Below, in pieces: positions 1 through 64,000 of a stretch of DNA of 64,000 nucleotides. The position numbers and the translations under genes are program-made. This stretch comes from Miscanthus floridulus (Eukaryota > Streptophyta > Magnoliopsida > Poales > Poaceae). The stretch covers positions 104,957,111 to 105,021,110 of the forward strand of contig NC_089584.1 in the NCBI RefSeq assembly GCF_019320115.1, in the 5' to 3' direction. The notes beneath the pieces were generated by a model that had not been told where the DNA came from, did not search any database, and saw only the letters and a list, made by a program, of their open reading frames with translations. Each line of letters opens with the position of its first letter. Within the stretch, counting starts at the first letter, position 1.

Positions 1-1290
1 ATGCACTTGACTTGGTTGAAGTCCCTTCCTATCGCGAGCCCTAGCCATACTATAAATGTCATTCTCTCCTTCCTTCGTACTCAAACGTCGGTACAGGCCC
101 TCATAGGCCCGCCCCTTTGCCTCACTCACCGCTCGTTTTACAGTCTTCTTTGCCACCTTATACTTCTCTATGTTGTTTGCACACCTGTCATGATACAAGC
201 GCTTATAGCACTCCTTCTTTTCCTTAATAGCCTTTTGCATATCTTCATTCTACCACCAAGTGTCTTTTGAGTCGCATCCGCTCCCTTTGGTCACTCCAAG
301 CACCTCTGAAGCAACCTTCCGAACGCATGTTGCCATCTTCTCCCACATGTTGTTTGCATCGCCTTCATCATTTCAAGGGCCCTCTTCAATGACCTTTTCC
401 TAAGACCTTTGATGCCTCCCCTAATAATTTCCACCACTTCGTTCTTGCAACCCTAGCTTGTTTGTTCCCACGAGCTTGCACCAGAAAGTGGAAGTCAGCC
501 ACCACCAGCTTGTGTTGAGCGACCACACATTCTCCAGGTATCACCTTACAGTCCACGCATGTTCATTTATCCCTCCTTGTAAGGACAAAATCGATTTGAC
601 TAGAGTACTGGCCGCTACTAAAGGTCACTAAATGAGACTGTCTCTTACGGAAGAAAGTGTTAGCTATCATCAGATCAAAAGCTAAGGCGAAGTCTAAGAC
701 TTCCTCTCCCTCCTGGTTCCTACTACCATATCCGAAACCCCCATGAATCGCCTCGAAACCTGCACTTGATGTACCTACATGGCCATTAAGATCACCTCCT
801 ATAAAGAGCTTCTCGCTACTAGGGACAGCTCTAACCAAGCGATCTAAGTCTTCCTAGAAAAGCCGCTTAGCACTCTCATCATGACCTACTCGGGGGGTAT
901 ACGCACTAATTACGTTTAAGACCATATCACTAATGATAAGTTTAACTAAGATTATCCTATCCCCTTGCCAGAGCTTACCTCCACCACATCATCCTTGAGG
1001 CTCTTATCAATCAAAACTCCTACTCTATTTTTATTTAAAGTTGTCCTTGTGTACCAGAGTTTGAAGCCGGTATTGTCCACCTCCTTCGTCTTCTGCCCCT
1101 TCCATTTAGTCTCTTGGACGCATAAGATATTTACACGCCTCCTAACCGCTGTGTCCACTAACTCTCTTAACTTACCTGTAAGGGACCCTACATTCCAGCT
1201 ACCTAAACGGATCCTAGTTGGCTCGACTAGCTTCCTTACCCTTCGCACCCGCCGAGGTAGGTGTGAAGACCCTTGCTCATTTTGCACCAC
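1..1290 (-). pseudogene. LINE ORF2 fragment: AP-endonuclease domain and start of RT linker, broken
   Basis: From 1290 downward the reading starts MVQNEQGSSH and continues RIRLGSWNVGSL, then VQETKWKG (metal-binding Glu), then after in-frame stops near 950 and 850 GGDLNGHVG (catalytic Asp/Asn) and QIDFVLTRRDK. This is the order of an exonuclease-endonuclease-phosphatase fold. The stops show it is not translated intact. In the live element this enzyme nicks target DNA to prime reverse transcription. Positions 1-270 keep a lysine/arginine-rich linker on the same strand. Confidence 0.75.
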
Positions 1291-1330
1291 ACCCGGGCAC
1301 CGATGTGGTATATGTATGACATTAACATGC
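1..1330 (-). mobile_element. LINE (L1-like non-LTR retrotransposon), runs off the left edge
   Basis: Minus-strand reading gives an endonuclease domain typical of plant L1-type LINEs, followed towards position 1 by a linker with the peptide ARARDRKGLQ, which in these elements precedes the reverse transcriptase. The RT and the poly(A) end lie outside the window. The 5' end is near 1290-1330, where coding similarity stops and AT-rich intron sequence of the kinase gene begins. It has the same orientation as the MAP kinase kinase gene and appears to sit in its last intron. The exact 5' boundary and any target duplication cannot be fixed here. Confidence 0.8.
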
Positions 1331-1926
1331 TAAGCAACACATTATGGCCCAACTAGCAAATAATCGTAAGCTTCCTTGAGAACCCACCAACTACAGTTCC
1401 AGAGTGAAGTAAATGTAAGAAAAAGATCTTAGTATTTATTAATCACCAGAAACTGACCTATTGTAAGAGTTTTACCCTATGAATATTGGTTGTAACTGAA
1501 CCATTGATGTCCAAATACTTGTGGCACAATTTCAAAGTTTTCAGCAGATACATTGCATGATCAACTCTAGTGTGAATGGTTGTACAAAAGTTCCCATGAC
1601 AAAATATGGGCTTAAGTGGATTTCACTAGTAATTATCTCAAAACTTATTTGCTGACTAATGAGACATTATGTTCCATTAACTAGTGAAGCTCAAACGCTT
1701 ACAATACAGCAATTGTACTGCTCATCCAACAGGTAAAGAATGTTTTAGCACACAAAGTCCTCTAGCTGTAAGGATCAATGGAATCACCAGAAAGACTGCA
1801 TTTCCATTAATAAGCAAGTGACATTAAGTAGCTTTTAATAGCTTCAAATACTTCTGTTAATAACTAGCATAAAGGCATTGATAATTATTTTTCATGATTA
1901 ATTTCAGAGAAGAAATTTTAGCATAC
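1331..1926 (-). other. AT-rich intron sequence of the MKK gene
   Basis: No coding similarity was found here. It follows the donor GTATGC of the last visible MKK exon and precedes the LINE. I looked for the expected kinase subdomain XI exon (a conserved Gln-Lys-Asp-Pro block) on the minus strand and did not find it. Confidence 0.6.
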
Positions 1927-4900
1927 CAAGAGGAGATAAATGAGCAGAATTCTGGAGAGAACTGATCTGCAGGTGCAGAAGGTGGTGGCTGATCGACAAT
2001 AGCCTCCAGTAGTTCATAAAAGCTTAACCAACCTTCACCTTCTGAAGGTATATAAGGGAACCGGCCAATAGCACACTCAAGTATAACTAAGCCCAAACTC
2101 CATATGTCACTTTTGTAGTCATAAGAGCTACCACTAATCCGCTCAGGCTGAAGAAGAAAAGAACTGTCACCACATATTAACGCATTCATTGATGAACATA
2201 AACTAGCAATCACATGGCATGGAACGTGATGAATTCAACATACCGCCATATAGTTGTAGGTTCCAACAAATGTATCTCGCTGACCTATTGAGCTTGCTAG
2301 CACAGCACTCACGCCGAAGTCAGTAATCTTGACTTCACCTTTACGGTTGACCAACAAGTTAGATGGTTTTATGTCCCTGTGAATCACATGTCTTTCATGA
2401 TGAAGATACAATAAACCCTCCAAGACCTGAATTAACATAATACTATTCAGTGTTATGTGGGAATGTAGTTTCAAGTTTCAAAAGAAGCAACAACACAAAT
2501 CTGAGGTTATTCCAAAATTAGGAGAAGACAAAGCAGAAAACAAAGGCCAACCTTATACATACCTGCTTACAAAGTACCGCAAGGTATGGCTCCAGAACAG
2601 TCTTCACTTGCTTAACAATGTCTGCAAGCGATCCACGGTCCATGTACTCAAGAACAAGATATATTACACCATTGTGGTAAAAAGATTGATGGCACATAAC
2701 TATATGAGGGCTCTGTGTTGCTTGGTTTATTTTGAGCTCCTGAACTATTTGTTTACGAACTGACTCCTGAATGTTCATTTGAATACCCTGCAGAGGAAAT
2801 TGTAACACTGGTCAATCCATCAAGTCACAGACCATATGGATGAAATGACGCAGCAATCTGCTCAGCAGAGAATTCCAGAAATTTTCACTTAGTAAAATAC
2901 ATTTGCTGATGTACTATCATTCATTAGCATCAATGGTTAGCTTATTCACAGGTTTTGCATGTAAATATATATTGGTAGATGCTATGGCTATCTTATTCAT
3001 TGAGCATTTGCAACCTCAGTTTACGTTTTTACAAGAGTGCATGTTGCCATGTTGTAAATTTAAATGGAATCAGCCATATCATTACAAAGATGAGTAAACA
3101 AAGCAACCACATGATAAGATGCAGAAAATTCTGATTCTCAGAAAAATGCATACCATGTAAGATTAATTTTGAAGAAAGATACCATGCAGATCTCTATGTG
3201 CCATAGAGAACTTCATTACTATTTGCTAGATTCCAAATGACTGACATGTCTCTGTTTGTATAGAGTTGGCACCTAACAACCCCTAACATCCTGATAATTA
3301 TCCTAGCAAACCAAACTAGCTGGCTATTCTTAGGGAGGGATGAGCTGAGCTGAGCTACCCATTACACCATATAAAGAAACAAGGGTTTGTTTTTCATGCC
3401 AAGAAACACAAGTAATAGAAAAAAAAGGAGACAATATATGTCTAGGGTGTTCTAAATTATGCAAGGTACATATTCTACATCTAGGCAGTGTGTCAGCTGT
3501 GTGGCCCACCAGGAAAAAAGAATGTAGTTTACCTTTAAGGCATACAATGTCCCCACCCATTTGTGCCTCACTAGCTGGACAACACCACCACTTCCTTTGC
3601 CAATGACTTGAATCATCTCAAGATCATCCATTGATAACTGCACATCTTCCACCTTCAGCTTTGTTGATTCCTGGGGAAACGATGTGATTCAAATTCAGAA
3701 ACGACATGATAGCCAACCAAAATATAAACGAGTCAACACTCTTAACACAAAGTGGAAAACAAGGATCCTTATCGTAATTGAAGTTAAAAAATGATAGCCA
3801 ATTAGCCATTGGGTACAAAAGATCATCCAAACTAGTTAGAGATAATTCCAGCAGTGGAGTTTAATTTTCTTTGAAACTGGGATGTCTGCACTTCTATTCA
3901 CTGAACTGAATGGAGTAAATCTTACACAAACCATAACCGGAAGAGGAGATTGAGAAGCCAAGTCTTATGAAAATAGAAATAAGTCCGACCTGACTTTGGG
4001 CTCAAGCTAAAAATCTGACTAAAACAAATGTAAACACAATAGGAAGCCTCCAGACTCATAAAGGAAAATGAAGAGCGCATCCGACAGTACCTAAATAACA
4101 GGCATATGAAAACCAATAATAAGCAACAATTCATGGAAACCTGTCAACCTAGTCCATACAAAAGGCACAAAATTTATAACTTATCCCTGAAAAATCCACA
4201 TTTCTCCATGAGGATAAACTTGAAACAAAAAAAGTAGACAAAGAACACCACTCAGTCTGCGCCATCGCACAGATTCCATTCGTCGAACCAAAGAAAGCTC
4301 TTTTTACCAAATAACAACAAAATAGATGGTCTGGAAGTATGTGTGCTTATACTAAGTATCATGTGCAAACCTACAATTCCACCATGCTAAGTACATTCCG
4401 CAACAATACTATAGCATGGATCAAGAGCCCGATCTGGAACTCACATCATCATCCCCATTTTCCTCGGAGATAAGCCGCAAGCCGCTTTGATTGAGCCGCA
4501 GCTCACCATCCTTGAACGTACCACTTGCCGTCCTATAAAAAAAGGCACCAGGCATCAAATTCAAAGATATCGGTTCTGTTTATGCATTATCTTCAGAAGA
4601 TGAATAGTCGAATTCGTGGTCAAAATCGAGGAATAGACAAAATTAAGCATGATCTGGATAGACAAAATTAAGCATGATCTGGAAGTGGAACCACAAAGTA
4701 ACATCTATAGAGCACTTAAAACGGCAATATACGAAGAGGAACCACGAAGTTCCCGCTTATAAATATAGCCTTTAACAACTCAAATCACTCCGATAACACT
4801 GGATACTTCAAAAAGAGAGAGGGGTGACAGGGGTAGTTGAGGGTAAGGAATCGAGGGCACTGACAAGAACTTGTCTACGGGGGTCTCCTGCGCCGGCACG

Positions 4901-4938
4901 GAGAGCTTGAGCTCCTTGAGCATCTTTTTCCCCTTCAT
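1927..4938 (-). CDS. MKK6: MAP kinase kinase, group A (MKK6/MEK1 type), six exons visible, C-terminus missing
   Basis: Dual-specificity kinase that activates MAP kinases by phosphorylating their Thr-x-Tyr loop. Exons on the minus strand: 4865-4938, 4445-4532, 3533-3670, 2563-2787, 2244-2426 and 1927-2147, all with GT-AG borders and a continuous frame, giving about 309 residues. The N-terminus [17 protein letters not shown] carries a basic/hydrophobic MAPK docking-like motif. The kinase domain shows the Gly-rich loop [11 protein letters not shown], the Lys in YALK, the catalytic loop [11 protein letters not shown], and the plant activation loop S-x5-T in SIGQRDT, then the group-A signature YIPSEGEGW. 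The family is usually about 355 residues, so some 46 C-terminal residues (subdomain XI) are absent; the split Cys codon at the 1927 donor needs another exon to the left, beyond the LINE. The gene is otherwise intact. It is head-to-head with the hexokinase locus. Confidence 0.88.
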
Positions 4939-5187
4939 GGCGGCCTCGCTCTCGTCGTCGCTGTAGGGTTAGAGACGGAAGTGGCTGGCTCGGGGAGGAA
5001 GAACCCAAGAAGGCGAGTAGACCGGGAGGGACGAGAAAAGCCAGTTTTTCGGGAACTGGACTCCCGTGCCACTGCACGGTGGGGTTCTGGCACTGACGCA
5101 TTCCTATACTGCTCGTGCTAGGAGTAATTTTGTAGTCTAAAGTTTTTATATTTTATACCGGAAGTGATTTGGTAGTCTAAAGTTTTT

Positions 5188-5400
5188 ATACTCCATCCAT
5201 CCCAGACTATAAGTCATTCAAAAGTTTGACCAAATTTACGATGAGATAATAATATTTATGGTACCCTATCATTAGGTTCTTCATTTATTTTTATAACATA
5301 TCTATTTGATGTAATAGATATTTGTATTTTTTTTATAATTTTGATAGGTGTTTTGTCTCTCTAAAATTCTTAAAATGACTTGTAATATTTTATACCAGAG
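5188..5400. mobile_element. Stowaway-like MITE, one end degraded
   Basis: The left end reads CTCCATCCATCCCAGACTAT followed by AAGTCATTC, very near the Stowaway terminal consensus of grasses. The right end keeps only AAAATGACTTGTAAT in inverse orientation, so this end has decayed or is truncated. Noncoding. Confidence 0.6.
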
Positions 5401-5557
5401 CCGATGTCGGTCCCTAAACTTGCATCGGTTGGATGTGTAACAAATCCCAACAATGTTTAGATATTTATAGATAATCGTTTTAAAAGTTTAGGGATCAAGA
5501 TGACATAAGGATGCAAGTTTACGAACCGCTACGGGACTTTACTCTTTATACTACACC

Positions 5558-5697
5558 TGTTTAAAATCATATATCATTTTGACTTTTCTAAATATACAAA
5601 ATTTATTATGTGTATAACCATAATATATATCTAGGTGCATAGTAAAAACTAAAAAAACAAAACAACCTATAATTTAGGATATGGGTGGTAGAAAAAC
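5558..5697. mobile_element. Second Stowaway-like MITE, diverged
   Basis: Contains ATCATTTTGACTTTTCTAAA near the left and CCTATAATTTAGGATATGG at the right, with an internal near-palindrome around TATATATCTAGGTGCATAG. These are internal and terminal blocks of Tc1/mariner-type Stowaway MITEs. Ends are weak. Confidence 0.5.
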
Positions 5698-6084
5698 TCT
5701 CTGTCTATTTGTTTAAGAGTTGCTACCAGGAATCAAACATAGACTATTTTAACCAAATATATTTATGATGTCCAATAAATAATATTAAATTAATCATTAG
5801 ATATATTTTTATAATACATTTATTTAAAAATACAAATGCTACTAATACTTACCCAGGTCAGAGGACGTGCTATGACCAATGTATATCCATCTTATAATCT
5901 AGGTTGGCTCCACGTGTTTTGTTTGCGGTATGTATACTCATTTGAAAAAAAATATTGTTGGAGCAGAGGCTATAATTTTGGAGTGTCCTTTCATTTTTAT
6001 TTACTCAACTCTTTTTTGTTATATACAAATACAAATGTATACATGTATACAGTAACTTTTTACGAAACACACACATATATAGGG

Positions 6085-6345
6085 AGAGTATATATATAGG
6101 TAGGGAGAGTATATTCAGCCGTCAGCTACAAAATAAGTTATTCTGTAGCCATCTCTATTTACGATAATTTTATATACTAATTTACGATAATGTCAATACA
6201 TATTTATGAGAGTTGGGTTACTCTAACACATAACGATATTTACCATAACGTTATAGTAAACCACTTAATAAAGAGTTACTATAATCTTATAAATTAATAT
6301 AGTAATTATCGTAGTGGCTAAAAAAATAAGTTATTCTATAGGAGT
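6085..6345. repeat. AT-rich repeat with palindromic terminal blocks, MITE-like
   Basis: A near-perfect palindrome CTACAAAATAAGTTATTCTG followed by TAG lies near 6125, and a related block ATAAGTTATTCTATAGG lies near 6326. The interior is AT-rich with short inverted blocks. It resembles grass MITEs upstream of genes; family and target duplication not resolved. Confidence 0.4.
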
Positions 6346-6868
6346 AGCAGTCACACTCCGTTCGTAGTCCCCGTTGAAAGTTGACTAGTGTGACCGGTCA
6401 CTGCGGCGGGCCTGCGGGCTGCGACCACCGACTCCCGTGGCAGTGGGCACCGTTGACCGCTGCGCTGTGGGCCTGAGGCCGAGAGGCGAACGCAACGTCG
6501 CCGATGAGGAAGGCGGCGGCGCTGGTGGCGTCTACGGCGGTTTTCGCAGCCGCAGCCGTAGCCGCCGTGATGGCACGCCAGAGGCCTGCGGGAAGCGAGG
6601 CGGTGGGCACGCGCAGCCGCCGTGCTGCGGGACCTGCAGGAGCGGTGCGCGGCGCCGGCGGAGCGGCTGCGGCAGGTGGCAGACGCGATGGCCGCGGAGA
6701 TGCGCGCGGGACTGGCCTCCAACGACTCCGAGGGAGAGAGCGGGAGCAGCGTCCTCCTCAAGATGCTCGTCACCTACGTTGACTCCCCACCCTCCGGGTA
6801 TTCAGCGCAGACCCCTACTCCTGCCTGTTCGATTAAGACCCGGAGAGCGATCCGTCCGAAATGCAGGA

Positions 6869-7020
6869 ATGGTTTTGTGGTTGTCAATCTGCCATGGACG
6901 TATGGCAATGTGGCGATCTGTGCTTTGTGTTCTTGGGTCAAAGGCCCACTTGTGTGTGTGGAATGGTAGTGTGGTTGTCAATCTGCCATGGACGTATGGC
7001 AATGTGGCGATCTGTGCTTT
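6869..7020 (+). repeat. Tandem duplication in hexokinase intron 1
   Basis: A 50-bp block beginning GTGGTTGTCAATCTGCCATG occurs at 6877-6926 and again at 6971-7020, identical by eye, period 94 bp; similarity extends a few bases further left. It lies in intron 1 and is noncoding. Confidence 0.85.
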
Positions 7021-7242
7021 AATGGGATGGAAAGAGTTTTGACCCTGAAGGTTTTTAAAAGAATTATAGGAAAGTTTGGTTGAAGATGATGTTCGGTAGT
7101 CTGTGTTTGAGTCCGAACTGAACAAATGTTACAGATTGAACCATTACGTTCGTTGTTCAGGATTGCTTTTCTTATGTTTCAGCTGCCATGAGTTTGCATT
7201 TTTAGAATATATATACATCTGACTCTGTAAGCCAATTCTTGA

Positions 7243-7434
<192 letters not shown>

Positions 7435-7521
7435 TAGTTTTATTTTATGTCATTTTCGTATAACTCAATTTTCTTGTCATACATTAAGTCTGCAATAATG
7501 TTCTTTGTAATTCTATTTTAG

Positions 7522-7821
<300 letters not shown>

Positions 7822-7954
7822 TAACAGTTTTCCTTTTTGAGCTACAACTTGTTTACATGTTTGTATCTGGATAGATATGATCATATGAACATGAACAATC
7901 TAGTTCTTTCATTTTGTTTTGAAGACAGGTAGGAAAGGGTGTAGTGGCAGAATT

Positions 7955-8407
7955 TGTTAGCCCACAGGATCACCGGCTCAGGTGAGTCAACCACTCACCA
8001 GTCTTGCCGACCACGGTCGAGCACGAACGAGGCTGTCCGACCACACACACTATGGCTCGAGGTAGAAGAAGAGGGAGAACAGAGCATATACACACAGTAT
8101 AAGCACCAGCGTTGGGCGGAGCCATGTATAGGAGATGGCAAAACTAAACTCTCTTTGTTGAGTTGCAGTGACAAACTATATATACAACTCTATCCATCTA
8201 GTCATAGTATAGCACTCATGCTGCTATAGTGACTAGATAACACAGCAGGACTGACTTCTGCGCATGTCCCTGCATGTGGCTATAGTACGGCAGGTGAGCT
8301 GTTCGGCGTCTGCTTCTACGGCGGCTACAGTACCACGGCAGGGAGCCTTTTCGACGCCGCATTCCCTTGTTGTGTGTACACACAAGGAAGCAATAGATTA
8401 TCTAACA
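7955..8407 (-). repeat. 3' LTR of the rearranged Copia element, complete
   Basis: On the minus strand it starts TGTTAGATAATC at 8407 and ends GTGGGCTAACA at 7955, with the usual TG...CA ends and 453 bp. A polypurine tract GGATTAGAGGAAGAAT lies directly upstream (8408-8423), and a TATATATA block is at 8177-8184. Confidence 0.85.
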
Positions 8408-9365
8408 ATTCTTCCTCTAATCCTACTGCTATCCCTTGTACCCCCTACATGCCGATCATCTCCTTCAGCTCCGTAAGTCGAAGACGTCCGAACAGCTTGG
8501 TGAGGACGTCCGCGAGTTACCGACCAGTTTCGACGAACTCGATGACGATCTGCCCTCCGTCGACACAGTCCTTGAGGAAGTAGAACTTCACGTCGATGTG
8601 TTTGCTCCGGTCGTGCAGAACCAGATTCTTCACGAGGGCGATGGCAGGCTGGTTGTCCACCATCAGTGCTGGTGGGTAAGCTTTCACACCGATCAGCTCG
8701 TCCAGCAGCCGGCGTAGCCACACAACTTGGCACGCCGCTGTGGCCGCCGCTACATACTCTGCCTCGCACGTAGATAGCGCACCACCTTCTGTTTCAGCGA
8801 CAACCATGAAATTGGGGCCGTCCCGAGGAAGACGAGCACTCTAGAGGTGCTCCGCCATTCGTCGATGTCCCCCGCCATGTCTGCATCGCTGAACACAGTG
8901 AGCTGCAACCTACTCCAGCCGGTCTTGAGGAAGATGATCCCTTGATCCACCGTCCCCATGACGTAGCGCAGTAGCCGCTTTCACTGCAGCCCAGTGATCC
9001 TCTTTGGGATCCTCCATAAAGCGACTGACGTAGCCCACGGTGAACGCAATGTCCGCCCTCGTGTGGATTAGGTAGCGCAGACCACCGACGATGCTCCGGT
9101 AGAGTGTTGCATCCACCTTCGCCGCGGTGCTGACCTTCGTTAGCTTCAGCCGCTCCTCCATCGGAGTCACGCATGGCTTGCACTCAGCCATGTCGCTCTG
9201 CTCCAACAGCTTCGAGGCATACGCGCTCTGACCAAGCGTGAGTTCCTCCTTCCCCTGTCTCACCTCGATGCCGAGGTAGTAGGAGAGTGCGCCGAGATCG
9301 CTCATTCGAAAACGAGCCGCCATCTCGCGCTTGAAGCTGTTGATATCCTCCGTGCGCGCGCCAGT
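8408..9365 (-). pseudogene. pol: Copia pol fragment: RT C-terminal half and RNase H
   Basis: Minus-strand reading from 9365 gives GARTEDINSFKREMAARF, then LSYYLGIEV, then the Copia RT/RNase H linker with IVGGLRYL and ADIAFTVGYVSRF. RNase H follows with FSDADMAGD, STCEAEYVAAA and DNQPAIALVKN, then HDRSKHIDVK. At least one frameshift lies between 8790 and 8960. This is exactly the part of pol missing from the plus-strand half at 15254. Confidence 0.85.
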
Positions 9366-9370
9366 GCCGG

Positions 9371-9531
9371 CCAACGCTAGTGCCTGTACTGTGTGTGTAT
9401 GCTCTGTTCTCCCTCTTCTTCTACCTCGAGCCATAGTGTGTGTGGTCGGACAGCCTCGGTTATGCTCGACCGTGGTCGGCAAGACTGGTGAGTGGTCGAC
9501 TCACCTGAGCTGGTGATCCTGTGGGCTAACA
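9371..9531 (+). repeat. 5'-truncated LTR (last 161 bp) of the rearranged Copia element
   Basis: It is the inverse of 7955-8115 with roughly nine differences, and ends GTGGGCTAACA at 9531. About 290 bp of the LTR 5' part is missing; the cut end joins RT sequence. With 7955-8115 it forms an inverted repeat about 1.26 kb apart. Confidence 0.85.
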
Positions 9532-9533
9532 AG

Positions 9534-9546
9534 TGGTATCGGAGCC
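9534..9546 (+). other. Primer binding site (initiator tRNA-Met type)
   Basis: TGGTATCGGAGCC begins two bases after the LTR end; it differs from the usual plant Copia primer site (TGGTATCAGAGC) by one base. Confidence 0.8.
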
Positions 9547-9579
9547 GTACAAGTGCTATCGCCGGACTAACCGCTGGCG

Positions 9580-10428
9580 ATGACAAACGGTTCAGAGATG
9601 GGCGACAGCAGTGGCATTGTTGTGGCTGCCCAGCCACGATTGGAGGTCATTGTTCACATGGTGCGGGAGGTCAGCGGCACCAGTTGACCGACGCTGACTC
9701 GCACCAACTATGGAGAGTGGTCGGTGACCATAAAGGTCAAGCTCAAAGTCCGACGGCTCTAGAATGTTGTTGACAAGGGCACCGACAATAAGGAAGATGG
9801 CATGTTAGCGTTGGAGGCTATCCTCGCTGCTGTATCGGCGGAGTACAGGGAGCCGTTGGGGGCGAAGAGCTCTGCTAAGGAGGCGTGGGAGGCTATTGTG
9901 GCGATGCGCGTCGGTTCTGACCGCGCAAAGAAGGCGACGACCCAGCTTCTGAAATAGGAGTACGCCAACCTCAAGTTCAAGGATGGTGAAATAGTGGAGG
10001 ACTTCTCCCTCCACCTGTAGACGCTCATCAGTAAGCTGAAGAGCCATGGCGTCACCATTGACGAAGAGGAGACGATCTCCAAGTACCTCCACTCCGTACC
10101 AACAAAGTACATCCAGATCGCTCTCTCCATAGAGAAGATGCTGGACTTGTCCACCCTCACTATTGAGGATGTGATAGGCCGTCTGCGAACGGTGGATGAG
10201 CGCCTAGAGCAGGCGACAGCAACGAAGGACAACGACAAGCTGTTGTTGATAGAAGAGGAGTGGGCTGCTCAGAGGAACTCTGGGAAGGTAGCCTCCTCTA
10301 GTCGCGGTGGCGATGGCAAGTGCCGTGGCAAGGCTTCTTCAGAGAAAAAGAAGCAGGTCGACCCCAACGCCTGTCGATGCTGCGGGAAGACGGGCCATTG
10401 GGCATGGGAGTGCCCAAATCGCAAGTAG
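9580..10428 (+). pseudogene. gag: Copia gag, interrupted by stops
   Basis: Reading from ATG at 9580 gives a Copia gag with TNYGEWSVTIKVKL, SAKEAWEAI, LEIVEDF-like and [15 protein letters not shown] blocks and a C-terminal zinc knuckle [14 protein letters not shown] (C-x2-C-x4-H-x4-C). In-frame stops occur after SGTS, VRRL, TQLLK and SLHL. Gag would form the particle that packages element RNA. It ends shortly before the inserted solo LTR. Confidence 0.85.
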
Positions 10429-11354
10429 GAGAAGAAGGCTGAGGCTTATTGAAAGGTCCTTGTTTGGTTTTGATAATTGAGTGACAACTTAGGTGGACTA
10501 ATTATGTTTATGTAAGATACACAGGTGATTAGTCCACAGGTACATGTGTGTGAGCAACATATGCCATGAAGGTGAAAATGGCTTGAAAATGTTGCAAAGC
10601 TCACACATGTGATGATGAAGGAGCTTAAATGCACATGAGACATGACATTGAGTCATGTGATCAAGGTAGAGAAGATCAAGACAAGACTTGGCTTGATGGA
10701 CTGGTTGCAAGCGTGAAGGACAAGTCGAAGGCTTTGGAGTGATGGACCGCGTGGTGGTGAAGCTTGAGCAAGACTTAGCGCCGATGGACGATGGCAATGG
10801 TGAAGAGCAAATAAAGTCAAGATCGATGAACCAATATGATCATGTGATGATATGAAATGGATCATATCATTGTTGATCGTGTTGGTGCATGAGTTGCATC
10901 GACATTGGAGGAGATGGAATGGAATGCGCAAGGCAAAGGTATAACCTAGGGCATTTCATTTCACCGGTCATAGGTGTGTAGAGAAGTTTATGACCGGGTT
11001 TAGGATAGATGGCCGTACTATCAAGAGAGGCAAACTTGTTTGCATATCGGTCATCTAGTGCCACTCGAGTGATCTAACTTTGCATTGTCGCTAGGATCGA
11101 GTGGCGTGGCAAGTTGAGTGGCTAACATCCTTTGGGAAATGATTGTGAAAAGCTAACACACATACACATGGTGGTGTACACTTGGTGGTGTTGGCACATT
11201 TACAAAGGGAGTGGTGTTTGCAGGGTTGAGATGGGTTTGGGTCCCTCTCTCGGGAAAATGGAATGCCTATTTTCTATTGCGCCGAATGCAAGTTCTTGTG
11301 GTTAGCACATTGGAGCAAGGGTGAAGAAGTTAGAAGTGAAAACGAGTTGATCGC

Positions 11355-11692
11355 GAAGATGCTGGCGTCGGTCAACTGACCGGACGCTGGGTCTGAAAGC
11401 ACCGGACGCTGGTAGGCTGCATCCGGTCAAGCTGACGTACGGTGACGCAGAAGCTGGAGTGTGACCGGACGCTGGGCTGTGTCCTATCAAGTGTGACCGG
11501 ACGCGTCCGGTCGAGGTCGGTACCTTACTGGAAACGACCGGACGCTGGGGGTTCAGCGTCCGGTCAGTTGAAGCTGCTGCGTCCGGTCAGGTCAAGTGAC
11601 CGTTGGAATCGGGACACGTGGCCGTCTACGGGCGACCGGACGCTGAGGTCCAGCGTCCGGTCAACACGACCGGAGCGTCCGGTCGGCCCGAT
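11355..11692 (+). repeat. GACCGGACGCTGG / AGCGTCCGGTC minisatellite with inverted units
   Basis: The motif GACCGGACGCTG and its inverse CAGCGTCCGGTC recur at least ten times in 340 bp, just upstream of the LTR TATA box. Alternating direct and inverse copies give several possible hairpins. CG-dense. Confidence 0.8.
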
Positions 11693-11735
11693 TTTTGCCT
11701 AGTGAAGGGGTAACGGCTAGTTTAGCCCTTGGGGT

Positions 11736-11743
11736 TATAAATA
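11736..11743 (+). promoter_or_regulatory. TATA box of the solo LTR
   Basis: TATAAATA in the context GGGGTTATAAATAGAAG, downstream of the CG-rich minisatellite. It would mark the U3/R promoter of the LTR. Confidence 0.6.
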
Positions 11744-12827
11744 GAAGTGGCCTTCGGCCATGGTTGGTGTGGAGCACCTTGGGGGACTTTGTGTCCAAGC
11801 TTGAGAGTGCTTGGGAGCCCTCCATCTCACACATACTTGATAGCGATCATCCGATTGTGTGAGTGAGCAATTCTAGTGCGATTGCATCGTGAGGTTGCAT
11901 TGAGTGGCACTAGGTGATCGAGTTGCAAGCCGGTGATGCTTGTTACTCTTAGAGGTTGCCATCTCCTAGACGGCTTGGTGGTGGTCTCCGTCGAAGCGCG
12001 CAAGAAGCTTGTGCGGCGCTCTGGAGAAGTGCTTGTGAGGGGCATTGTGCTCGCCCCGCGGGAGCCGCGAAGAGCAACTCTAGTAAAGCGTGTCATTGAG
12101 CTACCCTCACTTTCGGGGTAGGTTCTTGCGGCGCCCGACGTGCGGGCTTAGCGAGTGATGCTAATTAGCCGCCGAACCACCAAGTGAGCGGTCGACACAA
12201 CGGGGACTAGCGTGTTGGCAAACACGTGAACCTCGGAAGAAAAATCATCGTGTCAACCTTATTCTTCCCGTTGGTTTGCATCCCCGTTACACAAGCTTGC
12301 AATTACTTTTATACATATTAAGCTTGTGTAGTTGCTCTTGTAATTAGATAGCTTGTGTAGCTTGCTAATTACCTTCTTGCTTGTGTAGCATAGAAGTAGC
12401 TCCCTTGCGTGGCTAATTTGGTTTTAGTAACCTTGTTAGTCACATTGCTTAGTTTGTGTAGCTAAGTATTTGCGCCCTCTAATTAGGCATTGGTTGCCTT
12501 GTTATTGAGCATTGCTAGTGAGCTTAGTTAGCTTTGTGCTTTTGCTTACTAGCATGTGTAGGAGCTCCCTTGTTGCTTAAAGTACTAGTGGCATAGGTTT
12601 GTGTAACCTTGCTCCTAGAATTGTTTAGAAGAGCTCTAGCTAGCCCGGCACCTTAGTTGCATAATTAGTATCTTTGGAAGGTGCTAGAGAACATATATAG
12701 AGGGGTGTTGTCTTGGCTAGATCAATAGTTTTAATTCCGTACTTGTTTCGGTTAGCCAACGTGATTAATTTTAGAAAAGACTATTCACCCTCCCCCCTCT
12801 AGTCCGCCATCTCGACCCTTCACTCAT

Positions 12828-15254
12828 CTGGCGCAAGCTGATGATGATGAGACCACTATTCTGATGGCAACGTTCTATGCACTGCACGACGTCGAGGCTA
12901 AGGAGAAGGAAGAGGCGACGACGGTGGAAGGACCTGGGAAGGCCCTGAAGGTTGTCAACCTCGATGAACCACGCGCCCGAGTCCACCTCGGTCGTGTGGA
13001 CGCCGACCAGGAGCAGCGGTGGTACCTGGACTCTGGTGCCAGCAACCACATGACAGGCTCCAAGGCATCCTTCTCCGAGCTCGACGACGATGTTACTGGT
13101 ACGGTGAAGTTTGGTGAAGGCTCACGGGTGGCAATCCAAGGGCGTAACACCATCATCTTTAGGTGCCAGAACAGGGAGCACCGTGCGCTAACGGATGTAT
13201 ATTACATCCTGCAGCTGCGTTCCAGCATCATCAGCATTGATCAGCTGGATGAGCGCGGTAGCAAGGTACTGATCAAGGACAGAGTCCTTAGGATCAGGGA
13301 CCAGGAGCAGCGACTTCTCGCCAAGGTGAAGAGGTCCCTAAACCGGTTGTACCTGCTCGACCTGAAGATAGAGCAGCTGGTGTGCTTGGCGGCAAGGCAC
13401 ACCGAGGAACCGTGGATGTGGCATGCCCGGTTTGGACATCTCAGCTTTGACGCGCTTGGTCGGCTAGAGAAGATGATCCGAGGGCTACCCCACATCAAGT
13501 ATGGAGGCGAGCTGTGTGACAGTTGCCTGGCCGGGAAGCAGAGGAGGCTACCATTCCTAAAGGCGGAGAAGTATCGCGCGAAGGACGCTCTAGAGCTCAT
13601 CCACGGCGGCCTCTGTGGGCCGATCCCACCAACTACAAAATGGTGGTCGGCGGTACTTCCTCCTGCTTGTGGATAATTGCAGTCGCTACATGTGGCTGCA
13701 ACTCCAGACGAGTAAGGACGAAGCGGCGGCAGCGATCAAGAAGTTCAAGATGTGTGCAGAGGCCGAGAGCGGCAAGAAGCTCCGCGTGCTGAGGACTGAT
13801 CGCGGCAACGAATTTACTTCGGTGGAGTTCGCTGCGTAGTGCGCGGATTAGGGTGTGGTGCGACACTACACCGCGCCGTACTCGCCACAATAGAATGGCG
13901 GAGGCGGAACCAGACGGTGGTCGGCATGGCTCGATCCATGATGAAGGCCAAAGGCATGCCGACAAGGTTCTGGGGTGAGGCAGTGACCACGGCGATGTTC
14001 ATCCTCAACCGCGCTCCGACCAAGGCCCTGACGGGCAAGACGCCGTTCAAAGCTTGGTATGGGCGCAAGCCGAGCGTGTCGTTCCTCCGGACATTCGGTT
14101 GCATCGGCCACGTCAGGAAGACGAAGCCGATCCTCACTAAGCTGGAGGAGAGGAGCACACCAATGGTGTTTCTGGGCTATGCGGAGGGTACCAAGGCGTA
14201 CCGGCTCTACGAACCATGCGGAGACAAGGTGCTTGTATCGCGCGACGTCGTATTCGACGAGAAGGCGGCTTGGGACTGGACCAGTCCGAGCATGGGGAAA
14301 GCTGGCGGTTTCACCGGCACCTTCGTCGTCGAGCACCTGTTCATCCACGGTGGTGGAGACGTTGGGGAAGAGGTGCCGAGCACTCCGGAAGGGGTGCCGA
14401 GCACTCCTGGAGCAGTGCCGAGCACTTTGGCGGAACAGGGAACTCCATCAGCACTGATTGAGTTTGCCTCACCTCCAAGTGACATTACTGAGTTTGTGGA
14501 TGCCTTCCACGAAGGTGAGGAGGTGCGGTTCCATAGGCTTGACGACATCATCGGCGGCACAGGGCCCTCAGGACTGGCTGGTCGACTGCTCAATGATCAA
14601 GAGCTGCTGCTCGTCAGTGTAGAGGAACCACCCACGTTCGCACTGGCGGAGCGCGACGGAAACTGGCGACGGGCGATGCTGGAGGAGATGAAGGCGATCG
14701 AGGAAAATGAGGCATGGCAGCTCGTCGATCCACCTCTAAGATGCCGTCCGATTAGCTGAAGTGGGTGTACAAGATCAAGCGGGACGAGCTCGGCGCCATT
14801 GTCAAGCACAAGGCGCGCCTCGTCGCCCGAGGCTTTGTTCAACACGAGGGTATAGACTTCGAGGAGGTCTTTGCATGAGTAGCGCGCATGGAGTCCATTC
14901 GTTTGCTACTAGCTTTGGCAGCCGCAAAGGACTGGCGCGTCCATCACTTGGACGTTAAATCGGCCTTCCTCAATGGCGAGCTGGCGGAGACGGTCTTCGT
15001 TAGGCAACCTCCAGGTTTCGCCGTCAATGGAAAGGAGCACAGGGTGCTCCGACTGCGCAAGACGCTCTACGGGCTGCGGCAGGCGCCACGAGCATGGAAC
15101 GCTAAACTTGACGCCACGCTGGGCGAGCTTGGGTTCCAACGGTACGCAACCGAGCACGCACTCTACACGCGACGACAGGGAAGGAGGAGCTCGTCGTCGG
15201 CGTGTATGTAGACGACTTGATCGTCACCGGCGCGCGCACGGAGGATATCAACAA
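12828..15254 (+). pseudogene. pol: Copia pol: protease, integrase, RT N-terminal half, broken and cut off in RT
   Basis: Order on the plus strand: protease with WYLDSGASNHMTG (about 13020), GAG-pre-integrase HARFGHLSFDAL with CDSCLAGKQ (HHCC), integrase core with VDNCSRYMW, LRTDRGNEF and SPQ, then LGYAEGTKAYRLYEP, then RT with [46 protein letters not shown] and YVDDLIV. The first catalytic Asp of integrase is replaced (HGGLCGP for HGDLCGP). Frameshifts lie near 13650 and 15175, and stops near 13837, 13851, 13891, 14757 and 14876. The frame ends at GARTEDIN where hexokinase exon 4 resumes. Confidence 0.85.
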
Positions 15255-15435
15255 AATTAAACAAGGATATCAAACGCCAAGGAATTGATATGAAAGTCAC
15301 AGCACTGGTTAGTTTCTTTTAATATCCATATAACGCTCAATTGGAGAAATACTGTCAGTAAATGGTCAAAGGTATCAATTTATTGTGCATCGATCATGTC
15401 TTAACTGAGCTCAAATTGTAGATGTTGAAATGTAA

Positions 15436-15630
<195 letters not shown>

Positions 15631-15728
15631 TGATTGCAAAGTAAAAAACATACAAAAGATGGCACCTACATTGACTGTACTCTTGCATATGGGCTTTTTC
15701 CTTATTGATAGCATTGACATGTTTATGA

Positions 15729-15893
<165 letters not shown>

Positions 15894-15896
15894 TGA

Positions 15897-16106
<210 letters not shown>

Positions 16107-16329
16107 TAGTTTGTCCTGCAGTTTGGATTCCTTTTCTATAGCACCGACTTTAAAAAAAAATGAGCATCTTAACTACAAAAATCCTGCAACCTGGTACTTC
16201 TTGACTTCGTGTAGGCTCTATAACATTACCAATAAAGCTGCAACTGCTACATATCCATAGCATAGTCTAGCTTGGAAGATTTTTTTTTTGGGTACTGAAA
16301 TGTTTTGCCTATTGATGCTAAAAGCAATT

Positions 16330-16447
16330 GGCGTGTTCGCTGCTTGGTTTCTGGGCTGGTTTGGGCTGGCCGGTGCTAGTTTATTGTGAGAGTAAAACAC
16401 TGTTGGCTGGTTGAATAAGCCTGACTGAAACCAACAAGCGAACAAGG
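16330..16447. mobile_element. Short MITE in hexokinase intron
   Basis: Ends are GTGTTCGCTGCTTGGTTTC and GAAACCAACAAGCGAACA, which are inverse copies of each other apart from a small gap. About 115 bp and noncoding. Confidence 0.6.
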
Positions 16448-16907
16448 TGAATATACATTTAGCTTTGATTTAGCCCACAGTGGAAGTTCTGTAGAGTAGC
16501 TGTTGGAGTCTGATACCCTTGATTATGTGCAGCAGTCCTTGTGAGTATGGCACGAGTATACACTGTATCGAGAATGATGCAGATGAGCCTCGTAGAAAAC
16601 CCTAAATGATGGTGTTGAAGCAACCACTACAACTCTACAAGAGGATAAGATTTTGGCGAAGCCGACCAGTTTGTTAAACACAACTCCAAATGAGTAAAGT
16701 CATTGTCACTCTCTCACGGCCCTACTCGACCCTTCAGGACTCTCGTATCCTTGTCTTATACAAGAATATAGTGCTAGAGTTGCCTAGTCTAATCCTCTTA
16801 AGCACTCCTAATTGCTCCTTTCAAGTCCTGGATGATTGATTGCTCTTGGCTTGATGACCCATAGGCTCCCAATTCCTGTTTATATATTATCCTCCAAGCC
16901 CCATATC

Positions 16908-17015
16908 CAGCTTGTTCGGCTTATTTTTTCAGCCGGAACAATGTTTTTCTCTCACAACATTTCAGTCGGAACAGTGTTTTTCAGCCAAGATTCAGCAAGC
17001 CGAACGGGGCCATAT
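16908..17015. mobile_element. Second MITE in the same hexokinase intron (GTTCGGCTT family)
   Basis: Left end CTTGTTCGGCTTATTTTTTC and right end AAGCCGAACGGGGCC are inverse copies over the GTTCGGCTT core; the interior repeats GGAACAATGTTTTTC / GGAACAGTGTTTTTC. A common short repeat type of panicoid grasses. Confidence 0.6.
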
Positions 17016-17372
17016 ACTCTTATTCCTCGTAGGATTCAACACTAAGTCCCAGTAGAACTAGAAGTCCTAATAGCCACCCTTCTTGAATCCTAATCCTGAG
17101 TATGATTTGAGTCAACTTTCAGCAGGAGCAAGCATTATCTTGCAAGTTGATTAATATGAACAAGATGGTGAACATTCTTCTCATTTTTTTAGCTTTAATT
17201 TTCTAGTTTTTCATCTCGCCTTTATTATGGCTTGTGTTGACAGCTTTTCAAAGTAAATTTGAGTACATAACTGCTTATTTTTGCACACTACTTCTGCTAA
17301 CTAAAAGGCTGAATATGTATTGAATTCTAGAACATATCACGTGCTGATGATGCATCAAGACACATCACCTGA

Positions 17373-17837
<465 letters not shown>

Positions 17838-17840
17838 TAA

Positions 17841-18699
17841 TTTCTGCTTATCAGGCTTCTCAACGTTCCTTCAGATTCAAGGTATAGCAGGTATACAGTT
17901 GGTGCAGTGTATATTTGTTTATAACGATTATAAGATTCATCTGCCCCATTGTTTTGTTATCAGGCTTGTACTACTACAATGCCCATTTTAAGGGGTTGTC
18001 TGAGTGGCTTAGAATCTTTTTTTTAATATAATGATATACACCTCTCATAATCTCATGTGTGTCGTAGAAAAAGATTACAATGCTCATTCAGTTATAGAGA
18101 ATTTGGTTCAAATTTATTTGGATATTTTTGTCTTTCTGACTTCTTATATGGAATCTTATTTGTGTTTGGACCTTTATAAATTGCTTGACAAAGGATATTT
18201 TTGAATTGGTGTGTCTGTTTATACTAAGCAAAACGAACAATCAACTGATATAAGAAGGCGCCGTAAAAAAGATCTGTATTTCACACCTGACAATCAACTG
18301 ATATTAAGAGCTGTAAGGCCAGTCTCAATGGCAATTTCATGTCTCAGTTTCCAACATACTCATATTTTGGAAACAGTGCAGAGGAGTTTCATCCCCATGA
18401 AACTCTCTCTACTCCCATGAAATTCTTATCATCTCTCTCTTCATAAACACAGTGCCATATCAGCGTATTTAATGTCCATGAAACTTCATGAAATCCCCAT
18501 TGAAATTAGCCTAAGAAGGTTAAATGAACAAACTATTTCACACCCGACATATTTCATTAAGGCTTTAGCATTATAACTACACTTATATATACAACTGAAA
18601 TTTTCCTATTGAACGAATAATAAAACGAGCAATGCAGTAAACGTAACTTACACCCAGATCTAATTAACATAATAACATGTGTATAAAAAAACGGGCAAC
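17841..18699. other. Intergenic region between the converging hexokinase and EF2 genes
   Basis: Holds the 3' ends of both genes and one MITE (18312-18522). No other coding or RNA signal was seen. Confidence 0.6.
18312..18522. mobile_element. MITE between hexokinase and EF2
   Basis: Left end AAGGCCAGTCTCAATGGCAA and right end CCCCATTGAAATTAGCC are imperfect inverse copies. The interior is rich in CATGAAACT and TCTCTC blocks. It fits the GGCCAGTCTCAATGG MITE group of grasses. Confidence 0.6.
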
Positions 18700-21572
18700 T
18701 CAAAGCCTATCCTCGAACTCGGATAGGGGGATCATGTTCTTGAGACCCTTCCTCTTCCTGATGTCGCCGATGAGCTTCGCTGCCATGGATCCCTCCTCTA
18801 GCGGATCGGAGTTGATGGCCTCCCGGTGGTCGAAGACGCACTGCGGGAATGCCTCGCCGGACGTCTCGGCTCGTAGCTTCTCAGTGAACTCGAGGGACTC
18901 GGTGACAGGGAGGTAGGCCTTCAAGTTGATCAGTGGAGTACCCGGCCTCTGCCTCTCCTCTATCACGCTGCCCCTCTTCTTGTTCATGAGGCTGTAGATG
19001 CTCCCCGTCGCCCTCTCCGGCGCCTGGATCTCGACGAGGTAGACGGGCTCCATGAGGCGGGGCATCGCCGTGAGCTGCGCGGCGTAGATGGCGCGCCGCG
19101 CCGTGGGGATGATCTGGCCGCCGCCGCGGTGGATCGCGTCGGCGTGCAGCACGACGTCGCGGAGCTCGAAGCAGACGCCGCGCATGCTCTCCTCGGCGAG
19201 CGCGCCCTCCTTGGAGGCCCACTGGAAGCCGGCGACCACCGAGTCCCTGATCTCTCCCACGTACTGGACTCCCCTGCACATGTCCACCATCATGTTGGTC
19301 CCTGTCGCCTCAGGACCGAAGCACCATATTTTCTTGGCCACGTCCTTGTCCCAGCCGAACTCCTCGGACAGGACTTTGGCGCGGACCTTAGTGTCGTCCT
19401 TGCAGCCGACGAGCTCGTCGTCGTCGATGGCCTTGGCGAGCTCTTTCTGCAACGGCCAGGCCTCCATGTACAGCCGATTGTGCTTGTTGGGCGACTTGCT
19501 CATGACGGTGCGGCACGACCTGGCTAGAACCGTCTCGCGGTACGAGACGACGGGCGGGCCAACGACGATCTCGGTGCCGCTCATGAAGTCCTGTTGCAGA
19601 TCCTTGAGGCAAATCTCTAGATGGAGATCCCCCACGCCGCGCGATGACGTACTCACCGGTCTCCGTGACGTTGCACACCACAAGGGGGTCCGACTTGGCG
19701 AGGCGCTTAAGCCCTTCCACGAGCTTGGGCAGGTCGGCGGCGTTCTTACACGCCACGGACTTGTGCACGACCGGCGAGACGGAGAACCTCATGGCCTTCA
19801 TGGGGTGCGCGTCCACCGCCCTGTCGTTGGTGAGCGTGGCGTTCTTGGTGATGAAATGGTCGAGGCCGACAAGGGCGACGGTGTTGCCGCAGGGCACGTC
19901 CTCGACGGACTCCTGCCTCTTGCCCATCCAGATGACCGTACGCTGCACCGTCTTGAGGAAGAGGTCCTTCTTCCCGCCGGGCACGTAGTTGGGGCCCAAG
20001 ATGCGGACCTTGGTGCCGGTTGCCACCGTGCCGGAGAAGACCCGGCCGAATGCGTAGAACCTGCCCTTGTCGCTGGCTGGGATCATCTTGGACACGTAGA
20101 GCATAAGGGGTCCCTCGGGGTCGCAGTTACGGATGCCGGTGGCGTATGCGTCGTCGAGGGGCCCCTCGTAGAGCGTCTCCACGCGGTACTGCTGCGCCTT
20201 GGCAGGAGACGGCAGGTGGAAGACGATCATCTCCAGCAGCGCGGCGCTGGCGGGCAGCCAGGCCTGCATGACGCGCTTCATGAGCGCCTTCCCCGACAGC
20301 TCCCTGTCCTCGGCCTTGAGCGCCACGGAGAGCTTGTGGAGCATCGGCCACAGCTTCTCCTTGCCGCCGCCGTCGTCGCTCATGCACGCTTGGATGATCT
20401 GCCGGATGGGCTGGTAGCAGAACTGCACGAACCCGCGCTGGCACGTCGGGGAGCCCGTGTGCGGGGTGGACCAGCTGCGGGTGCCCGTGTCGAAGAAGTG
20501 CTCGCCCCAGAGCCGCTCCGTCATCCTGGCCTCGTCCACGTTGAACTTGGCGGCGTACATCTTGGCGAAGTCGGACAGGGTGAACGCCCAGCCGTGCAGC
20601 CCCGCCGAGAACGCCACCGTGCCCTTCTCCGGCGACACCTGGCAGTCGCCCAGCCTGCTGTCCTCGTACGTCGAAATGACCACGTTCGTGTTCTCGATCA
20701 CGCGGCAGAACGCCTGGTACGCCTCCTCGCCGTTTTGCTGCACGACACGTCACCTCTGTCACACATCTATGGACTCCGTACTACAGTGCAGGGTAGCAGC
20801 AGAACACGCACGCACAGTCATGTAAGTAAGCAGGCCGACTGAGGGGAGCGAGCACCTCACCTGGAGCTCAAGGAAGCAGCGGTCCATCTTGTTGACGACC
20901 AGGACGGGCTTGATCCGCTCGGCGAGGGCCTGGCGGAGCACGGTCTCGGTCTGGACGCAGACGCCCTCGATGCAGTCGACGACGACGAGGGCGCCGTCGG
21001 TGATGCGGAGCGCTGCCGTGACCTCCGACGAGAAGTCGACGTGCCCAGGCGAGTCGATGAGGTACGACGAGGTGCCGTCGCGGGCTGCCCCGAAGCGCGC
21101 CAGGGTGTCCTCAGCCATCTCGTAGTAGAGGGAGATGCCCGTGGACTTGATGGTGATGCCGCGCTCGGCCTCGTCCGCGCGCGTGTCCGTCATCCGCACG
21201 CCGCCGGCCGCATCCTGCGCGATGATGCCCGCCGCGGCCACCAGGGAGTCGGTGAGCGTCGACTTTCCTGCGGTCAAAGTGGTAGTACAATAGTTAATTC
21301 CACGCATAGGCAATACAATAGTGACCTGACGATCACAGATTCACACAACATCCTTTATGTACCAAAAAGAATACCAACAAGTAAATGTGCGAGTTAGTTT
21401 CCTGACGTCACATAATGCATATGCAGGCCAATGACGCGCCATTGGTTAAGGAACAAACAGAGAGAGCAAAGGAGAGCTGACCGTGATCGACGTGCGCGAT
21501 GACGGAGATGTTCCTGATGTTGTGCTTCTTGTCCATGCTCGCGCGGAGCTGGCCGGCGGTGACCTTAACCAT
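18700..21572 (-). CDS. EF2: Translation elongation factor 2 (eEF2), three coding exons, one 1-bp frameshift
   Basis: GTPase that moves the ribosome one codon after peptide transfer. Coding exons on the minus strand: 21482-21572, 20861-21267, 18700-20737; summed length equals about 844 codons, matching the 843-residue family if one base is ignored. Motifs: G1 AHVDHGKST across intron 1, effector region [13 protein letters not shown]3 DSPGH, G4 NKMD, the RVFSGTV domain II block, and the diphthamide-loop [13 protein letters not shown] with its His. C-terminus is PLSEFEDRL. Near 19639-19644 an extra base separates frame [10 protein letters not shown] from frame [10 protein letters not shown]; both sides are well conserved, so this is either a recent mutation or an assembly error. 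Compared with the canonical plant protein it is somewhat diverged ([15 protein letters not shown] at the start), so it may be a secondary copy. Its 5'UTR intron carries a 22-kb transposon nest. Confidence 0.87.
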
Positions 21573-21644
21573 CGTGAAGCCCGGCCCCAAAAGGTGACGC
21601 CAAGAGCAAGGCGAAGGATGGATCTCTGATCTCTCCTCGATCTC
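21573..21644 (-). other. EF2 5'UTR, second exon part
   Basis: Upstream of the ATG at 21572 lies a short leader preceded by a good acceptor, CTCTTGCAG then GAG, at 21645-21647. This is the 3' side of the proposed 5'UTR intron. Confidence 0.6.
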
Positions 21645-21711
21645 CTGCAAGAGCAGAGCATGTAGTAAGGCTAAGCGATAGCCCTACTCCTACATCGCAG
21701 CAGGGTGATTC

Positions 21712-22203
21712 TGTTAGATTAATCTCTAATTCTAACTGAACCCAACGGTTCAGTTGGGCCTTTGATTCGCGCCCTTATCGGGGGCGCCCAGCCCATCATG
21801 TCTAGAGGGCCCCTGTCACCCTGCGCTATAAAAAGAGGTGGGGGCCGGCGGCTCTTATCACGAGGTTGACCTGAGCTGTGCTCCCCACCGACACCTAAAC
21901 CCTAATCCGATCTAGTGAGGGGCGCAGCCAGTGACGGGAAGCCACCAGCCGCGCGGCCCGCTCCATCGACGTCGACGTCTTCATCGCCCTCTTCACCGAT
22001 CGTCGCTGCCCGTGCGCAGACTACCCCGACGAACCCGATGGCGGCCTCTGAACCCTCCCCCTCCGCGGTGTTAGGTTCGTCAGCCCTTATCCATCCTCCC
22101 TGTATCTCTGTCTCTCAGTCTAGAACAAGTGCTAGGACATGCTACCTTTTTACATGAAGTACCCGGCTAGATCTACGCTCCTAGACGATTCTATAGTCTA
22201 ACA
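21712..22203 (+). repeat. 5' LTR of the Copia element in EF2
   Basis: 492 bp, TGTTAGATTAATC to TATAGTCTAACA. A TATA box TATAAAAA is at 21827-21834. The primer site TGGTACCAGAGCC follows at 22205-22217. Confidence 0.92.
21827..21834 (+). promoter_or_regulatory. TATA box of the Copia 5' LTR
   Basis: TATAAAAA in the context GCGCTATAAAAAGAGG; the same block is in the 3' LTR at 43518-43525. Confidence 0.65.
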
Positions 22204-22204
22204 A

Positions 22205-22217
22205 TGGTACCAGAGCC
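22205..22217 (+). other. Primer binding site of the Copia element
   Basis: TGGTACCAGAGCC, one base after the LTR end; near the initiator tRNA-Met type TGGTATCAGAGC. Confidence 0.8.
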
Positions 22218-22722
22218 ATCGGTTTCTAGGGTTTTAGATCTAGAACGGGTAAACCGATTAGAAAAGGAAGTAGAAAGTTAGATCCAGTGCGGGTCTAACA
22301 AGAACAGAGGGTTCGGTTGAACCCTAACCCTAACTGGGTGAAAGAAAGAAGGAGGGCTCGGTTTCACGTCTAAACCGAACCCTAAAACCCGCAATCAATT
22401 CGGGAAAAAGAAAAACAATGAAACCCTAACCCTAACTTCGATCCCCATCCTAAATCGGTTGAATCCGAACAGAAACAGAGAAGAAATCAGAGGTGGATGT
22501 TGGGGAAGGGGAGTCCTACCTCGCCGCTGTGCAGCGCTGCTGCCTCGCCGGCGCGCGGGGAGAAGAAGGCCGAGCCGGGGTGCTGCTCGCCGGGCTCTGG
22601 CCAAAGAGGCGCCGCGACCAGGCCGCTCGACGGCGGCACGCTCACCCGCTGGGGAGCGCGCACCGTCGTCGCTCTCGGTTGCTCGCTCAGTGCTGCTGTG
22701 CTGAGGAGAGAAGAGAGAGCGG

Positions 22723-22789
<67 letters not shown>

Positions 22790-23487
22790 GAGCAGAATGG
22801 CGCTAGGGTTCAAGGGCGCCGCGACGGTCGCCATTTTTGATCCTGCGACGGGCGCGGACGGCCGTCGGATCGGCGCGGACGGCTCAGATAGAGCGGGCTG
22901 CCTTTCGGCCCAGGCGGGCGAGGGCGCGAGGTCGAAATCTCGGCCTAGGCCCAGGTTGCAACCTGGGCGTGGGTAAGAGTGCGGGATAGCGCACACGCGG
23001 GCGTGGGCCGTGGGCCGCTTTGCCATTTTGGGCCATAGGAATAGTAAAGAAATGAATCAGTTTTCATTTTTTTCTTTTTCCAGTAAATGTTTATTTCCTG
23101 GAAATTGATTAATGGCTTAAAGAAAATAGAAAAGAGAATTTTCCTGTGGGTAAAATTCACTAGATTGAGATTATTTTTCCGCTGCGTATTTAAAGATGTT
23201 ATTTTTATTATTAAATTCGAACCAATGAGATAATTTAATTTTAAAAATGGATATGTTTTAATTGATTATAATATTGTTATTATTCTGACCAACGTTGATG
23301 AATGGTAATATTATGATGTTTTGTCTTGCATTAATTCTATTTCTGCCCAATGGTGATGTAGAATTAGTGTAGAGGACAATTGTATATTTTAATTTTGATC
23401 AACGTTGGAACTAAGACATGCAATTGTTATTGTTATTATTTATGTTCTCACTCTATATGAATTGTTTTTTCAGGCGGATATAACTTG
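22218..23487 (+). other. Long noncoding leader of the Copia element, with GA microsatellite
   Basis: About 1.27 kb separates the primer site from gag. It holds a GC-rich island (22480-23040) with a (GA)n run of about 60 bp at 22725-22785, and then AT-rich sequence ending in TTTTTTCAG just before gag, which could be a splice acceptor. No credible coding frame was seen. Confidence 0.6.
22725..22785 (+). repeat. (GA)n microsatellite
   Basis: About 30 uninterrupted GA units inside the leader. Confidence 0.95.
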
Positions 23488-24390
23488 ATGAGTTGTATCA
23501 AAGAGATCCCCACTCTCAAAGGTGATAACTACACTGAGTGGAAGAAAAAGATTGACCTGGCCTTCATCTTGGCTGAGGTGGACTGGATAGTCACCACACC
23601 ATGTCCCACAGAGCCTGTGGCACCGGTGAGGGAGACAAACAAGGCTGATGTCGCTTGGGCAACCAGAGAGAGGGATTTTGCATCCCAAAGAATGTCCTAT
23701 GACCTTGAGCATAGAAAGTGGGTCACTGCCAACAAGAAGTGTTTGGCTGTGATAAAGAACACAATTGAGCTTGTAATTGTGGGCTCAATCCCAGAGTGTG
23801 ACACCGTCACCGAGTATCTCGAAAGAATAAAGAGTCAGTTCAGTGGCTCTTCAAAGACATATGCTACCCAACTAATAAAGCAGCTGGTAACAGAGAGCTA
23901 CTTAGATAATGGTGGCATTAGAGAGTACATACTAAGGATGAGCAATTTGGCATCTAAGCTAAAACCAATGGATCTGGCTCTCAAGGATGAGTTCCTTAGC
24001 CATCTGATTTTTGCTTCCTTGCCAAACGAGTTTGACACTTTTGTTATCAACTACAACATACAACCCGAGAAATAGAACATGGAGAGGCTCATGGCTATGT
24101 GTGTGCAAGAAGAGGAGAGAATAAAAGCTGCCAATGGTGGCTCTATCAATTATTTGAAAGACAATAAGAAACAGAATAATAATGTCTATCAATTATTTGA
24201 AAGACAATAAGAAACAGAATAATAATGATAACTTCTCCTCAAAGTCAAAGAAAAAAGGGTCTCATGCTGCATAAGCCTCAGCAGAACCAGTTCACAGTAG
24301 AGAAAGATCAATGTCTCTATTGCAAGAAGACGAGATATTATAAGAAAAATTGTCCCGATTACTTAAAGATGATCATAGCAAAGAAAGATG
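23488..24390 (+). pseudogene. gag: Copia gag with frameshifting duplication
   Basis: Starts MSCIKEIPTLKGDNYTEW, with later blocks SQFSGSSKTYATQLIKQL and SNLASKLKPMDL, typical of UBN2-type Copia gag. A stop follows NIQPEK (about 24073). A 43-bp tandem duplication at 24142-24227 shifts the frame before the zinc knuckle, which reads CLYCKKTRYYKKNC and has lost its Gly-His pair. Not functional as read. Confidence 0.85.
24142..24227 (+). repeat. 43-bp tandem duplication in gag
   Basis: Two adjacent copies (24142-24184 and 24185-24227) starting TCTATCAATTATTTGAAAGA are identical by eye; 43 is not a multiple of three. Confidence 0.9.
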
Positions 24391-25789
24391 AGAATATTAT
24401 TACGTTCATAAATGAATCCCTATATGTACAGTATTCAAAATCTACTTGGTGGATTAACTCAGGAGCAACTGTTCATATTGCTAATTCTTTATAGAGATTC
24501 CGTTCGACGAGGACTATGGAAAGAAGCGAAAGACACGTTAAAGTAGCAAATAGAGTCCAAGCAGAAGTTGAAGCCGTTGACGATCTTTCTCTAGAGCTTG
24601 TTGATGGTTTCAAACTTATACTTAGAGATGTTCTTTATGTTCCCTCGTTACAAAGAAACTTAATTAGTGTTTCATGCTTGGACAATGATGGATATGATTG
24701 CCATTTTGGAAATGGCAAATATAAGATAACATTTAATAATGCATGTGTTGGTCTTGCTATCTTACAAAATGAGCTTTATTTGTTATCACTACATGATGAT
24801 ATGAATGTTGTATGCGATGATGGGAACGTTGCGTGCGACAATGTGAATGTATCCTCGTCTACGGATGTAAACAAAAAAAAGGAAGAGAGCTCACAATGCA
24901 TTGTCGAAATTATGGCACTGTCGTTTAGGCCATATTTCGAGGGGGAGAATAGAAAGACTAGTTAAGAATGATATTCTTCCTCCATTAGAGCTCTCAGATT
25001 TAGAACAATGCAGAGAATGCATTAAAGGAAAGTATGTAAAGAAAATTAAGAAAGATGCCAAACGAAGTGTAAGAATTCTATAGATTATTCACACAGACAT
25101 CTGTGGTCCATTTCCTGTAAAGAGTGTGGATGGTTATGATTCATTCATAACATTCACAGATGATTACTCCCGTTATGGCTATATTTATCCAATCAAAGAA
25201 AGAACAGAAGCATTGGATAAATTTAAGATATTTAAGGCAGAAGTTGAAAACTAACACAATTTAAAGATTAAGATAGTCAGGTCCGACCGTGGGGGGGGAG
25301 TACTACGGTCAGCATACCCCATATGGCCAAGTTCCTGGACCTTTTGCAAGGTTCTTACAGGAGAATGGCATAGTAGCCCAGTATTCTACACCGGGCGAAC
25401 CTCAGCAGAATGGAGTAGCTGAAAGGCGCAATCGTACCCTGATGGATATGGTGCGCAGTATGATAAGTTACTCCACCTTATCGATGAGCCTATGGATGGA
25501 GGCGTTAAAACCCGCCATTTATATTCTCAATAGAGTACCAAGTAAGTCGATGCCCAAAACACCGTATGAGTTGTGGACAGGAAGAGTACCCTCACTAAAC
25601 CACTTATGTGTGTGGGGGAGTCCTGTTGAGGCTAAAGTATTTAACCCAAATATTGGGAAGCTAGATCCCAAAATAGTAAGTTGCCATTTCATTGGTTACC
25701 CAGAAAAGTCAAAATATTTTCGTTTCTACTGTCCAGATAGACATACAAAGTTTGTGGAAAACGAGACACGCTGTCTTCCTAGAGGATAA
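24391..25789 (+). pseudogene. pol: Copia pol 5' part: protease and integrase
   Basis: Protease reads TWWINSGATVHIANS, where the catalytic Asp of DSGAT is Asn. GAG-pre-integrase follows with WHCRLGHIS and CRECIKGK, then the integrase core with [28 protein letters not shown] and the Glu block [13 protein letters not shown], then [13 protein letters not shown]. Stops near 24493, 25081 and 25252 and frameshifts near 24890 and 25290 break it. Its continuation lies beyond the nested Gypsy, at 41456. Confidence 0.85.
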
Positions 25790-25941
25790 AATGATGAGGG
25801 GGAGCATGGTAGCTTGAGAAATTGACCTTGAAGAGAAGCGGGTGTATGCGCCCACTCCAATGATTCATGAGCCATTTTTCTCACTACCTGCTGTGCTGCA
25901 CCGACAGTATAAGATACTATGGTGCCAGCGCCTGCTGTTAT

Positions 25942-28900
25942 TGTAACAGAACTGACCAAATCATAAGAACGTAAGTACAAAAACAATCACCGAAGCGATC
26001 AAATTCCTGTACTTAAGCTCCCATAATCCCGGTAGTCCAGAAATCACAAAGGATTTCAACCAACTCTCGACATACAAACCAAGATCATAGTGATTCAACA
26101 CAACACATCATCCGTTACAACATTTCACAAGTAGCATTCGGATTACATCCATCAGAGTTGAAATAGAATATTACAAACCAAGTTTGAGTGTGCGGAAGCA
26201 ACATAGTTTAGTACAAAACATCATGAATTTCAAATACATTGCCAAGGCTGAGTCATGTCCCACAAAAGCATTATCAGGTACGAGAACTAGTAGAGACCGT
26301 GCCCAACGGTCTAGTCTTCATCCCCAGCTGGGAGAAGGCAGTACTTGCAGCAACCAAAGTAGAACTGGTCATCTGCAACAGGTGGGAGATAAACCCTGAG
26401 TACGAGAAGGTACTCAGCTAGACTTACCCGACAAAAACAGAAATAAAGACACCAAGGATCATGCAAGGCTTTTCAGGTGGGCTAGCTTGACACAGTTGCA
26501 TAAAAGAGCTTAAGATTATAGTAACCAATTTAAACTTAGTATCAAGCTTATCATTATTTACCTGTCCACTAGATTAGCACCTGTACTAGAGCACTCACTT
26601 ATTAGGAGCAAACAATATTAACCATAGCAGGTATAATAAGGCTGTCATCATCATATCATTATTTCCGAACCATTATGTTATTAAGTGTATCTACATTGGA
26701 GATAAGCCCGTCAAGTTCTCACTAACCGGGAGAGACGGCGATTCGAATCGAATTACAACTCAGCTGAGGGGGTATTCCTAACTCTCACCCTGGCATACTT
26801 AGCAAGGGTAGCCGTGGGTTACCTTTGGTACAACTCAGGAACTAAATTCGCGGGTTCGATCAGCGCCAGCGCTCTCAGGGATTACCCTTCTGCCAGGACG
26901 ATCAGGACTTTTAAATCACCTGCCCTTGGACTCACGCCTACGGCTCCCTTCCAAGGCATACTTTATACTTATCGACTCCCGGCCTGAGTTGAGCTACTCG
27001 GCTTCGCGGTCGGTCTCCAGACCCGGCCAACTAAGAGAGAGGCATGCGTTCAACATGAACAGGAAAGGCTCCAAGAATCAGTCCTTAAGCGACGCAGACG
27101 GAGTCACTGCAAACCGGCAAGCCTCCGTCCGGTCTTCATTTCAAATTAAGACTGGTTCTTTTCCACGATAGCAAATATAGCCAACCGTGCCACATGTATA
27201 TTCCTATATCTCGCAGGTGACAGGAAATCACCCGACTTCTACCGCATTTAAGCAGGGCTAAGCACTACTCGAGCCTGAGCTACATAGGATTCAGAGTAAC
27301 AATATCTGGACAAGGATTGGGTAACCAATGCAGCAATTGTTTGCATCCAACACCTAACTTAATGCAACAATATATATATGTAACAATAATATTGTAACTG
27401 CATTTCAGAAATTAGGAGGCTTAATATGCTCCGGGGCTTGCCTTTCACAAAGTTGCAAGGACGGTGATTCGGACACTCAACGGCGACCTCGTCTGGCACT
27501 TCTCCTGAAGGCTGCTCCTCCTGAATCTCCGGTGTCGGCTGCTGCTGCTCGCTCAGTTCCTCGAATTCCAGTAGGGTTACTCCTTCCGGTACACCTATTG
27601 CATGCCGATGCAAAATATAAATATCATGGATGCATAAGGAATGACATGATGCTCATGATGAATGAATCACAGTGAGTGTTTACGAAAGTATCACTGGACA
27701 CTCGTTTACCGAGTAATTAGCTCTATTCAAATCACTTTAAGCATGTATCTACTTAACTTAAAGACAAGATCACTTACCTACCTTGCATAACCTAAGATAA
27801 AGATGCTCATCTTCAGTTAAAGGCCTAACACCTAGGAACATTACCACAACTTAGAAATAATAAAGGTATACATAATTTAACATTTAAGTTTCATATGCAT
27901 ACAAGTAGTCCCTTAATTAAATCACAACTAAAGTTCTACAATTCCAAATGACTTGCATGAGGACATTCTGGAAAGCTTATGAAATTCTCTACAAAACATT
28001 TGTAAACATCAAAGCATGATTCTTATGTTAACTAAATCAATTTCCAGCAAACCTAGAATCTGTCCAGAATGACGGGGTTACTAACTTAATTATTTAATGA
28101 TTGTGCAAAAGCATACTTTGATCAAACCAAGTTTACCAACTTGTTTTGCATACCTAATAAACATCAGAAAGTATAGTGTCAACTTCTAAATAAATTATTT
28201 AATACCCTTTTCTAATTTATCTAGTTAATTAGGTGATTAAAGCAATATATAGTAAAAATATTTATAAAAATCTACAAAAATTACAGTAGCTATCTCATGC
28301 TGCACATAGACCATCATAAAAATTTGAAAGCCATTGAGTAAGTATAACAGTCTACACAAAAATGATAAGGCATACTGGCTTAAAATGGCATAATTAAGAA
28401 ATCCTAATGAAAAGTGTCAAGCAACAGATTTCACATTTTTCCTAGCATCATTCTAGCATAAGAATAGTACCCACCAAATTTTACCTTTACTGAATCTATA
28501 GAAAAATTATGAAAATTCACACAAGATCCACCCATTAATAAAAGGAAATTCTATAACTTAAAAACTACACATGCACTAGCTCTGAAATTTTAACCAGAGA
28601 CTCTACTAAACCAAAATAGAGGACCCACAAAATTTCATAATTTTTGGGCCACAGAAACTCAAGATAAAATTCAAACAAGTTTGCATGCTTCTAAAAACAC
28701 ATTTCAAACTCCTATTTAATTCATCCTATTTTTCTAAAACATGTGCTCATATACTATTTTTGTTAAATACTAGACAATACTAGGAACTCAACAAAATTAG
28801 AACCATGGCATTTGGATCTATATACTAAGAAATACAAATTTTTGAATATCAATACAAATCTGTGAAATAATAAAACAAAATAAATAAGGAAACAAAACTC

Positions 28901-30623
28901 AGCCACAGCTGGGCCGGCCTGAAGAATCACGGCGGCCCGCGACTCACGCGCTGGCGTGGCCCAACGCGATGCGGCCCACGCTGGGCTCCCGCCTCAGCCA
29001 CGACGGCTGACAGGGAGGACCCGCATGTCAGCGAGACAGGCAGGGGAGGAGAAGGGGACGGCGGCGAAGCTCGTCGCCGGTAGCTTCTCTGGCGAAGGCA
29101 AGGGTGTCTACGTGCTCGCCTCATCCTAGCGAACCTAGGGGAGCCCTTAGTTGTAGCTATTGACGCCGCTAGCGGGGGTGGCGATGGCCACGGTGGCGCT
29201 CGGCCACGGCGTGGCCGGCTCCGACGACGATACGGCGTCACAGCCCAATAGGGCGACCCTACGAGCTACGGCAGCATGCCTAGACCCTAGCGTGAGATGG
29301 AGGAGGGATGGCAAGGACGCGAGGAGAGCTGGCCGCGTGGAGCATCATCTCCAGCGAGAACAGCCACGGCGGCGGCGGAAAGGAATGACGAATTCGTCCT
29401 TACCATGGCACAATCGACCTGGCTGAGGGGTGGGGGTGGTAGAGGGGATCACGACGAGGCTACAGGCGGACGGGGCAATGCATTTTCGCGGTGGCGTGCT
29501 CACACGGCAGTGGCAATGCTTGGTCGGCAATGGCAGACGGAAGAGCTCTCGACGCTGCGTGCGGTGGGAGGAGAGGAAAAGCGAAATGGGACGGGCGAGT
29601 GCGTCGGACAGGCGCGCGGGGTGCTCAAGACGCGGCTGCGATGCCAGGAGGCGCACGGCGCGTGGCAGCACGATCAGCCGGCCGACGATGCACGGCACAC
29701 ACGCGTCTGGCGTTTTCTGAAAACGTTCGGTCACTGTAGCGCGCATTCAGTCGACTTGGATCGCCTGACAGCGTGAATTCAACGCCTTACTACGGCTAAT
29801 CCAGTGATGCTTTGCAGAAATGGTGTACATGAAAAATGTAGAGGTACCATCCAGCTACATTTTCCTTTCAAGGACCATTTCCTAATTCGCCATGGATCAG
29901 TAGTTATATGAAGCCCAAGTTGGCCTGATCCAACTGAAAATGCAGTTTAAGACTTAGACAAATTTTTCAGTGAAATCAGCATGTAATTTTGACTTGTGGG
30001 CCATGTTTGAGCATGTTCCACACATTTTCATGAGTTGGCCATAAAACAACTTTTGTTCCTTGATAAATTAGCTACAACTTTGGTAAAGAGTGCACAGCCA
30101 TGCAAAGCCTCTAAGTTGGTCTTTTGAATTAGTCAAACAGTGAGACTCCTAGGGTCAATTCTAGTCAAACCTTCACTCAAGGGCAATTTTGTCATTTTGA
30201 CCTACATGAACAATGTCCAAACAATTTCTCTAAGTGTAGTTAAGGTGCATTAGACCATGATCAACCACTTTACACAATTGTTATACCATTTCAATTGATC
30301 ACATGTGATGAAACAATCAAAACAAGCAATTTACCCAATGTTGCGATGAAATGTTTCAATACAATGTTTCACATGTTGCATGACCTTGTTGTTATCCTAT
30401 ACTTGTCACATTACTACCATGTTGCCATGTTTCAAGGTATGAGAGTTTCATGTTGCATTCCCATGTTGCACTACTACCACTCTAAGCAATCAAGCATGAA
30501 ACACATACAATTTAAAATGTTGCATACGTATGTTTCAATGATAATGGCATGATGACATGGATAATGCACATGTTTATGAAATGACATGCAATTAGTAGAA
30601 GCCAAAACACCTATGGTGTTACA
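25942..30623 (-). repeat. 3' LTR of the Tekay-like element (4682 bp)
   Basis: AT-rich apart from a GC-rich island at about 28905-29790. Several open frames inside are not supported as genes. The pol frame ends within its first bases (GGG CTG TAA at the LTR start). Confidence 0.92.
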
Positions 30624-30640
30624 GCCCTCCCCCCTTAGAA
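30624..30640 (-). other. Polypurine tract of the Tekay-like element
   Basis: The minus strand reads CTAAGGGGGGAGGGC directly before TGTAACA of the 3' LTR. Confidence 0.75.
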
Positions 30641-30830
30641 AAATCTCGTCCCGAGATTTGGAAAGCGTACCATTTAGTATAGAAAGTTGGATGATTTTCC
30701 TTTAAATAATCTTCCCGCTCCCAGGTTGCATCCCGTTCACTATGATTACTCCAAACTACCTTGTATAATTTAACTACTCATGTACGAGTCACTCTTTCTT
30801 GAGTATCCAGGACTTGCACGGGCTTTTCTT
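30624..30830 (-). pseudogene. Chromodomain-like C-terminus of Gypsy pol
   Basis: After the integrase the minus strand reads YEEKPVQVLDTQERVTRT, a stop, then VVKLYKVVWSNHSERDATWE and REDYLKENHP. The pattern (aromatic/hydrophobic strand, KVVWSNH, ATWE) is that of the chromodomain or degenerate chromodomain carried by Tekay/Del chromoviruses, which helps target integration to marked chromatin. The frame reaches the LTR. Confidence 0.7.
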
Positions 30831-33800
30831 CATAAGAAAGATCAGATTTCAGGTTGACTTTCCTTGTTGCTATTATCTCCTCAGGAATACGAAGACACTT
30901 CTTAAGCTGGGACACATGGAATACCGGGAATATAGCTCCCATCTCCCATGGTAGATCGAGCTTATATGCTACTCTTCCACTTTTCTCGATAATGCGGTAG
31001 GGTCCAATATATCGAGGCTCAAGTTTCCTTTTAATTCCAAAACGCTTGACTCCTTTCATAGGGGATACCTTCAAATACACATGATCACCTACTTCAAACT
31101 CAATAGGTTTTCTTCTCTTGTCAGCATAGCTCTTTTGTCTAGCCTGTGCGGCAGTCATATTCTTCTGTATAGTTCAGACTTGCTATTCGGCTTCTTTTAC
31201 AAAATCAATACCATAGAATCTTCTTTCTCCGGGTTCCACCCAGTTCAAAGGAGTTCTACACTTGCGGCCATAAAGAGCTTCAAAAGGAGCCATTTTGATA
31301 CTTTCTTGATAACTGTTGTTATAAGAGAATTCAGCGAGAGGTAACCAGTCTTCCCAAGAGCCTTTGCAAGAGATAAGACAAGCTCTAAGCATGTCTTCAA
31401 GAATTTGATTAACACGCTCGGTCTGTCTTGATGTTTGCGGATGATAGGCAGAACTGCGGATTAGATGAGTGCCAAGATTCTGATGTAAGCACTCCCAAAA
31501 GTGAGCCGTGAACTGAGGTCCTCTATCAGAAATAATGGATTTGGGTACACCATGGAGACGTACTACTTGTTGAAAATAAATCTCAGCATAATTGTGCGGG
31601 TGATAGGTAGACTTGACCGGAATAAAGTGAGCAGATTTAGTTAGACGATCTACGATAACCCAGATGGAATCACAATCCTTTTTGGTAGTGGGTAGTCCAA
31701 CAATAAAATCCATGCTAATTTCTTCCCACTTCTAGCCAGGAATAGAGAGTGGCTGTAATAGTCCAGGCCTTATGTGAATAGCCTTGACTCTGCAACAGTT
31801 ATCACACCTTGCCACGTAAGCTGCGATTTCTTTCTTCATCTTGGTCCACCAATAATACAGCTTGAGATCTTGATACATTTTACTGCTACCAGGATGGATG
31901 GACAATTTAGAAGAATGGGCTTCAGCCATAATTTGATTTCTAAGTTCTTTATCTTTGGGTACCACAAGCCTATCATTAAACCAGAGAATTCCCTTGTCAT
32001 CGACCTTAAAGTGCTTGGTCTCTTTCTCTTTCATCTTCCGTTTGATGTGAAATACCCCCACATCCGTCTTCTGGAGTTCAATAATTCGACTTCTAAGAGA
32101 GCAATCCACAGTGATATTGTGGAGTACTACAGGATGAAGGAGGTGTGCTAGATGAAAGTCTTCACTAACTAAGGAATTGCAATGGGCCTTTCTGCTTAAG
32201 GCATCAGCAACCACATTTGCCTTACCCGGATGGTAGTGCACTTGAAGGTTGTAGTCTTTGATTAATTCTAACCATCGTCGTTGATGCATGTTCAACTCAG
32301 GCTACGTAAAGATGTACTTGAGACTCTTATGGTCAGTATAGATGTTGCACACATTACCAAGCAAGTAATGTCTCCAGATCTTCAGGGCATGAACAACTGC
32401 GGCTAGCTCTAAGTCATGGGTAGGATAGTTGACTTCATGCTTTCAGAGCTAGCGTGAAGCATAAGCAATTACTCGACCCTCCTGCATAAGAACACACCCC
32501 AAACCGGTGCCACATGCGTCACAGTAGACATCAAAAGGCTTCTCGATGTTAGGTTGTGCCAATACAGGAGTAGAGGTTAGTAAGGTCCGCAAAGCGTGGA
32601 AAGCCTCTTCACACTTTGGAGTCCACACAAACTTCTCATCCTTTTGCAGTAGCCAAGTCATGGGCTTGGCGATCTTTGAGAAATCCGGGATAAAGCGACG
32701 ATAATAGCCCGCCAATCCCAAGAAACTTCGGACTTCTGTGACCGTAGTAGGTGCCTTCCACTCAAGGACTTCTTGCACCTTAATAGGGTCAACCGAAATT
32801 CCATCACCAGATAATACATGACCAAGAAAAGGTATCTTGTTCAACCAGAACTCGCACTTGCTGAACTTAGCATAAAGCTGGTTATCACGTAACCGAGTTA
32901 AAACAATTCTCAGATGTTCAGCATGCTCTTCTTCATTCTGAGAATATACCAGGATATCATCAATGAACACGACGACAAATTTATCCAATTCTGGCATGAA
33001 TACAGAATTCATCAGGTACATAAAGTGTGCCGGAGCATTTGTCAACCCGAATGACATGACGAGGTATTCGAACAAGCCATAACGAGTAGAGAAAGCTGTC
33101 TTAGGTATATCTTCAGGACGAATTTTGATCTGATGGTAGCCAGACCTCAAATCAATCTTGGAGAATACCTTAGCCTTGGAGAGCTGATCAAACAGAATAT
33201 CGATGCGAGGAAGAGGGTATTTGTTCTTGATAGTAATAGCGTTGAGGGGGCGATAATCCACGCACATGCGTAGAGACTCGTCCTTCTTCTTCACAAATAT
33301 AGCCGGACAACCTCAAGGAGAAGAACTAGGCCGAATCAACCCTTTCTTCAATAGCTCATTCAACTGACTCTTCAGCTCAGCCAACTCATTGGGTGGCATT
33401 CTATAGGGCCTTCGAGAAATGGGAGCCATACCCGGAATGAGTTCTATCTTGAATTCTACATCACGGTCCGGAGGTAATCCAGGCAAGTCATCAGGAAAGA
33501 CATCTGGAAACTCATAGACAACCGGTAGATCCTTAATGGCTTTGGCTAAGGTAGCGTTGGCTGTACTGTGGATAGCAATATCACGAGGTAACTGCACTAG
33601 AAAACCTTTCTTATCCACAGGATCCCTCAACATAACCACATGGGTTGATGTATCGATCAACACCCCATTCCCGCTCATCCACTTCATTCCTAGGATTACA
33701 TCGATTCCTACGCCCGGTAGAACTACAAGATCCACAAGGAACTCTCGATCCCCGATCTCAATCTTTACATCTTTAACTACTTGGTTAGTCATGATATTAT

Positions 33801-34080
33801 TCCCAGCAGCACTAATACAATAACCCCCCTTGACAATTGTAATCCCATTCATCTGATGCTTAGATGCAAAAGTAGAACTCACAAAGGAATGCGAAGCACC
33901 AGAATCAAAGAGCACAACTGCAGGGTGATCATTAACACGGAACTTACCAGCAGTGACCACTTCACCAGCAGGAATTTCCTCCACTGTAGTATAGTGAACA
34001 CGCCCCTGACGGACGTTTCCTTGAGCATTATTGGGAGGATGAGGACATCTATTTGCCCAATGACCAGGCTGGTTACAGTT
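30790..34080 (-). pseudogene. pol: Gypsy pol: zinc knuckle, protease, RT, RNase H, integrase
   Basis: In order: zinc knuckle, then protease at 33313-33984 with [13 protein letters not shown] at 32449-33300 with [29 protein letters not shown] and the catalytic [11 protein letters not shown]; RNase H to about 32240 with [13 protein letters not shown] and [13 protein letters not shown]; integrase zinc finger with HSSKLSIHPG and CDNCCRVKA (31800-31940); integrase core at 31183-31713 with SMDFIVGLP, ISDRGPQFTAHFW and QTERVNQIL. The C-terminal GPY-type block is DHVYLKVSPMKG and PRYIGPYRI. Stops near 33311, 32450, 32440, 32312, 31732 and 31180 are nearly all explained by C-to-T or G-to-A changes. 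Confidence 0.9.
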
Positions 34081-35008
34081 CTAGCATGGCCTGTTTGCTG
34101 GTGGAACATTGGAGCTACCCTGCCCAGAGGTATTCTTTGGCAAGGAAATTGTATACCCCTTGCGGAAACCGGTTTTAGCTTGGTTCTTCTTCTGAGGTGG
34201 GCGGTACCGGATGTTAGCATTGGATGGACGGTACGGGGTCTTAGATACCATTGGAGCCTTGGACTGGGAAGCACCAGCCTCAAAGTTCCTTTTACGGTTC
34301 TTGGAAGCAGCATAAATCTTGTCATTGTTCTCCTGAGTCAGAGTGTCACTGATAAACTCATTGAAGGTGACACACTTGCAGTTGCCCATTGACTTCATCA
34401 GTTTTGGGGAAAGTCCCCTCTTGAAGCTAGCTATTCTCTTAGCATAACTCGGGAGCATACCTTGCTAGGTTGTTGAATGCCTGGAGGTACTCATTGAGAC
34501 TCTTATTGCCTTGGGTGAGCTTCATAAACTCAGTATGCTTAATGGCCATGAGACCAGGAGGGATAAAGTGTCCCCTGAAGGCTACCTGGAACTGGTTCCA
34601 AACGATCTCAACGTTAGCAGGGAAGGTGGTCCTGTGATGGGTCCACCAGATGCCTGCAGGGCCTTGGAGCTGGTGTCCTGCATACGTAGCCTTCATGCCT
34701 TCAGTCAAACGGAGCAATCCAAATCTTTGCTCTATCGTGCTCAACCATTCATATGCTTGTAAGGGTTCTTCTGCCTCATGAAAGATAGGAGGCTTTGTGT
34801 CCATGAAGTCCTTAAAGCTGCTGTACTGGTTTGGCTCGGGTCCCTGGCAGACATGCCGATCCTCACGGTTGGCCATCTAGCGCATAGCCTCAGCTAGCAT
34901 GCGCTGACTTTCCACAACTATCTGCATTAGCTCAGCTGGTGTGGGCGGTGGCAGAGGTGGTTGTTCCTCATTTCCCATGCCACGACTGTGACGAAGGTTA
35001 TGAGCCAT
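34081..35008 (-). pseudogene. gag: Gypsy gag (Tekay-like), frameshifted
   Basis: Starts MAHNLRHSRGMGNEEQPPL; a TAG follows EAMR at about 34877. The capsid-like core reads FMDTKPPIFHEAEEPLQAYEWL, then WWTHHRTTFP, FRGHFIPPG and LNEYLQAFNNLARYAPE, as in plant retrotransposon gag. A small deletion near 34450 changes frame; the rest gives KRIASFKRGLSPKLMKSM. The zinc knuckle lies just below 34081 ([12 protein letters not shown]), interrupted by a TAG. Confidence 0.85.
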
Positions 35009-35299
35009 CTGCAAAAGGTATAGCCAATGAGCACTGACGATGTGGAAATTTTTGTAGATGAACTGTATAATTATGCCAAACTGAGTCCATTGGAGGGAAT
35101 GCATTTAATAATCACCAGAGGCACAATCATTCATCACAATCACACAACTCATCAAGCGCATCAATGGACATATAAATGCGATGAACTTAACCAACAACGA
35201 GATCCATAGACCGCAAAGGCGAAATTCATCAAAAGCTCACATACGTGGAGCATAATACGTTCGATAGATTACATCTGAGCCATAGTGGTTCCAACTTAC
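35009..35299 (-). other. Candidate intron between the extra ORF and gag
   Basis: The minus strand has GAT then donor GTAAGT at 35299 and acceptor CCTTTTGCAG at 35011-35009, directly before the gag ATG (35008). Length 291 bp. No transcript evidence is available. Confidence 0.4.
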
Positions 35300-35421
35300 A
35301 TCAAGGGTAACATAGGGTTTGATATTACATCCCAACGATTAACTTGCTACAAAGTTACTCGTTCATGCATGAGGATCAACAAAAGACTAGATCTAGCGCA
35401 TTAGCTCAGTAATAAGCTAAA

Positions 35422-36006
35422 CTATGCATCGTCCTCGGAGTCAGTGTCGAAGATCTCTCCTCCATCTTCATTACTAGGAGGCTCTAACTCCTCATCTTCC
35501 TCCTCATCAGGTGGAGCGTCCTCAGGTCCATTGACTTCCATGTCATCATCACCTTCAGCCATGATGACACCAGAACCCAATTCATCCTCATCATCAGGTG
35601 GCAGGATAGGGTGAAGTTGATTGTGCAGTAGGTGAACCTCCTCATGGAGATTATCATTGTACTCTTTTGCAGCCGCCAACTACTGCTCTAGCTCAATCTG
35701 CCTCGCTCTCAACACATTCTCCTCGTGCCAGGCTTCATTCCGTTGGTTCAGCATGTGAACCAACATACGCTCACAGTTGTGGTGAGCAACTGTCAACCTC
35801 TGAACCTCCAGGTTCTCTTGATCCCATTCCTGCATGACTTGCTCCAAACGCTGCTGAACTGCAGTCCTTTCAGCAGTCACCTGAGCCAGCTCTGCCCTCA
35901 GCCTTTCCGCCTCAGTAGGCTCGGGACAGGGCTCACGAGGAGCTAAACGGTGACGAGGCGCCCTACCTCCAGCGGACTTGCGAGCAGTGCGTTTCGTGCG
36001 CGCCAT
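35422..36006 (-). pseudogene. Extra ORF upstream of gag: histone H3 tail-like N-terminus, coiled coil, acidic C-terminus
   Basis: From the ATG at 36006 the product (194 codons, one in-frame TAG at codon 109) starts M-ARTKRTARKSAGGRAPR. Aligned to the mature histone H3 tail, 16 of the first 23 positions are identical, including R2, K4, R8, K9, S10 and the GG and APR blocks; K14 is Arg. No histone fold follows. Residues of about 35-135 are rich in Leu/Glu/Gln/Arg with heptad-like spacing (LRAELAQVTAERTAVQQRL), likely a coiled coil. The C-terminus is strongly acidic (DEEEDEELEPP, DTDSEDDA). It lies between the leader and gag in the sense orientation of the element, with gag starting 414 bp downstream. 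Its role is unknown; imitation of H3 to engage chromatin readers is an inference. The TAG could be a simple C-to-T change. Confidence 0.75.
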
Positions 36007-36748
36007 CTGTAGCAAAAAGTTACAACGTAAGGGGAGAATCATTTAAGGGATACGAAATTTAATTAGTCGGGACAATCAAATTTTTAAGGGAGGGAATAAT
36101 GCAAGAAATGCCATGTATGCTTGAACATGATGCATGCACGATCCGTACGTCCTCACAAACCTAGAAAAATTTAAAGGCTAGCGAAATATACGGTGGCATA
36201 CATACGTTCTCTCGTATATGGTAGCTAGTCGATCTACAACGATACGTTGTTAGTGTACCTACAGAAAAATTCATTTCAGCCCAATAATTTCCCAAAAAGC
36301 ATAGAAAACAAGCAGTAACTAAATACTTTCATACATACATCCCTTGATGCATATACTCTAGTATCATAGCTACCCGTCAGAGATACCCACATTTAAGTAC
36401 TCTCATAGATACATGATCAAACATGTAAGTATGCGAGCAACCACAACTACTCTCCCCTAGACCGACGGTTGGACGGTCATGCTCTCACAACTCTCCACTT
36501 ACCAGAGCGTAGAGGTATTTGGATCCATACATTACCACCCAAGCGGATGGCATCCATACAATAGCACGCCGTATGGACGACGAACAGAAACAAGCAGGAA
36601 CCCCCAAGTTAGTACTTTAATAAGCCACCTAAGAGTCCTTATTTGGGCATAAGGGATATGGCCACTGGCAATACTTAGTATTTAATTAAGGATTTTCACA
36701 AATACTTTTGTTTTAAATACACAAATGACGTGTTTAGTGTCAAATCTT
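36007..36748 (-). other. Untranslated leader of the Tekay-like element
   Basis: No coding frame seen. It ends in TTTTTGCTACAG immediately before the ATG at 36006, which has the form of a splice acceptor. Confidence 0.55.
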
Positions 36749-36762
36749 GCTCTGATGCCAGC
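36749..36762 (-). other. Primer binding site of the Tekay-like element
   Basis: The minus strand reads GCTGGCATCAGAGC directly after the LTR end; TGGCATCAGAGC is one base from the usual initiator tRNA-Met site. Confidence 0.75.
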
Positions 36763-39700
36763 TGTAACAGAACCGACCAAATCATATGAACGTAAGTACA
36801 AAAACAATCACCGAAGCGATCAAATTCCTGTACTTAAGCTCCCATAATCCCGGTAGTCCAGAAATCATGAAGGATTTCAACCAACTCTCGACATACAAAC
36901 CAAGATCGTAGTGATTCAACACAACATATCATCCGTTACAACATTTCACAAGCAGCATTCGGATTACATCCATCAGAGTTGAAATAGAATATTACAAACC
37001 AAGTTTGAGTGCGCGGAAGCAACATAGTTTAGTACAAAACATCATGAATTTCAAATACATTGCCAAGGCTGAGTCATGTCCCACAAAAGCATTATCAGGT
37101 ATGAGAACTAGTAGAGACAGTGCCCAACGGTCTAGTCTTCATCCCCAGCTGGGAGAAGGCAGTACTTGCAGCAACCAAAGTAGAACTGGTCATCTGCAAC
37201 AGGTGGGAGATAAACCCTAAGTACGAGAAGGTACTCAGCTAGACTTACCCGACAAAAACAGAAATAAAGACACCAAGGATCATGCAAGGCTTTTCAGGTG
37301 GGCTAGCTTGACACAGTTGCATAAAAGAGCTTAAGATTATAGTAACCAATTTAAACTTAGCATCAAGCTTATCATTATTTACCTGTCCACTAGATTAGCA
37401 CCTGTACTAGAGCACTCACTTATTAGGAGCAAACAATATTAACCATAGCAGGTATAATAAGGCTGTCATCATCATATCATCATTTCCGAACCATTATGTT
37501 ATTAAGTGTATCTACATTGGAGATAAGCCCGTCAAGTTCTCACTAACCGGAGAGACGGCGATTCGAATCGAATTACAACTCAGCTGAGGGGGTATTCCTA
37601 ACTCTCACCCTAGCATACTTAGCAAGGGTAGCCGTGGGTTACCTTTGGTACAACTCAGGAACCAAATTCGCGGGTTCGATCAGCGCCAGCGCTCTCAGGG
37701 ATTACCCTTCTGCTAGGACGATCAGGACTTTTAAATCACCTGCCCTTGGACTCACGCCTACGGCTCCCTTCTAAGGCGTACTTTATACTTATGGACTCCC
37801 GGCCTGAGTTGAGCTACTCGGCTTCGCGGTCGGTCTCTAGACCCGGCCAACTAAGAGAGAGGCATGCGTTCAACATGAACAGGAAAGGCTCCAAGAATCA
37901 GTCCTTAAGCGACGCAGACGGAGTCACTGCAAACCGGCAAGCCTCCGTCCGGTCTTCATTTCAAATTAAGACTGGTTCTTTTCCATGATAGCAAATATAG
38001 CCAACCGTGCCACATGTATATTCCTATATCTCGCAGGTGATAGGAAATCACCCGACTTCTACCGCATTTAAGCAGGGCTAAGCACTACTCGAGCCTGAGC
38101 TACATAGGATTCAGGGTAACAATATCTGGACAAGGATTGGGTAACCAATGCAGCAATTGTTTGCATCCAACACCTAACTTAATGCAACAATATATATATG
38201 TAACAATAATACTGTAACTGCATTTCAGAAATTAGGAGGCTTAATATGCTCTGGGGCTTGCCTTTCACAAAGTTGCAAGGACGGTGATTCGGGCACTCAA
38301 CGGCGACCTCATCTGGCACTTCTCCTGAAGGCTCCTCCTCCTGAATCTCCGGTGTCGGCTGCTGCTGCTCGCTCAGTTCCTCGAATTCCAGTAGGGTTAC
38401 TCCTTCTGGTACACCTATTGCATGCCGATGCAAAATATAAATATCATGGATGCATAAGGAATGACATGATGCTCATGATGAATGAATCACAGTGAGTGTT
38501 TATGAAAGTATCACTGGACACTCGTTTACCGAGTAATTAGCTCTATTCAAATCACTTTAAGCATGTATCTACTTAACTTAAAGACAAGATCACTTACCTA
38601 ACTTGCATAACCTAAGATAAATATGCTCATCTTCAGTTAAAGGCCTAACACCTAGGAACATTACCACAACTTAGAAATAATAAAGGTATACATAATTTAA
38701 CATTTAAGTTTCATATGCATACAAGTAGTCCCTTAATTAAATCACAACTAAAGTTCTACAATTCCAAATGACTTGCATGAGGACATTCTGGAAAGCTTAT
38801 GAAATTCTCTACAAAACATTTGTAAACATCAAAGCATGATTCTTATGTTAACTAAATCAATTTCCAGCAAACCTAGAATCTGTCCAGAATGACGGGGTTA
38901 CTAACTTAATTATTTAATGATTGTGCAAAAGCATACTTTGATCAAACCAAGTTTACCAACTTGTTTTGCATACCTAATAAACATCAGAAAGTATAGTGTC
39001 AACTTCTAAATAAATTATTTAATACCCTTTTCTAATTTATCTAGTTAATTAGGTGATTAAAGCAATATATAGTAAAACTATTTATAAAAATCTACAAAAA
39101 TTACAGTAGCTATCTCATGCTGCACATAGACCATCATAAAAAGTTCAAAGCCATTGAGTAAGTATAACAGTCTACACAAAAATGATAAGGCATACTGGCT
39201 TAAAATGGCATAATTAAGAAATCCTAATGAAAAGTGTCAAGCAACAGATTTCACATTTTTCCTAGCATCATTCTAGCATAAAAATAGTACCCACCAAATT
39301 TTACCTTTACTGGATCTATAGAAAAATTATGAAAATTCACACAAGATCCACCCATTAATAAAAGGAAATTCTAAAACTTAAAAACTACACATGCACTTGC
39401 TCTGAAATTTTAACCAGAGACTCTACTAAACCAAAATAGAGGACCCACAAAATTTCATAATTTTTTGGCCACAGAAACTGAAGATAAAATTCAAACAAGT
39501 TTGCATGCTTCTAAAAACACATTTCAAACTCCTATTTAATTCATCCTATTTTTCTAAAACATGTGCTCATATACTATTTTTGTTAAATACTAGACAATAC
39601 TAGGAACTCAACAAAATTAGAACCATGGCATTTGGATCTATATACTAAGAAATACAAATTTTTGAATATCAATACAAATCTGTGAAATAATAAAACAAAA

Positions 39701-41443
39701 TAAATAAGGAAACAAAACTCAGCCACAGCTGGGCCGGCCTGAAGAATCACGGCGGCCCGCGACTCATGCACTGGCGTGGCCCAACGCGATGCGGCCCACG
39801 CTGGGCTCCCGCCTCAGCCACGACGGCTGACAGGGTGGACCCGCGCGTCAGCGAGACAGGCAGGGGAGGAGAAGGGGACGGCGGCAAAGCTCGTCGCCGG
39901 TAGCTTCTCCGGCGAAGGCAAGGGTGTCTACGTGCTCACCTCATCCTAGGGGACCTAGGGGAGCCCTTAGTCGTAGCTATTGACGCCGCTAGCGGGGGTG
40001 GCGTTGGCCACGGCGGCGCTCGGCCATGGCGTGGCCGGCTCCGACGACGATACGGCGTCGCAGCCCAATAGGGCGACCCTACGAGCTACAGCAGCATGCC
40101 TAGACCCTAGTGCGAGACGGAGGAGGGATGGCAAGGACGCGAGGAGAGCTGGCCACATGGAGCGTCATCTCCGGCGAGAATAGCCACGGTGGCGGCGGAA
40201 AGGAATGACGAATTCATCCTTACCACGGCACAATCGACCTAGCTGAGGGGTGGGGGTGGCAGAGGGGATCACGGCGAGGCTATAGGCGGACGGGGCAACA
40301 CGTTTTCGCGGTGGCATGCTCGCACGGTAGCGGCGATGCTTGGTCGGCAATGGCAGACGGCAGAGCTCTCGACGCTGCGTGCGGTGGGAGGAGAGGAAAA
40401 GCGAAATGGGATGGGCGAGTGCGTCGGACAGGCGCGCGGGGTGCTCAAGACGCGGCTGCGATGCCAGGAGGCGCACGGCGCATGGCAGCACGATCAGCCG
40501 GCCAACGACGCGCGGCGCACACGCGTCCGGCGTTTTCTGAAAATGTTCGGTCACTATAGCGCGCATTCAGTTGACTTGGATCGCCTGACAGCGTGAATTC
40601 AACGCCTTACTACGGCTAATCCAGTGATGCTTTGCAGAAATGGTGTACATGAAAAATGTAGAGGTACCATCCAGCTACATTTTCCTTTCAAGGACCATTT
40701 CCTAATTCGCCATGGATCAGCAGTTATATGAAGCCCAAGTTGGCCTGATCCAACTGAAAATGCAGTTTAAGACTTAGACAAATTTTTCAGTGAAATCAGC
40801 ATGTAATTTTGACTTGTGGGCCATGTTTGAGCATGTTCCACACATTTTCATGAGTTGGCCATAAAACAACTTTTGTTCCTTGATAAATTAGCTACAACTT
40901 TGGTAAAGAGTGCACAGCCATGCAAAGCCTCTAAGTTGGTCTTTTGAATCAGTCAAACAGTGAGACTCCTAGGGTCAATTCTAGTCAAACCTTCACTCAA
41001 GGGCAATTTTGTCATTTTGACCTACATGAACAATGTCCAAACAATTTCTCTAAGTGTAGTTAAGGTGCATTAGACCATGATCAACCACTTTACACAATTG
41101 TTATACCATTTCAATTGATCACATGTGATGAAACAATCAAAACAAGCAATTTACCCAATGTTGCGATGAAATGTTTCAATACAATGTTTCACATGTTGCA
41201 TGACCTTGTTGTTATCCTATACTTGTCACATTACTACCATGTTGCCATGTTTCAAGGTATGAGAGTTTCATGTTGCATTCCCATGTTGCACTACTACCAC
41301 TCTAAGCAATCAAGCATGAAACACATACAATTTAAAATGTTGCATACGTATGTTTCAATGATAATGGCATGATGACATGGATAATGCACATGTTTATGAA
41401 ATGACATGCAATTAGTAGAAGCCAAAACACCTAGGGTGTTACA
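36763..41443 (-). repeat. 5' LTR of the Tekay-like element (4681 bp)
   Basis: Near-identical partner of 25942-30623, with the same GC-rich island at about 39725-40610. It would carry the promoter of the element. No TATA box stood out. Confidence 0.92.
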
Positions 41444-41455
41444 GTTATTCTGCCT

Positions 41456-43221
41456 ATGGCAACAATGAATGACAGTGAGGAACCTGTTCTTCAGGATCCT
41501 ATAGAACCAATTGCCACACATGAGGGCGAGCAACAACAGCCTCAAACAGAAGATGTGCCAAATATGAAGGCCCATAGAAGGTCTCAAAGAGTTAGAAAAT
41601 CAGCTATTCCTGTTGACTATGAAGTGTACAACACTAAGGAATTTCAAATAAAGGATGATCCCACATCATTTGAAGAAGCCATGAGAAGTGATCATTCATC
41701 AAAGTGGCTGGAGGCCATGGAAGATAAAATGAAATCTATGAATGCTAATAAAGTTTGGGATTTAGAAATAATTTCTAAAGGAGCCAAAACAGTAGGCTGT
41801 AAATGGGTCTACAAAACAAAACTTAACTCTCAAGGGAATATAGAGAGATATAAAGCGCGACTTATGGCAAAAGGCTTTACGCAAAGAAAATGGATTGATT
41901 ACAATGAGACATTTTCTCCGGTCTCATGTAAGGATTCCTTTAGAATCATAATAGCATTAGTGGCACATTACGATTTAGAATTACATCAGATGGATGTAAA
42001 GATGATATTTCTCAACGGGGACTTGGAGAAAAATATTTACATGGCACAATCGAAAGGTTTTGTCATGGAAGGAAAAGAACGAATGGGATGCTGCCTAAAG
42101 AAATCCATTTATGGATTAAAACAAGCTTCAAGACAGTGGTACTTGAAGTTTGATCGGACAATAAGAAATTTTGGGTTTAAAGAGAATGTAGAGGACAATT
42201 GTGTCTATACAAAGTTTAAGAATGGGAAGTTCATCTTCTTTGTCCTGTATGTGGATGATATCTTACTTGCTAGTAGTGATGTCAGTCTACTACTGGAGAC
42301 AAAGAAGTTTTTATCCTCAAAATTTGATATGAAAGATCTTGGTGAAGCTTCATTCGTTCTAGGGATCGAGATTCACCGAGATAGAAGTAAAGGGGTATTA
42401 GGACTGTCACAAAAGGCATACATAGAGAAAATCTTAAAGAAATTCAGTATGCACAAATATAGTCCCCCACCTGCTCCTATAGTCAAGGGCGACAGATATA
42501 GGGATTTTCAATGCCCTAGGAACCAATATAAGATCGATCAAATGAAAGCGGTTCCATATGCTTCAGCTGTCGGAAGCTTGCAATATGCTCAAGTATGTAC
42601 GCGCCCTGACTTAGCATTTGTTACCGGGTTACTTGGCAGATTCCAGAGCAATCCTAGAATAGAACACTAGAAATTAGTAAAGAAAATCTTGCGTTATTTG
42701 CAAGGAACGAAAGGCCTCATAATGACGTATAGAAGATCTGATTCACTCCATATAGTGGGGTATTCAGATTCTGATTATGCAGGAGATGATAGAAAATCCA
42801 TGTCTGGATATGTATTCACTCTCGCAGGGGAGCTATTTTATGGAAAAGCTCAAAACAAACCGTCACTACATCATCCACAATGTATGCCGAGTTTGTAGCG
42901 TGTTATGAGGCAACGGGGCAGGTGAACTGGCTAAAGAAGTTCATACCTGGTTTGAAGGTGGTTGACGACATCTATAGACCACTTAAGTTATATTGCGATA
43001 ATAATCCGGCAGTACAGTATGCTCACAACAATAAGTCAAGTGGTGCTACCAAACACATTGATATAAAGTATTATGTTATAAAAGATAAAGTCCAGGATCA
43101 AGTCATAAGTCTTGAGCATATAAGTACAGTAAAGATGCTCGCGGATCCGCTTATAAAAGGCTTACCACCCAACATGTTCAGAGAACATGTAGCCGACATA
43201 GGTTTAAGGGAAAGCCTATAA
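41456..43221 (+). pseudogene. pol: Copia pol 3' part: RT and RNase H
   Basis: After the nested element the frame runs open for about 400 residues: linker with RRSQRVRKSAIPVDY, RT with CKWVYKTKLNSQG, HQMDVKMIFLNGDLEK, YGLKQASRQWYLKF and the catalytic LYVDDILLAS, then QKAYIEKIL. After a stop at 42668 and a frameshift near 42880, RNase H continues with YSDSDYAGD, MYAEFVACYEA, LYCDNNPAVQY and KHIDIKYYVI. Ends LRESL at 43221, 182 bp before the 3' LTR. Confidence 0.88.
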
Positions 43222-43382
43222 TTCCTGGACAAAAGAAGGCCCAAAGATAAGTATCTATTTCAGAACAGAGTAGTGTGTTATAGTTGTTAAATCTATCGGC
43301 AATGGACCGTGACGATGAGACATGCTCTATGCGCTAATCTGTAATGGAATGAACAAAAGTAAATGATATGAAAGTGAAAGAT

Positions 43383-43402
43383 GGAAAGAGAAAGGGGGAG
43401 AT
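43383..43402 (+). other. Polypurine tract of the Copia element
   Basis: GGAAAGAGAAAGGGGGAGAT lies directly before the 3' LTR, as expected for plus-strand priming. Confidence 0.8.
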
Positions 43403-43892
43403 TGTTAGGTTGATCTATAATCCTAACTGGACCCAACGGTCCAGTTGGGCCTTTGATTCGTGCCCTGATCGGGGGCGCCCAGCCCATTATGGCTGGAGGG
43501 CCCCTGTCACCCTGCGCTATAAAAAGAGGTGGGGGCCGGCGGCTCTTATCACAAGGTTGACCTGAGCTGTGCTCCCCACCGACACCTAAACCCTAATCTG
43601 ATCTAGTGAGGGGCGCAGCCAGTGACGGGAAGCCACCAGCCGCACGGCCCGCTCCATCGACGTCGACGTCTTCATCGCCCTCTTCACCGACCGTCGCTGC
43701 CCGTGCGCAGACTACCCCGACGAACCCGATGACAGCCTCTGAACCCCCCCTCCACGGTGTTAGGTTCGTCAGCCCTTATCCATCCTCCCTGTATCTCTGT
43801 CTCTTAGTCTAGAACAAGTGCTAGGACATGCTACCTTTTTACATGAAGTACCCGGCTAGATCTACGCTCCTAGACGATTCTATAGTCTAACA
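43403..43892 (+). repeat. 3' LTR of the Copia element in EF2
   Basis: 490 bp, TGTTAGGTTGATC to TATAGTCTAACA, pairing with 21712-22203. TATA box TATAAAAA at 43518-43525. Followed by target duplication GATTC. Confidence 0.92.
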
Positions 43893-44053
43893 GATTCACC
43901 TTCATCAGCACCGACATCACGTGCACAGACTATAGGTGAATGGAAACGCGAGAAATCGGACACGCATAACACATACGGTAGAGCATCACAGGGACGAAGA
44001 ACAGACAAAACAGTTAAACACAGACATGGGATGTAGAGAAGAAGGGGACAAAC

Positions 44054-44140
44054 CTGCTGCTGCTGAGGAGGCGGAGTGGGGGAAATGACGAGATGAGGCG
44101 GAGGCGATGAGCCGTGAAGTGGTCTACGCTCTGAACGCCT
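44054..44140 (-). other. Likely EF2 5'UTR exon 1 and start region
   Basis: On the minus strand the block is C/T-rich (CCTCCGCCTC, CCCCCACTCCGCC) and ends CAGCAGCAG followed by the donor GTTTGT at 44053-44052. With the acceptor at 21645 it defines an intron of about 22.4 kb, of which 22.19 kb is transposon plus target duplication, leaving 223 bp of original intron. The exon lies next to a MITE at 44145. Transcript evidence would be needed to confirm it. Confidence 0.5.
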
Positions 44141-44144
44141 ACTT

Positions 44145-44445
44145 GTAAGACCGTCTCCAATAGTTATCTCATATGGGCATTTATACTTAAAATGGGTCTG
44201 GAATGGTACTATATCAACTTCCAACAGAGCACCTATATGCGAGACCTATTTTAGGTTACAGCAAAGGCACAACCTAAATATGAGTATCATCTCTCCTAAA
44301 GACTCATTTACAGAAAGTGTTCTCTTTTGGGTCCTGTTGTTAGAGAAGATAAAAATAGATACGAAATTCTTTACCTGTAGTGTTAACCAAATATAAAATA
44401 AGTCTTATATTTTAGGTAAAGTTGTCGGAGACAGCCTGAAGCCGA
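44145..44445. mobile_element. MITE at the EF2 promoter
   Basis: Left end GTAAGACCGTCTCCAATAGT and right end AAGTTGTCGGAGACAGCCTG are imperfect inverse copies. About 300 bp and AT-rich inside. It abuts the presumed EF2 first exon and so occupies promoter-proximal sequence. Confidence 0.55.
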
Positions 44446-46385
44446 CACAACGGAGTAGCAGCCAAGTTAGCTAGTTGTTTCGTAGCGGCTACCAACCGCG
44501 GAGATCCGTCCGATGGTGTATGGACGGCTCGGGTCGCTCCAGCTTAGGTCCGAGAGAACATGTACCTCTTCGTACCTCTTCTTTAATGGAAATGGTGGTC
44601 ATATGTTGCGCGTTTTCAGGATGCTTCGCAAAGCACCGGCACGACCATTGACGATTTTTTTTAATATATATTAACTTGTTAATGAAAAAACAAGTTTTGC
44701 GGTGGTACTTCCAAATAACTGTAGGATGTTAATTTAATTAGATCAGATGATTAAAATCATTTATTATCTTCTAGAAGGCAATAGGTGAAATATATATTTT
44801 TAGTTTCAATTTTTTGTAAAAAATGATAAATAAGAAAACTTTAAGATATAAAGATGCATGTACGATCTAATTGATGCATGGGTTAATCTATTGGATGTGG
44901 TAAATCTTTTTTAGTTTTACAACTTTGGATACGACATGACATGTTTTAATTAGAAAAAACTATCTTTTTTATGCACATCAACGCGGTGCACGTATATAAT
45001 ATAAGTGCCCAAGGCGCTATGTCGCCACTTTCCATGTTCAATATAAGTGATAGCTACGTGCTTTATTAAAATGTTCTTTCAATTATGTAACGTAGTTTTA
45101 ATCGAGTTAGCATAATGTACAAACTCGATTATGTACCGTGTTACAGTGTGTAACATGTTTCAGATCATCAAAATTCATGGTTCAATTAACGTGTTAGCTA
45201 TTGATATTTTCATATATGTAATGCATTTTTAAATTGAGTATCTAACATGAATTTAATATGACTGTGTATCACAAAAAAAAATTAACCACTTTGAAGACAA
45301 AAATATCATCATGCTTTATACATGATAAAACCATTAAAACTCTTTTATGGTACCCTATCATTCTTGTTGTACATATCAAATATCAATAAAAATATACATA
45401 AATATTTCAATGCATATAACATTTGTCAAAATAAATTAAAGATTTATAAAAGGAAAAAAGAAAGGTGCACACGAAATAGAAGGAAGGGCAAGGAAAAGAA
45501 GGAAGGAAGGCTACGCACGTTAATTGAAGAAGGAAGAGGATCAGCTCGTTCCGTCTCCGGGAGGAATTTGACAATATTTCCTTTTTATTTGTCTAGATTA
45601 ATTATTTAATTAATTTAAAAAATCTAAAAAAATCAATGGCTCAGATTTATTTAAAGTATTGTCCTGTAAAAACAGGTGACAAATTTTAGAACTTGAGTAA
45701 AATTGCCAGGGTTGATTGTGTTCTGCTCCCTAAGTGACTTTGGTCTGCCAGCTTTTGCGCCAATGACCATGGATGGCGCTTTACTTGTTTGAATTGATGG
45801 GTTGACGGCCACAAGCTCATAGCCAGATCGCTTAGGGCAGCTTCAACAATTAGTTTTTAAGCTAGTTCTAAGTTTTTTTTCTTTCATATTTTAATAGAAG
45901 AGAGAGAAAAACTATATCTTAATCAATAGCTAAGCTCTTGTACATATTTCAATGTTACGTGAGAGTGTCATTTATGTCCATCCATGCTAAAAGCTAACAC
46001 TATTGAAGAATTTGACTTAGAGCTACTGGCTCTAACCATTGCGGATACCCTTAGACAGGAGATTAACACCCTTGTTCTCTATGACGGTTGAAGCCTATCG
46101 AAGGAGATCAACAACCGGGTCTTCTATTGTTCTGCCCTGCAGCCGGTTGCCCCGTGAGGCCCGGCCACAGCGTGCAAGTGTTGCTAAAAAAAATTTGGGG
46201 CCCACATTGAAACTTCAATAGCTACAGCGTGCAGAAAACTGGACATCAAAGCTATCTATCCTTGGGACCCATGTTAAAGTAAAAATATGGCTCACGTTCT
46301 CCCATCTATGTGCTGCTATAGTAGATTTATTGTTACATGGCACCGATGAATGTTCTTGCCCCGCACCGATTTTTCGTAGCATCAC
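44446..46385. other. Intergenic AT-rich sequence without a visible gene
   Basis: Long A/T runs and no conserved frame on either strand. Around 45835-46055 a block bounded by CAGCTTCAACAATTAG and CTAACCATTGCGGATACC may be another degraded MITE; evidence is weak. Confidence 0.55.
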
Positions 46386-46388
46386 TTA

Positions 46389-46404
46389 GGGCATGTTTAG
46401 TTCC
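46389..46404 (+). repeat. Left terminal inverted repeat of the PIF/Harbinger element
   Basis: GGGCATGTTTAGTTCC; pairs with 63901-63916 (GGAACTAAACAGGACC) with three mismatches. TTA duplication outside. Confidence 0.85.
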
Positions 46405-46659
46405 GGTGGGAATCTAGAATCCAGAATTTTGGTTTTTTGGCAATTCAATTTTCAGAATCCAAAAAGTCTCATACACATGTTTAGTTCAATCTAAAATCCA
46501 GAATTGAGAATACAAATATTACAGATTTGCCCTCATCCCCATGCACCATGCATGCTGCTGCTTCTAACCATGGACGTTGCTGCTGCTTCTTCACAGTGGC
46601 TTGCATGCTGCTTCTTCCATGCAAGCATGCATGCTGCTTCTTTCATGCAAGTCAACAAT

Positions 46660-46920
46660 CAACAGCTCACAAAGCTACAGTTCACAATATCGATGTTGCC
46701 TTCTTCCATGCCACAAATCAAACAATTTTGATAAAATTCGACCACAGCTTAACAGTTCACAAAGGGCATTTCACAAACACAGTTCACATTTCATATGTAC
46801 TAAATTGTTCATAAACCAGTTCACAGTTCAAAGTTCACAGTTTTCACACAAATCAGTTCACAGTTCACATGTTTTACACACTTCACAGTTCACAAACACA
46901 GCTAACAGACCAAGTTCAAA
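46660..46920. repeat. Subterminal repeats AGTTCACA in the PIF/Harbinger element
   Basis: CAGTTCACA or close variants occur more than ten times in about 250 bp. Similar TTAGTTCACATAGTTCAAAT blocks recur at 48380-48640 between the two genes. They may be transposase-binding sites or simple minisatellite. Confidence 0.6.
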
Positions 46921-46937
46921 GTGCCAACAGCGAGCGA

Positions 46938-48262
46938 TTACAAAGAACGATTATACAACCCAACAACGATTGATTCACGAAACACATTCATCACTTCTGC
47001 ATCTTCCCTTGACGGTGCCGGAGTAGTTCGTGGCTGAGAGTACGACGCTTCAGGTGGGACATAATTCTCATCACGATCACAAAGTGCAAAGTCCCTATCC
47101 ACTAATCCACTAGCTCTAATGAAGTTATGTAGTGCCATGCAAGCAACAATTATTTTGGTCTGGACATATGGAGGATAAGCAGGGATCCCTAGCAGAATCC
47201 TCCATTTCATTTTCAGTACTCCAAAACACCTCTCTATCACATTCCTAAGCGATGAATGTGTGAAGTTGAAGATTTCATTTTTACCTTCGGGCTCCGGGCC
47301 GTCACGGTACTCCGGAAGATGATATTTGGTTCCCTTGAACGGTGCAAGGTATCCCGGACGGTTTGGGTACCCGGAGTCCACTAGGTAAAACTTTTCTGCA
47401 CAATTATGAACTGCGGTTAGCTTCCATTAACTCAAATAGGAAACAAAACTACCTCAACTACAACAATGTGTACCTGATGGTGGATGTGGAAACTTATTGC
47501 TCCATTTGTCCATAGCATCATTGAATACTCTCATGTCATGTACAGAACCAGGCCATCCAGCAAGCACAAATGTAAACCTCATGTCAAAATCACAGCAAGC
47601 CATGACGTTCTGGGTTGTAATGTTCTTGCGGCACATGTGTTGAACCATCAAATCCTTGTCTACGATTACTGGTACGTGAGTGCCATCTATTGCTCCAATA
47701 CAATTGTTAAAAAGGGAGAGAATCTAGGATTCTGCAATCTAGGATGCATATCACTGAAACTTGGGTCCCTTGGGCAGATGATTTCTGCAGCTAGCTTGCA
47801 AACATATTTCAACACTTTCATGAAGTTGTCATGAATTATACCTAGTGACCTCTCAAATCTATCCTCAGCCTGCCTAACTGACTGTGGTGCTCCAACCATC
47901 CATAAGAACATTCCTAATGCTTCAATAGAGGAACACTTATTAGTGGATTTCAGGCCATAAGACTCTAGCTTTTTATGGAGTCTGTAGAACAAAGTTGGAG
48001 TCATCCTAAACATTTTGTAGCAGCTCTCTCTGTTTGATAGCTTTCTCTCTACCCACTTTATCCTAGGTACCAATGGTATTCTGTACTCTGATCTAGATAG
48101 ATATTTTTCAGTATGCAGAGCAAAAAGAAGCATACCACTAGTTAAATGAGAACCTTCATCATCCACAAGCATGCTGGTTACTTCATCATCACTTGAATCA
48201 GAGCTGCTGGAACTACTTGAACTGCTGGAGCTACTTGACTTGCTTGAGCTGCTCACATCCAT
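46938..48262 (-). pseudogene. PIF/Harbinger transposase (DDE superfamily 4), one frameshift
   Basis: Cuts and joins the element at TWA targets. Exon 1 is 47474-48262 and exon 2 is 46938-47395, with GT-AG intron borders and frame kept (GEKFYLVDSG across the junction). It starts MDVSSSSKSSSS, a Ser-rich tract, then RMTPTLFYRLHKKLE and the helix-turn-helix-like region SIEALGMFLWMVGAPQSVRQ. Catalytic residues: first Asp in GAIDGTHVPV, second in AGWPGSVHDMRVF, Glu in NVIERCFGVLK. A missing base near 47695 (PFLTIVLEQ in place of the expected PFFNN) shifts frame just before the first Asp. Otherwise full-length. The C-terminus is GLYNRSL. Confidence 0.85.
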
Positions 48263-49502
48263 TGTTGTTTCAAGTACCTGACAAATTGAATACATGAAAT
48301 AGTTAGTAGTGACACCATTCAAAATAACTTAAGCAGCTCAGAATAAATAGTGAGTACTAAATCTGCAAGTATTCAATAAATAGTGAGTACTGACATCCAT
48401 ACATGACTTAGTTCACATAGTTCAAATGACACACACATCACATACATGCAAGTATTCAATAAATAGTGAGTACTGACATCACATACATGACTTAGTTCAC
48501 ATAGTACTGACAGCACAGAATAACTTCAAATCACACACATCACTTAGTTCACACACATACATGACTTATTTCAAATGACACACACATCACATAGTTCAAA
48601 TGACACACACATGACTCTGGATGACAGACATTGACACACAGGACTAGTTGTTGACACTGACATAGTATTCAATGAACCCCTTCCTTGCATCTGGATCAGT
48701 CTTCTTGAAGAAAGTCATAGTCTTCTTGTCCTTACAGATCTGTAGGACAGTGTACCACAGCCTTATATTATTTGGTTGAACACCACAGTCCCTTGCCATC
48801 TGCTGCACAATTTCAACTTCATCTTCCTCTTCCTTTCTCTTTTCTTCCCTGCATCTTTTCTTCATGATTGCCTTCATTTCAGCCTTCCTTTCCTACAGTT
48901 CAACGTGTCTTTCCATCATCTTGTTCTTGTCTTCACCGATCCTGGTTTGCTCACTGATAACCTTGTCCATTAGCTTGATAGCTTGGCTTTTGGACTTGGA
49001 CTTCTTGTTGGGACTAGTGGCACAAGTACTAGCAGTACTGGCCCTCTTGTTGCTATTACTACTGGCTGGGGTCTGAACATTTAGTGATGGCTCCTCCTCC
49101 TCAAATTCTTCATTTGCACTAGGAACATAAGCTGTAGAACCATCAACTGCTACACTTTCAAACATTTGCTCCAACTAGGGCATGTAATGTGGCCATCCAT
49201 GTTTCAGCTTCTTCCAATCAGCCTTACCCTACAACACTTGGTAGTGTGAGAAGATTGGAGCATCATGGATAGTGTAGTAAGAACAGAGAAGATTGGAGCA
49301 TAACCTTAGTCTTTGACTCCCACCACTCATCATCTACAATGATAGCCCCATCAGAGTTACGGCCTAGTCCTGTGTCAGTCTTCAGTTGCTTTATAAATTG
49401 CCACAGAGCCTTGAGCTGCCTGTACCTAAACATTATCTGTTCTCTGTCATGCACTTTGCTAGTAGCATTAGTGTACTGCCTAATGACCTCCCTCATTCCT
49501 AC

Positions 49503-49972
49503 TATCGATGAAATATGGTCGGCAGTCTACCTAGGGGTATGCCCAAGGTAGTAGATTATCGGCAGACAGGTGCGTAAGCCCCAAACAAGATGGTGACGCA
49601 AGACGGACACAAGGTTTTATCCAGGTTCGGCCGCCAAGAAGGCGTAATACCTACGTCCTGCGTCTGATTTATATTGCTGTATGTCAATAGATGATTTTTA
49701 GAGGGGTCCCCTGCCCGCCTTATATAGTCCGGGGAGTAGGGTTACAGATCTGGAAACTAATCCTAGTCAGTTACAATTGCCATATGTGGCCAGATAAGGA
49801 TTCCTATTCTAACCGACCAGGATCCTGCTTGATCGCCAAATCCGTCTTGATTCCTTGTGCGGGACTCCAATCAGGTTAGCTGGGCTGCACGTCGTCTTTC
49901 GGGTGGACTGGACCTGTCGATCCGGGCCAGCCCAAGTTTAGCCGTAAGGGTATAGGGGTTAATACCCCCACA
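49503..49972 (-). repeat. 3' LTR of the Tat element
   Basis: On the minus strand TGTGGGGGTATTAACCCC to CATCGATA (terminal CA changed to TA). TATATAAG box on the minus strand at about 49719-49726. Confidence 0.9.
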
Positions 49973-50217
49973 GCTAGTCCCCGAGCATCATGTATTATGC
50001 TGCGACACGCCATTTTAACCTTCTCCGACAAGTAAGGCTTGAGTCCTTGACGCCTCTGACCATCGTCATCACCGGAGAAGTAGGTTGTCCGAAGAATGTA
50101 TGGTGCTCTTAAGAAAAAAGAAAAAGATTTCTGTCTTGAGAAGTGTGCCCACTTGTATTTCTGAAAAGAAATGTAAGTGGTCTTGAAGCATAGCGTCCTT
50201 GAACATCAGAAGCGTAG

Positions 50218-50890
50218 GGGTCGAAAAACAAACACATTCACCGCAAGGTGAAGTGTGCCCACTTAGTCCCCGAGCCTGGTAGTAGGTGACGTAGGCACGT
50301 GGTGCCAAGGTCTAAAAAGAATTCACAGTTAAGTTGAGAACCCAATTGTCGTACAGGCGATACGAGATGCACCGGCAGGTGCATCGTACCGATGTAGTCC
50401 CCGAGCTTGTTGGAAGGTGAGGTATGAGCCTTGTAGCAAGGTCTAAGGAAATGTCTCTTAACTGTATGTGAGTACCAACCACATGTAGCCAAGGAGAACC
50501 AGTATTCAAGCAGTGGTCGGGGCAGTCCCCGAGCACATTAATAATCCTTACAATCATTCAAAGCACAGGGGTCGAGTAAACAAACCAATTCACCGCAAGG
50601 TGAAGTGTGCCCACTTAGTCCCCGAGCCTGGTAGTAGGTGACGCAGGCAGGTGGTGCCAGGGTCCAAAAAAGAATTTCTACTAACGTTAAAAATCCAATT
50701 GTCGTACTGACAAAACAAGATGCACCGGCAGGTGCATCGTACCGACATAGTCCCCAAGTTTGCTGAAAGATGAAGTATGAGCCTTGTGGCCAGGTCTAAA
50801 GAAATGTCTCTCAACTGTATGTGAGTACACATGACATGTAGCCGAGGAGAGCAAAACTCCAAGAGGTGGTCGGGAGAGTCCCCGATCACA
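50218..50890. repeat. Two tandem copies of an approximately 352-bp unit in the Tat 3' region
   Basis: CACCGCAAGGTGAAGTGTGC followed by CCACTTAGTCCCCGAG starts at about 50240 and again at about 50592. Both units also share GATGCACCGGCAGGTGCATC, a perfect palindrome-like hairpin, and CTGTATGTGAGTAC. Diverged by roughly 10-15%. Confidence 0.8.
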
Positions 50891-51130
50891 GCAGTGGTCA
50901 TAATAGTTCCTGAGTACGGTAATGGTCGCAGCAGTCCCCGGGCAGGGTAGTGGTCGGAGCAGTCACCGTGGTCGGAGTAGTTACCGTGGTCGGAGTAGTC
51001 ACCGTGGTCGGAGCAGTCACTGAGCACGAAAGTGGTCTGGGTAGTCTCGGAGCACAAAAGTGGTCTAGGCAGTCTTGGAGCACAAAAGTGGTCTGGGCAG
51101 TCCCCGAGCACAATAGTGGTCGGGGCAAAT
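50890..51130. repeat. GTGGTCGGAGCAGTC minisatellite in the Tat 3' region
   Basis: Units of about 18-28 bp with core GTGGTCGGAG(C/T)AGTCACC or GTGGTCGGGGCAGTCCCCGAG repeat at least ten times. The core matches the gag minisatellite 10.7 kb away in the same element. Confidence 0.75.
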
Positions 51131-51472
51131 CCACGACCGCGTGCGCTGTTTAGACAATTATTTTTTGTATGTATTTGTCTCTATTCTCTGCCAAGTCCAG
51201 TCTAACACGTCTGGTCAAAAAAGCAAATGGGTATAGTACACCATTCTGTCTTCTTACTCTTTTCTAGCAAACAGTCAGTTGACACCTGTATTGAGGTGTG
51301 TCAGTGTGGGCCCTCTTACACTATCAACGAAGAGGCACGTACACTGGTAATGAAGAAACGTGTTTATTAGCGTAGATTTCGAGGTTGTGTGAACAACCAT
51401 CTACGGCGCGTGCGCACGACTCCCAATATTCTCGGGCGAACAAAACGATGGGGCTCTTTGCTTTATATAATG

Positions 51473-51479
51473 TAGATCT
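51473..51479 (+). promoter_or_regulatory. TATA box for the antisense gene
   Basis: TATATAA in CTTTATATAATGTAG, 174 bp upstream of the ATG at 51653, on the plus strand. Consistent with an independent antisense promoter. Confidence 0.5.
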
Positions 51480-51652
51480 AGTAAGTTACCCATACCGTTC
51501 CCCACTGCCATCCACCGCCGCAACCTTCTTCTTCCTCCAGCCGAACCCTATTCTTCCGAAAATCACCACCAATCCCCTCGCCATCCCGCATCCACCCCCT
51601 TAGCAAGGACGGACTAATGCCATAGAGAGACACCCAGAAGAAAGGCAGGGTC

Positions 51653-54600
51653 ATGGCAAAGGAATGGTGGAAATCGCGGAGCAATGAGCAGACCATCGAG
51701 GACCTTGTCACCATGGGAGTGCTCCACAACAAGGCACTCGCGGGATGGCGTGCGCTGGAAGGAGAGAGCTTCCCCAATCCACAACTAGGTGAGATTGTGG
51801 TTTTCGAAGACTTCTTCAAACGGGGTTTTAGGATTCCAGTGCACCCTTTCCTTCAGGGTCTCTGCTTGTACTATGAGATTGGGGTTTGCAATCTGCATCC
51901 CAACTCGATTCTCCTTATCTCCACCTTCATCCATCTCTACGAGTCTTATGGTGGCTTCCAGCCCCATTTCGACCTCTTTCGCCACCTGTTCTGTCTTTGG
52001 AAGAAAGGGAGAGGCGGCTCGAAGATAGCAGGAGGTGTCTACCTGAATCTACACGATGGCATGAAAGCACAATACTTGCATTGCCCCTAGAACACCTCGC
52101 TTGATGAGTGGTACAAGAAGTGGTTCTACATCCGTGAAGAGTTGAACACCATCCCCCTGTGTGATGTGGGACTAATTCCAGAAAAGAAGAATAGCTGGAC
52201 AGAGAAGCCCGAGAAGCTGGAGCAGATCGCCGAACTGCTCGGGATGATCCCATGGGGGAAACTAGATGGCCCAAGTGTGGTCGGAAACTTCATCAGCCGA
52301 AGGATCCAGCCCTGCTAGAAGAGGGTTCATCCAGGCTTCGAGTACCAGGGGAGTGCCGATCCGACAAGGACCAGGAAGGAGCCGCTCGACAAGATGGAAA
52401 TCAAGGCTAGGATTGGGGAGCTCTTCAACCTAGCCGATCCAAACTACGTTAGGTTGAACGACATCGAGCACGCATTCAAGCTGGCTCGACCTCCCCCAAA
52501 GGTAAATGATGCCTCCTTTTAATTTTAGAGTCACGTTGTAACCATAAATTGACTGTTGTCCCTGCTTTGTGCCTTAGTGGAATGGTCGTGACCGGGCAGC
52601 AGTGTTCGTGTCGCCTCCCCCATTGTAGATTGGCCGCAAACTGCCGGCCCAGCAGCCCAGACCAGCACCAGGACTGACGACGTCCACTGGGCGACCCTCG
52701 AGACTGTGGAGGATGCATCAACCAGGGCCGCTGGGAAGTGTCTGGCGACCAGCAAACGACACCAAGCCATCTTCCCCCTGTCGGACGACGAAGCGGAGGA
52801 TGCGGACGCCATCCGGCTTGTCCCTCGAAAGAGGAGAAGGCAAATGGGATCGTCGGAGCAGGATGACGCCTCTGTGCCAGCAGTGGTCGCATCACCGACC
52901 ACTGCAACACAGGGGACAAGCGAGGGAAACGTCGAGCGTCAAACCCCGACGCCTGTATCGAAGGTGGGAAAAGACCCGGTGGAACCTGCCGAGCACGCGA
53001 AGCAGGGGCGGTCGAGGAGACGCTCCTTTGCCACATCATTCCGCAAATCGAAGCTGTAAGTATCTATATTTTTGATGTAAGCTTATAATTTGCATTGGAT
53101 ACCATTATCTTCTGAAATTGTCTCTGATATATTAGATTGGCATCCACCGAGAACCCCGACTAGTTAGCTGGGTGCGGCACCTCTTCGCCAGCAACGGCGG
53201 GACAAACTGCCCGGCAACTAGCCATGAAGGAGCCTATAGTAGGCACTCCGCCTGTACCTCAGCAGGCGGACGACCAGACACCAGTCCCCGAGCGGCTGGT
53301 CGAGAAGACAGCCGAGCAGAGTACAAGTGCTCCGAGCACGAACTCTACCGAGGAGGATACCATGCCACCAAGGGAGCCGGATCTAGCCGAGGAGCAGCAG
53401 CTAGAAGTGGCCCACGGCGTTCTTGTCGACGTGATGGCTCGTGGAAAAGCCCTAGTGGTCGTGAAGTCTGCAAACTCCAGACCAGCACCGCCTCCCAAAC
53501 AGGAGGCTAAAGAGGAAGAAATAGAAGAGGTCCTGGGCCATCCTCAAGATAGGCGACAACATGTATATGTGTCGCGCTATTGGAACGATGAATGGGTCAT
53601 GCACGAAGAGATCCCAGAGGTCGAAGAGACCCTAAGAGTCGAACAGGCGGCCAAGCGTCTGGTGACAGAAGTCCAGGTATATTTGACTTGAGTTCTTGAC
53701 CCTGTTGTGTAGTCGAATTGTCTGACTTAGCTTGTCTGTATGCAGGACTTGATGAAAATTGCAAAATACCAAAAAGGTGCTTCGACCAGATTGAAGGAAT
53801 CACAGCGACCAATAAGGAGCTGGCGGCCGAAGTGGAACGCTTGCAGCACCAACTTGAAGTCGCCGACCAGGAGAGAACAGACCAAGAAGAACAACACCAA
53901 AACCTGGTCGGCCAGCTCAAAAACAAAGAGCGGGAGAAAACAAGTAAGTTTTCACCTTATCATAGCAAGTGCAGGACTTGTATTACTGTGTTCTTGGCAG
54001 TAACGGCTGTAATGCAGGTTTAGAAGCTGAAGTGACCTGCCTCCAAGGGGAAAATAGCCGTGTGACCGCAGAATGTGGTTGCCTAAAGGAGGACAACGAG
54101 AAACTGGTACGCAACCAGTCTGAACTCCAAGACCACACCGCTAGAATGAAGGATGACCTGAAAAGTAAGTATTCCAGATCACCTTTCTCATTCTGTCACA
54201 CTCCTTGCCTTGTCGTGTCATCACATTTAGTATTGAAAGTCAATGCTAAGAGGCACCTAGAGGCCATGATCAAAGAGCGCGATGACTGGAAAGCATGATG
54301 CCTCAAGGCCACCGAGGAGCGGGACACGTGGAGCAAGCGGTGCCAAGAGATGGCCACTGGCATTGTGCCCGTCCTTGACCTTATCGACCCGACGCTCACA
54401 GAGGAAGAGCCAAGGGCACCCTAGCTGGGACTGGTCAAGAGATGCAGACAAGCTTGGGGATGGTTCCAAGAGTTCATGAAGGAGGCGGGTGAGTACACGG
54501 GTGCCCATGTACTAAGCATGGTGCGTGCCCACTACCCCCTGATCGATCTCAAGCGCCTGGAGGCTGGGTACCCAAAGGAGGTAGACCTAGACAAGGCAGA

Positions 54601-54685
54601 AGAGCTTCGGACAGCCCAGCTGGACTTGTCGTCAAAGATAATTGGCGATATTAACCTGTGTGGAGGTGGGACAGCACCTGTATAG
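51653..54685 (+). pseudogene. Antisense multi-exon gene in the 3' region of the Tat element (putative gypsy-type transposon domain)
   Basis: Lies on the strand opposite to gag-pol. Exon 1 (51653-52500) starts MAKEWWKSRSNEQTIEDL and contains FRIPVHPFLQGLCLYYEIG and the HFDLFRHLF block of the plant domain annotated as putative gypsy-type transposon, ending at a donor GTAAAT. A second exon (about 52580-53055) is basic and low-complexity (RKRRRQ). A third (53224-53675) ends at the donor GTATAT, followed by coiled-coil exons (53746-53942 with NKELAAEVERLQHQLEVADQ; 54019-54162) and a last exon (about 54240-54685) with EYTGAHVLSMVRAHYP, end GGGTAPV. Donors GTAAGT after 53942 and 54162 and acceptors TATGCAG and AATGCAG support splicing. 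Several in-frame TAG codons and one frameshift show decay. Function unknown; antisense genes of this type are known from Grande-like Tat elements. Confidence 0.7.
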
Positions 54686-55249
54686 GGGATGCCATCGACA
54701 AGTCAGCTGGAAATGCCATCAGCTGCAAGCCAACCAACGAAGCCTGCGGTCTCGACCAGCTAGGCACCGGTGGGGCCATCCCCTTCAGCTCGACTAGCGC
54801 AAGAGTCCCCGAGGCTTGAGTAGGGTATTAGAGGTGCCGAGCAGTAAATGCCATGCTCCCCGACCAGCTAATGTAATAGGCTTAGAGCTGTAGAAGGAGG
54901 ACATAGTTGTGTTATTGTAAACTTGACCCTATTTAGGAAAGTTTGTAATAACGTAACTGTATATCATTATAAGCTTGTTCGCTTTGTACAAAACGTACTT
55001 AAGCTTGAAACTTTTTGTTGGTGTAACTAAGTGAGAACGTGTTAACATTCTGTTTAGTTGTACCGCTTTGCTCGACACATCATCCCGAAGAGTTTGTGCG
55101 GACCTAGTTTGGCATGTAGTCGGAGTGTGAGGTATCGTGACCTGTGCACACATGGACGCAGACAAGTCAAACCAGGGGGCACCTGCCGATCACCCGTAAC
55201 GTAGAGAGCAGATCCCGTGCATGTGTTGGGGGGAACCGGAGACAGGGCC
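54686..55249. other. Spacer between the antisense gene and the Tat integrase end
   Basis: Holds the 3' end of the antisense gene and noncoding sequence; the open frames here are not supported by any motif. Confidence 0.5.
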
Positions 55250-58200
55250 TGCTTCGAAAACCGTAGAAGGAGTGGTGGTCGGCTTGTACTGGCTGTAAGA
55301 TGTTGGTCGTGTGACTTCCTTGATCATGAAGGGTCCTTCTCATGGGGTTGTGAGTTTATGGACACCAGCCTGGTTCGTCTTCCACTTCAGGACTAAGTCC
55401 CCGACCACGAAGAAACGCTCTTTAATGTTCTTGTTGTAGTACCTATGCAAAACAGCAAGGTATTTGGTCGTGTGTACACAAGAATCGAGCCTTTTCTCCT
55501 CTGCGCTGTTTACTTCTAGCTCTCGTATTTCATTGGCCTTGCCCTCGTCGAAGTTCTCTACCCATGCTGATCTGAAAGCTATATCTGGTGGGAGGACTGC
55601 CTTAGCGCCGTAAACCATAAAGTATGGTGAGACGCCGGTGCTGCGACTGGGTTGAGTTCGGAGGCCCCAGACCATGGCTGGTAACTCCTTGAGCCATCTT
55701 CCAGGAGCTTTTCCATTTTCTCTGAACATCCTCTTCTTTAGTGCGTCCAAGATCATGCCATTTGCCCGCTCGACTTGTCCATTAGCTCTAGGGTGCGCCA
55801 CCGAGACATATTTTACTACTATGCTCCTTTCATCGCAGAAGTCCCAAAAAGCGTTCCTGGTGAACTGAGTACCTAGATCAGTAATGATGCTGTTGGGCAC
55901 GCTGAAACGGTGGATGACCTGGTCAAGGAACGTGACAGCCTTCTCTAAGGATGCCTGTACCAGTGGCATGTATTCTATCCACTTAGAAAATTTGTCAATT
56001 AGCACGAAGACGCATGTAAATTTGCCAGGAGCCGATCTGAAAGGCCCGATCATGTCCAGTCCCTAGCATGCGAAGGGCCAAGAGGCTAGGATCATCTAGA
56101 TCTCATGTGCTGGTACATGGATTCTCTTGGCAAAGAACTGACAACCCTCATAGCGGCGGACTAGCTTCTCCGCGTCGGCTACTGCTGACGGCCAATAGAA
56201 CCCTGCTCGGAAAGCCTTACCAACCAGTGTTCTTGAGGCCGCATGGTTGCCGTAGGAGCCAGAGTGGATTTGGTCTAGGAGATGCTCACCTTCCTCCTGG
56301 GTTATACACTTCATCAAGATTTCCTCCTTTGCGTTTTTGCGCCATAACTTGCCATCGACTAGCATATACTGCTTACTGCGATGCATCAGGCGCTCGCTTT
56401 CTATTCGATCAGTATAACCACTACCATCTGTTAAGTACTTGATGAAAGGTGTTCTCCAGTCTAGCTCATGAGTGGTCGGTAACGGCTCGGTTGTGCTCGG
56501 TGCCAGAACCATAGCCACTAATTGCTGGTCTGGAGCATTGTCGACCGTAGGCTCTTCGTCTTCAATGGAGGGCGTGAACAGGTCTTAGACGAATACGCCA
56601 TGTGGGATTTTGGCTCGGGATGATCCTAACTTTGACAACGCATCTGCTGCCTGGTTCTTGTCCCGGACCACGTGTATGTATTCGATGCCATAGAACCTGC
56701 CTTTCAGCTTTCTTATCGACTAGCAGTATGCGTCCATCTTTTCGCTAGTCGTATCCCAGTCCTTGTTGAGTTGGTTGATGACCAGAGCCGAGTCTCCGTA
56801 GACATAAAGACGTTTAACACCAAGCTCAACCGCAATGCGTAAACCATGCAGGCATGCTTCATACTCGGCGGCATTATTAGATGCTGGGAAATAAATCCTG
56901 AGGATGTACCGGAGCTGCTCCTTGGATGGTGACACAAAAAGGACTCCTGCTCCCGCACCGTCAATGTTGAGAGAACCGTCGAAGTACATCGTCCAATATT
57001 CGTCGGATCTCGGAGGGGCAGGCGTACTTAAGTCTGTCCACTCGATGATGAAATCGGTGAGTGCTTGAGACTTGATTGTAGTACGGCTTGCAAATTCCAA
57101 GGAAAAGGGGCATAGCTCCATTGCCCATTTGACGATGCGCCCGTTTGCGTCCTTATTGCGAATGATGTCGCCCAAAGGATACTCGGTCATGACCACCACA
57201 CGATATCCGTCGAAGTAATGTCTCAACTTTCGGGATGTTATCAGTATGGCATAGAGCAGTTTTTGGACCTAAGGGTACCTGGTCTTGGATTCATTGAGTA
57301 CCTCACTAATGAAATAAATTGGCCGCTGTACCTTATAGGCGTGGCCTGGCTCGTCATGCTCGACCACCATTGTAGTGGAGACCACCTGATCGGTTGCCGC
57401 AATGTAAAGTAGGAGAGTTTCGTCTTCTCTGGGAGCAGTAAGTACCGGGGGTGATGTGAGATATTGTTTTAGTTGCGTGAAGGCAGCGTCTGCTTCCTCT
57501 GACCACTCGAACTTCTCGGAAGCTTTGAGCAGTTTGAAGAACGGTAGCCCTTTTTCTCCTAATCTTGATATGAAGCGGCTTAAAGCGGCCATGCATCCGG
57601 TAAGCTTCTGAACATCTTTCACCTTTTTTGGAGGCTTCATGTCTAAGACAGCTTTGACTTTCTCCAGGTTAGGGCGTATGCCATCGTAACTGACAACGTT
57701 GCCGAGCAGCATGCCGGAAGGAACACCAAAGATACACTTCTTTGGGTTTAATTTCCTTTGGAACGTATTGAGGGCTACAAAGGTGCGTTCCAGGTTGTCA
57801 ATAAGGGTATGTGCTTCCTTGGTTTTGACAACTACATCGTCCACATAGGCCTCGACGAGACCGTCTTTTATCTCATCGTTGAGGCAGGCCTGTATAGCGT
57901 GTTGGTAGGTAGCCCCGGCGTTTTTGAGCCCAAACGACATAGTCGTGTAGCAGTAGGCGCCAAAAGGCGTGATGAAAGATGTCTTGATCTGGTCATCCTT
58001 TTTGAGAGCGATCTAGTGATAACCAGAGTAGCAATCGAGAAAGGAAAGCAGCTCGCAACCGGCGGTTGAGTCTACGACCTCGTCTATGCGAGGTAAACCG
58101 AAGGGGTCCTTAGGGCAGTGTTTGTTGAGATCAGTGTAATCAACGCACATTCTCCATTCATTGTTCTTTTTGCGTACAAGAACTGGGTTGGCTAACCATT

Positions 58201-59250
58201 CTGGATGATACACTTCTTTGATAAATCCGGCTGCTAAAAGCCGTGTGACTTCTACCCTAATCGCCTCCTTTTTGTCGCGAGTGAACCATCGTAGCTTCTG
58301 CTTGATTGGTTTGGCCTTGCTGTTGACATTTAAGGAGTGCTCAATCAAGTTCTGAGGTACACCGAGCATGTTGGAAGGTTTCCATGCAAACACATCCACG
58401 TTGCTCCTCAAGAACCTGACGAGCGCGTCTTCCTATTTGGGATCCAGGCTGACCCCGATGAGGGTCGTTTTGCTGGGATCACCATCGACTAGCTGGATCA
58501 TCTTGTGTTCTTTGGACCTGATGTTCTTGCGCAGAGCCTCAAGCTCTAGGATCTCCAGGTGGTCGGCTAAGGTCTTCTTAGCATTGAGCGTGGTCTCAGC
58601 CATGCGAATGGAGAGGTCGTGGGCCTCTGCTATTTTGAAGCTATCGTCGTCGCAGGTGTAAGCTATGTATATGTTGCCCCTGAGGGTTAAAACTCCTTTC
58701 TTGGTAGGCATCTTGAGCACCAGATACCTGTAATGAGGTATGGCCATGAACTTGGTGAGCGACGGTCGACCAAGAATAGCATGGTAGGTGCCGTCGAAGT
58801 TAGCGACCATGAAGTTGATGTAGTCGGTGCGGAAGTGGTCCGGAGTCCCAAATTGCACAGGTAGCGTGATCTGCCCGAGAGGTGTAGAGCTCTGTTCGGG
58901 GAGAACGCCCCAGAACTGTGCCTCGTATGGCTTCAGGTCCACCTGGGCTATTTTCAGAGCGGGCAGGCTGTTCTTGAACAGTATATCAATAGAGCTGCCG
59001 CCGTCGATCAGTACCCTGTCGAATTGGACCTTGTTGATACAAGGATCGAGGACCAGGGGAAAATGCCTGGCTCAGGTATGGCGGCCCATTGGTCCTTCCT
59101 GCTGAAGTAGATTTCACGGTGAGACCACGAAGGAAGCCATGGATCGGTGAGAAGGTTGTCGGTATTTGCCACGTTCAAATAGGCACGGGCGAGCAGCTTG
59201 CGTTCTCGTTTGGTCTCAATGGACACCTTGCCACCGATGATGGTGTGCAC
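55250..59250 (-). pseudogene. pol: Tat pol: protease, RT, RNase H, archaeal-type RNase H, integrase
   Basis: Protease with VLIDGGSSIDILF (about 59000) and AILGRPSLTKF; RT at 57950-58411 with RMCVDYTDLNKHCPKDPF and SFLDCYSGYH, then SFGLKNAGATYQ and the catalytic EAYVDDVVVKT; RNase H with LLLYIAATDQVVS; second RNase H at 56720-57050 with YFDGSLNIDGAGAGV, NNAAEYEACLHGL and YGDSALVINQL; integrase zinc-finger region HSGSYGNHAASRT, core with GPFRSAPGKFTCVFVLIDKF, IITDLGTQFTRNAF and ANGQVERANGMIL. Stops near 58011, 57267, 56718, 56586, 56094 and 56063. Confidence 0.88.
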
Positions 59251-59361
59251 GCGATCAGTTGGCTTGATGTATTTATGACGAGGGTCTGCATCATCGTTGT
59301 CGTTGTCGTCGTTGCGCTGTTCCCCTGCGTCGTTAGGCTTGTCTGACGTATCTGGAGCCTA

Positions 59362-61962
59362 TTGACGCATGTAGATAGTCTTGAGGACGCGGCAATTCTC
59401 CATGGTGTGGTTCGACTTAGGATGGAGCTGGCAGGGCCCCTTCAATGCTTTAGCGTAGTCGTCCTCGTAGTTACGACGTCCGCCGCCCTTTTTCACGGTA
59501 TTGACCTCGCCATCATCTTCCTGAGCATGCTTGCTCCTATAATCGTCACGGCGGTTGCGCCGTTGATTATGTTGGTCACGGTGGTCACGGGAGTCGTTGC
59601 GCTGGTTGCGGCGGTCAAAATTGTCGTTCCGACCATGACTGCCGCGGTAATCGTCGTGGTGTGGAGGGTGATCAGAGCGTGGAACCCTTGCTGCTTCTTC
59701 AACAATTATCTTTTTAGCGTCGTCAGCGTCCGCATATTTCTTAGTGGTGGCCAAGAGCGCTGTGACTGATTTAGGTCTCTTGCAAAGGAGCTTGTCTCTT
59801 AGGGCGTCGTGGAAGCGGAGGCCAATGACGAAAGCCTCGATTGCTTCGTTGTCGGAGATTGATGGGACCTTGATGCGCATCTCTGAGAAACACCGAACGT
59901 ACTCGCGCAGTGGTTCGTCTTTCCGATCTCGGATCCATTGCAGATCGTACTTGTTGCTGGGTTGTTCACAAGTAGCGATGAAATTGTCGATGAAGGCCTG
60001 CTTGAGCTCCTGCCAAGAATCAAAATAGTTCGCTGGCAGGCTAACCAGCCATTGGTGACCTACATGACCAACAGCAACTGGGAAGTAGTTAGACATGACG
60101 TGCTCGTCAGCCATGGCTAATCGGCACGCAGTTTCGTAGAGCATGACCCATAATTCGGGGTTTTCCTTGCCGTCGTACTTCTGAAGTTTCTCGAGCTTGA
60201 AATTCTTGGGCCATATGACTTGGCGAAGGTGTGGAGTGAACTGCTTTAGGCCCGGTGGGCCGTGGGTGGTATCATACTCCATACGGCGGTGGCTTTCGTA
60301 GGATGCTCGATCATCGGCTCTCTGGTTGATGCGAGCACGCAGATCGCATCCACCGAGGTAATGGCGGAGATCGTTATTGCCATCACGGCGATCTCGATTG
60401 CCATCTGGATTAGCTCTGCGACCGTGGTTATCACGGCGGTTGTCGCGGTTATCTCGGCGGTTGTCACCTCGAACGTCGTGGCGGTTATCCTCCTGGCGGC
60501 GGTTGTCGCCCCGACCACCATCATGACCACTGTTTCCACCTTGATGGTTATCTGATGGGTCGTTGTTGCGCGAGCCACGTTGGTTGAGTGGCTATGAGCG
60601 ACTTGAGTATTGGCAGCTATGGCTTGATTCGACGGAAACAGATGGAGCCCGGGCTTGATTTATCTCTACGGTCTGAGCCATAGCAGCCATCAGATAAGCT
60701 TGTATGTCGTCACGGACTGCTTGGGTCTCAGGAGTGTTGGGCAGCCACTGCATTGTCGCCATGGTGACAGCTACGTTGGCGCTTGGGGTCTTGAAGACTT
60801 GTTTGTCCCCCACCCTATCGAAAGCATTATTGAGGTCACGTGGCTAGACCCTTATGCGTCGTGCCTCCTGGTCTGCTTCAGCTTCGATTTGTTGGTGATT
60901 AAACCGGTCAATATTGCATGCTTCGCGTGTGGTCTTTTCTTGCTCTGTTTCGCCAACCGCTGGCGACTCGTCGTTGCTGACAACATGGACCAAATCCCCT
61001 CGTCTTGGCGGGAAAGACGGAAATTGGGGGAAACCCAGGGCGTGGTCTGGTAGATCCAGATCGTATTCGACGCCTTCATCTTCGTGACGCTGAAGCTCGA
61101 TGTGAACAGATGCGTTGGACGCAGTGCCGGATGGGGAGCCAGAGTCGCCCTCTCAGACTGTGTGGATGGATCCTTCTTGATAATCTTCAATCCGAACCAT
61201 GTTGACAAGGTTGCATGGCTTCAGCCGAGATCGGTGTATAGGACACAGATTTGAGCGGCGTTGTAGGTTATACGCGTAGTTGGAGGCAGCGTTTTGTAGG
61301 CCGTAGGGCTAGACCTAGTGGTTCTCCATCGGGGCTTCGTACTCACTAGATCGGAGACCCGTTGCGAAGGCTGGCTGGCGACAAGCGAAGCGCCCCTTAG
61401 GAGTAGATACGACCACGAGATCTATTCCAAATCGTGCAGGACGACTGGTCCGAGCTGGTCGAGTAGATCTATTGTGGGACGCGGTCCCCTGCTCATTAGG
61501 TTGGCTTTGAATCGTACTTACCAGAGCTAGGGTTTCAGCGAGTTTGATGCCGACCCGATCGATGGAGTCGAGAAGGTCGGTGTTGTCGATCTGCTTCCCC
61601 CTGTAGCGGGGAAGCGGATGACGGGTCGTCGGTGTGGCTGTAGGCGTGGTTGGAGCCAGATGTACCGTGGTCAAAGCTAGATCCATCGTGGTCAGAGCCA
61701 TGTTCACCGTGGTCGGAGTCGCGTTCACCGTGGTTGGAGCCGTGTTCGTCATGGTCGAAGCCGCGTTCATCGTGATCGGGGCTGTGTTCACTGTGGTCGG
61801 AGCCGTAGTCGACGCAGGTGAAGTAGTAGTCGGCGCGGGCTGATTCCATGCCTCCTCCGTGGTCACGGCGACGGGGTCGTCGGAACCGGTGGTCCAGGTG
61901 ATCTGGCCGACGGTGAACGTGAGGCCGTTGGGCGTAGCCATGGAGCCGGAGATGATGACCAT
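59362..61962 (-). pseudogene. gag: Tat gag, with Thr/Val/Asn repeats and Arg/Asp/Asn-rich region
   Basis: Likely start MVIISGSMATPNGLTF at 61962. Then an 8-residue repeat around APTTVNTA (about 61640-61830), a spacer with stops, an Arg-Asp-Asn-rich stretch (GDNRRDNRDNRRD, 60410-60500), and the conserved capsid-like part from about 60282: WPKNFKLEKLQKYDG, NYFPVAVGH, LREYVRCFSEMR and FVIGLRFHDALRDKL. It ends with a Cys/His block CQLHPKSNHTMENC. Stops and frame changes near 61315, 60840 and 60592. Confidence 0.8.
61630..61835 (-). repeat. Coding minisatellite in Tat gag (about 24-bp unit)
   Basis: Units like GTGGTCGGAGCCGTGTTCACC on the plus strand repeat about eight times, coding the 8-residue APTTVNTA-type repeat on the minus strand. 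The core CACCGTGGTCGGAG is also the core of the minisatellite at 50945-51125. Confidence 0.8.
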
Positions 61963-62010
61963 CTTGTTTGCTTGGAGAGCAGTACGCACACCCCCTACCT
62001 GGCATGCCAC

Positions 62011-62480
62011 TGTCGACGAAATATGGTCGACAGTCTACCTAGGGGTATGCCCAAGGTAGTAGATTATCGGCAGACAGGTGCGCAAGCCCCAAACAAGACG
62101 GTGACGCAAGACGGACATGAGGTTTTATCCAGGTTCGGCCGCCAAGAAGGCGTAATACCTACGTCCTGCGTTTGATTTGTATTGCTGTATGTCAATAGAT
62201 GATTTTTAGAGGGGTCCCCTGCCCACCTTATATAGTCCGGGGAGCAGGGTTACAGATCTGGAAACTAATCCTAGTCAGTTATAATTGCCATATGTGGCCA
62301 GATAAGGATTCCTATTCTAACCGACCAGGATCCTGCTTGATCGCCAAATCCGTCTTGATTCCTTGTGCAGGACTCCAATCAGGTTAGCTGGGCCGCACGT
62401 CGTCTTTTGGGTGGACTGGACCTGTCGATCCGGGCTAGCCCAAGTTTAGCCGTAAGGGTATAGGGGTTAATACCCCCACA
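62011..62480 (-). repeat. 5' LTR of the Tat element
   Basis: TGTGGGGGTATTAACCCC to CGTCGACA on the minus strand; TATATAAGG near 62228-62236. The primer-site-like TGGCATGCCAGGTAGGGGG starts two bases inside, at 62009. Confidence 0.9.
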
Positions 62481-63402
62481 CCTACCTTGGTCATTGTACC
62501 TTTCGTGCAGTTACCAATGTCAATCTGGTTACACCAGATCATACATAGTTTCTCTGTATTGTCCTCACTCTAATCAGCCCTACTTTTAATAGTCTAAAAC
62601 ATGCACAAGAAAAATTGAGCTAAGAATCATGCTGAAGAATCATAGCCTTCAGTTCAGATTATCTACACATATATCTCGCCTGATGATGACCTAGCTAGCT
62701 AGGAGCAGACACTACACATATATCAACATTGCAAGAATGTAATGGTACAGCTAAGAAAAATACCCTTGGAGCGTTGGGTAGGATCTCGACGTCGTCACCG
62801 TCATTGGAGGTGTTGGACGCGAAGTCGTCCTCCGCGACGGCTGGCACCCGAGGACGTCTACCGCAGGCTGTGGAGCCTTCTGCCACGCCGGAGGTAGACT
62901 TCTGCCGTGGGCCGTGGAGGCTTCTTTGTGACGCGTCGCGACCAACAGCCAACACACCACTACCACGGCCACCACCGGAGAACGTCGAGGTAGCGCACCC
63001 GGACCCAGCTCCAACTCCAGTGCTGCGAGGAGCACGGAAGCCAACACCTCCAGCTCCAACACTTCGGCTTGCGCTGTGGGCTCCAACGGGAGGGGAGGCA
63101 TTGGGGCTGTCGACATCTCCACCTTGAAGACCGAAGCGAAGGAGGCCTTGGTACCCTCCCATGGGCGGCCCTTGGCTGCCCTACGAGTTGAGGTCGAGGG
63201 CCGCCATGCTCGTACGGGGAGAAGCGAAGTGGCTGGATCCAGGGCCGGTGAAGGACGCCTGACTATAGCCTTGATAGCTGCCGGTGGTGGGGAGCGGCTA
63301 CGACAGGAAGTCCCTGGTGGCGTCGATGCTGCCGTAGCTGTGGCCATCACCGTGGCCGTCGTCGTCGCCGTGGAAGAAGACGTCGCCGTTGTACCCGTCC
63401 AT

Positions 63403-63900
63403 GCGGCAAGCTTGGAACCAGAACCAAGGAGGAGAGGGTAGATCAGGGGAGGAGAGGTGGCGGTGGGAGAGCGGCGGCGGCTCCTGTGCTGTGGGTAGAA
63501 AGAGGTGGCGGTGGTGGCTCCTGTGCTGCTGCGGCGGCGGTAGGGTAGGGTTCGGGCTCCGGACGAGTGGGGGCGAGCAGCGGCAGCCGAGTGTGGGGGT
63601 AGGGTTCGGGCTCCGGCAGTGGCCGAGCGTGGGCGAGCGGCGGCGGTAGCTCCGTGCACTCGGGGAGAAAGAGTGGCGGCGGTGGCTCCCGTGCCCAGCG
63701 GCGGCTCCCGTGCCGAGTTGGGGAGAAAGGTTCGGGCGGGGGGCAGTGGGCGAGATGGGCCAATTTTGGCTTATTTTGACCTCTAGACTCCAGAATCCAA
63801 AATTCAGAATGGGTATCTTTTCCAAAAAAAATCCAGGGTGGTGTTTAGATCCATTTCCCAGAATGCTGGGCCAAAATCCAGAATATTTTGGGTTCGAGGA
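63403..63900 (-). other. GC-rich leader of PIF/Harbinger ORF1
   Basis: Imperfect repeats of GGCGGCGGTGGCTCC and GGGTTCGGGCTCCGG between the ORF1 start and the right terminus. No supported coding frame. The likely promoter/5'UTR of the transposon. Confidence 0.55.
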
Positions 63901-63916
63901 GGAACTAAACAGGACC
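63901..63916 (-). repeat. Right terminal inverted repeat of the PIF/Harbinger element
   Basis: GGAACTAAACAGGACC followed by TTA. Inverse partner of 46389-46404. Confidence 0.85.
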
Positions 63917-64000
63917 TTAGAAGTAAGCGTTGCTGGTTTCTTTGCTCTCTTATTTAGGTATCACTCCAAGCACATGCTGTGGATGGCCTCCTAAAACGTC
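63917..64000. other. Flank right of the PIF/Harbinger element
   Basis: Starts with the TTA duplication; 84 bp with no recognised feature. Confidence 0.5.

Follow-up and report, generated by a model that had tools for sequence, protein, structure and literature searches.

Several Tekay (Del)-type LTR retrotransposons of grasses, among them Retrosat2, RIRE3, RIRE8, ZMsat2 and Sorsat2, carry an additional open reading frame termed ORF0 or 5'aORF (PMC3485330; PMC11728184), and a Tekay 5'aORF has also been described in sunflower (PMC11728184). In the accessible sections of both papers, such additional 5' ORFs in grass chromoviruses have no known function, and the ORF0 of rice Retrosat2 and that of sorghum have about 10% similarity (PMC3485330). 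Here we describe a related element in a 64,000-nucleotide stretch of the Miscanthus floridulus genome, called the window throughout, whose ORF0 protein begins like histone H3.

Our element resembles the described ones in placing the extra ORF between the 5' LTR and gag and in having LTRs longer than 3 kb; the LTR starts are alike as well (TGTAACACCC here, TGTCACACCC in Retrosat2 and RIRE8). The described ORF0 proteins have long disordered parts, with a long helix in the maize and sorghum versions, and those of the window family do likewise. What differs is the H3 likeness, seen in the window ORF0 and not reported in the accessible descriptions of known Tekay (Del) ORF0s. Double-stranded-RNA-binding or hydrolase families, suggested for known ORF0s, gave no Pfam match in three relatives of our protein. 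The ORF0 of this element group is thus already known, and the H3 likeness is what is added.

The ORF0 element is a 15.5-kb Tekay/Retrosat2-like retrotransposon with LTRs of 4.7 kb (4.68 kb), read on the minus strand in the order LTR, leader, ORF0, gag, protease, RT/RNase H, integrase, chromodomain-like end and LTR (Table 1). The Pfam order gag-protease-RT-RNaseH-integrase is of Ty3/gypsy type, and the anatomy (LTR length, 5' ORF, chromodomain-like end, LTR start) fits the Tekay/Del (Retrosat2) group. The initial annotation, which placed an additional ORF before gag in a Tekay-like element, is borne out: ORF0 lies between the 5' LTR and gag in sense orientation, at the coordinates first given and on the minus strand, which had been left unsaid. 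The element's primer binding site, TGGCATCAGAGC, we take to be of the tRNA-Met type. The LTR pair differs by a K2P distance of 0.0204, which at a substitution rate of 1.3e-8 corresponds to about 0.8 My. The window copy is dead: it has a TAG at ORF0 codon 109 and nine in-frame stops in pol. In the chromodomain-like end, examined by eye, one cage-like aromatic is left and most of the aromatic cage seems to be missing.

Table 1 Features of the ORF0-bearing element in the window.
Feature	Position	Strand	Remarks
5' LTR	36763..41443	minus	
Primer binding site TGGCATCAGAGC	36749..36760	minus	
Leader	36007..36762	minus	756 nt, 23 upstream ATGs
5' splice-site-like GTAAGT	36497..36502	minus	motif GCTCTnGTAAGn in 83/90 closely alike copies; putative function
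In-frame upstream extension MILPLRCNFLLQ	36007..36042	minus	12 residues
3' splice-site-like TTTTTGCTACAG	36007..36018	minus	adjoins the ATG; AG in 91/92 closely alike copies; putative function
ORF0 (5'aORF) of the window copy, protein P0001	35680..36006	minus	108 residues; premature TAG 35680-35682
H3-like tail ARTKRTARKSAGGRAPRHRLAPR	35935..36003	minus	residues 1-23 after the initiator Met; 16/23 = H3
Remaining part of long helix (coiled-coil-like) before the stop	35683..35913	minus	placed from the P0132 model (helix 32-134)
Rest of helix and acidic end, same frame past the stop, cut off from the ORF	35421..35679	minus	ends with TAA 35421-35423
gag	34439..34876	minus	Pfam Retrotrans_gag, E 1.3e-16
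Protease, RT, RNase H and integrase pieces	30778..34083	minus	Pfam; nine in-frame stops
Chromodomain-like integrase end	30678..30840	minus	split by TGA 30778-30780; recognised and delimited by eye
3' LTR	25942..30623	minus	98% identical to 5' LTR
Target-site duplication GTTAT	25937..25941 and 41444..41448		both flanks of the element

The whole element is flanked by a 0.49-kb direct repeat (21712-22203 and 43403-43892, 95.7% identical), and a copia-like RT reading can be made out by eye at 41435-43221. The two repeat units have the look of LTRs from an older Ty1/copia element, with the Tekay-like element inserted inside. A second direct repeat of 0.48 kb (49494-49976 and 62003-62484, 96% identical, 12.5 kb apart) probably belongs to another LTR element, and minus-strand ORFs at 46938-48328 resemble, by eye, a PIF/Harbinger-type transposase.

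ORF0 opens with the ATG at 36006 on the minus strand, and its product starts M-ARTKRTARKSAGGRAPRHRLAPR. With the Met not counted, residues 1-4, 6-10, 12, 13, 15-17, 20 and 21 are those of H3, a recount that returns the 16 of 23 originally noticed. In the window copy K14, K18 and K23 are replaced by R, H and R, and Q5, T11, Q19 and T22 are changed too. Searched against the PDB (177,635 distinct sequences), ORF0 finds H3 as its top match (E = 1.2e-4). The best 60 of 136 matches (E up to 10) are without exception H3 or H3-type chains, including variants, modified peptides, H3/CENP-A chimeras and Cse4, and each alignment begins where H3 itself begins (construct tags disregarded) and at residue 1 or 2 of ORF0. 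For the relative P0028 the E value reaches 2.2e-5. Because the best PDB matches are H3-type and in register from the start, the likeness is not one of chance; judged on sequence, it recurs across the element family, and the tail first described as H3-like is confirmed as such. The likeness stops at residue 21-23. Past the tail, 0 of the next 22 window-copy residues compared match H3; an Arg at 26, as in H3, is found in most tail-bearing relatives (86/112).

Relatives were collected in three protein-database searches, which gave 201, 1233 and 1311 matches at E <= 10, a threshold at which weak matches are not necessarily all relatives; the best 120 of each were listed, and the two larger searches scored about 8000 candidates each. 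Tail counts refer to the 199 relatives listed from the 201- and 1233-match searches, with P0201-P0206 of the 1311-match search left out. No relative was confirmed in viral and prokaryote collections. The H3-like tail is present in 112 of the 199. The other 87 start further on, with V (31), L (17) or M (39); the 48 that begin with V or L do so at alternative starts of the gene caller, and across the 87 truncation and loss are indistinguishable. Many JGI relatives (P0137-P0171 and similar) start with VERLR or LRAEL, right behind the tail; these are perhaps gene-caller starts in eukaryotic DNA and not real tail loss. In the element's own genome, 150 of 8190 first-look candidates were scored and 150/150 match ORF0, a figure that is no measure of the share of copies keeping ORF0, as all were picked by ORF0 likeness. 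In two copies, L031 (G000:C17:69354716-69355039) and L032 (G000:C2:23345747-23346070), the open frame around ORF0 extends over 591 and 1042 residues, and ORF0 may be joined there to a neighbouring reading; both copies entered the analysis through the ORF0 alignment.

Most of the tail is kept as in H3 among the 112: A1 in 108, R2 in 87, T3 in 99, K4 in 104, T6 in 102, A7 in 105, R8 in 86, K9 in 110, S10 in 109, G12 in 88, G13 in 109, A15 in 85, P16 in 105, R17 in 65, L20 in 110 and A21 in 104. Position 11 is A (56) or T (52) and position 19 Q (59) or R (44), while position 5 varies freely (R 53, L 32, T 10, others). The remaining lysines of H3 are mostly replaced: the K14 site holds Arg in 106 and Lys in 3, the K18 site His in 108, and the K23 site Arg in 84, His in 16 and Cys in 10. 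Exact ARKS is found in 77 tails, exact ARTK or ARTR in 79, and Lys at both 4 and 9 in 102. The original emphasis on K4 is weakened, as this residue is Arg in 8 of the 112 relatives, one subfamily whose members all (8/8) have T5 and K9.

With the window included, 113 tails can be ranked by identity to H3: 2 have 18/21, 17 have 17/21 and 35, our copy among them, have 16, so that some relatives are closer to H3 than the window copy. The losses met most often (R to C/H, T to M/I, A to V/T, G to R/E) correspond to C-to-T/G-to-A changes, which decay of methylated copies would be expected to produce. Internal ORF0 stops among the own-genome matches are TAG in all cases but one, as CHG-methylated CAG would give. 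We put the incomplete ARKS and ARTK/ARTR counts down to such decay.

Sixteen of the relatives listed are full-length, spanning tail through acidic end, and measure 187-198 residues from the tail's Met. AlphaFold2 predicts for one relative, P0132 (30 sequences), a disordered tail, a single helix at 32-134 with pLDDT mostly >90, and a disordered acidic end. The long mid-protein helix supports the coiled-coil-like segment first placed after the tail. The absence of a histone fold, also proposed at the outset, agrees with this model of one helix and two disordered ends and with the lack of any Pfam histone match in the window ORF0 or three relatives. The acidic tail exists in the same frame, but outside the ORF as first delimited, after the TAG at 35680-35682 and up to the TAA at 35421-35423. 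Taken as a whole, the initial interpretation is partly supported: it retains its real H3-tail copy, extra ORF upstream of gag, mid helix and acidic end, and loses part of its stress on K4.

A free Ala1 would require the second ATG; were the in-frame upstream ATG used, Ala1 would not be N-terminal. Among 30 copies, L014 has a disrupted extension MILPLRCNFLLQ, L015 a shorter one and L011 one that lacks its ATG, and ORF0 stays. In relatives with at least 3 residues before the tail (n=55), the last of these is Q in 54, mostly behind FLL or LLL, the reading expected of a T-rich tract ending in CAG. A GTAAGT lies 496 nt upstream of the second ATG. From these motifs we infer that the leader is spliced; of the two in-frame ATGs, the second would then be the one reached first. 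The ATGs that precede the donor would stay in place. The motif counts of Table 1 come from closely alike copies, and their conservation alone is no proof of splicing. The second ATG is the probable start of ORF0.

We now propose a role for the tail, drawn from sequence comparisons and to be read as such. ORF0 would be a mimic that derives from H3 and is retained by selection, and its probable partners would be the host's readers or writers of H3, those of H3K9 foremost; we consider the odds for this reading to be evenly balanced. A Met before Ala is normally removed, which would leave an ARTK end as in H3, and the tail would then present A1, mostly K4, and A7-R8-K9-S10. K9 in ARKS is the target of plant H3K9 methyltransferases and is bound by CMT3-type readers; the host H3K9 factors are KYP/SUVH, CMT3/ZMET2 and SHH1- or AGDP1-type proteins. 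These methyltransferases and readers would meet an H3 copy that, as a rule, could not be acetylated at 14, 18 and 23: with Lys lost at these sites and K9 kept, the tail would carry the silencing mark and not those acetyl marks. The helix would drive multimer formation and so turn the protein into a multivalent ligand. As a decoy, it would draw H3K9 factors off the element's own chromatin and loosen H3K9me2/CHG silencing; in an alternative end step, the multimer would tether element complexes to H3K9 factors. We slightly prefer the decoy. Because related copies retain most of the H3 likeness, the element may imitate a chromatin signal through which plants silence it.

In its full form the tether would have the H3-like tail bind readers and bring the RNP or integration complex to H3K9me2 chromatin, replacing a chromodomain that would no longer read the mark. 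The integrase end of the window element looks cage-poor by eye, chromoviruses with an aromatic cage are reported, in the accessible part of the survey, only from non-seed plants (PMC6317226), and aORF proteins have been suggested to shape insertion preferences (PMC11728184, accessible sections). Yet neither ORF0 nor three relatives gave a match to a Pfam domain able to hold Gag, integrase or RNA, and we regard a tether of this kind as unlikely. Reading of the tail by the element's own chromodomain was also considered and is unlikely, its cage seeming by eye to be mostly gone, in accord with the accessible text of PMC6317226 and PMC11728184.

Of 105 tails (window included) from sequences of at least 86 residues, 64 (including the window and 4 with R4) formed clade A and 14 formed clade B, and these two clades were compared. 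A clade-B protein, P0023, has matches of 75-80% identity in the window's own genome, none of the 150 scored (out of 9007 candidates) being closer. Clade B is therefore probably from a different species, and the likeness of the tail probably spans species.

The H3-derived tail could also be merely a basic nuclear-localisation or nucleic-acid-binding patch, for which H3 readers would be irrelevant. It is indeed Arg-rich, the change of K14, K18 and K23 mostly to Arg or His keeps part of the charge, and nuclear localisation is predicted for further Tekay 5'aORF proteins, in which the accessible sections note no H3 likeness (PMC11728184). Between the clades, however, A7, S10, G12, G13, A15, P16, L20 and A21 diverge by no more than 0.01, against 0.30 at position 5. 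Since uncharged positions of the tail are kept in this way, a basic patch is the less likely account, and we hold it to be improbable to much the same degree as the tether.

Whether the first residues are under selection compared with the rest, as the initial annotation proposed to examine, receives a divided answer. Between clades A and B the helix has a net amino-acid divergence of 0.151, against 0.055 for the tail and 0.003 for the linker. Split by site, the tail gives 0.011 where it is identical to H3 (16 sites) and 0.172 elsewhere (6 sites). Permutation against the helix yields p = 0.064 when the tail is taken whole and p = 0.018 when the 16 sites are used, a set picked by the window copy's likeness to H3, which leans towards the result. 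Raw identity within clade A is 0.78 for the tail and 0.80-0.83 for the helix, so that within the clade the tail is no better kept; between A and B it is 0.76 and 0.65-0.72, respectively. The tail thus decays inside clades yet hardly changes between them. Loss or drift of the motif among relatives had been named at the outset as grounds for rejection; a partial check gives no such grounds, with the tail in 112 of 199 and the 16 sites far less diverged between clades than the helix.

In the element's own genome, changes over the whole ORF0 have N/S of 88/43 when seen once and 29/41 when seen at least 4 times (p = 0.0005). The comparison used 92 of the 150 scored matches, 90 of them with a full leader and all picked by ORF0 likeness; it is rough, some 'shared' changes being recurrent nonsense, and its signal comes mostly from the acidic end. 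For the tail only, N/S is 6/4 for singletons and 3/6 for shared changes, which is not significant (p = 0.37). ORF0 as a whole looks constrained. Selection for the H3-identical tail sites is supported but not proven.

A captured relic under neutral drift, whose tail has no selected role, would suit this tail-only result, as it would the whole-tail p of 0.064 and the own-genome tail variants, which are mostly C-to-T/G-to-A. It sits poorly with the silent sites, far from all 30 host H3 genes (at most 9/16 codons exact), and yet 16 of 23 residues are kept; and clades A and B differ by 28-35% in the helix and 24% in the tail, with the tail already differing by 22% within clade A. We consider drift very improbable.

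As to where the tail came from, the host genome holds 21 full-length uninterrupted H3 matches at 99-100%, plus others with introns. The intron-bearing genes, presumably of H3.3 type given their introns, read as H3 to K23 and then GT in 9 of 9 fetched. The likeness of ORF0 ends at 21-23, near this exon-1 end, and capture is therefore suggested. The tail DNA in the window is nearest to the intron-bearing L096 and L097, with 47/69 nt identical and 9/16 shared codons exact. Compared with synonymous resampling, an intron-bearing donor gives p = 0.051 for exact codons and p = 0.017 for the local match (9 intron-bearing and 21 intronless H3 genes, 30 in all), and p = 0.11 for identity, which rests on 10 genes counted as intron-bearing, L123 among them though it is not. 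Intronless H3 genes reach at best 44/69 nt (p 0.29), 6/16 codons (p 0.13) and a local p of 0.04. An intronless donor is the weaker candidate (44 vs 47 of 69 nt; 6 vs 9 of 16 codons). CENH3 was set aside as donor, since the starts of grass CENH3 would seem to match ORF0 worse.

That the tail descends from the first exon (residues 1-23) of an H3.3-type host gene with introns is thus supported, if not proven, at the sequence level, and capture of this exon is the best account of the tail's origin, with moderate support. GCAG stands directly before the ATG in 3 of the 9 intron-bearing H3 genes (L100, L101, L121) and CTACAG at ORF0; the splice acceptor adjoining the ORF0 ATG was possibly captured along with exon 1. 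Chance, or a convergent basic N-terminus without descent from H3, is hardly credible: at the DNA level descent has modest support (p = 0.017 to 0.11), but 21 residues align in register from residue 1 (E 1.2e-4 and 2.2e-5), the likeness stops near the exon-1 boundary, and selected convergence would be mimicry all the same. Returning to the decoy, its most specific form, in which exon 1 of an H3.3-type gene was captured as a multimeric, K9-methylatable, non-acetylatable decoy against the H3K9me2-CMT3 silencing loop, is one we put forward tentatively, as possible though doubtful in all its parts together.

The word 'histone' is absent from the accessible main texts of PMC3485330 and PMC11728184 and from the accessible part of the additional-ORF review PMC7264820, and a histone-tail protein goes unmentioned in the accessible parts of the reviews PMC12786077 and PMC12085086 and the survey PMC6317226. 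Full-text searches, covering the main text of largely open-access journal articles, turned up no retrotransposon described as carrying an H3 tail. Plant transposable elements are known to mimic host molecules and to compete for host factors (PMC12085086); as far as the accessible text goes, that mimicry concerns microRNA target mimics, DNA decoys and domesticated transposase proteins, and no histone-tail protein.

The H3 tail on ORF0 offers a concrete, peptide-sized hypothesis for what the protein of an extra 5' ORF does, and it touches the H3K9me2 pathway by which transposable elements are silenced. If confirmed, the transposon would encode a mimic of the histone tail, a type of counter-measure not met in the literature searched, and, on the decoy reading, a histone mimic turned against epigenetic silencing in plants. 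With histone H3 itself (intron-bearing, H3.3-type) ORF0 has in common residues 1-21 without gaps, and K4, K9, R8, S10, GG, APR and LA; unlike H3, it has no histone fold but a helix and an acidic end instead. Short H3-like stretches on non-histone proteins reportedly include the influenza NS1 tail, the G9a self-methylation site and SNAG domains. Such animal and viral mimics are a few residues long and are thought to engage H3 enzymes or readers. Unlike them, the stretch in ORF0 covers about 21 residues, is likely a true N-terminus, and belongs to a plant retrotransposon.
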